35,878 bases of DNA from Flavobacteriaceae bacterium (lineage in GTDB: Bacteria > Bacteroidota > Bacteroidia > Flavobacteriales > Flavobacteriaceae). The stretch lies in contig WFXA01000170.1 in assembly GCA_015490835.1 (NCBI GenBank), forward strand, positions 1 through 35,878, read 5' to 3'. The position numbers were made by a program, and so were the translations under genes. Position 1 is the first letter of the stretch. The number at the start of each line of letters is the position of its first letter. This document shows positions 1 through 35,878 of the stretch, in pieces. Under the pieces are notes generated by a model. The model made no database searches. It had not been told where the DNA came from and saw only the letters and a list, made by a program, of their open reading frames with translations.

Positions 1-5
1 CGATT

Positions 6-112
6 TAAGGTGGTTATAGCAACGGGGCTCACCTCTTACCATCTCGAACAGAGAAGTTAAGCCCGTTAGCGCCGATGGTACTACGTATTGTGGAAGAGTA
101 GGTCGCCGCCTT
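6..112 (+). rRNA. rrf: 5S ribosomal RNA
   Basis: The sequence has the conserved 5S core: GGGGCTCACCTC, the loop CGAACAGAGAAGTTAAGCCC, and a closing GGTCGCCGCC. The ends pair as a terminal stem (AAGGTGG near base 7 with CCGCCTT near base 112). Length is close to 107 nt, normal for Bacteroidetes. The 16S and 23S genes would lie before base 1, so the window opens at the end of an rRNA operon. The exact ends are uncertain by a few bases. Confidence 0.93.
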
Positions 113-117
113 GTTTT

Positions 118-153
118 AAATCCCAATCATTTTTATGATTGGGATTTTTTTTT
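118..153 (+). terminator. Intrinsic terminator of the rRNA operon
   Basis: A perfect 13-bp stem (AAATCCCAATCAT / ATGATTGGGATTT) with a 4-nt loop is followed by a run of T. It starts a few bases after the 5S rRNA end, where the rRNA transcript should stop. Confidence 0.88.
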
Positions 154-378
154 GCCTTAATTGTAAAATATTATCTCTAAAAAGGGTTATTTGAGATAAA
201 AAAAATCCTTTTGTTTATAAAATAAAATCTATAACTTTGGGTATATGTAATATATCAACAATTGTATGCATGCAAATGTTCTGCACTATTGAAGAACAAT
301 ATAGAAATATAAAAAAAATATTATGGTGGTTCAGCCTCAATTAATATAAATGATTAATGAATAAACACTTCTTCCAAA

Positions 379-412
379 AAAGAATTCTTAAAAATTAAAT
401 TTAAGATTCTTT
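379..412 (-). terminator. Probable terminator left from the mscS-like gene
   Basis: An imperfect AT-rich inverted repeat (AAAGAATCTTAA / TTAAGAATTCTTT when read on the minus strand) is followed by a short T-rich stretch. It lies just past the stop codon of the MscS-like remnant, so it is probably that gene's original terminator. The stem is weak. Confidence 0.4.
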
Positions 413-419
413 CTGTATC

Positions 420-536
420 TCAACAGAATGTTGGATATGGTATTTCTATTCCGGCAGCATCAAGAGCTCGCTTGCATCCTTCAACCGTTTCAAAATATAC
501 GCCCCAGTAATCTTCATTTTTACACCAAGGCCCATT
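420..536 (-). pseudogene. C-terminal remnant of a MscS-family mechanosensitive channel gene
   Basis: Reading the minus strand in the frame ending at TGA 420-422 gives 38 residues, including PWCKNEDYWGVYFE and RALDAAGIEIPYPTFC. This matches the end of the MscS family C-terminal domain, where a W..xEDYW strand precedes a helix ending A(G)IEIP(Y/F)P. Everything upstream (membrane helices and beta domain) is missing. An in-frame TAA lies just before the recognisable part, and that DNA instead encodes the end of an IS3-type orfA in another frame. The piece has no start and is not in the ORF track. The family assignment rests on this short motif. I infer that an insertion sequence entered or recombined at the 3' end of an mscS gene and the rest was lost. 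Confidence 0.7.
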
Positions 537-822
537 TCTTTTTTAGCAACTCGTCTTTGAGTTTGCCCGCCAAGCGTTCTTCGGCAACGAGTTCTTTGAG
601 CTTCCGGTTCTCTTTTTCTAACTCTCGTATTCGTTTTATATGAGCTGGGGTCATTCCATGTTTTAGACCGTCTTCTCCCATTTCATTAAACTTTTTACGC
701 CAACTATAATAGGTAGCCGCATAAATCCCATGCTTCTCCAGAGTTGTCGTTACTCCATTGCTGGCAGCTTCTTGCAAGATTTGGAGTTTTTCTTCAATTG
801 TAAAGGTTCTTTTTGTTTTCAT
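520..822 (-). CDS. IS3-family transposase OrfA, solitary (IS remnant)
   Basis: About 100 aa. Residues 5-55 form a helix-turn-helix of the transposase_8/IS3 OrfA type (RTFTIEEKLQILQEAASNG, then YYSWRKKFNEMG). A leucine-zipper-like coiled coil follows (RIRELEKENRKLKELVAEE). OrfA binds the IS ends and normally needs a frameshift into OrfB, the DDE integrase, for transposition. No OrfB follows: the DNA after orfA is the mscS-like remnant, and the last few residues (KKWALV) overlap that remnant in another frame. The element is therefore inactive by itself. The ORF track starts at a TTG; I prefer the ATG at 822, giving MKTKRTFTIEEK. A TAnnTTTG-like box (829-836) sits just upstream. The IS3 call is firm at family level only. 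Confidence 0.82.
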   Translation of the reverse strand: MKTKRTFTIEEKLQILQEAASNGVTTTLEKHGIYAATYYSWRKKFNEMGEDGLKHGMTPAHIKRIRELEKENRKLKELVAEERLAGKLKDELLKKKWALV

Positions 823-828
823 ATAGGA

Positions 829-836
829 CAAAATTA
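829..836 (-). promoter_or_regulatory. Possible -7 box of the orfA remnant
   Basis: The minus strand reads TAATTTTG, which fits the Bacteroidetes -7 consensus TAnnTTTG, a few bases upstream of the preferred ATG at 822. No TTG at the usual spacing upstream was found, so support is partial. Confidence 0.3.
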
Positions 837-870
837 TACTAAATATTTAAATAGAATCTTGTCCGACTTT

Positions 871-910
871 TTAGGGGTCTAATACAATTTTTAAGGGGCT
901 AATACAACAT
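871..910. repeat. Two tandem 20-bp direct repeats at the IS edge
   Basis: TTAGGGGTCTAATACAATTT is followed directly by TTAAGGGGCTAATACAACAT, two imperfect 20-bp copies. They lie about 50 bp beyond the promoter end of the orfA remnant. They could be an IS end (transposase binding repeats) or an IS end next to a copy from an earlier insertion. No matching inverted copy is visible on the mscS side, so the IS boundary is not settled. Confidence 0.6.
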
Positions 911-1056
911 AATAACGTGTAATAGAAATGTTCTTTTGTCGATGGTTTTTTATAGTTAACGAAAAAGGTTTTTTTTGTTAATAACTTCATCGTAATCAGC
1001 GTGATGTATTTAAATTAAAATCATTTCTTTTGTATATTTACTAAAAATAATTATTT

Positions 1057-2214
1057 ATGTTACAGAAAACGCTTATAGTTGTCTTAACAATAATTTCTAC
1101 ATCCATGTTTTCACAGGTAGGGATAAATACTACCACACCCAGTCCTGCTTCTGTTTTGGATATAAATAGTTCTGCTGATGGAACAAATTATGGAGGCTTT
1201 ATGATACCTCGGGTTACATTAATACAGCGAAATGCAATACCTGTAACCGCAGCCGATGATGGTTTAATGGTTTTTCTTCAGGAAGGAAATACACGTTGTG
1301 TTCAAATTTATAACGGGATAGATTTGCAATGGGAAAATGTCTATTGTATGCCGGTTAATCAGCTACCCGTTGCCAACAATGTTAGTTTTTCCGGCTCCTT
1401 AGTTCAAGGTGAAATATTAACGGCAAATTTTGTATATTCTGATGCCGAAGGAGATCTTCCCGGCTCGCATATATTTGCTTGGTATAGAGCAGATGACGCT
1501 TTAGGAACTAATCAAACTTTATTACAAACCGGTACGTCAAGCACTTTTGAACTTACTGCAACAGAGCTTAATTATTATATATCGGTAGAAATCACACCGG
1601 TAGCTCAAACAGGAGCTTCGCCCGGGATTCCTGTATTGTCATCTTATCAGGGACCTGTAAATGCTCCTTCTGCCGGAGGTGTTTTTATAAGTGAAATAGC
1701 AGATCCAGATAATAACGCTTCTGCCAGATTTATTGAGTTGTATAACGGATCTTCTAACCCCATAGATGTAAGTAATTGGCAAATTCTAATATATTTCAAT
1801 AACAATAATACGCCCGGTGGCACTTATACATTTCCTTTCGGAACCGTAATTTCAGGAAACTCTACTTATATAATCGCTCAAGATAACACCGAATTTACAA
1901 ACGTATATGGTATTGCTCCCGATGTAGCACTTGCAATATTCAATTCCAATGGTGATGATAATTTTGAATTACGCGATAATACGGGAACATTAATTGATGT
2001 TTACGGTGTACCCGGAAATGATCAAACGGGGACTTGCGGAGAGTTTGAAGATGGAAGAGCCTTACGAATTACTACAATAATTCAAGGAAATTCGGTGTGG
2101 GATGAAAGTGAGTGGATTGTTAGAGCCGATTCAACAGTTGGAGGTTGTACAGATCACGCTAATTTTCCTCAAAACGCACCTTCAGATTTTTCTGCTGGTT
2201 TGCACCCTAATTAA
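1057..2214 (+). CDS. Secreted protein with flavobacterial N-terminal module and lamin-tail domain
   Basis: 385 aa. Residues 1-19 form a signal peptide (hydrophobic stretch ending SMFSQ). Residues 20-95 (QVGINTTTPSPASVLDIN ... GFMIPRVTLIQRNAI ... DDGLMVFL) match the N-terminal module of the 307-aa protein just downstream and of the S74 fibre protein at 11397-14675. Residues about 100-205 look like a beta-sandwich domain. Residues about 208-345 resemble a lamin-tail domain (VFISEIADPDNNASARFIELYN, then NPIDVSNWQI), a fold common on exported Bacteroidetes proteins. No Por-type C-terminal sorting signal or enzyme motif is evident. It is probably an extracellular or surface protein. The next gene starts 13 bp later on the same strand, so the pair is probably cotranscribed. 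Confidence 0.75.
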   Translation: MLQKTLIVVLTIISTSMFSQVGINTTTPSPASVLDINSSADGTNYGGFMIPRVTLIQRNAIPVTAADDGLMVFLQEGNTRCVQIYNGIDLQWENVYCMPVNQLPVANNVSFSGSLVQGEILTANFVYSDAEGDLPGSHIFAWYRADDALGTNQTLLQTGTSSTFELTATELNYYISVEITPVAQTGASPGIPVLSSYQGPVNAPSAGGVFISEIADPDNNASARFIELYNGSSNPIDVSNWQILIYFNNNNTPGGTYTFPFGTVISGNSTYIIAQDNTEFTNVYGIAPDVALAIFNSNGDDNFELRDNTGTLIDVYGVPGNDQTGTCGEFEDGRALRITTIIQGNSVWDESEWIVRADSTVGGCTDHANFPQNAPSDFSAGLHPN

Positions 2215-2226
2215 TTTTTTTGAATA

Positions 2227-3150
2227 ATGTGTAGAGTATTAATAATAATTTATTTTTTTAACATAACACTTTCTGCTCAAGTAGCTGTAAATTCAACAGC
2301 AGTTCCCAGCAGTGCTGTTTTATACCTTGAGGCACAAAAGTATCCCACAACCAATTTTGGTGGGTTTTTAATGCCTATTGTAACAGAAATACAACAAGCT
2401 TCCATACCGGTTTCAACTGTAGATAATAGAGATGACGGATTGATGGTTTTTGTAAGTGACCCTTCTACCAATAAACATTGCTGGAATATTTACGATAGCC
2501 AACAGCAAACTTGGCTTGATATTTTTTGTACTAAAATTGCTTGCAACAGTAATATTTTGTATCAAGAAAATTTTACAACTTATGGCGATAATACCGGAAT
2601 TTCGGGAAGCAGTCCCTCTAACGGAAACTACCCCACAGGTGTTACAAAGTGGACACTTTCCAGTTATACTGCTATTAGAGATGGTAATACTGCCTACCCC
2701 GGTACATTGGTAGATGCTAATGATTATGCAATGGTTATCGGCGGAAAATTAGATATGAGAGATTTAAATGGACCGCTGTTGTTTGAAACTCAACCCATAA
2801 ATATTTCCGGATATAATTCGGTTGTTTTTTCTTGTGAGTTTAGTCAAACAGGAACTTTAGAATATTATCCAGGGCAACATACAGACGATTATAACTGCGG
2901 AATTGAAACACAAGGAAGCGATTATATAGATGTGCTTTATTCTACTAATGGTGGTGCTACTTTTACCGAAGTGCCTAACTTTTCGGGGTTGGGAAATGCA
3001 AATCATACATTAGTAGATGACCTTCCCGGAACGGTGAACTTTTCGGTTAGTGGACTATCCGGAAATTCTTTGGTTATTCGGATTAGATTTCAAAATTGGT
3101 CTGATGACGAACATTATTTTTTAGACAATATTCAGGTAACTTGTAATTAA
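2227..3150 (+). CDS. Secreted protein sharing the N-terminal module, with a beta-sandwich-like C-terminus
   Basis: 307 aa. A short hydrophobic signal (residues 1-17, ending LSAQ) precedes a copy of the same module as the upstream gene (AVNSTAVPSSAVLYL, GGFLMPIVTEIQQASIPV, DDGLMVFV). The second half (about 105-307) opens with ILYQENFTTYGDNTG and contains DYAMVIGGKLDMRDLNGPLLFETQPINISGY and LVIRIRFQNWSDDEHYFLDNIQVTCN. This pattern resembles jelly-roll or MAM-like adhesion domains often found on secreted Bacteroidetes proteins. The fold call is a judgement from sequence pattern only. It lies 13 bp after its module-sharing neighbour. The two genes probably arose by duplication of the N-terminus with different C-terminal domains attached. 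Confidence 0.7.
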   Translation: MCRVLIIIYFFNITLSAQVAVNSTAVPSSAVLYLEAQKYPTTNFGGFLMPIVTEIQQASIPVSTVDNRDDGLMVFVSDPSTNKHCWNIYDSQQQTWLDIFCTKIACNSNILYQENFTTYGDNTGISGSSPSNGNYPTGVTKWTLSSYTAIRDGNTAYPGTLVDANDYAMVIGGKLDMRDLNGPLLFETQPINISGYNSVVFSCEFSQTGTLEYYPGQHTDDYNCGIETQGSDYIDVLYSTNGGATFTEVPNFSGLGNANHTLVDDLPGTVNFSVSGLSGNSLVIRIRFQNWSDDEHYFLDNIQVTCN

Positions 3151-3178
3151 GTTAAAAAAAGCTTTTATTTTCTTACAG

Positions 3179-3214
3179 AATTAGTATTTTTATTTTTTAT
3201 TAAAAAAACTAATT
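3179..3214 (+). terminator. AT-only hairpin between the secreted pair and the ATP-grasp operon
   Basis: AATTAGT at 3179-3185 pairs with ACTAATT at 3208-3214, and the A/T-rich arms between can extend the stem. It lies after the stop at 3150 and only 8 bp before the ATG at 3223. It could end the upstream transcript or affect translation of the next gene. The stem contains almost no G or C, so it is weak. Confidence 0.3.
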
Positions 3215-3222
3215 GTATTTGT

Positions 3223-4251
3223 ATGAATGTATGTTTTATTATGTACCCTTGGGATGAAATGGACCCTGAGAACGATTCAACCCTAGCTATGGTTCACGAA
3301 TTTGTAAAACGAGGTCATGGTCTTGCTATTACAACGCCTGCAAATCTAACTATTAGAGACAGTGTGGCATTTGCTTTTTCGAGAGTAATTAAGCGATGTG
3401 AAAAAATACCCGGAAACTTAAAATCGTTTCATAAAAAAGCCGAATTTTATGACGAAATGCTCCCACTTGCCGGTTTTGACGTTATTATTTTACGAAGCAA
3501 TCCGCCGTTAGATATGATTATGCTAAATTTTTTAGATAGCGTAAAAGATGACGTGTTTATTATGAATGATTTAGACGGAATAAGACGTGCAAACAACAAA
3601 TTATATACAGCCGTTTTTGAAGATGAAAAAAATGAATTTATTCCTCGTACACATGTAACAAAAAACAAAGAATATCTTAAAAAAACCATAAAAGAAGGTC
3701 CAGATAAAATGATTCTCAAACCTTTGAATGGGTATGGAGGTTCCGGTGTAATACTTATTGAAAAACGAGCGATGACCAGTATTAATTCACTTTTAGATTT
3801 TTATATAGACAATAAAGACGGGACTTCAAATTATGTAATACTTCAAGAATACATTGACGGAGCAGACCAAGGTGATGTGCGTATTTTGTTGCTTAATGGC
3901 AAACCCATAGGTGCTATGAGAAGAGTACCGGGTGACGAAGATCACCGCTCTAATGTGAGCGCGGGAGGAAGTGTACAAAAACACAGCTTAACTAAAGAAG
4001 AAAAAGAATTATGCAGAAAAATAGGTCCCAAATTGGTAAAAGACGGATTGTATTTTGTAGGCATTGATGTTATTAATAACATGCTTGTGGAAGTAAATGT
4101 AATGTCTCCCGGAGGAATAACGTATATGAATAAAGTATATAAAGTTAAAATTCAAGAAAAAATAGTAGACTTTGTTGAAGATAAAGTATCTGAACGTTTA
4201 GTTGCTTTTGAAAGGAGAAAAAAATTAAGAAAATACGTAGACGAAGCCTAA
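3223..4251 (+). CDS. GshB-like ATP-grasp ligase (glutathione synthetase family)
   Basis: 342 aa, cytoplasmic. The N-terminus (VCFIMYPWDEMDPENDSTLAMVHEF) resembles the GshB opening, in which a D-S-T-F/L-A-M motif follows the first strand. The ATP-grasp core includes MILKPLNGYGGSGV (glycine-rich nucleotide loop with a lysine), VILQEYIDGADQGDVRILLLNGKPIGAMRRVPG, and a metal-binding end FVGIDVINNMLVEVNVMSPGG. Bacterial GshB joins gamma-glutamylcysteine to glycine, but no gshA is in the window. The neighbours are an FGase-like amidohydrolase and a QEGLA protein. Substrate specificity is therefore unproven: it may ligate an amino acid to some other carboxylate or peptide. Its TAA overlaps the ATG of the next gene (TAATG), implying translational coupling. 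Confidence 0.85.
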   Translation: MNVCFIMYPWDEMDPENDSTLAMVHEFVKRGHGLAITTPANLTIRDSVAFAFSRVIKRCEKIPGNLKSFHKKAEFYDEMLPLAGFDVIILRSNPPLDMIMLNFLDSVKDDVFIMNDLDGIRRANNKLYTAVFEDEKNEFIPRTHVTKNKEYLKKTIKEGPDKMILKPLNGYGGSGVILIEKRAMTSINSLLDFYIDNKDGTSNYVILQEYIDGADQGDVRILLLNGKPIGAMRRVPGDEDHRSNVSAGGSVQKHSLTKEEKELCRKIGPKLVKDGLYFVGIDVINNMLVEVNVMSPGGITYMNKVYKVKIQEKIVDFVEDKVSERLVAFERRKKLRKYVDEA

Positions 4252-5081
4252 TGGAAAAGCTAACTATATCTCAAATTTGTTCTAAAATTGAAGCAGGTCA
4301 AACTTTTAATGCCGTTGCTTCTGATTATAGTTTTACTCTAAAAATTGATGAATATGTACCCTATGTTTGCGGTGCCGTTCATGACGGACATCAATTTAGA
4401 AAAGAACTTTGGGAAAATTGCTTCCATACCGAATACGACCGTTGGTTTGAAGAAGACCCAGCTACCAAAGAAATGGTAAAAAATCATCCCATTGTTCTCG
4501 CCGGTTGTGATAGCAGATTTGAATATGACCTAAACAGACACCCCGAAAATGCCATTTATAATGATGCTTGGGGTAAAAAACTATGGAAATCACCTCTTAC
4601 AGAATCACAGAAAGAAAAAAGCTTACAGAAACATGCTAATTTTTATAAGGTAGTTAATTGTTTAATCGCTAAATTAGAGGAATTACATGGAGCCGTTGTG
4701 GTTTATGATATGCATTCTTATAATTGGAAACGATGGGATAGGGAAGTGCCGGTAATAAACTTAGGAACAAAAAATATAGATAATCATCGTTATGGTGATA
4801 TGGTAGAAAATTGGAGAGCTTCCCTTTCTCTATTACAATTACCATATAATATTAAAGCTACTTCTAAAATTAACGATACCTTTCAAGGTAACGGTTATTT
4901 TTTAAAACACATTACACAGCATTTTGGGTACACGCTAGTTTTAGCAACCGAATTTAAAAAAATATACTGTGATGAGTTAAACCAAATAATTTTTCCGGAA
5001 GTAGTAGATGCTATTGAAAAACAATTACAAGAAAAAATAAAACAACATGCAACGTTGTTTTACCAAACTCATAAAAAATAA
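4251..5081 (+). CDS. N-formylglutamate amidohydrolase-like hydrolase (FGase family)
   Basis: 276 aa, no signal peptide. FGase-family features are visible: an N-terminal VCGAVHDGHQF segment where the family usually has a PHxG-like motif, CDSRFEYDLNRHPENAIYNDAWGKKLW (equivalent to the family's SRxxxDLNRxPE), and VVYDMHSYN with the conserved D-H pair. Classical HutG-type FGases remove formate from N-formylglutamate in histidine degradation. No other hut gene is nearby, and the gene is locked between an ATP-grasp ligase (1-base TAATG overlap) and the QEGLA protein (1-base gap). I infer that it cleaves an amide bond in a product of this operon rather than serving histidine catabolism. Confidence 0.82.
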   Translation: MEKLTISQICSKIEAGQTFNAVASDYSFTLKIDEYVPYVCGAVHDGHQFRKELWENCFHTEYDRWFEEDPATKEMVKNHPIVLAGCDSRFEYDLNRHPENAIYNDAWGKKLWKSPLTESQKEKSLQKHANFYKVVNCLIAKLEELHGAVVVYDMHSYNWKRWDREVPVINLGTKNIDNHRYGDMVENWRASLSLLQLPYNIKATSKINDTFQGNGYFLKHITQHFGYTLVLATEFKKIYCDELNQIIFPEVVDAIEKQLQEKIKQHATLFYQTHKK

Positions 5082-5082
5082 G

Positions 5083-6246
5083 ATGACTTTCCCCGAAACT
5101 ATTATAGATACTTTCCCTAATCTTTTTAAAGTAGATCAAACTTTAGACAGATTAGTTAAAAAAATAGAACTGCTTAATTTTGTTAACCCTATTAATATTG
5201 AACAAGAAAAACAACGTTTTTTTGCGTCTAAATACAATACAAATCCAAATTTTAACTACAGAAAACTAAACTTTAACCCGCATAAACTTCAACAAAAGTT
5301 ATTTAAACAAAAAATTCACAAAATTGAAGATGCAGAAACAGCATCTTTTTATAAAGAAGTTATCTATGATTATTCGGGTTTAATACAATGTATTGAAACC
5401 ATAGGTCAAGGGCGAAAATTTTATTACAATGTGTTAAAATGTTTTGGTACACCTACACAAAAAGATGTAGAGAATGCTCGGTTTATTCTTCATTTTAAAG
5501 ATGAAGAATTTGACCAAGAAATGACACCGGTTTTTAATGCACAAGAAGCTCAAAAATATTTTGTAGAATTTTCAAAACGGTATAATTTTCCTTTTAATTT
5601 AAAACTTTCCAGTAAAACAACGGCTGCTGCCATGGTGCAAAACAGTACCCAAAAAATGTTGTTAAAAAAGAAACACTTGTTTAGTGCTAATCAACTCAAA
5701 GTTTTAGCCAATCATGAAATAGGAGTTCATCTGGTAACCACTTTTAACGGATTGATTCAACCCTTAAAAATATTCCATAATGGGTTTCCTAAAAATGTAG
5801 AAACGCAAGAGGGCTTGGCAGTTTTTAGTGAGTATATGAGTGGTTGTTTAACGCTTTGGCGTTTAAAAGAATTGTCCTACAGGGTTTTAGCTGCCGATTC
5901 GTTACATAAAGGCAATAATTTTTGCGATACATTCGATTTGCTTCACGTGCAGTACAAATTAAATAGAGATGAAGCTTTTAATATTACACTTCGCGCTCAC
6001 AGAGGAGGAGGGTTTACAAAGGATTATAAATATCTTACAGGGTTAAAAAAAGTATACGATTATTATAAAAAAGGAAATGATTTAAATCTTCTCCTTTCCG
6101 GAAAAGTTACCATTGAAGATATACCAATTATCACCAAATGGAAAAATGAAAATCTTGCTACCGATATTGTGTATAAAAATTATGCTTTCGATAAAAATGA
6201 AAATAACAATAAAACAATCGATTTTATTTTAGATAACTTAAAATAA
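5083..6246 (+). CDS. QEGLA-motif protein (DUF1704/TIGR02421), probable metallopeptidase
   Basis: 387 aa from the ATG at 5083. The ORF-track start at 5047 lies inside the upstream gene; 5083 leaves a one-base gap after its TAA. The name-giving QEGLA is at about residues 242-246. About 25 residues before it is NHEIGVH, with H211, E212 and H216. HExxxH plus the glutamate of QEGLA matches the zinc-binding layout reported for the eukaryotic tubulin tyrosine carboxypeptidase MATCAP, which belongs to the same domain family. Database entries call bacterial members 'flavohemoglobin expression-modulating', a weak label. A zinc-dependent carboxypeptidase role is inferred from motif layout. As third gene of the ATP-grasp/FGase operon it may remove a residue that the ligase adds. 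Confidence 0.85.
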   Translation: MTFPETIIDTFPNLFKVDQTLDRLVKKIELLNFVNPINIEQEKQRFFASKYNTNPNFNYRKLNFNPHKLQQKLFKQKIHKIEDAETASFYKEVIYDYSGLIQCIETIGQGRKFYYNVLKCFGTPTQKDVENARFILHFKDEEFDQEMTPVFNAQEAQKYFVEFSKRYNFPFNLKLSSKTTAAAMVQNSTQKMLLKKKHLFSANQLKVLANHEIGVHLVTTFNGLIQPLKIFHNGFPKNVETQEGLAVFSEYMSGCLTLWRLKELSYRVLAADSLHKGNNFCDTFDLLHVQYKLNRDEAFNITLRAHRGGGFTKDYKYLTGLKKVYDYYKKGNDLNLLLSGKVTIEDIPIITKWKNENLATDIVYKNYAFDKNENNNKTIDFILDNLK

Positions 6247-6368
6247 AAAAATAAATTTTCGGGTAGATTAAATAGGTTGTGTAACTAACACGTTTTTAAA
6301 TAATCCATCACAAGTGCTTTTTTGGTATTGTATAAATTAATCTTAATAAAAATTTGTATGTTTGAAAC

Positions 6369-7436
6369 ATGCAAAAAAGAACCAAACTAATTATAGTTTT
6401 ATTACTTCCCATTCAAATAATAGGATTAAGAGTACTAAGAAATTTCCCCGAATTTATCGAGAACTATTACAGCAACGGGTTGTACCCAATTCTATCAAAA
6501 ACTGCTCGGTATTTGTTTGGTTGGGTTCCGTTTTCGGTAGGAGATATTTTTTATTTATTACTTGGAGTTACTGCGTTGCGTTGGGTGTACAAAAATTTTT
6601 CAAGAATAAAAACGAAACCCGCCGGCTTTTTTTTAGATATTGCTGCAGCATTATCGGTAATTTATTTTATGTTTAACATACTTTGGGGATTTAATTATTA
6701 CAGATTACCGTTATATAAATCGCTTCATCTTGATACACAATATACGACTGAAGAATTGATACAAACCACCAAACGGTTTATTGCAAAATCAAACGAAATG
6801 CATCGCCAATTAGGCTATCCGGACAGTGTGAAAATTGATCTTCCGTATTCGCAAAAAGAAATTATGGAACGCTCGATTAACGGTTATAAAAACCTGGAAA
6901 AAATACATCCTTTTTTCTCGTATTCGCCGGCAAGTATTAAAAAAAGCACTTGGAGTTTGTTGCTTACGTATATGGGATATAGTGGTTATTACAATCCTTT
7001 TTCGGGAGAAGCACAAGTAAACAGTTTAATAAAAAATTATAAGTTTCCGGTGGTGAGTTGTCATGAACAAGCCCATCAAATAGGTTATGCAGCAGAGAAT
7101 GAAGCAAATTTTATAGCTACTTTGGCTACGCTTCAAAACGATGATAATTTTATTAAGTACTCGGGTTATATATTTGCATTGCGTTATTTAGTAAATGAAA
7201 TAGCTCGTAGAGATCGCGATAAATACGAAGAATTACTTACTACAATAAATCCCGGTATTCTTGCCAGTTATAAAGAAATGCGTGATTTTTGGAAAAGTTA
7301 CGCAAATCCCTTCGAAAATATTTCGAAAGCTTTTTGGGATACTTTTTTAAAAGCCAACAACCAATCTAAAGGACTTATGAGTTATAGTTATATGGTAGCC
7401 CTAGTGGTTAATTATTATGAAGATAAACCTTTGTAA
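6369..7436 (+). CDS. DUF3810 membrane protein with HExxH zincin motif
   Basis: 355 aa. The N-terminal half has hydrophobic segments (KLIIVLLLPIQIIGL; VGDIFYLLLGVTAL; GFFLDIAAALSVIYFMFNIL), followed by WGFNYYRLPLY and a soluble domain. That domain contains SCHEQAHQIGYAAENEANFIATL: an HExxH with a downstream E typical of gluzincin-type metallopeptidases. This arrangement is characteristic of DUF3810, a family widespread in Bacteroidetes with no established substrate. It is probably an inner-membrane peptidase. A TATGTTTG box lies at 6357-6364, but only 4 bases before the ATG, too close to be a conventional promoter for this start. It is convergent with the SRPBCC gene, with a 13-bp gap. Confidence 0.85.
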   Translation: MQKRTKLIIVLLLPIQIIGLRVLRNFPEFIENYYSNGLYPILSKTARYLFGWVPFSVGDIFYLLLGVTALRWVYKNFSRIKTKPAGFFLDIAAALSVIYFMFNILWGFNYYRLPLYKSLHLDTQYTTEELIQTTKRFIAKSNEMHRQLGYPDSVKIDLPYSQKEIMERSINGYKNLEKIHPFFSYSPASIKKSTWSLLLTYMGYSGYYNPFSGEAQVNSLIKNYKFPVVSCHEQAHQIGYAAENEANFIATLATLQNDDNFIKYSGYIFALRYLVNEIARRDRDKYEELLTTINPGILASYKEMRDFWKSYANPFENISKAFWDTFLKANNQSKGLMSYSYMVALVVNYYEDKPL

Positions 7437-7449
7437 CAACAATATAAGC

Positions 7450-7842
7450 TTATAATTTTTCTAAATTACTCGATAAGGTTTCTAAAAATTTAGAAATGGG
7501 TCCTTTTATCATCATTGCCATCATAGGGTTGAAGTCTCCTTGAAACTGAAGTTGTAATTGCGATGTGTTTTCAGAAGCAGAAGCTATGTTTCCTGTAAGG
7601 TTAAAGGGGATTTTGTCACTCATTGCTCCCAAAACAATTTTTGAATATGGGTTTTCTTCTTTTACCTCCAAGGCTATTTCGGGCATTCCTTTTAGTGCAA
7701 AAACAAAGGCGTTGGGATGTAATACTTCAAATTTTGAAATATTTTCGGGCATTAATTCTTCAAAATTTTTAACTTGTTTTAAAAATTCAAAAAGCTCTTC
7801 TTGACTTTTGTTAACGTTTATTTTTCGTGCTGTTATTTCCAT
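7450..7842 (-). CDS. SRPBCC-family (START-like) small protein
   Basis: 130 aa, soluble. It begins MEITARKINVNKSQEELFEFLKQVKNFEELMPE, the typical SRPBCC opening (a beta strand then two short helices, with a 'lxd..nl..lmP' pattern). It continues with alternating beta strands (FVFALKGMPEIALEVKEE; QLQLQFQGDFNPMMAMMIKGP) and ends in a helix (ISKFLETLSSNLEKL). Such proteins bind hydrophobic ligands in a cavity. The ligand here is unknown. In many Flavobacteriia a similar gene follows pyrE, but pyrE is not in this window. It lies 17 bp downstream of the response regulator on the same strand, so it may be the last gene of the kinase/regulator transcript. Confidence 0.7.
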   Translation of the reverse strand: MEITARKINVNKSQEELFEFLKQVKNFEELMPENISKFEVLHPNAFVFALKGMPEIALEVKEENPYSKIVLGAMSDKIPFNLTGNIASASENTSQLQLQFQGDFNPMMAMMIKGPISKFLETLSSNLEKL

Positions 7843-7859
7843 TTTTTTAATTTTCTATT

Positions 7860-8498
7860 TTACTTATCCAGTCCGTATTCTAAAGCAATTTTAACCAATC
7901 CGGCAGTATTTCTTGCACCTAGTTTTACCATCATATTTCTACGATGCGTTTCTACTGTACCAAAACTAATAAAGAGTTTATCTGCTATTTCATGTGTTGT
8001 ACATTCATCTAAGATAAGTGTAAGTACTTCTTTTTCTCTTCGAGACAAGGTAGGAAACGGATTTTCTTTTTTATCTGAAGATCCCATTGCACTGTTTAAA
8101 ATAATTTCGCTAACCGTTTCGTCTAAATAAGTGCCACCGGAATAGACTGTTTTAATAGCATCGATAACTTCATCTTGCCCTGCATTTTTAAGTACATAGC
8201 CTTTTGCTCCACTTTTAAGCATTAATTTTATTAGACTTCCTTCTTTGTGCATTGATATAGCTATAATTTTTAGGTTGGGATTTTGTTTCAATAATAATTT
8301 ACAGGTTTCGATTCCGTTTAAATCCGGCATATTTACATCTAGAAGGACTACATCTACCGGTTTTTCTTTAAGTATTTCGATTCCGTCTTTACCATTTAAG
8401 GCATAACCTGAAACTTGAACAGCCGGACAATTGTCTAATAATAAAGAGAGTCCTTCAATTACCATTTTATGGTCGTCTATAATGAATACGTTTATCAT
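7860..8498 (-). CDS. NarL/FixJ-type response regulator
   Basis: 212 aa. The receiver domain has the acidic pair D8/D9, phosphoacceptor D54 in VVLLDVNMPDLNG, and the conserved lysine in VLKNAG. The C-terminal LuxR-type helix-turn-helix is at about 145-205 (LSRREKEVLTLILDECTTHEIADKLFISFGTVETHRRNMMVKLG). It binds DNA after phosphorylation by the kinase encoded just upstream. The ORF track begins 17 codons earlier, inside the kinase gene. I chose 8498 because its ATG overlaps the kinase TGA as ATGA, a standard coupling junction, and because MINVFIIDDH is the normal receiver start. Its regulon cannot be told from the window. Confidence 0.93.
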   Translation of the reverse strand: MINVFIIDDHKMVIEGLSLLLDNCPAVQVSGYALNGKDGIEILKEKPVDVVLLDVNMPDLNGIETCKLLLKQNPNLKIIAISMHKEGSLIKLMLKSGAKGYVLKNAGQDEVIDAIKTVYSGGTYLDETVSEIILNSAMGSSDKKENPFPTLSRREKEVLTLILDECTTHEIADKLFISFGTVETHRRNMMVKLGARNTAGLVKIALEYGLDK

Positions 8499-10498
8499 AG
8501 TGGAATATTTATAGTTACGGTTGTACCTTTTCCTAAGTCGGAATCCCAAACAATAGTACCGTCTAAATAAGAAACTCTAGTGTTAATGTTTTCAATACCT
8601 ACGCCATCTTTTTTTATAGCTTCATTATAGTTAAACCCTTTACCATCATCTTCTATAATAAGTGTTAATTGATCTTCAAAACCAAATAATTGAAGTAATA
8701 TACTTGCAGCATCAGCGTGTTTTCTAATATTTGATAATGCTTCTTGGGCGATTCGATACAGCATTATTTTTTTTGTTTCATCTATCTTGTTTGGAAGATT
8801 ATTTATTTCCAGAGTAATGTTATAGCCTTGTTGTTTTAATTGTTCTCCCAAGTCTTCGAAAGCACCGCCAAGCCCGGAAAGACTTAGTGAATGAGGCATC
8901 ATATTATGCGATACGCGTCTTACTTCTAGGCATGCTTCATCAATAAGTTGGTTTGTTTTATTAGTTAAGGGTGTGTTATTAAACTCATCGCATTGGTTTT
9001 GAATACCTGTAAAATGTGCTTTAATAGTGCTTAATAAGCCGCCGAGTCCGTCGTGTAGGTCTTTAGCAATACGCAGTCGTTCGGCTTCTTGACCTTCAAT
9101 CATACTGTTTAGTGCCGTTAATTTGTTTTTTTGTTGTAGTTCGGTAATTTTTTGTTTTTGGAGTGCTTGTGTTTGTTCGGCAATGGTTTGTTGGTATTTT
9201 ATTCTTTTTTTAAAAAATATAAATAAGCCAATAAGCAACAAGCCGGAGGTAATTAACCCTAAAAGAATCGCATTTTTTTTCTGTTTTTCTTTTTCAATTT
9301 TCAGGTTTTGTTCGGCTTCTAATTTGTCAAACTCATATTGCATACCGGCTTGCGTAATTTTCCGAATATTTTTTTCGTTAAAAAGTGAATCTTTTACAGC
9401 GGTATATTGCTCGTGGTTTTTTAAAGCTTCTGAGTAATTTCCCAGGCTTTTATTTGCTTTAAAAAGACAGTTACATGCTTTATAAACATATTCTGCATCA
9501 TTGGCTTGCAGGGCTAATTTTTTTCCCTTTGTGCAGTCTAATAAAGCTAATTCGGGTCTGTTTAAGATGTTGTATAATAATCCTCTATCTGTGGCAACAC
9601 GCATTAAACCGTCTGTATGATTTTTTTCGATATAAATGGTATAGGCGGTATCGAAATGCTTTAGTGCTTTTTCGTATTCTTTTAGTTGACTAAAAGCATC
9701 GGCTAAATTAAGATGCGATGTCCCCACAAACCGTTTGGGGAGATTTGCTTCTAGTTTCATTTTTTTTGATTCTTGAATCACCCGTATCGCTTCTTCTGGT
9801 TTGTTTATTTTATTTAGTAAATCTCCTTTGTTACCTAAAATAATAGAAGCATTTGCTATAGAATTTAGATGCAACGCACTTTGGTAAGCTTTGTCGTAAA
9901 ATAATAGTGCTTTTTCATAATCTTCTGTTTTGTTATATAAATTAGCCAACGAATTATTTATAACAAGTCGTTGTCCTTTTAGTTTAAAAATAGTTTCTTT
10001 ATCTAATTTAAGTGTATCTATTTTATCTAATAATTCTTTTGCTTCAATGTTAGTAGAAATAGCAAGTATTACAGCACCTAATTTACTGTATAAACCTGCT
10101 TTTGAGGCAAGGATTAATGGGTTTAGAAGCGGGTCTTCACTATTTTTTGCAAAGCCTTGCGCTTTGTTAAGATAGGTTAATGAAGAATCGGTTTTTGAAC
10201 TGTAATAATAATAGTTTCCCATCGAGTAATAGGAGTGTGCCAGCAACAACGGTTTCTTGTTTTCTTCGGCTATTAAAACAGCTTTTTTTATTAGTTTAAA
10301 AGTGGGTTCTGTATAGCGGTGTTTTCCAGCATAAGAGGTAAGGATTTTTATTTTATTGAAAGAATCGGAAATCGTATCAACCGTTTCGAGGATGGAGTCT
10401 GCTTCTGTTTTTGTAAAATTTTGTGAAAAGCCAATGTTTAAAAAGCCAAAAATAAATACGGCTAGGAGCAAAGGATTTATCATAAAAATATTTTTCAA
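8495..10498 (-). CDS. TPR-containing sensor histidine kinase (HisKA_3/NarX-like)
   Basis: 667 aa. An N-terminal signal (MKNIFMINPLLLAVFIFGFLNIGFSQ) leads to a periplasmic tetratricopeptide-repeat region to about residue 370, for example YEKALLFYDKAYQSA and YEKALKHFDTAYTIY. One membrane helix follows (AILLGLITSGLLLIGLFIFF), then a coiled coil. The dimerisation domain is ERLRIAKDLHDGLGGLLS with phospho-His near residue 482. The ATPase domain shows the N-box IAQEALSNIRKHADA, DDGKGF and GVGIENI. This is the usual Bacteroidetes TPR-kinase design, thought to sense envelope signals or protein partners. It is paired with the regulator through an ATGA overlap. The nearest genes on the same strand are small envelope proteins, but linkage to them is not shown. 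Confidence 0.93.
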   Translation of the reverse strand: MKNIFMINPLLLAVFIFGFLNIGFSQNFTKTEADSILETVDTISDSFNKIKILTSYAGKHRYTEPTFKLIKKAVLIAEENKKPLLLAHSYYSMGNYYYYSSKTDSSLTYLNKAQGFAKNSEDPLLNPLILASKAGLYSKLGAVILAISTNIEAKELLDKIDTLKLDKETIFKLKGQRLVINNSLANLYNKTEDYEKALLFYDKAYQSALHLNSIANASIILGNKGDLLNKINKPEEAIRVIQESKKMKLEANLPKRFVGTSHLNLADAFSQLKEYEKALKHFDTAYTIYIEKNHTDGLMRVATDRGLLYNILNRPELALLDCTKGKKLALQANDAEYVYKACNCLFKANKSLGNYSEALKNHEQYTAVKDSLFNEKNIRKITQAGMQYEFDKLEAEQNLKIEKEKQKKNAILLGLITSGLLLIGLFIFFKKRIKYQQTIAEQTQALQKQKITELQQKNKLTALNSMIEGQEAERLRIAKDLHDGLGGLLSTIKAHFTGIQNQCDEFNNTPLTNKTNQLIDEACLEVRRVSHNMMPHSLSLSGLGGAFEDLGEQLKQQGYNITLEINNLPNKIDETKKIMLYRIAQEALSNIRKHADAASILLQLFGFEDQLTLIIEDDGKGFNYNEAIKKDGVGIENINTRVSYLDGTIVWDSDLGKGTTVTINIPL

Positions 10499-10590
10499 GA
10501 AGATTGTTCTTTTTTACGTCATAAACATAAGAAAATTAAATAGAATAAAAAGTATTGGAGACTATTTTTCTCTATTGTTTATCGATATCT

Positions 10591-11034
10591 TTAGGTGGGG
10601 ATACTTGTAATAACCCATTTTCCGTTTATTTTTTCCAATTCAACTTCATCCGTACCGGACTCGATTTTTCCTTGATATTCTATTTTCATAAAAATTTCTA
10701 CCCACATTTTATCTTTTTCATATTCGTTTTTTTTCCGAAGTTGAAATTCTTTAATCGTCCAATTTTCATATTTTTTTACCTTATATCGAAGCCTTTTTGT
10801 CCAGTTTTTTTCTTCGGGTAATACTTCTCTCCACGAATTATCTTGCCTTATTTTTGACGCAAAAAAATAAGTAATGATTGATTCGGGATTATTTTTAAAA
10901 CTACTAATTTCAGGAGCATTTTGGGTTGTTATTAAAGGAGCATCTGATAGTAACTCCCATGTTTCATCGTTTTGGGAGAAGCTTATTGAAACGATTAACA
11001 ACAAACAAAAAGAATGTGAAATTTTTTTTTTCAT
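10591..11034 (-). CDS. Secreted hypothetical protein
   Basis: 147 aa. The signal peptide is clear (MKKKISHSFCLLLIVSISFSQ). The mature part is small, charged and beta-rich: WREVLPEEKNWTKRLRYKVKKYENW and WVEIFMKIEYQGKIESGTDEVELEKINGKWVITSIPT. The end resembles NTF2-like or DUF3828-type periplasmic domains, in which a final strand reads 'g.WvI..i'. I do not recognise the family with confidence. It precedes the two-component pair on the same strand by 92 bp; any functional link is only positional. Confidence 0.6.
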   Translation of the reverse strand: MKKKISHSFCLLLIVSISFSQNDETWELLSDAPLITTQNAPEISSFKNNPESIITYFFASKIRQDNSWREVLPEEKNWTKRLRYKVKKYENWTIKEFQLRKKNEYEKDKMWVEIFMKIEYQGKIESGTDEVELEKINGKWVITSIPT

Positions 11035-11112
11035 AGCGATTAACTAATAAGTATGTCTGAATATTCTTTTTTAATAAAATCACCTACTTCTTTTTCTATG
11101 GCTTTCATTTTT

Positions 11113-11391
11113 TTATGAAATACCAAAAAAATAAATAATTAAAGGTATAACAATGCCCAGCAAAATAAAGCAAAGCATAAAAATTATATTTGTAATCATG
11201 GTAGGAAAGGTTCCGTTTATAATGATTTTGTTTTTAAAAACAAAGACATTAGCACCGATGAGTTTGCTTTTTGCTACCGAAACTACTTTACTAGAATAAT
11301 TTCCTACCTTATATTTGTTGCCAAACTCCTTTTCTATAGCTTCTTTAACTTCCTGAAGTGTAACACTGTTTTCTTTAATTTTTAGTTTCAT
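11113..11391 (-). CDS. Small protein with C-terminal membrane helix
   Basis: 92 aa. Residues 1-65 are soluble and mixed alpha/beta (VTLQEVKEAIEKEFGNKYKVG; KSKLIGANVFVFKNKIIINGTFP). Residues 66-90 form a hydrophobic segment (NIIFMLCFILLGIVIPLIIYFFGI), so the protein is probably tail-anchored in the inner membrane. I do not recognise the family. It starts 5 bp after the stop of the large S74 protein on the same strand and is probably its cotranscribed downstream partner. Confidence 0.6.
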   Translation of the reverse strand: MKLKIKENSVTLQEVKEAIEKEFGNKYKVGNYSSKVVSVAKSKLIGANVFVFKNKIIINGTFPTMITNIIFMLCFILLGIVIPLIIYFFGIS

Positions 11392-11396
11392 GGTTA

Positions 11397-14300
11397 TTAG
11401 TTTTTAGCAGAAAAATCAGGGTTTACATTTAAACCATTTACTTTTTCTTGTAGTGAATTTATTTTGGCTTCTAAGCTTTCAAATTTTGAGAGTTCTTTTT
11501 TAAGTCGGGCAATTTCTTTTTCTTGATTTTGATTTTTTTCAGAAAGGTTTTTTACTTGCTTGTTTAATTCTTTAATGGCTTCTACAAAGATTGGATCATA
11601 ATCGCCATAAGCAGTTTGGTAATACCCCAATTTATCTTTAGAAACTTTTGAAGGAAACACCTCCTTTAATTCTTGGGCAATAAAACCGTATTGAATATCG
11701 GTAGGTCTTTTAATTCCGGTTTTGTCATCATTCCATAAATAAGTAACTCCGCGCATTTTATTTATTTTATTTAATGCTTCTTTTCCGCTAATACTAAGTA
11801 TCTCTTTTTTTAAACGTCGGTCACTATTTGCAATCCAAGAGCCGGCAGTACTTTTTGATGCTTGCCCATTCACTTCAAAAGGATTGGTAGTTGGGGTTCT
11901 CAAAATTCCTACTTTACCATCTCCTGTGGCTACTACAATATTTCCTGTTGCTGAGTTGTAAATATTAAAACGGCTATCGGTATTGGTATTATCAGCTCTT
12001 CCGAATAATACCCAATTGTTGTTGGTTTCAGAAGTATTGGTAAATTTTATTCTGGCACCATCATTGGCTTGGGCTTCTTCTAACTCTAACTGTGCAAGGG
12101 TACCGGTACTGTTTCGTTTTACTTCTAATGAGGCAGAAGGTGTGGTGGTACCAATACCCAATCTTCCGGTATCGGTTAGCGTCATATAATTGGAGCCTTC
12201 ATGTCTAAAATCCAGTCTGCCTGCACCCACATTATTGATATAGCCATTTGCCCCACCGTGACCTAATTCTACTTTATTCACTTCAGAAGCATCTGAAGCA
12301 GCAGAAATGATACCGGCAACTGCTAATTTAGAATCTGGCGTGGAAGTGCCAATCCCCACATTATCTGCAAAGTAGTTAGCAGTACCACCAAATCCCCAAC
12401 TAAAATACGTACCGTTGTACCATAATGCTTCAGCACCATTTACACGCAAAGCAGGACCTGAAGCGATTCCTTCGTTTAGATTGGTTACTCCCGCAACAGA
12501 GAGTCTGTAATTTGGACTGGATGTGTTGATACCTACCCGATTTGAAAAATAGGAGTTGCCTACAAAATAACCTGCAAAACCATTTGCTGATTGAACCGTT
12601 GAGTGAATACCATAATTAGAAGTCCCTGTGGCAGGGGTTAAATTTACCCGTACGCCGTATTTTGTTTGGTTTCCGGTGGTATTCATATCTACATCTAATC
12701 CATAGATTGTGCCTGTTGTGTTAGCTCCAAATACAGCTTCGTAGGCTTTTCTTTCACCTGTGTTTCCAGTAGAATTCATTTCTACATAGTGTCCTCGTAT
12801 GTCGCCACCAGCAAATTCTTCAAAAATAGAAAAGGAGCCGTATTTTGTGTTATTTGAGGAATTTCTAAAACGGTTATACATACCGTATTGAGTATTGGTA
12901 TAAGTGTTTAACGTGTTAAAATCATTATATACACCGTACAATAAACCTTGAGCACTAGCAGCGTAAGTATTTAACATTCCGTATTGGGATATTCCTGTTG
13001 GGCTCACCGGGAATGTATTTTTAATACCGATTCGATTCCCATCTGCAGTTCCTGAATTTGGTAGGAAATTATTTACTCCAATTTTTTCACCATTACCAGT
13101 AGTATTAATATTGTTATTTAATCCGGTTATAATCCCTGAACTTGAACCGGACAAATCAATATGTATCCCTCTTGACTGCCCTGATCCTGAGCTGTTTTTA
13201 ATCAAATTTATACCATAGGTTAAGACTGAAGTATTATCTGTTTTAGATATATTTACGGCACGTGTGGTACTTCTAGTTTCATCTATATCTAAAGCGTAAT
13301 CTGCTGTGTTTTTACCTATTGCAACATTGCCTTGTGTAAATATATCATCTGTTATTGCGCTTGGTGCAGCGGTTGTTCCTTCAGCAAACCAATCTGCGTC
13401 TTGTAGTGAAGACAAATCTACAGTTTGAGCTACTACACCATCGTTTTCTACTTCAAGGGTAAGCACGTTTGTACCCGCATTAAAACTAAAGGTATCTATG
13501 GTTTGGTCGTCTGTACCTAGAGTTGTTGGGTCTACAAAACTTAATTGTCCAGCCCCATCGGTTGTCATTACTTGGTTGGCGGTACCGTCTGCTGCCGGCA
13601 TTAGGTACCTGTTAGTGGTAGTGTTTCCAAGAGATGTTCGACCTGTAAAATAAGCTGCATATCCGTTTGCTACATCTTCAACAGAGGTTCTAACACCATA
13701 GTCAGGTCCTCCTCCAGTACCCGTTAAATTTGCATAAAATCCATATCTGATGCCCGTGCCAGAATATAAACTCGCATAATAACCATACAGACTACCAGAT
13801 CCACCTCCTAACCTTGTATATGCACCATAAAGCTGATTACTCGATGCTGCAGATATATCATTATGAATCCCGTAAAATGTACCGTAAATTGGAGATGAAA
13901 TTGGGTTAGGGATAGCATTTCTTAGACCGTATTTTGTTCCTGTTGAAGTGGAATTAAAGTAGTTATATAATCCAGTTTTAGTGTTGGAATTATCATTTCC
14001 GAAAGATGTAGCAAAACCTCTTTGATCTGATGCTCCTGTACCAGCAAGGTTTGCATAAAAAGCTGTTTGAGTATTTGAACCTGTTCCAAAAAAAGAAGAA
14101 TTTATACCCAAAATATTAGTTGATGTGCTAGATGTTGTAATATCGGAATCTATATTTTTGTAAGTATAAATGTTATTGACATCAACAGTTTTAGAAACTT
14201 TTATTCCTCCACTAATATCACTTGGGCTAGTTATTGTCATTTTTCCTGTATTTACATTAACATCTCCGGTATTAACTCCGAGATTACCGTTATTAACAAA

Positions 14301-14675
14301 TACATTACCTTCTGTAAAAATATTGTCACTAATGGCATTTGGAACAGAGGTGGTTCCAAATTTATACCAATCTGCATCTGCACTATTAAGTGCCAACCAA
14401 CTGGTTGTTGTATTATCCCAATAATAAAATCCGGGTGGATTACTTCCGGAAGTGGTGGTTAAATACACCATCATCCCTTGTTGATCTGCTCCGGGATTGG
14501 TTACCGGAAAGGCATCAACACGCGGGATTAAGATACCATCGGTATTTGCCGGTGTAGCAGGATTGGAAACGGTGATGTCTAAACTTGCTTTTGGGCTGGT
14601 ATTGTTGATGCCAACCTGTGCATATCCTGTGATACTTAAAAAGGAAATAACGAGTGCTATAATTTGGTTTTTCAT
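11397..14675 (-). CDS. Giant secreted fibre protein with C-terminal peptidase S74 chaperone domain
   Basis: 1092 aa. Signal peptide 1-19 (ends TGYAQ), then the module QVGINNTSPKASLDI ... GILIPRVDAFPV ... GMMVYL shared with the genes at 1057 and 2227. Two long repeat blocks follow, each opening with a copy of ADW(Y/F)..GTT..P.AI(S/T)D(N/D)IFT(E/Q)GNV and each carrying a YG motif about every 20-25 residues (KYGLRN, LYGAYTR, LYGYYASL, RYGFYANL). Residues about 950-1030 form an S74 intramolecular chaperone domain: SDRRLKKEI with the presumed cleavage serine at S951, then YGFIAQELKEVFPSKV. The C-terminus is coiled coil. S74 domains assemble trimeric phage tail spikes and then cut themselves off; here the fibre is probably an exported surface trimer. 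No phage structural genes are nearby. Confidence 0.88.
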   Translation of the reverse strand: MKNQIIALVISFLSITGYAQVGINNTSPKASLDITVSNPATPANTDGILIPRVDAFPVTNPGADQQGMMVYLTTTSGSNPPGFYYWDNTTTSWLALNSADADWYKFGTTSVPNAISDNIFTEGNVFVNNGNLGVNTGDVNVNTGKMTITSPSDISGGIKVSKTVDVNNIYTYKNIDSDITTSSTSTNILGINSSFFGTGSNTQTAFYANLAGTGASDQRGFATSFGNDNSNTKTGLYNYFNSTSTGTKYGLRNAIPNPISSPIYGTFYGIHNDISAASSNQLYGAYTRLGGGSGSLYGYYASLYSGTGIRYGFYANLTGTGGGPDYGVRTSVEDVANGYAAYFTGRTSLGNTTTNRYLMPAADGTANQVMTTDGAGQLSFVDPTTLGTDDQTIDTFSFNAGTNVLTLEVENDGVVAQTVDLSSLQDADWFAEGTTAAPSAITDDIFTQGNVAIGKNTADYALDIDETRSTTRAVNISKTDNTSVLTYGINLIKNSSGSGQSRGIHIDLSGSSSGIITGLNNNINTTGNGEKIGVNNFLPNSGTADGNRIGIKNTFPVSPTGISQYGMLNTYAASAQGLLYGVYNDFNTLNTYTNTQYGMYNRFRNSSNNTKYGSFSIFEEFAGGDIRGHYVEMNSTGNTGERKAYEAVFGANTTGTIYGLDVDMNTTGNQTKYGVRVNLTPATGTSNYGIHSTVQSANGFAGYFVGNSYFSNRVGINTSSPNYRLSVAGVTNLNEGIASGPALRVNGAEALWYNGTYFSWGFGGTANYFADNVGIGTSTPDSKLAVAGIISAASDASEVNKVELGHGGANGYINNVGAGRLDFRHEGSNYMTLTDTGRLGIGTTTPSASLEVKRNSTGTLAQLELEEAQANDGARIKFTNTSETNNNWVLFGRADNTNTDSRFNIYNSATGNIVVATGDGKVGILRTPTTNPFEVNGQASKSTAGSWIANSDRRLKKEILSISGKEALNKINKMRGVTYLWNDDKTGIKRPTDIQYGFIAQELKEVFPSKVSKDKLGYYQTAYGDYDPIFVEAIKELNKQVKNLSEKNQNQEKEIARLKKELSKFESLEAKINSLQEKVNGLNVNPDFSAKN

Positions 14676-14677
14676 GA

Positions 14678-14692
14678 TTTTTTTTTTTTTTT
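14678..14692 (-). repeat. A15 homopolymer just upstream of the S74 start codon
   Basis: Fifteen T on the plus strand (A on the coding strand) end 2 bases before the ATG of the S74 gene. It lies in the position of the 5' leader that controls initiation in this group, and it is long enough for slipped-strand length change. Confidence 0.85.
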
Positions 14693-14807
14693 AATCTAAA
14701 TAATAGGTCATAGACAAAGTAGGTAAGTAGAATTTGTTAGACTTTGGGATCGAGGGGGCAAAAAAAGGCTACGGTGCTAAGTTAGATAGGTTAAATTTAA
14801 AAAACCT

Positions 14808-14821
14808 CTATGAATTCATAG
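14808..14821. promoter_or_regulatory. 14-bp palindrome CTATGAATTCATAG (copy 1)
   Basis: A perfect palindrome about 130 bp upstream of the S74 start. The extended sequence GAATTCATAGAGG on the minus strand recurs at 18149-18165, upstream of the first gene in this secreted-protein cluster. This suggests an operator or other protein-binding site, but only two copies exist in the window. Confidence 0.35.
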
Positions 14822-14922
14822 ATTTTTTGTAACCGATATTGGGTGTAAATAGCCAAGGTTAATGTACTTCTCTAGTTGGTAGGTTAGGCTTTGTTTTCTT
14901 TAATTTTTTAGTTATCTATACA

Positions 14923-15352
14923 TTAGTTTTTTAAACAACAAAACTTTAGATACATTGCATATCGTGCTTTTAAGGCTTCTAATTTATTACCGGAATATTT
15001 TTTATGTGCTACCAAAACACTATTTTTAGGAATTGCTTTTTCCACCTTCCCCGTTATTTATTTTGTCTTCTAAACGTTGCATGGCGACTGCTTTATCCTT
15101 ACTGCTAATTTTAGACTTCGTGGTGGGTTTGCTTTCTTCCCATGGGTCTCTCACTTCTTGGCAAGCTTTGCTATCGTCGTCGGGTTCACAGCCTAATAAT
15201 TTACCAACGCTAATAAATCCGTTTGTGAAATTTTTTGAAACATTTGATTTGCCTAATGTTTCTCTTATATTCTTTTCAAATTTCGGTGTTATTTGGGCAG
15301 AGATACCCATAGTGGTACATAAGAACAGTACTGTAATAATTATTGTTTTCAT
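14923..15352 (-). pseudogene. Frameshifted secreted protein, paralogue of the 162-aa protein
   Basis: The ORF track shows 108 aa (15026-15352) with a signal peptide (ending GISAQ) and NVSKNFTNGFISVGKLLGC, RDPWEE. This aligns with the neighbour at 15422-15910 (SISKDFTNKVIKTGKLMIC, CDPWDE). The ORF ends abruptly after GEGGK. Removing one A from the A5 run (15037-15041, T on plus) lets the reading continue to TAA at 14923 as GGKAIPKNSVLVAHKKYSGNKLEALKARYAMYLKF. That matches the neighbour's GGKIISKKQVLNALKKHPGYKLNAMRLRYNTYVKM. The original product would be about 142 aa. The lesion is one extra base in a homopolymer: a real mutation, a phase-variable site, or a sequencing error. Confidence 0.85.
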
Positions 15353-15421
15353 TTATATTATTTTTTAGTTATCTAATTGAGGTTAAAATTGATATAAATT
15401 TGGGGTTTTATATTTCCAAAT

Positions 15422-15910
15422 CTATTTAGCTGGAAAACATTCCATCTTGACATAGGTGTTATATCTTAATCGCATCGCATTTAATTTATAACCGGGGTGT
15501 TTTTTCAGTGCATTTAAAACTTGTTTTTTTGAAATAATTTTTCCTCCGGCACCTTTTAGTAATGCTTGTTCAAAATGCTTCATTATTTGTGTTAACTGCT
15601 GTTGTCTAAAATCAGAGCCATCTTGATATTCAACCGCTTTTTTAACCTTATCGAACTTTTGTTTTACACTCATTATTTGTTCGCTACAAGGTCTTTCATC
15701 CCAAGGGTCGCATAAATCATCTTGGCAAGGGTCTTTGTCCCAATCACAAATCATCAATTTACCAGTTTTAATAACTTTATTGGTAAAATCTTTTGAGATA
15801 GAAGGGTCTTTACTTAATAAATTTCTAATGTCTTTTCCTGGGAACTGTGCAACAGCACTAAAGGTTACAAGAAATAATAAAATAAATACGGATTGTTTTT
15901 TTGTATTCAT
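15422..15910 (-). CDS. Secreted protein with CDPWDE motif, intact member of the paralogous pair
   Basis: 162 aa. Signal peptide 1-21 (FILLFLVTFSAVAQ). The mature region has four closely spaced cysteines around ICDWDKDPCQDDLCDPWDERPC. A helical part follows (SVKQKFDKVKKAVEYQ; QLTQIMKHFEQALLKG), ending in a lysine-rich segment ALKKHPGYKLNAMRLRYNTYVKMEC. It is a full-length relative of the frameshifted gene just downstream. I do not recognise the family. The acidic Cys/Asp cluster could bind metal or form disulfides in the envelope. It starts 30 bp after the 180-aa gene, so the two are probably cotranscribed. Confidence 0.7.
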   Translation of the reverse strand: MNTKKQSVFILLFLVTFSAVAQFPGKDIRNLLSKDPSISKDFTNKVIKTGKLMICDWDKDPCQDDLCDPWDERPCSEQIMSVKQKFDKVKKAVEYQDGSDFRQQQLTQIMKHFEQALLKGAGGKIISKKQVLNALKKHPGYKLNAMRLRYNTYVKMECFPAK

Positions 15911-15940
15911 GATTATCTTCTTTTATGGTTAAAAACTAAG

Positions 15941-16483
15941 TTATCTGGATTTGGTAGAAATAACCAAGGTAAATTCACCTTCTTCCAGTCCGTCTGCACC
16001 GGTTACTCCTATTACCATCCTGTATGGATTGTTTATGGCGACTAAATCACTAACAATACGCGTGTGGTCTTGAGTTTTTCCTCTTTTGGGACGATCCCAT
16101 TTGTGGTCTGCTTCACAACGGATACAACGAGGTAAATTTGGAACCAAATCGTTGCTGTTTACTCCTATTTCGTATGCATACACACTAAAGTTTGCATTGG
16201 GGTCTTTAGGAATTACCGTAACTGTAATTTCGCTGTATTTTGGTATAATTCCGGTAAAGAAAACATGTTTTCCTGTAAATTTTTGTTTTTGCGTTTCCGG
16301 GAAGCATGCGTTTTGGCTACTCCAAGCCCAAGAAAGATCGTCTAAAATAATACCTTGGGTTAAGTTTCCGGTATAAGCAACATCTTGATTGGGTACGGGT
16401 TCTACTTTGTATACGGTGGGTTGGTCTTGTGCGTTCATTGTAAATGTAAAGATAAATAGTAAAAGGGAAATTATATTTTTCAT
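15941..16483 (-). CDS. Secreted beta-rich hypothetical protein
   Basis: 180 aa. Signal peptide 1-18 (ISLLLFIFTFTMNAQ). The mature part is strand-rich: KHVFFTGIIPKYSEITVTVIPKDPNANFSVYAYEIG and NPYRMVIGVTGADGLEEGEFTLVIST. This pattern resembles PPC-type (bacterial pre-peptidase C-terminal) domains, in which paired strands end with 'Y.l.V.g..g...g.YtL.i'. It has a Cys pair in PRCIRCEADHKW. I am unsure of the family. It is separated from the upstream 247-aa gene by a strong hairpin, so it probably has its own promoter and leads the 15422 gene. Confidence 0.6.
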   Translation of the reverse strand: MKNIISLLLFIFTFTMNAQDQPTVYKVEPVPNQDVAYTGNLTQGIILDDLSWAWSSQNACFPETQKQKFTGKHVFFTGIIPKYSEITVTVIPKDPNANFSVYAYEIGVNSNDLVPNLPRCIRCEADHKWDRPKRGKTQDHTRIVSDLVAINNPYRMVIGVTGADGLEEGEFTLVISTKSR

Positions 16484-16507
16484 TTTTTTTAGATTTAATA
16501 ATTTTAA

Positions 16508-16539
16508 GGAAGCGTTGTCTATGAGAAAACAACACTTCC
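16508..16539 (-). terminator. Hairpin terminator after the 247-aa gene
   Basis: GGAAGCGTTGT (16508-16518) pairs with ACAACACTTCC (16529-16539) with one mismatch and a 10-nt loop. On the minus strand it falls 26 bases after the stop at 16565 and is followed by a T-rich stretch. It separates the 247-aa and 180-aa genes. Confidence 0.6.
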
Positions 16540-16564
16540 CGTAAAACTTGATTAGTTTTTTTTA

Positions 16565-17308
16565 TTAGTTTGCAACTAGGGCATTTAATATGTATTCGAA
16601 TCTATTTCCTACAGAAATATTTCGCAATTCTACTTTTAATTCTTTATTTGAATTTACTACGAATATTTTTTTGTTTCCTCGTTGATTTTTTTCAAAGGTT
16701 TGACTGAAATTATTTAATGATCTCCAACTTCCGTTAGATCTTTTTTCCCAAACTCTAATAGTAGCCCTTGCGTTGCCACCAGTTCTTCTTACAATAATTC
16801 TTGCTTTTCCTGTGCAAGAAGATTTTGTATACATCGTTTTGTTCATTTGCCCCATTAATGTACCTGTGTATTTTCTGTTATCACGAGTAAGATTTTTAGA
16901 AGGACCAGTCATTTTTAGTTCGTAACTAAAAGTATTGCCCACAGACTGGTTAACGATTTCAACCTTTACGGTTTTGTTTTTTACTCCAGTTAATGTTCGT
17001 GATTGCCATCCACTAGGGATATGCGGACCGTTATCGTACTCAATTTTTTTGCTAGGTTGTTGTACATTGTCTATATAAAAATTTACTTGAGTTTCTGCTC
17101 TACCGGCTGTTTTTCTAATTTTAACAGTAATACTATTGTCTGGAGCAACTACTGATACAACACCAGGACTTACTGAATATACTTTACCGGTTTTACTTTT
17201 TAATAAGCGGTTACAAGTTTGTCCATTTGCCGTAAACGAAAATGCGGTTGCAATTAGTAACAAAAGAGTTACACTGACTGTTTTTTTTAAATGGTTTAAA
17301 GTTTTCAT
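16565..17308 (-). CDS. Secreted protein with two similar beta domains
   Basis: 247 aa. The signal peptide runs to about residue 29 (VTLLLLIATAFSFTANGQ). The mature protein looks like an internal duplication: VKIRKTAGRAETQVNFYIDN ... KVEIVNQSVGNTFSYELKMTG is echoed by IIVRRTGGNARATIRVWEKR ... KVELRNISVGNRFEYILNALVAN. Each half is about 95 residues, strand-rich and basic. The protein is unusually rich in K and R for an exported Bacteroidetes protein, which may suit binding to an anionic polymer. I do not recognise the family. Its 5' leader is similar in sequence to that of the 215-aa gene upstream, implying shared control. Confidence 0.65.
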   Translation of the reverse strand: MKTLNHLKKTVSVTLLLLIATAFSFTANGQTCNRLLKSKTGKVYSVSPGVVSVVAPDNSITVKIRKTAGRAETQVNFYIDNVQQPSKKIEYDNGPHIPSGWQSRTLTGVKNKTVKVEIVNQSVGNTFSYELKMTGPSKNLTRDNRKYTGTLMGQMNKTMYTKSSCTGKARIIVRRTGGNARATIRVWEKRSNGSWRSLNNFSQTFEKNQRGNKKIFVVNSNKELKVELRNISVGNRFEYILNALVAN

Positions 17309-17398
17309 AATTAAAATTTAATTTGTTAATGAATGTTATTTTGATAGTTCTAAAACAAGTTGGTAAGTTAGTCTTCAATGTTTAATTTTTTATAGTCC

Positions 17399-18046
17399 CT
17401 ATTTTTTCTTAATTACATCAAATAAATAAAAACGGTTCTTTTTTGAAGCAAGAAATAAATTGCTGATGGTTTTTCCTTTTCTGTTTTTTAAGTAATACAT
17501 TACGGCATATTCGTTTTTGTTTTTTGACGTAAAATATTTGTATCCCATCACCATTTTAAGTCTGTTTTTCCATTGTTTAACAACCTGCCCTCTCTTAACT
17601 TTACTGAGTTTTGTTATAAAGGCTTTTTTACCTTCTTTAGAATCAAAATAAACAGGTCTTACATTGGGATTCAATTTTAATGATCCAAAACTTGCTTTTC
17701 CTAGAATTTGACGTTCTTCTTTAGATAAGCTTTGACTAGACGATTTCTCATCACAAAGTGTATATTGAGGTGTATCTTTTCCATATCCACAAGCAATAAC
17801 CTCAGAGACTGCTTTTCCTAGTCTGCAATAGAGATCTAAAGTAGCACAAGGATTTCCTTTTAGTGCTTTTCCTACCTCAGTAGCTGCATCTTCTACTGCT
17901 TGTGTTTCCCAAGGTCCTCCACCAAGACCCGAGCCATTAGGATGACACCATGCACCGGGAGGGCAAGGGAATTCTTCTTGTTGTGCATTTACATTTACGT
18001 TAATCGACAAAAATAAGATTGCTGTAATTAATATTAATTTTTTCAT
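17399..18046 (-). CDS. Secreted cysteine-containing hypothetical protein
   Basis: 215 aa. Signal peptide 1-21 (LILITAILFLSINVNVNAQ). The mature N-terminus holds FPCPPGAWCHPNGSGLGGGPWETQ and four more cysteines in NPCATLDLYCRLGKAVSEVIACGYGKDTPQYTLC, which suggests disulfides. The C-terminal half (about 110-215) is basic and strand/helix mixed (KVKRGQVVKQWKNRLKMVMGYKYF; NRKGKTISNLFLASKKNRFYLFDVIKKK). I do not recognise the family. It is the first gene of the minus-strand secreted-protein cluster, with a long non-coding region upstream holding a palindrome and tandem repeats. Confidence 0.65.
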   Translation of the reverse strand: MKKLILITAILFLSINVNVNAQQEEFPCPPGAWCHPNGSGLGGGPWETQAVEDAATEVGKALKGNPCATLDLYCRLGKAVSEVIACGYGKDTPQYTLCDEKSSSQSLSKEERQILGKASFGSLKLNPNVRPVYFDSKEGKKAFITKLSKVKRGQVVKQWKNRLKMVMGYKYFTSKNKNEYAVMYYLKNRKGKTISNLFLASKKNRFYLFDVIKKK

Positions 18047-18148
18047 AATTGTGGTTTTTATATTGTTAATGATTGTTATTTTAATAGTGCTAAAGTAGTT
18101 TGGTTAGATTGTTTTGCTATCTACGAAAACCCATAGAGGTTAAAAATA

Positions 18149-18160
18149 TATGAATTCATA
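18149..18160. promoter_or_regulatory. Palindrome TATGAATTCATA (copy 2), flanked by CATAGAGG repeats
   Basis: Shares the 12-bp palindromic core and the adjacent CATAGAGG with the site at 14808-14821. A second CATAGAGG lies at 18132-18139, giving a direct repeat around the site. It is about 100 bp upstream of the 215-aa gene. Confidence 0.35.
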
Positions 18161-18180
18161 GAGGGAATTGTCTGAGTCTT

Positions 18181-18250
18181 CAGTGGGCAGTCTTCAGTGG
18201 GCAGTCTTCAGTGGGCAGTCTTCAGTAGGCAGTCTTCAGTAGGCAGTCGT
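18181..18250. repeat. Five tandem copies of a 14-bp unit
   Basis: CAGTGGGCAGTCTT occurs three times exactly, then CAGTAGGCAGTCTT, then CAGTAGGCAGTCGT, with no bases between copies. A further degenerate copy with its flank (CAGTATGCAGTCGTGAG) is at 18416-18439, matching the flank of the last unit (CAGTCGTGAGGTG). It is an intergenic minisatellite of unknown role. Confidence 0.95.
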
Positions 18251-18415
18251 GAGGTGTAAGGATAGCGTTGTTGAGTTAGTGAGGAATTTACAAATCATAT
18301 GATACACAAATCGAAAAAAATCTTCAATAGCGGTCTTCTCGATACTTTCAACAAGTTGAAAATCTACCTCTTGTTAGACAGGCTCGAATACCTTTTTGTT
18401 TCTAGTTTGCTGTTG

Positions 18416-18439
18416 CAGTATGCAGTCGTGAGATGTGAG
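18416..18439. repeat. Detached degenerate copy of the 14-bp repeat
   Basis: CAGTATGCAGTCGTGAGATGTGAG differs in only a few bases from CAGTAGGCAGTCGTGAGGTGTAAG at 18237-18260, so the last unit plus its flank appears to have been duplicated about 180 bp away. Confidence 0.7.
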
Positions 18440-18499
18440 TTTAAAAACTTGTTAATCAAAAAGATAATAAATTATAAACGTTATATAAAGTTGTTTTAA

Positions 18500-18535
18500 A
18501 AGAAAATAAAACAAGAATTAAAAGTACACTTTTAA
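18500..18535 (-). terminator. Possible terminator at the end of the TonB receptor gene
   Basis: TTAAAAGT/ACTTTTAA (18518-18535) forms an 8-bp stem that includes the stop codon. On the minus strand it is followed by T-rich sequence. The stem is AT-only with a 2-nt gap between arms, so it is weak. Confidence 0.3.
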
Positions 18536-21067
18536 CGAAAAATTCGGGCTAAAGCCCAAACTGTATTCCACTATTTTAGATACCGTAACATTTCCGGCTT
18601 GATCTTCATTTAATTTGTATCTAATGTCTAACGTGTTTTTTGTATTCAAAACATTAAGTAGTGACATATTGGCTTTTAGCAATCCTTTTTTCGAAAATTT
18701 CCAAGTATATTCGGCAGAAATATTCACTCTATAATAATCGCTTAATCGGGCAGCGTTAGGAGCATTGTAATTTAGTATTTCTTCGCCATCTTGCATACTG
18801 TATTCATCTCCTTTAACAACTGTTGTATAGGGTTTACCGGTACGCCATATTATTCCGGAAGCTATTTTAAAATTTTTATATGAAAATGAACTTGCCAATG
18901 TAACCGAATGTCGTATATCGTTATTGTTAGGGAAAACAGATGGTGTTAGATTATAAAATTCGAAATTATTTTTCATATACACGTAACTCAACCAAATACT
19001 AAAAAAATCGGTTTTTTTATTCATTATTAATTCGGCTCCTTTTGAAATGTAGTCACCTTTTTCGTTGCTAAATTGAAACTGATTTTGAAATGCTTGTTCT
19101 CTGGTAGTTATATCGAGCCCTTCTTTAATAAAACCTTGTAAATTAATGTACCAACCTTTCTTTTTATACAAAATACCCACCGAAAGTTGCTTGTTTTTAA
19201 TAATGGGAGTGTCTTTATTATCTACTAAAACCCATCTTCTTTTTTCTATGCCTAGAAAATCACTTTCAAAATCGATACGTTGAGTAATGGTTTGGCTTTT
19301 TATTTCGCCTTGTGCTTCTGCCGAAAATCCGTTGCCTATTTTTTGATAAACACTAAAACGAGGTTCAGCCAAAAAGGTATTAAATTTTGCAAAATAATTA
19401 GCTCTAAGTCCGGCATTTATAACGGTTTTATTTTGAGTTGAATGGTATTTAAAATTGAGATAACCCACGTGCGTACGCAGTACTTTTTTTTCGTGTAATC
19501 TAAATCTTGGTAAATTTATGTCTTGTGTGTTTGAAACACCGGTTTCAAAAAATTGATACCCTCCTTGCCACGTAATTTGTGTAGTGGATTGTAACTGCGC
19601 ATCTAATTTTAGACCGGTTTCTATAATTCCGTTTCGTTGAAACTTTTGTTGGTTGCTAAACAGATTGTCATTATTGGCGTGTAATGTGTAATCTGATTTG
19701 TAAATCAAGGCGTTGGTAGTTAAACTCGTGTTCCATTTGTGTTTCCAGGATGCTCCTAAAGCAAAACTTTCTTGTTCTAATTCATTGGTAACCGATTGTT
19801 GATTTTGAGTATTTGTTTCGGTAAGATTTAATGCGTTTTCAAGAAGTAAAAAATGCACTCGAAACATATCTTTTTCACTCAAATTAAATAAGATATTTGT
19901 TCCAAAATCCAAGAACTTAAAATCTTCTTGGGTTTTAATGGGTATTTGATTGGTGTTTTGTGTGTTGTCTATTTCTACTTTCTGAAAAATGCGATCGGTA
20001 AATGTGTGGTAAAGCGAGCTTGTAAAAAGATTGGTTAATGAATTTCGATACGCTAATTCTAATCCCATTTTTTTTGAGACGGGAATATAAAGTGCTGCGC
20101 TTGCATTAATAAGGTTAATGCCCGCCATTCCGGTTAGCGAATCGGATAGGGTATTTCTAGATTCCATAGCAATTACACTTGAGGTGCTTTCGCCATATCT
20201 GGGATTGGTTCCGTTTTTAAATAGGGTTACTTTTTTGGTTAATTCGGGATTAAAAGCCGAAATTAATCCGAAAAAATGACTGTTTTGAAACATTCGCATA
20301 TCATTCCATAAAATTAGGTTTTCGCTATGCGAACCACCTCTAATGTTTATGTTTGAAATGGTTTCATCAACACTTTCAACTCCGGGTAATGCCTGAATGA
20401 GTTGCAGCACATCGTTTTCTACTTGTCCGGGAAGTAAACCAAAATTTTCTGTGTCTATCGTAGTAGCACCGTTGTATTCTTTTTTTATCCCTTTGGTTAA
20501 GTAATTAGTTATTAAAACCGTCTGTAATTGGTTAATGCTTTTTGTAACCAAAATAGATGTGCAAGTATCTGAAAAAGAGGTAGCTGAAACGGTTACTGTT
20601 TCAAAGCCTATAAATGAAATTTGAATATCACTATTTTTATATTTTTCAGGCAAATAAAAATAGCCTTCTTTATTACTTGCCGTGATAAACGAATCGCCTA
20701 TAACTCTAATGGTAGCTCCGTCAAGAATTTCTCCGGTGTAGGCGTTTATAACTTTTCCGCATAAAATTTCCGAATTTTTAATCAACTCTATGGTAATATA
20801 CCGATTGCTTACTTCGGAAAAATGAAGCGGCGTGTGTTTATTCAAATAATCTAAAACTTCGTTTAATGAAAGACTATAATCAGGCTCTTTTATCTGAATA
20901 CCTCTTACATCTTCGGGAGCATACGAAAACCTAACTTGAAAAGTTTCTTCTATTTGAGTTAGTATTTCTGCGAGTGGTTTGTTTACAGAAGTTTCCTGTC
21001 CAAATCCTATCCAGATAGACAGGAAGAAAGCAATAAAGGTGAAACAATTTCTTGTTTTATTTTGCAT
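18518..21067 (-). CDS. TonB-dependent receptor with STN signalling domain (FecA-like)
   Basis: 849 aa from the ATG at 21067. The track start at 21088 adds seven residues ahead of a good signal peptide MQNKTRNCFTFIAFFLSIWIGFGQ. Domains in order: STN at about 25-90 (PLAEILTQIEETFQVRFSY), the periplasmic signalling domain that contacts FecR; a carboxypeptidase-regulatory-like beta domain at about 100-165 (GKVINAYTGEILDGATIRV); a plug at about 185-295 (VLQLIQALPGVESVDETISNINIRGG); and a C-terminal 22-strand barrel ending SPNFSLKVYF. It imports a ligand across the outer membrane using TonB energy. There is no SusD partner, so it is not a typical glycan SusCD pair. It overlaps fecR by 11 bp. The substrate is unknown. 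Confidence 0.92.
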   Translation of the reverse strand: MQNKTRNCFTFIAFFLSIWIGFGQETSVNKPLAEILTQIEETFQVRFSYAPEDVRGIQIKEPDYSLSLNEVLDYLNKHTPLHFSEVSNRYITIELIKNSEILCGKVINAYTGEILDGATIRVIGDSFITASNKEGYFYLPEKYKNSDIQISFIGFETVTVSATSFSDTCTSILVTKSINQLQTVLITNYLTKGIKKEYNGATTIDTENFGLLPGQVENDVLQLIQALPGVESVDETISNINIRGGSHSENLILWNDMRMFQNSHFFGLISAFNPELTKKVTLFKNGTNPRYGESTSSVIAMESRNTLSDSLTGMAGINLINASAALYIPVSKKMGLELAYRNSLTNLFTSSLYHTFTDRIFQKVEIDNTQNTNQIPIKTQEDFKFLDFGTNILFNLSEKDMFRVHFLLLENALNLTETNTQNQQSVTNELEQESFALGASWKHKWNTSLTTNALIYKSDYTLHANNDNLFSNQQKFQRNGIIETGLKLDAQLQSTTQITWQGGYQFFETGVSNTQDINLPRFRLHEKKVLRTHVGYLNFKYHSTQNKTVINAGLRANYFAKFNTFLAEPRFSVYQKIGNGFSAEAQGEIKSQTITQRIDFESDFLGIEKRRWVLVDNKDTPIIKNKQLSVGILYKKKGWYINLQGFIKEGLDITTREQAFQNQFQFSNEKGDYISKGAELIMNKKTDFFSIWLSYVYMKNNFEFYNLTPSVFPNNNDIRHSVTLASSFSYKNFKIASGIIWRTGKPYTTVVKGDEYSMQDGEEILNYNAPNAARLSDYYRVNISAEYTWKFSKKGLLKANMSLLNVLNTKNTLDIRYKLNEDQAGNVTVSKIVEYSLGFSPNFSLKVYF

Positions 21068-21971
21068 AGATGGAAACTTGGTTATCACTAATAGTAAACT
21101 TTAATTGTAACGGTTTACAAATAGTTTTTAGTGCGGTTTCCAGATTTTTATGTGTAAAACTGCCCGTAAAACGTTTGTCCAAAATACGATTAGATTTTGT
21201 ACTTACCGTAATGGGATACTGTCTTTCTAATTCTTTTATAACGTCACGTAATGGGGCATTTTCAAAATGACTTTCTTTTTGTACTACCCAAAGTGGTGCT
21301 TGTATTTGGGTAGGTTTAAAACTAATAATTTTGTTGTTTTCAACTCGTAAATTGTTTCCAGCCGGAACTTTAATAATCGTGTCCGGAAGCGTAACTTGTA
21401 CCAATCCTTCATAACAAACTACCGTAAATTTCTTATCTCTTGCATATACATTAAACTGGGTTCCTAAAACAGCTACTTCGCCTAAAGCAGTTTTTACACG
21501 AAATTTTTTTCCCCTGGTAACTTTAAAATAGGCTTCACCTTCTAGCGAAAGTTCTCTTTTTTTATCCCATGTTTTTTTATTAAAAGCTAAGGTAGATTTT
21601 GCATTTACTAATACTTCAGATTCATCCGGTAATTGTATATTTTTGGTTTGAGCTACTTCGGTTTTTACAGTTGTATTTAACGAATTAATGTACTTGTAAC
21701 CAACAAATAAAACAGCAAGTACAGCGACAATTTTTAAAAAGGTTGTAAGTGGATTTAATTTTTTTACCGGAATGTGTTTTTTTGTAGCTAATTTATTTTT
21801 TATTGCTTTAAAATTAGCTTCTTGGTTAAAAGTAGGAGGAGTTAATGTTGCAGAAGCGTCGCTTATTTTTAAATACGAAGCAAACTCCGGTGATGCCTTT
21901 AATTGAAGCATCTCCGCCTCGGTAAGTATTTCTCCGTTTAACCATTTATGTAGTAAGTAGTCTTGTTTCAT
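21057..21971 (-). CDS. fecR: FecR-type anti-sigma factor/signal transducer
   Basis: 304 aa. The cytoplasmic N-terminus is about 80 residues (LLHKWLNGEILTEAEMLQLKASPEF), then one membrane helix (TFLKIVAVLAVLFVGYKYI). The periplasmic FecR domain follows (IQLPDESEVLVNAKSTLAFNKK; LEGEAYFKVTRGKKFRVKTALGEVAVLGTQFNV). The C-terminal DUF4974-like domain (FENAPLRDVIKELERQYPITV) resembles an STN fold and should bind the receptor. It holds the ECF sigma factor inactive until the receptor signals. Its upstream gap of about 57 bp after the sigma gene contains the AAACAAGGTAGGGT motif, suggesting a second promoter for fecR and the receptor. Confidence 0.92.
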   Translation of the reverse strand: MKQDYLLHKWLNGEILTEAEMLQLKASPEFASYLKISDASATLTPPTFNQEANFKAIKNKLATKKHIPVKKLNPLTTFLKIVAVLAVLFVGYKYINSLNTTVKTEVAQTKNIQLPDESEVLVNAKSTLAFNKKTWDKKRELSLEGEAYFKVTRGKKFRVKTALGEVAVLGTQFNVYARDKKFTVVCYEGLVQVTLPDTIIKVPAGNNLRVENNKIISFKPTQIQAPLWVVQKESHFENAPLRDVIKELERQYPITVSTKSNRILDKRFTGSFTHKNLETALKTICKPLQLKFTISDNQVSIYAK

Positions 21972-22013
21972 ATCTTTTTGTTCTCAACTATTCAAACAGG
22001 TATCTTTAAAAAT

Positions 22014-22027
22014 ACCCTACCTTGTTT
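22014..22027 (-). promoter_or_regulatory. AAACAAGGTAGGGT motif upstream of fecR
   Basis: On the minus strand AAACAAGGTAGGGT starts 1 base after the sigma-factor stop codon and ends about 42 bases before the fecR ATG. The same 14 bases occur at 22577-22590 on the plus strand, upstream of the divergent lipoprotein gene. Its conservation in orientation relative to two genes suggests the -35-type element of an ECF-dependent promoter. Confidence 0.55.
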
Positions 22028-22028
22028 A

Positions 22029-22538
22029 TTAAATATTTTCAATTTCTTTTCTTAAGTTAGCAAGTGCTTGGCTCATTCGTTTTTCTACTGCTTTAACCGA
22101 GATACCGAGAATTTCGGCTATTTCTCTATATTTTTTTCCCTCAATCCGGTTTAACAAAAAAGCGGTGCGCTGGGCTTCACTTAGGTTTGCAATGGCGTTT
22201 TCCAATTTTTCTTTAAATTGTTTTTCTTCAAGTAAATACTGCGGATTTTGGTTATCGGTATTACCGGTAACCGTCTCTCGGTGTTTTAATACAACCTTGT
22301 GATGGGCTATTTCGTTTAAAAAAGCATTATTTACCAAGGTATATAAATACGATCTTGCTTTTTCTACAGGAACTTTGGCACAATTTTGCCAAAGTTTAAT
22401 AAATGCATCTTGTACCAAATCGTCTGCACGAGCACTATCGCCACACTTAAAATAAATAAATCGCCATACCGATTTACTATGCTCGTTATATACCTTATTA
22501 TATATTGTTTCGGAACAAACCGACTCGGATGTATCCAT
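22029..22538 (-). CDS. ECF RNA polymerase sigma factor (FecI-like)
   Basis: 169 aa from the ATG at 22538. The ORF track starts at a TTG at 22559, which overlaps a likely -7 box, so I prefer the ATG. Sigma region 2 is YNEHSKSVWRFIYFKCGDSARADDLVQDAFIKLWQN; region 4 is ANLSEAQRTAFLLNRIEGKKYREIAEILGISVKAVEKRMSQALANLRKEI. There is no region 3, as expected for ECF factors. It is followed by fecR and the TonB receptor, forming a transenvelope signalling set: ligand at the receptor, signal through FecR, release of sigma. Predicted targets in the window are fecR with the receptor and the divergent lipoprotein. Confidence 0.92.
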   Translation of the reverse strand: MDTSESVCSETIYNKVYNEHSKSVWRFIYFKCGDSARADDLVQDAFIKLWQNCAKVPVEKARSYLYTLVNNAFLNEIAHHKVVLKHRETVTGNTDNQNPQYLLEEKQFKEKLENAIANLSEAQRTAFLLNRIEGKKYREIAEILGISVKAVEKRMSQALANLRKEIENI

Positions 22539-22556
22539 AAAATGTTTTTTTCGCTC

Positions 22557-22564
22557 CAAAATTA
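22557..22564 (-). promoter_or_regulatory. Possible housekeeping -7 box for the ECF sigma gene
   Basis: The minus strand reads TAATTTTG (TAnnTTTG), with a TTG 15 bases upstream, slightly short of the usual spacing. It would place the transcript start around 22550, supporting the ATG at 22538 over the TTG at 22559. Confidence 0.4.
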
Positions 22565-22575
22565 AAGTTTTTTTT

Positions 22576-22590
22576 AAAACAAGGTAGGGT
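22576..22590 (+). promoter_or_regulatory. AAAACAAGGTAGGGT motif upstream of the divergent lipoprotein
   Basis: The plus-strand copy of the fecR-upstream motif. It is followed by a T/A-rich spacer and TATACTTG, about 50 bases before the lipoprotein start. It implies that the same ECF sigma factor controls this gene. Confidence 0.55.
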
Positions 22591-22641
22591 GTTTTATTAA
22601 AAAGCTGTTATACTTGTAACTATGAAAATAATCTATAAAAA

Positions 22642-24450
22642 ATGTTGTCACTTATGTTTTTACTTATTAAAGAATACAAGAAAACAATTTTGTTTTCGCT
22701 TATGTCGTTTGTGGTGTTGTTAGGGGTTAGTTGTCAGAAAGAAGAAACCGAGTATATAGACACTACAGATAAAGATACCATTACCGCCAATTCGGTAATA
22801 ACAACCATTCTTGGTAGAACTGCCCAAAATGAAGGGTCTTGGGATGATATTATTGACGGTACATCTTGTGCCGCTATACAATATCCGCTAACGGTTATAG
22901 CCAATGGGCAGGAAGTAACATTACAGAGCATAGCAGACGTCCAACTTATTGTTGCCATCTTTGCGCAATTTCCTAATGATATAGACACGCTCGAAATTGT
23001 TTTTCCTATTACACTTATTATGTGGGATTATACAGAGGTTGAAGTAAACTCGCAAGAAGAACTCAATCAAATAATTGCAAATTGCATCTCAAATGGGCAA
23101 GGTGATAATGAGATTTCCTGCATTGGTTTTCAATACCCTATTACCATTTATACTTATAATTCGGCTCAAGAACAAACAGGAACCGTTGTAATAAATAGCG
23201 ATTTTGAATTGTTTCAGTTCATTCAAAATCTGGATGAAAATGATGTGTATAGCTTAGACTTTCCGGTAACGGTTATTTTAGATGACGGTTCTACACAAAC
23301 CGTAAATAACACACAAGAATTGCAAGATTTAATCGAATCTTGTGAAAACAATACCAATACCAATCCCGATCCAACACAATTTGAAACCGATTTAACTACC
23401 GGAGTTTGGTACGTAACCTATTATTTTGACGATTATGACGAAACAGATAATTATCAAGGTTACCAGTTTGTATTTAACACAAACGGAAATGCCACAGCAT
23501 CTAACGGAACATATACCGTGAATGGAAGTTGGGAATATAATTATGATGATAATATTCCCGAATTCGAATTGGATTTTGGTGATATTGTTCCGCTTGATGA
23601 ATTAGATGAAGATTGGGAAATAATTGAAGCATCTTCAGAGATTATAAAACTTAGAGACATATGTAGCGACGGTAGTGTAAACTATCTAACTTTTGAGCGT
23701 AATCCCAGTACGACAGGAAGTAATGAGGATTTAAACAATTTAATACAATACCTTACTACCGATTCTTGGTTTGTAAATTTAATGAATGATAGCGGAGAAC
23801 ATAAAACTTGCGATTTTGTAGCTTATGAATTTTATTTTGCCGGTAACGGAACAGCCCAAGCCGTTTCAACCTCAAATACCGTAACGGGTTTTTGGGCAGC
23901 TCAAATGAGTGACGGACAGTTAGAAGTTATTTTAAATTTTGATACAAGTGGAAGTAATGACTTTTTTGATAATCTAAATGACGATTGGGAGGTTTTGCTA
24001 TCTTCTAATACAGCTGTTAATCTCAGAGATGTGACTGGAGAAAGTGGCGAAACCGATTACTTAAATTTTAAAAGAAATCCCTATTCCGGTTGTGGTGGCG
24101 GAGGTACTACAGCAACAGATGTAGAAAATATAATACAAGACGGACAATGGTTTGTTGCAAGTTATCTGGATGAAGGTGATGACGAAACTTCAGATTATGC
24201 AGGATATACGATAACATTTAACAATGTAGGTTCTGTAACAGCAACCAACGGAACCAATACTAATTACGGAACTTGGTCTGTTACCGGAACTACCGGTTCA
24301 TTAGAACTATTACTTGATTTCGGTACAGACGAACCTTTTGAAGATATAAACGAAGATTGGGATATTATTGAAGCATTAACTAATAAAATTACGCTTCAAC
24401 ATATAAGTAGCGGAGGTGGAGTTTATGATCTTATTTTAGAAAAATTATAA
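22642..24450 (+). CDS. Large surface lipoprotein with three lipocalin-like repeats
   Basis: Up to 602 aa; the start may be M1 or M5, both giving a signal ending VVLLGVSC. CQKEE after the lipid cysteine fits the K-(D/E)2 type of Bacteroidetes surface-export signal. Residues about 60-245 hold repeated units (IQYPLTVIANGQEVTL; FQYPITIYTYNSAQEQ; LDFPVTVILDDGSTQT). Residues about 250-602 are three roughly 110-aa repeats, each with GxWxVxxYxD, 'GY.F.F...G..TA.NGT', 'DDWE(I/V)' and 'I.LRD'. These resemble lipocalin-like domains. The gene is divergent from the ECF sigma factor and shares a promoter motif with fecR, so it may be an accessory surface ligand-binding protein of that uptake system. The exact ligand is unknown. 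Confidence 0.75.
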   Translation: MLSLMFLLIKEYKKTILFSLMSFVVLLGVSCQKEETEYIDTTDKDTITANSVITTILGRTAQNEGSWDDIIDGTSCAAIQYPLTVIANGQEVTLQSIADVQLIVAIFAQFPNDIDTLEIVFPITLIMWDYTEVEVNSQEELNQIIANCISNGQGDNEISCIGFQYPITIYTYNSAQEQTGTVVINSDFELFQFIQNLDENDVYSLDFPVTVILDDGSTQTVNNTQELQDLIESCENNTNTNPDPTQFETDLTTGVWYVTYYFDDYDETDNYQGYQFVFNTNGNATASNGTYTVNGSWEYNYDDNIPEFELDFGDIVPLDELDEDWEIIEASSEIIKLRDICSDGSVNYLTFERNPSTTGSNEDLNNLIQYLTTDSWFVNLMNDSGEHKTCDFVAYEFYFAGNGTAQAVSTSNTVTGFWAAQMSDGQLEVILNFDTSGSNDFFDNLNDDWEVLLSSNTAVNLRDVTGESGETDYLNFKRNPYSGCGGGGTTATDVENIIQDGQWFVASYLDEGDDETSDYAGYTITFNNVGSVTATNGTNTNYGTWSVTGTTGSLELLLDFGTDEPFEDINEDWDIIEALTNKITLQHISSGGGVYDLILEKL

Positions 24451-24508
24451 CACTTTACAATATTTGAATTAATCTATAAAAATAAATTGTTTGGTTGTTA
24501 GTTGTTAT

Positions 24509-24599
24509 GAAAACCGGTGGTTTTAAAATATATAACCTCACAGCAAAGACCCATCAAAGGATGGAGAGCAAGTTTATAATAAAATAACTGCCGGTTTTC
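24509..24599 (+). other. Candidate structured RNA element or 26-codon ORF
   Basis: GAAAACCGG (24509-24517) pairs exactly with CCGGTTTTC (24591-24599). Inside are two smaller hairpins: GGTT...AACC (about 24519-24536) and CCATC-AAAG-GATGG (about 24551-24564), giving a three-way-junction shape. The same stretch also holds a 26-codon ORF starting at ATG 24507 and ending at 24587 (MKTGGFKIYNL...). It sits between two related lipoprotein genes. No known riboswitch class is recognised. Confidence 0.3.
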
Positions 24600-24633
24600 T
24601 TAAACTAAAAACATATTCCTAAAATTCTATATT

Positions 24634-25101
24634 ATGAAAAATTTCATCAAAAAAATAATATTGATTCTATTTCTAAGTGCTTCAATTTCTTGTTCTACTT
24701 CAAACGACAGTAATGATGATTCCTCTAGCAACAATTCTGCAGATACAACTCAAATAGAAAATGCAGCTCAATCCGGAACTTGGAGAATTACCTATTATTA
24801 TGATTCTGACCACGAAGAAACCAACAACTTTACAGGTTATAATTTTACGTTTAATTCAGACGGAAGTTTGATAGCTGAAAATGGAAATAGCACGGTTACC
24901 TGAACATGGTCTGTTACAAGTAGCTCGAGTTCTTCATCAAGTGATGATAACCATTTTAATATCTTTTTTGCCGCTCCACCAAATTTTGAAAAACTTTCAG
25001 ACTATTGGGAAATAGTAAATAGTTCATCTAATAAAATCGAATTAAGAGATGTTAGTGACGGTAATGGTGGCACAAATTTTCTAATGTTCACGAAAAATTA
25101 A
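24634..25101 (+). pseudogene. Single-domain lipoprotein interrupted by one in-frame TGA
   Basis: The ORF track shows 89 aa with a lipoprotein signal (ILFLSASISC) and half of one domain as in the 602-aa protein: QSGTWRITYYYDSDHEETNNFTGYNFTFNSDGS. It stops at TGA 24901-24903. The same frame continues without interruption to TAA 25101 as TWSVTSSSS ... YWEIVNSSSNKIELRDVSDGNGG, matching the rest of the domain (TWSVTG ... DWDIIEALTNKITLQHIS). The neighbour has GTWSV where this has stop-TWSV, so a single GGA to TGA change explains it. The intact product would be 155 aa. The rest of the frame is preserved, so the lesion looks recent, or the stop is read through or an error. Confidence 0.85.
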
Positions 25102-25188
25102 ACAGTCTATATATCTATCCCCAATTTAAAAATCATCTTGATATTTTTTCAGGGTGGTTTTTTCAATATTAGAGGAGGGCTTTTTATA

Positions 25189-25202
25189 AGTAACTTGTTA
25201 CT
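25189..25202. repeat. Inverted repeat AGTAACTTGTTACT
   Basis: A 6-bp arm, 2-bp spacer inverted repeat about 50 bp upstream of the DUF2490 gene. It could be an operator for the four-gene operon; there is only one copy in the window. Confidence 0.3.
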
Positions 25203-25249
25203 GATATAGAAAACGAATCGGAAATAGTTAAATCCAAAATACAACAGAT

Positions 25250-26014
25250 TTGAAAAAAAGTTTTATCCTTTTACTTTTGTGTATCTTCTCACAAAGCATT
25301 CTAGCGCAAGATTTGCCCTCTAAATTTTTAAATTTTTATAGTTATAATTTTGATTATAAGATTAATAAAAAAGTAAAATTAAAAGCAGGTAACCTTTTTA
25401 GTATTGATGCAAAAACTTATAAAATGAATTTCACTCAGTTTAAATTGGGAGCAACGCTAAGATGGAACAAAAAACTATCTTCCGATTTTTATTACAAACC
25501 AATGCTTTTTAAAGGAGCTACAAAAGATATTTGGTATCATAGATTAAGTGCAAACCTCACTCATAGAAGCAAATTATTTAGGTTGCCCTTAAAAAACACA
25601 ATTACCACCGAAGTTTTTTCACCAAGCCCACGAAAACACAAATATCGTTTTATTTATACTGCAAAACTATCATTTAAAAACAAAGTATTACCCCTACGGG
25701 CTACGCCCTATATAAAATACCAATTGTATTACTATTTAGGTGGTACAAAAGTAAATTATTATGACACTACAGGAACTCAACTATTGGCTACTAATTCGCC
25801 AGACGGATTTCATCGGTACCGGTTAGGAACAGGAGTGCGTTTTAGACCTGTAAAGAAATTTTATGTTACCCTTTATTATATCTGGCAAGAAGAGTTTAAT
25901 ATGAAATCTTCAAAAAACAGAGAACTAAATATCCCAAATCAAAGTCAAACCCGAATAATTAATCCGTTTAACGATTACCAAGTGGTAGGATTAAGTTTTA
26001 GTTATTCTATTTAA
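25250..26014 (+). CDS. DUF2490-family outer-membrane protein
   Basis: 254 aa with a TTG start followed by a good signal peptide (KKSFILLLLCIFSQSILAQ); no in-frame ATG lies upstream nearby. The mature protein is strand-rich with alternating aromatic and basic residues (FTQFKLGATLRWNKKLSSDFYYKPML; YRLGTGVRFRPVKKFYVTLYYIWQEEFN) and ends in a barrel-like strand YQVVGLSFSYSI. This is the pattern of DUF2490, predicted small outer-membrane beta-barrels of unknown function. It appears to lead an operon with the P-loop NTPase (42-bp gap), ABC protein and lipoprotein, so it may be the outer-membrane part of that set. Confidence 0.75.
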   Translation: MKKSFILLLLCIFSQSILAQDLPSKFLNFYSYNFDYKINKKVKLKAGNLFSIDAKTYKMNFTQFKLGATLRWNKKLSSDFYYKPMLFKGATKDIWYHRLSANLTHRSKLFRLPLKNTITTEVFSPSPRKHKYRFIYTAKLSFKNKVLPLRATPYIKYQLYYYLGGTKVNYYDTTGTQLLATNSPDGFHRYRLGTGVRFRPVKKFYVTLYYIWQEEFNMKSSKNRELNIPNQSQTRIINPFNDYQVVGLSFSYSI

Positions 26015-26055
26015 TAACATATTATTGAATTAAAAACCCCTAAAACCATCGAACT

Positions 26056-27093
26056 ATGAAAATTAAAAGAACCATTATTTGCAAGGGATTATCCAACTAT
26101 AAACTAAATAAAAAAATAAGCAAAGTGTATACACCCAAAGCCGGTGATTTAGCTGTCTTTAAAGTATTGGAGTTAGGAAAACACACATCTCTTCAAGGCG
26201 AAAACGGAAACAACCTATATATTTTTCCGGGTGACTATATTATGGCAGCCTTTGGAAACCGATATGCAACCGATCAGTTTGAAGGTTATGTGCCTAAAGA
26301 ATACCATAAAGAATACCACGTATTAGGAAAAGGAGGAGCTATAGGTGTTTTAGCATCTATGCACGCCAAACTCGAAGAAAAAGGAACAACCAATCTTCAA
26401 TTAGTTGGATATGTAGTTGATGAAAACGATAAAGATAAAATTATTAACACAAAATATTTAAATAAAGAAAAAATTAAATTCAATCCTAATAAAAAGCGTC
26501 CTTACCAAATTATTTTATCGTTAGGTTCTGCTATGGATAGTGGAAAAACCACTACGGCAGCATTTTTATCTAGAGGGTTGCAAGCAGCAAAAAAGAAAGT
26601 AGCCTATATTAAACTTACAGGAACGGTTTACACAAAAGACCGCCACTTGGTTAGAGATTGTGGTGCAAATTTAGCTATCGATTTTTCTACCTATGGTTTT
26701 CCATCTACGTACTTGTGTACAAGACAAGAAATGCTGGACTTACATGAAACGCTTCTCACGCAAGCAGAAAAAATAAATCCCGATTACGTTATTATTGAAA
26801 TTGCAGACGGGTTATTACAACGCGAAACAGCCATGCTTTTAAAAAACGCTAAGTTTATGTCGCAAATAAATGGAGTTATTTTTTCGGCAGCCGATAGTTT
26901 GGGAATCCTTTCCGGTATACAATTACTCAAGCAACAAGGTATTCAACCCCTTGCTGTAAGTGGTTTGTTTACTGCGAGCCCATTATTAATAAATGAAGTA
27001 GAAGGGGCTGTTAATTACCCGATATTAACTTTAGAAAAATTGGCAGAACCAAGTGTTTTAGCTATATTAGAAAAAAAAGTTAAAGCTGCATGA
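26056..27093 (+). CDS. P-loop NTPase, DUF1611/dethiobiotin-synthetase-like C-terminal domain
   Basis: 345 aa, soluble. Residues about 1-145 are a strand-rich domain (AGDLAVFKVLELGKHTSLQGENGNNLYIFPGDYIMAAFGNRYATDQFEG). Residues about 150-330 are a P-loop domain with GSAMDSGKTTTA (G157 to T166) and VIIEIADGLLQRET at the Walker B position. This resembles the SIMIBI-type NTPases of DUF1611 and BioD. A DUF1611 protein (DgcN) has been reported to acetylate D-glutamate, but this protein's N-terminal domain looks different, so I do not transfer that function. Its last codon overlaps the ABC gene (ATGA), indicating tight coupling with a transporter-like partner. Confidence 0.7.
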   Translation: MKIKRTIICKGLSNYKLNKKISKVYTPKAGDLAVFKVLELGKHTSLQGENGNNLYIFPGDYIMAAFGNRYATDQFEGYVPKEYHKEYHVLGKGGAIGVLASMHAKLEEKGTTNLQLVGYVVDENDKDKIINTKYLNKEKIKFNPNKKRPYQIILSLGSAMDSGKTTTAAFLSRGLQAAKKKVAYIKLTGTVYTKDRHLVRDCGANLAIDFSTYGFPSTYLCTRQEMLDLHETLLTQAEKINPDYVIIEIADGLLQRETAMLLKNAKFMSQINGVIFSAADSLGILSGIQLLKQQGIQPLAVSGLFTASPLLINEVEGAVNYPILTLEKLAEPSVLAILEKKVKAA

Positions 27094-28784
27094 AGAGTAT
27101 CCAAAAACAAAAATGGGAATTAATTAAATGGTTTCTAAGCAAGCACAAAATACTATTTGTGTTTACCATTGCTTACGGAATTTTAGCAAACCTGTTTGTA
27201 ATACTTATTCCGGTAAGCTTAGGAAAGTTTTTCGATTTTTTATTTGGTTATCAATCTCATCGAGCAGCTTATTTAGATAAACTTCCGTTTTCGTTTTGGG
27301 ACACCATGCCTCATTATTTGTGGTTTTTAACAGTACTTATTTTATTGCGATTTATATTTCAATTTTTACAACGTTATTATACGGCTGTTTTAGGCGAAAA
27401 ATTTGTAAAAAAACTGCGCGAAAAACTTTTTGTACAACAACTTAAAATTCACACAGAGGTATATGATGATAGAGGCACAGGGAGGTATTTGCTTAGGCAT
27501 AGTGGTGATTTAAAAAGTATTCAAAACTATTTAACAAGAGGAATTATACGTTTTGCTACCGATGTAATTTTATTACTTATGGCAGTTCTGTTTTTATTAA
27601 GTATAAATACCACTGTTTTTTTAGTCATTACATTAGGTTTTGTTTTTACGGTGATTGTGGTTTACTTTTTAAATAAAACGCTCTTTAAAACTTCTGTAAA
27701 AAGGCGAAATACTCGCTCCGGATTACTCTCTTTTGTAAGTCGACAGTTGCAAACTACAAAAGCAATTAAAGCCTTTAACAAAGAAGCAACCGAAATTGGA
27801 AAATACAACAAAAGATCTTTAAAACTATACCAATCTAGTGTTGCGTTTCAAAAAATATACAACTTAATATACACACTTATACCCGCTCTTTTATATGGCA
27901 TATTGGTTATCGTTTTGTTTTTTGTATACGAAATAAAATTGCAAGAAAAAAAGTTGTTTAATGCTGGCGAAATGTTAGGATTTATATTACTTTTTATAAC
28001 AATTTTACCAATTTTTAGGCGTGTAATACGAGTTGCAACCGTTTGGGAATTGGGCAACATTTCGTTCGGAAAATTAATAAATGTATTTCACCTTCCTACC
28101 GAAATACCGATACAGTCCAAAAAACCTTTTGTATTCAAAAAAGGAGAACTAGTTTTTAAAAATGTCTCGTTTTCTTATAAAGAGGAACAACACTTGTTTA
28201 AAAACTTGAATTTTAAAGTTAAACACAATTCCATAAATCAAATTAAATTAAGCAATGGTCAAGGAAAAACTACGCTAGTAAAACTTTTAGCCGGTTTGTA
28301 TTTACCAAATAAAGGTGAAATTTTTTACGATAACCAACCCATATCACAATTAGATATAAAATCGCTACGAAAAAAAGTAACCTTTGTTTCTGATGAATTT
28401 TCATTAATTGGAAAAACCGTTTTTGAGGTTATTTCGTACAGTCGAAGTAAAGAAAAACGTGTAAAAGCCCAACAAATCATCGATTTTTTTCAAAATAATA
28501 TTCCTTCTTCAATGAAGCTCTCTTTAGACGATAAAGTAAAAGAAAGAGGTTTAAACCTGTCTAAATCACAAAAGAAAATGCTTTTGTACGCTAGAGCTGC
28601 ACTATCTAATAAACCTATTGTTGTAATTGAAGAGCCCATTCGTAATTTAGAAAAAAATACCAAAAAAAATATTCTAACGTGGTTATCGGAAGTAAAAAAT
28701 AAAAAAACAATCGTCTTTTTGTGTTACACTTGGCGCGAACCCATTGTAAAAATAGATCACGTTATTTCAATTCCAAAACAATAA
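27090..28784 (+). CDS. ABC half-transporter with degenerate nucleotide-binding domain
   Basis: 564 aa. Residues 1-320 are an exporter-type membrane domain with about six helices (ILFVFTIAYGILANLFVILIPVSLG; VILLLMAVLFLLSI; LLYGILVIVLFFVYE). Residues about 345-564 are an ABC domain with eroded motifs. Walker A reads LSNGQGKTT (L387 where the first glycine belongs; K393 kept). The Q-loop reads VSDEFSL instead of VxQ. The signature is LSKSQ (490-494) instead of LSGGQ. Walker B is VVIEEP with E514 in place of the metal-binding Asp. The D-loop is IRNLE and no clear switch histidine follows (CYTWRE). It may bind ATP but hydrolyse it poorly or not at all. It is translationally coupled to the P-loop NTPase upstream (ATGA overlap), which might supply activity. 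Confidence 0.85.
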   Translation: MKSIQKQKWELIKWFLSKHKILFVFTIAYGILANLFVILIPVSLGKFFDFLFGYQSHRAAYLDKLPFSFWDTMPHYLWFLTVLILLRFIFQFLQRYYTAVLGEKFVKKLREKLFVQQLKIHTEVYDDRGTGRYLLRHSGDLKSIQNYLTRGIIRFATDVILLLMAVLFLLSINTTVFLVITLGFVFTVIVVYFLNKTLFKTSVKRRNTRSGLLSFVSRQLQTTKAIKAFNKEATEIGKYNKRSLKLYQSSVAFQKIYNLIYTLIPALLYGILVIVLFFVYEIKLQEKKLFNAGEMLGFILLFITILPIFRRVIRVATVWELGNISFGKLINVFHLPTEIPIQSKKPFVFKKGELVFKNVSFSYKEEQHLFKNLNFKVKHNSINQIKLSNGQGKTTLVKLLAGLYLPNKGEIFYDNQPISQLDIKSLRKKVTFVSDEFSLIGKTVFEVISYSRSKEKRVKAQQIIDFFQNNIPSSMKLSLDDKVKERGLNLSKSQKKMLLYARAALSNKPIVVIEEPIRNLEKNTKKNILTWLSEVKNKKTIVFLCYTWREPIVKIDHVISIPKQ

Positions 28785-28795
28785 ATTTTGCACTT

Positions 28796-30058
28796 ATGAA
28801 ACGTCTTAAATTTCAATTTTTAACTCTCATTCTTTTACTTATAACGCTTTTTGCTTCTTGCGAAAAAGATACGGTTATTCTTACCGGATTACTTCCTACT
28901 TACACAATTGAAGATGTAACGGTGCAAGGACAAAATCTTAAAAAAATCACAGGAAGTATTAACGAGTCTATTACTTTAAGCAATAGCAATTCCTATTTGT
29001 TAAGCGGAATTGTATTTGTAGAGGATACACTAACCATAGAACCCGGAACGATTATTTATGCAGAAACAAACCTCTTAACAGCACTTATAATTAACCGAAA
29101 AGCACGTATAGAAGCAACCGGAACAGCAACAGCTCCTGTTGTTTTTACTTCGGTAAACGAAATTCAAGGAAACGGACAAAGCGGCGATTGGGGAGGTATT
29201 CATATTAACGGTCAAGCATCTTTAAATACAAGAAGTACAGCTCTGGCAGATATTATTGGTAAGTACGGAAGAACCGATAACTTAGTAAACGACGAAGATA
29301 ATTCCGGTGTAATGAAATACCTTCGAGTAGAGTTTGCAGGCAAAGATATAAATGGTTCTGCAGGCGCTTTCAATTTAAACGCAGTAGGAAGCGAAACTCA
29401 AATTGAATATCTACAAACCTATAAATCTAACGGACAAGGAATACGTTTTAGAGGAGGAAAAGCCCGATTAAAATATGCTTTAGCAACACAAACCATTGGT
29501 AAAGGATATCGTTGGGATGCCGGCTGGCGTGGATATGGTCAATTTTGGATAGCAAACTATACCCAAGCCGTTCAAGACACCTTAACTGCTATTGAAGGAC
29601 GAAGCGGTGCACCTAACGACCCGCCCGTTTCGGCTCCCATACTCTCTAATATTACTATTGTAGGAATGGGAAACACCGGTGCGGATCCGCAAGTAAGAGG
29701 TATTCGGTTTAGAGATTCTACCTTGGGAAAGGTGTATAACTCCATTATCACTCAATGCCGTCGTGCAGTAAGAGCAGATTATTCGCAGTCTACTATTGAT
29801 GCAGGAACCTTAGTTTTTGCCAATAATAATTTATTTTACAATCAACCCGATTATTATGTGGGTGCTTCAGGCGATACTTCAGTTTTTGGATTACCACAAT
29901 ATAACAATACTTCTAATGTGGTGTCTATGAATGGCTATATCGGAACCGATACAGGTGGAACTTTTTCTATACAAACTATCGATAGTTGGTTTCATACGGT
30001 AAACTATAAAGGGGCAGTACCTTCGGGAAACAATTGGACACAGGGCTGGACGAGGTGA
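28796..30058 (+). CDS. Lipoprotein with predicted right-handed beta-helix
   Basis: 420 aa from the ATG at 28796. The track's earlier start (28721) lies inside the ABC gene and would bury the signal peptide. Signal MKRLKFQFLTLILLLITLFASC with CEKDT after it fits a lipidated, possibly surface-exported protein. The body has the repeating turns of a beta-helix: GIVFVEDTLTIEPGTIIYAE, LIINRKARIEATGTATAPVVFTS, GDWGGIHINGQASL, MKYLRVEFAGKD, IEYLQTYKSNGQGIRFRGG, SNITIVGMGNTG. Related Bacteroidetes proteins are often mislabelled 'multidrug transporter'; nothing here suggests transport by itself. It lies 11 bp after the ABC gene and is probably the operon's last gene. Confidence 0.8.
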   Translation: MKRLKFQFLTLILLLITLFASCEKDTVILTGLLPTYTIEDVTVQGQNLKKITGSINESITLSNSNSYLLSGIVFVEDTLTIEPGTIIYAETNLLTALIINRKARIEATGTATAPVVFTSVNEIQGNGQSGDWGGIHINGQASLNTRSTALADIIGKYGRTDNLVNDEDNSGVMKYLRVEFAGKDINGSAGAFNLNAVGSETQIEYLQTYKSNGQGIRFRGGKARLKYALATQTIGKGYRWDAGWRGYGQFWIANYTQAVQDTLTAIEGRSGAPNDPPVSAPILSNITIVGMGNTGADPQVRGIRFRDSTLGKVYNSIITQCRRAVRADYSQSTIDAGTLVFANNNLFYNQPDYYVGASGDTSVFGLPQYNNTSNVVSMNGYIGTDTGGTFSIQTIDSWFHTVNYKGAVPSGNNWTQGWTR

Positions 30059-30100
30059 ATTAATAGATTTGTTATAAGTTACTTAAAACCAAATAAAAAA

Positions 30101-30505
30101 CTAATTATTTAAAATACGCTTTAGTACTATTTCAAATTCGGTTCTGTTTTTAGATTTTTTTAAGATCTTTTTTATCACCAAACTATCCAGTTCAACAGAG
30201 AGAACCGCTGTGAGCATTTCTCTTTTGCTTGCATGATAATTTTTGTTTTGTAATAATTCTTCTGCAAGTTGGGCAATATTGTTAAATTGTTCTTTTGTGA
30301 TGGGAACGACTGCATTTTTTCCACCGTTATACACACCCGAAGAACTGTTTTTTGCAGCTATTGGGTTGTATTTTATCTCTGTTGGGGTTATGGAATATGA
30401 GTTATTATTTTGGTCCAAGTAAAAATACATGTCGGCTGGTTTGTAGTTTGTAGATTGGCATCCGGTTAGTAGTAAAGGAAGTAGTAAAAAGTATATAAAT
30501 TTCAT
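30101..30505 (-). CDS. Small lipoprotein of unknown function
   Basis: 134 aa. Signal MKFIYFLLLPLLLTGC has a good lipobox (LTGC). The mature part has a strand region (DMYFYLDQNNNSYSITPTEIKYNPI) and a helical C-terminus (EQFNNIAQLAEELLQNKNY; LDSLVIKKILKKSKNRTEFEIVLKRIL). I do not recognise the family. It starts 10 bp after the E1 stop codon on the same strand, so it is probably cotranscribed with the dehydrogenase gene, although a functional link is not apparent. It is convergent with the beta-helix lipoprotein, with a 42-bp gap. Confidence 0.65.
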   Translation of the reverse strand: MKFIYFLLLPLLLTGCQSTNYKPADMYFYLDQNNNSYSITPTEIKYNPIAAKNSSSGVYNGGKNAVVPITKEQFNNIAQLAEELLQNKNYHASKREMLTAVLSVELDSLVIKKILKKSKNRTEFEIVLKRILNN

Positions 30506-30514
30506 AGTTGTAGA

Positions 30515-32929
30515 TTAATACAAAGGAGGGAAATCAGTTGGATTTACTTCATTCATTATCTCATATACTTTTTCAAAAACATCCTCTACCGATGGTTTTG
30601 AAAAATAATCGCCGTCGGTTCCGTAAGCCGGTCGGTGTTGTTTTGCCGTAAGGGTTTGCGGTTTGCTGTCTAAATATTGATAGGCATTTTGCTCTTCTAA
30701 AACAGTTTGTAATATATATGCCGAAGCTCCTCCCGGTACATCTTCGTCAATCACCAACAAGCGGTTGGTTTTTGCTACACTTTTTACAATGTCATGATTT
30801 AAATCTAAGGGTAATAATGTTTGAACATCAATTACTTCTGCATTAATTCCTACTTGCAAAAGTTCTTTAGTGGCATCTTCAACTATGCGCAAGGTGCTTC
30901 CGTAAGAAACCAAGGTTATATCGGTTCCTTCTTTTACGGTTTCTACCACGCCGATAGGTGTTTTAAATTCGCCTAAATTAACAGGTAATTTTTCTTTTAA
31001 TCGGTATCCGTTAAGGCATTCTACAACAAGAGCCGGTTCGTCTGTTTCTAATAGTGTATTGTAAAAACCGGCAGCTTTGGTCATATTTCTAGGCACTAAG
31101 ATGTACATTCCTCTTAATAAATGAATTAACCCACCCATAGGCGAACCACTATGCCAAATACCTTCTAACCGGTGTCCTCGTGTACGCACGATAAGCGGGG
31201 CTTTTTGTTTTCCGAAGGTTCGGTATCGTACAGTAGCTAAATCATCGCTCATAATTTGAAGACAATACAGGACGTAATCTAAATATTGTATTTCGGCAAT
31301 AGGTCGTAACCCACGCATTGCCATTCCTATTCCTTGCCCGATAATTGTCGCTTCGCGTATTCCGGTATCGGATACTCTAATCTCACCAAATTTTTCTTGT
31401 AATCCTTCCAGTCCTTGATTAACATCGCCAATTTTCCCGCTGTCTTCTCCAAATATAAGCACGTTGGGGTGGGTTTTAAAAATGGCTTCAAAATTATCTC
31501 TCAACACCAATCTAGCATCTACTATTTCGGAATTTTCATCGTACTTGGGAAGTACTTCTTTTATAGAAATAGCTTTGTTTACAGTTTCAGAATACAAGTG
31601 TGCACTGTATTTGGGCTGAATGATTTCAAAGTAATTATGAATCCAATCTTGCAGTTGTTTTTTTGCACCCGATTCTTCAGAAGCAACATAACGTAACCCT
31701 TTACGGGCGGTTGCAATAATATCTCTTCGTAGCGGCGATTTTTCTTGAGCCAAATCATCACTTAATTTTTTAATAAAAATCTTATTACTGCTGTTTTCTG
31801 ATAGGTTAGTAAGAAGGGTAATTGCTTCTTGCTGTTCTTTTATTTGAGGTTCTATAAAAGCTTTCCAAGCACGTGTTTTTCCTTCGCGCACTTGTTTTTT
31901 TATGTCTTTTTCAAGTTGTACTAATTCTTCGTCGGTGGCAATGCCGGTTTCGATTATCCATTGTCTCATTTTTACGTTACAATCGTGTTCTTTTTCCCAT
32001 TGTAAACGTTCGGTACTTTTATAACGTTCATGCGAACCACTGGTAGAATGTCCTTGCGGTTGGGTAAGTTCTTGTACGTGAATTAAGTACGGAATGTGAT
32101 TGGCACGTGCATCGTCTCCTGCTTTTTGATATACCTCGACAAGAGAGGGATAGTCCCAGCCTTTTACCCGAATAATCTCGTATCCTTTTTGGTTTTGAGT
32201 ACGTTGAAAACCGCTTAGTATTTCCGAAATATTTTCTTTGGTGGTTTGATCTTTTGCGTGAACCGATATTCCGTATTCATCATCCCAAACACTCATTACC
32301 ATTGGGACTTGTAATACACCGGCGGCATTAATGGTTTCCCAGAATAATCCTTCGCTGGTACTGGCATTTCCTATGGTTCCCCACGCTACTTCGTTTCCGT
32401 TGATGGAGAAATTGGTTTTGTCGGGAATTCCACTAAGGTTTCTATATACTTTTGAAGCTTGCGCAAGACCTAAGAGTCTGGGCATTTGTCCGGCGGTGGG
32501 GGAAATGTCAGGGCTACTGTTTTTTAATGTGGTTAGATTTTTCCAACTTCCGTCTTCATTTAAGGTATGCGTAGTAAAATGACCTCCCATTTGTCTACCG
32601 GCACTCATGGGCTCCGATTCTATTGTGGTGTGAGCATATAATCCTGCAAAAAATTCTTCGATAGTAAGTTTACCAATTGCCATAAAAAAGGTTTGGTCGC
32701 GGTAATAACCACTACGCCAATCGCCGTTTTTAAATGCTTTTGCCCAAGCTAATTGCGGGACTTCTTTTCCGTCTCCAAAAATTCCGAATTTGGCTTTTCC
32801 GGTAAGCACTTCTCTACGACCTAACAAACTACATTCTCTACTGGTAACAGCAATTTTATAATCGTTTAAAACTTCGGTCTTAAAATCTTTAAAAGAAAGC
32901 TTGTTATTGGTTTGAGAATTTGTTTGCAT
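30515..32929 (-). CDS. Fused alpha/beta E1 component of a 2-oxoacid dehydrogenase
   Basis: 804 aa. The N-terminal half (about 1-400) is E1-alpha: MPRLLGLAQASKVYR, the thiamine-diphosphate region GTIGNASTSEGLFWETIN, and the loop GHSTSGSHERYKSTERL. The C-terminal half (about 465-800) is E1-beta: VLIFGEDSGKIGDVNQGLEGLQEKFG, RVSDTGIREATIIGQGIGMAMRGLRPIAEIQYLDY, and the C-terminal transketolase domain ITLVSYGSTLRIVEDATKEL. The complex decarboxylates pyruvate or, more likely, branched-chain 2-oxoacids and passes the acyl group to E2 lipoate. Such fused E1 proteins are usual in Bacteroidetes. E2 and E3 are not in the window. A strong promoter-like TTG-N20-TACCTTTG lies just upstream. The substrate is not settled by sequence reading. 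Confidence 0.92.
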   Translation of the reverse strand: MQTNSQTNNKLSFKDFKTEVLNDYKIAVTSRECSLLGRREVLTGKAKFGIFGDGKEVPQLAWAKAFKNGDWRSGYYRDQTFFMAIGKLTIEEFFAGLYAHTTIESEPMSAGRQMGGHFTTHTLNEDGSWKNLTTLKNSSPDISPTAGQMPRLLGLAQASKVYRNLSGIPDKTNFSINGNEVAWGTIGNASTSEGLFWETINAAGVLQVPMVMSVWDDEYGISVHAKDQTTKENISEILSGFQRTQNQKGYEIIRVKGWDYPSLVEVYQKAGDDARANHIPYLIHVQELTQPQGHSTSGSHERYKSTERLQWEKEHDCNVKMRQWIIETGIATDEELVQLEKDIKKQVREGKTRAWKAFIEPQIKEQQEAITLLTNLSENSSNKIFIKKLSDDLAQEKSPLRRDIIATARKGLRYVASEESGAKKQLQDWIHNYFEIIQPKYSAHLYSETVNKAISIKEVLPKYDENSEIVDARLVLRDNFEAIFKTHPNVLIFGEDSGKIGDVNQGLEGLQEKFGEIRVSDTGIREATIIGQGIGMAMRGLRPIAEIQYLDYVLYCLQIMSDDLATVRYRTFGKQKAPLIVRTRGHRLEGIWHSGSPMGGLIHLLRGMYILVPRNMTKAAGFYNTLLETDEPALVVECLNGYRLKEKLPVNLGEFKTPIGVVETVKEGTDITLVSYGSTLRIVEDATKELLQVGINAEVIDVQTLLPLDLNHDIVKSVAKTNRLLVIDEDVPGGASAYILQTVLEEQNAYQYLDSKPQTLTAKQHRPAYGTDGDYFSKPSVEDVFEKVYEIMNEVNPTDFPPLY

Positions 32930-32948
32930 AGTACCGTTTTTTACCTTG

Positions 32949-32979
32949 CAAAGGTAGTAAAAACAACCAACTTAAACAA
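32949..32979 (-). promoter_or_regulatory. Bacteroidetes promoter for the E1 gene
   Basis: On the minus strand TTG (32977-32979) is followed after 20 bases by TACCTTTG (32949-32956), a full match to TTG-N17-23-TAnnTTTG. The start codon at 32929 lies about 20 bases further on, leaving a short leader. Confidence 0.65.
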
Positions 32980-33024
32980 TACTCTTTTTTTGAAAGAACA
33001 ACAGTGATTTAATTAAAATAGCAA

Positions 33025-33252
33025 TTATTTTTTACCAAAAACACCTAATTTGATTAAAATAATACGAATAAGCAAAATAAACGGAAAGCCATGAAGAACG
33101 ACATCAAACCAATCTATCAGGTTCATTCCGTTTGCTCCTCCGGCAATCCATTTTAATTTTCCCAAAATATGTGGTTCGGGGAAAAAGGGGGCAAACCCCA
33201 AGGTAAGACATAGCAGTATTATTAATTTGGTATCGTTTACGATTCTTTTCAT
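33025..33252 (-). CDS. Small two-helix membrane protein, conserved type in Flavobacteriia
   Basis: 75 aa. Two hydrophobic segments (TKLIILLCLTLGFAPFFPEPHI and VVLHGFPFILLIRIILIKLGVF) flank a polar loop with KLKWIAGGANGMNLIDWFD. Short proteins of this pattern (a PEPH motif, then W.aGG...M...DW.D) are common in Bacteroidetes and sometimes labelled 'RND transporter' without basis. The function is unknown. It is divergent from the AcpH-like gene; the minus strand reads TAAATTTG shortly before its ATG, a partial promoter match. Confidence 0.7.
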   Translation of the reverse strand: MKRIVNDTKLIILLCLTLGFAPFFPEPHILGKLKWIAGGANGMNLIDWFDVVLHGFPFILLIRIILIKLGVFGKK

Positions 33253-33345
33253 AGTTCAAATTTATAGTCATTTCAAAAATATGTATTCTGTCTCTAAATT
33301 AATGTAATGTTAGAAGTTTTGCTTAAATTTTGTACTTTCGTTTTA

Positions 33346-33930
33346 ATGAATTATCTCGCACATATATATCTTTCTGGAAATGATGAAGGAATCATTATTG
33401 GTAATTTTATTGCAGATGGCATTAAAGGAAAGAAGTATAAAAAATTCCCGAAATCTATTCAAAAAGGTATTTTATTACACCGCGCTATCGATTCTTATAC
33501 CGATACACATCCTATTGTAAAAAGAAGCACAGCAAGACTTCATAAAAAACATGGGCATTTTAGCGGTGTCGTAGTAGATGTGCTTTACGATCATTTTCTA
33601 GCTAAAAATTGGAGTGATTATAGTAAAATACCTTTGAATGAATATATAACGAATTTTTATGATTTATTACAAAAAAATTATGCTATTTTACCCAAACGCA
33701 TTCAAAAAATGATGCCGGCAATGCTTTCTGAAAACTGGTTGCTAAACTACCAAAGTTTACAAGGCATTAGTATTATATTGAATAAAATGTATAAGCGAAT
33801 TAATAGAGAAACCAATTTAAATTTTGCTATTTTAGACTTTGAAAAACATTATACCGAATTTGAAACCGATTTCACCTGGTTTTTTAAAGAGTTGATTAAC
33901 TATGCAGAACAAAAACAAACCGAATTATGA
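33346..33930 (+). CDS. AcpH-like ACP phosphodiesterase (DUF479)
   Basis: 194 aa from ATG 33346; the track start 13 codons earlier is replaced because the family begins M-N-(Y/F)-L-A-H. Seen here: MNYLAHIYLSG, IIGNFIADGIKGK, GILLHRAIDSYTDTHPIVKRS, VVVDVLYDHFLAKNW. The conserved H/D residues fit the HD-like metal phosphodiesterase fold of AcpH, which removes 4'-phosphopantetheine from acyl carrier protein. The length matches E. coli AcpH (193 aa). Activity on ACP in Bacteroidetes is assumed from family membership. Its TGA overlaps the ggt ATG (ATGA), so the two are translationally coupled, without an obvious metabolic link. Confidence 0.85.
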   Translation: MNYLAHIYLSGNDEGIIIGNFIADGIKGKKYKKFPKSIQKGILLHRAIDSYTDTHPIVKRSTARLHKKHGHFSGVVVDVLYDHFLAKNWSDYSKIPLNEYITNFYDLLQKNYAILPKRIQKMMPAMLSENWLLNYQSLQGISIILNKMYKRINRETNLNFAILDFEKHYTEFETDFTWFFKELINYAEQKQTEL

Positions 33931-35630
33931 AACGAATATTTTTATTGCTACTATTTATTTCCTTTCTTTCTTGTAAAGAAGATGTCCCAACAGAAATATT
34001 AAAAAAGCAACCAAATAGAGGATTAGTAACCAATAAAGCGATGGTTGTTTCGGCACGAGCCGAAGCTTCAAAAATAGGAAATGACATACTTAAAAAAGGA
34101 GGAAATGCGTTTGATGCTATGGTTGGCACCGAAATGGCGTTAGCTGTTTGTTATCCTTTTGCAGGGAGCTTGGGCAGTGGAGGTTTTATGGTGTATCGAA
34201 CCCAATACGGTGAGAAAGGGGCGTTAAATTATCGAGAAAAAGCACCATTGGCAGCATACAGAGATATGTATTTAGATGAAAAGGGTGAATTTATTTCAGA
34301 TAAAAGCAAAAAAGGACCTTTTGCAATTGGTGTTCCCGGAACCGTTGCAGCTATTTTTTCGGTTCACGAAAAATACGGTACACTTCCTATTGAAGAACTT
34401 TTAAAACCTGTTATTGATTTAGCGACAAACGGATTTGTCATTACCGAAAATCAAGCAAACCGATTAAATCATTACGCTCCAATGTTTAAGGAAGTTAACC
34501 AAGAGGAAAGTATTTTTACACAAACTTTTAAAGCCGGAGATACACTAAAAAATGTGGCTTTGGCAAAAACCTTACAAACTATTTCGGACAAAGGAAGAAA
34601 TGCTTTTTATAAAGGCGAGATAGGTAAAAAATTAGTAAATTTCATTCAGAACAAAGGTGGAATTATTACAGAAAAAGATTTAGAACTATACGAAACCCAA
34701 TGGCGTGACCCCATTGAGTTTGATTATAAAGACCTTCACGTTATTTCTATGTCTCCACCGTCTAGTGGCGGTATTTGTTTGGGTGAAATTTTAAAAATGA
34801 TAGAACCTTATGATATTGAACAATATCCGCACAACGGTGTAAAATATGTACAACTACTTACCGAAGCCGAACGCAGAGCTTATGCCGACAGGAGTTATTA
34901 TTTGGGCGACCCTGATTTTGTTTCTATCCCAATAGATACACTACTAAGCAAAGACTATTTAAAAAGAAGAATGAAAAATTTTTCTTGGAATAAAGCCACA
35001 CCTTCCGATAGTATTTCTTACGGAAAAATTTCAGGTTATGAAAGCAATGAAACCACACATTATTCTATTGTAGATCAGTTTGGAAACGCCATTGCCGCAA
35101 CCACTACACTAAACGGAGCGTATGGTTCAAAACTGTACGTAAAAGAACTGGGGTTTTTCTTAAACAACCAAATGGATGATTTTAGTGCCAAGCCGGGTAC
35201 ACCCAATATGTTTGGTCTTATTGGAGGTGAAGCTAACGCAATTGCTCCACAAAAACGAATGTTAAGCTCTATGACACCAACCATTGTAGAGAAAAACGGA
35301 AAACTATGGATGACGGTTGGTACTCCCGGAGGCTCTACCATTATAACCTCGGTGTTACAAACCATTTTAAACGTGTATGAATACGATATGTCTATGCAAG
35401 AAGCCGTAGATGCACCAAGATTTCATCACCAATGGCTTCCGGATATCGTGCAGTTTGAACCGATGATGTTTGATATAAAGGTATTAGATACCCTAATTGA
35501 TAAAGGGTATCAAGTAGATGAAAAAAAATCGAGAATCATAGGAAAAGTAGATGCCATACTGGTTTTGCCTAACGGAAAATTAGAAGGCGGTGCCGATAAG
35601 CGTGGTGACGATGCCGCAGTCGGGTTTTAA
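33927..35630 (+). CDS. ggt: Gamma-glutamyltransferase, lipoprotein form
   Basis: 567 aa. Signal IFLLLLFISFLSC with CKEDVP after it suggests a lipidated envelope enzyme. The GGT fold is clear: large-subunit AMVVSARAEASKIGNDILKKGGNAFDAMV and GGFMVYR; the self-cleavage and catalytic threonine in ESNETTHYSIVD (T376); then small-subunit NNQMDDFSAKPGTPN, RMLSSMTPTIV and GTPGGSTIIT. It cleaves the gamma-glutamyl bond of glutathione and other gamma-glutamyl peptides, transferring to water or amino acids. It overlaps the AcpH-like gene by 4 bp. The GshB-like operon 28 kb away might share gamma-glutamyl chemistry, but that is speculative. Confidence 0.95.
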   Translation: MKRIFLLLLFISFLSCKEDVPTEILKKQPNRGLVTNKAMVVSARAEASKIGNDILKKGGNAFDAMVGTEMALAVCYPFAGSLGSGGFMVYRTQYGEKGALNYREKAPLAAYRDMYLDEKGEFISDKSKKGPFAIGVPGTVAAIFSVHEKYGTLPIEELLKPVIDLATNGFVITENQANRLNHYAPMFKEVNQEESIFTQTFKAGDTLKNVALAKTLQTISDKGRNAFYKGEIGKKLVNFIQNKGGIITEKDLELYETQWRDPIEFDYKDLHVISMSPPSSGGICLGEILKMIEPYDIEQYPHNGVKYVQLLTEAERRAYADRSYYLGDPDFVSIPIDTLLSKDYLKRRMKNFSWNKATPSDSISYGKISGYESNETTHYSIVDQFGNAIAATTTLNGAYGSKLYVKELGFFLNNQMDDFSAKPGTPNMFGLIGGEANAIAPQKRMLSSMTPTIVEKNGKLWMTVGTPGGSTIITSVLQTILNVYEYDMSMQEAVDAPRFHHQWLPDIVQFEPMMFDIKVLDTLIDKGYQVDEKKSRIIGKVDAILVLPNGKLEGGADKRGDDAAVGF

Positions 35631-35702
35631 TTATTTATTTGCAAATGTACCTTACGAACCTTTGAGTGTTTTTATAATGCTTAAAATACTTAGTTTATCT
35701 CT

Positions 35703-35731
35703 TTGACTTATTTAATATACCTTTATATTTG
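35703..35731 (+). promoter_or_regulatory. Bacteroidetes promoter for the Wza-like gene
   Basis: TTG (35703-35705), 18-base spacer, TATATTTG (35724-35731): a full match to TTG-N17-23-TAnnTTTG. The ATG at 35751 follows 19 bases later. It probably starts a polysaccharide export operon running out of the window. Confidence 0.65.
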
Positions 35732-35750
35732 CACTAACTAATACAAATTC

Positions 35751-35878
35751 ATGAATAAGTTTTTTCTTTTACTACTTGTTTCTTTTTTGCTTTTTTCTTG
35801 TGCTACAAAGAAACAAATACTCTATTTTCAGGATATTGATGACCTAGACAACCGGAACATCACAACCACTTTCGATCC
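35751..35878 (+). CDS. Wza-type polysaccharide export lipoprotein, 5' part only
   Basis: The window ends after 42 codons: MNKFFLLLLVSFLLFSC, then ATKKQILYFQDIDDLDNRNI. A lipoprotein signal followed by KKQILYFQDID is the standard opening of the Bacteroidetes polysaccharide export protein (Wza/BexD family), the outer-membrane channel for capsule or exopolysaccharide. It is too short for the ORF track. Not enough is present to judge integrity. It suggests that a capsule locus begins at the window's right edge. Confidence 0.75.
   Translation, partial: MNKFFLLLLVSFLLFSCATKKQILYFQDIDDLDNRNITTTFD

Follow-up and report, generated by a model that had tools for sequence, protein, structure and literature searches.

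What common task could keep an amide-forming ligase, an amidohydrolase-like protein and a putative metallopeptidase next to one another? The question is raised by a contig (WFXA01000170.1) of a marine Flavobacteriaceae bacterium, of which the whole stretch analysed, 35,878 nucleotides long, is called here the window. We conclude that the three proteins almost certainly form one functional unit. Our preferred reading, held at about even confidence, is that this unit makes and remodels a small metabolite, peptide-like and amide-linked, that is not glutathione.

Organisation of the locus

All three genes lie on the + strand. GSHB (3223-4251, an ORF of 342 aa) encodes an ATP-grasp amide ligase of the GshB-like subfamily PRK12458, here termed type 1. 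It is followed by FGASE (4251-5081, 276 aa ORF), a metal hydrolase that resembles N-formylglutamate amidohydrolase and is not HutG, and by MATCAP, or QEGLA protein (5083-6246, 387 aa), a putative metallopeptidase. Read directly from the sequence, GSHB and FGASE overlap in a TAATG at 4249-4253, and one base separates the TAA of FGASE (5079-5081) from the ATG of MATCAP at 5083. This layout, together with the three gene families, had been given in a preliminary description made from the letters and the ORF list; the sequence and the profile matches presented below agree with it. MATCAP has an alternative in-frame ATG at 5047, which would give 399 aa and make it overlap FGASE. In relatives, the commonest junction between these two genes is a four-base overlap. 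Scans for promoters and terminators returned signal no better than chance.

Conservation and layouts

A scan of bacterial genomes, with genes called by profiles, yielded 80 loci, nearly all of them from Flavobacteriaceae. The order GSHB-FGASE-MATCAP on one strand is intact in 72, and two further loci keep the same order, one with FGASE split into two frames and the other cut by a contig end. MATCAP is alone in the remaining six. This grouping is far beyond chance. The survey across genomes that had been proposed for the trio therefore finds the unit kept, and the earlier statement that the genes act together is borne out by the kept order, by gene fusions and by the co-induction of two neighbours in one transcriptome.

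MATCAP is uncommon in the phylum, being present in 17 of 297 sampled Bacteroidota genomes. A GSHB-family ligase adjoins it in 16 of these 17, and FGASE is adjoining or fused in 13. When the survey starts from the ligase, MATCAP adjoins it in all 17 assessable genomes with a strong PRK12458-family member; an eighteenth stops at a contig edge and so falls outside this count.

As for the layouts, in type 1 GSHB is followed either by FGASE and MATCAP, as in the window, or by an FGASE::MATCAP fusion. Such fusions were found in Bacteroidota (L052, L065, L066, L067, L070), Photobacterium (L155, L197) and Vibrio (L152), the last with no ligase adjoining. In type 2, FGASE precedes a MATCAP of 610-690 aa, which is followed by a second ligase, about 29% identical. 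Type 2 occurs in Bacteroidota and rhizobia (L153, L154, L156, L198, L199). The extra N-terminal domain of the type-2 MATCAP aligns full-length to FGASE in a single HHalign comparison (97.1%, E 1.5e-10) and lacks the catalytic residues of FGASE; judged by this alignment, it appears to be a degenerate FGASE domain. In both layouts, then, MATCAP is coupled to an FGASE domain, whether catalytically active or not. In two genomes (L053, L054) both ligases surround one FGASE and one type-2 MATCAP. Pseudoalteromonas and Legionella have stand-alone MATCAPs, as does one flavobacterium-related genome.

A candidate MATCAP::GSHB fusion (L061) was rejected as a wrong-frame ORF, and an apparent loss of the trio (L150) as an artefact of ORF picking, the trio being there. 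In terms of viral carriage, no relatives were found in viral contigs, and phage records gave one partial match.

The component families are known and their arrangement is visible in public annotation. No paper describing the trio as a system was found in the literature searched. The survey of ATP-grasp amidoligase gene neighbourhoods by Iyer et al. 2009 reportedly includes clusters of a similar kind, with a non-ribosomal amide ligase beside unrelated peptidases, and may already list the trio.

MATCAP without its partners

The six genomes with MATCAP only belong to Arenibacter (three genomes), Flagellimonas hadalis, Maribacter flavus and Croceivirga radicis. Whole-genome searches found in them no PRK12458-level ligase and no FGASE. 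They occupy at least four separate places in the topology of a MATCAP FastTree, each beside trio-bearing relatives, and the active-site residues of MATCAP are intact in all six. Among the 80 loci, GSHB and FGASE are lost jointly, never one alone. We infer from these losses that the ligase and FGASE are a pair of no use apart; one deletion spanning two adjacent genes is simpler than two losses, so that joint loss alone is moderate evidence. MATCAP, as the six genomes suggest, would have a role without either partner, which weakens any strict cycle of addition and removal.

Domains and predicted structures

In the profile search, GSHB contains the Pfam domains GSH-S_N and GSH-S_ATP and matches NCBIfam PRK12458 at 449 bits (cut-off 408). 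With the GshB equivalog models it scores 286.1 for PRK05246 (cut-off 272) and 238.6 for TIGR01380 (cut-off 299.05). The nearest solved structure is E. coli GshB (1gsa, E 2.7e-38), and in the structure-database comparison GSHB is closer to this small-molecule enzyme than to RimK. Both GSH-S domains and the ATP-grasp residues are common to GSHB and E. coli GshB. In contrast to the E. coli enzyme, to which their mean identity is about 32%, type-1 ligases have SPGG in place of SPTC; the trio ligase also adjoins MATCAP in every assessable genome, and trio genomes are mostly without gshA.

FGASE matches the Pfam family FGase (53.6 bits, cut-off 28.9) and fails the HutG equivalog TIGR02017 (20.3 bits, cut-off 278.75). 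A PDB search with its sequence found no meaningful match, the similarity being visible only by fold search. There, the predicted structure (pLDDT 95.4) matches 2q7s (E 5e-12, TM 0.73), with the fold of N-formylglutamate amidohydrolase, near the M14 carboxypeptidases. Residues invariant in the alignment of relatives include H44, D93, N95, R96, D153, H155 and E234. With HutG (2q7s, 2odf) FGASE shares the fold (TM about 0.7), the FGase Pfam domain and metal-site-like residues. It differs in having 16% identity, an extra N-terminal segment and a place outside any hut operon, as well as in its fusion to MATCAP in other genomes. As modelled, FGASE has the fold of a small-substrate N-acyl-amino-acid hydrolase, and would be superfluous to an analogy with tyrosination.

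MATCAP matches PF08014 at 326 bits (cut-off 27), covering positions 1-363 of the 365 in the profile. The match to TIGR02421 (QEGLA) is full-length, at 304 bits, below the cut-off of 338.65. Its motifs are HEIGVH (211-216) and QEGLA (242-246), with H211, H216 and E243 as candidate metal ligands and E212 as candidate catalytic residue. None of the four varies among 19 divergent relatives or among 84 close ones from the flavobacterial group. The five best PDB matches of the predicted structure (pLDDT 93.5) are all human MATCAP, with probability 1.00 and TM 0.48-0.60, the best being 7z5g (E 1.3e-8); M32 carboxypeptidases are among the next. The MATCAP-like HExxxH...QEGLA site reported in the preliminary description is thus confirmed by membership of PF08014 and by the invariant residues, and modelling against MATCAP, which it had suggested, returns the human protein as best match.

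Human MATCAP/TMCP1 (KIAA0895L) shares with the bacterial protein the PF08014 domain, the HExxxH motif and the EG glutamate; equivalents of R304, R307, K313, D314 and Y317 are also common to both in a phmmer alignment. Bacterial MATCAP, about 21% identical to the human protein when the two structures are aligned (TM 0.5-0.6), differs in lying within, or being fused into, an amide-metabolism operon. The human enzyme trims tubulin C-termini, and protein tails are the substrates of the known relatives of MATCAP (PMC10499314). TIGR02421 bears the name “flavohemoglobin expression-modulating QEGLA motif protein” and has the same motif and length as MATCAP; no functional test behind this name was found in the literature searched.

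Expression in Photobacterium damselae

The sole expression evidence found comes from Photobacterium damselae, where the genes A0J47_RS17020 (GshB) and A0J47_RS17025 (QEGLA motif protein) are up 38.4-fold and 27.5-fold, respectively, at 1% versus 3% NaCl (PMC10308900). A RimK-annotated ATP-grasp ligase of this species shows a 52-fold induction at low salt (PMC10308900). The pair is very likely a type-1 unit, given the consecutive locus tags and a ligase directly before the fusion in two other Photobacterium species. By analogy with the same two species, the QEGLA gene of P. damselae would be an FGASE::MATCAP fusion. Low salt is therefore a suggested condition under which the product of the trio may appear.

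Proposed function and alternatives

In the reading that we prefer, GSHB would activate a carboxylate with ATP and couple it with an amino group, and FGASE would cut an N-acyl or amide bond in the same compound or in a precursor. MATCAP, a putative metal carboxypeptidase, would remove a C-terminal residue, and might also use another substrate without GSHB and FGASE. We infer the small peptide-like substrate, the order of the steps and any role in salinity. A small substrate is indicated by the fold of FGASE and by the closeness of GSHB to a small-molecule ligase. Against it, MATCAP occurs without its partners in some lineages, so that the ligase product may not be its substrate, and the solved relatives of MATCAP cut protein tails, not small peptides.

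These relatives keep alive, as an unlikely explanation, the cycle on a peptide or protein tail put forward in the preliminary description. GSHB would add a C-terminal amino acid and MATCAP remove it, in parallel with tubulin tyrosination, while FGASE would edit or supply the amino acid. The ATP-grasp relative RimK does put Glu on a protein tail, and homology to the tubulin-trimming human MATCAP/TMCP1, with the HExxxH...E site kept, points the same way (PMC10499314). Of this proposal, the unit and the MATCAP family stand. The dependence of the carboxypeptidase on the ligase, expected of a cycle of the tyrosine ligase/carboxypeptidase type, does not, since an intact MATCAP is kept without ligase and FGASE in six genomes at four or more places in the tree. 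Furthermore, GSHB is nearer to GshB than to RimK, FGASE has no necessary part, and no candidate target protein accompanies the trio. The more specific idea of a salinity-regulated bacterial addition and trimming of a protein C-terminal tail by MATCAP and a GshB-type ligase, parallel to the tubulin code, seems quite improbable. Salvage has a small chance of being correct: MATCAP and FGASE would degrade peptides or N-acyl-amino acids and the ligase would re-use the product, with no dedicated metabolite. This fits a set in which hydrolases outnumber the ligase 2:1, as well as the FGASE::MATCAP fusion and the ability of MATCAP to occur alone. It fits poorly with an ATP-consuming ligase beside the hydrolases in 16 of the 17 sampled MATCAP genomes, and with the ligase being the more strongly induced neighbour in P. 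damselae.

Glutathione and histidine degradation had both been dismissed earlier as reasons for the grouping, and both dismissals are supported. GSHB could be a true glutathione synthetase, with FGASE and MATCAP processing glutathione degradation products: PRK12458 is named glutathione synthetase, the PRK05246 cut-off is exceeded, mean identity to E. coli GshB is about 32%, and a GCS2-family gene occurs in 9 of the 24 trio genomes. However, neither gshA family, GCS2 or Glu_cys_ligase, was found in the genome of the window (93.96% complete), and both are missing from 14 of 23 other trio genomes (15 of 24 with our own), among which several are assembled as one contig with a completeness of 95% or more. 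The TIGR01380 score is also under its cut-off, and SPGG replaces SPTC. Ordinary glutathione synthesis is thus unlikely, and synthesis or repair of glutathione by the whole trio is very doubtful. For histidine degradation, hutH was found in every one of the 12 trio genomes tested, our own included, and formimidoylglutamase passes its cut-off in only three of the 12, which would leave the last step vacant in the rest for FGASE to fill as HutG. On the other hand, hutF, the maker of N-formylglutamate, is absent from 10 of the 12, again with our own among them, and above the cut-off in one. The hutH copy of our genome (622 bits) lies on another contig (C81), apart from the trio, and FGASE, with a HutG score far under the cut-off, is fused to MATCAP elsewhere and lost together with GSHB. 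FGASE is therefore unlikely to be an ordinary HutG, and an incidental clustering of the HutG of histidine degradation with the other two genes is highly improbable. The earlier statement that hut genes are lacking is correct for the window and incorrect for the genome, where hutH is there, hutF being absent.

Annotation and neighbouring genes

Current annotation gives each gene of the trio a label of its own (glutathione synthetase, N-formylglutamate amidohydrolase and “flavohemoglobin expression-modulating” protein), and the present evidence does not back these labels as a pathway. Bacterial members of the MATCAP family gain a genomic context, and S. meliloti, Dokdonia and Photobacterium are convenient organisms for work on the trio. 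S. meliloti 1021 has the type-2 layout, on pSymB, whereas Dokdonia and Aquimarina have type 1.

Two neighbours were rejected as parts of the system. In many genomes an SDF symporter gene precedes the ligase by 9-20 bp, yet it is found in 58 of 61 family genomes, also occurs without the trio, and in our genome lies beside aroC on another contig. In the Winogradskyella group (L174, L184-L189 and others), a rhodanese-like gene, which likewise occurs without the trio, separates the ligase from FGASE; it also adjoins the symporter at loci that have no trio.

Downstream in the window, a gene at 6369-7436 (+ strand) encodes a DUF3810 protein with HEQAH, similar to HExxH, and a downstream AENEAN, possibly a second zinc peptidase; it was not found beside the trio in relatives. 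Proteins of secreted type flank the trio (1057-3150 and 11397-14675), one of them with a lamin tail domain, and a fragment of an IS-type transposase is present at 520-831 on the - strand. Lastly, immediately before the locus in Vibrio (L152, annotated as such) and in Photobacterium (L155 and L197, by sequence resemblance) there is a MaoP/DUF413 gene on the same strand, whose product in L155 has an acidic C-terminal end.
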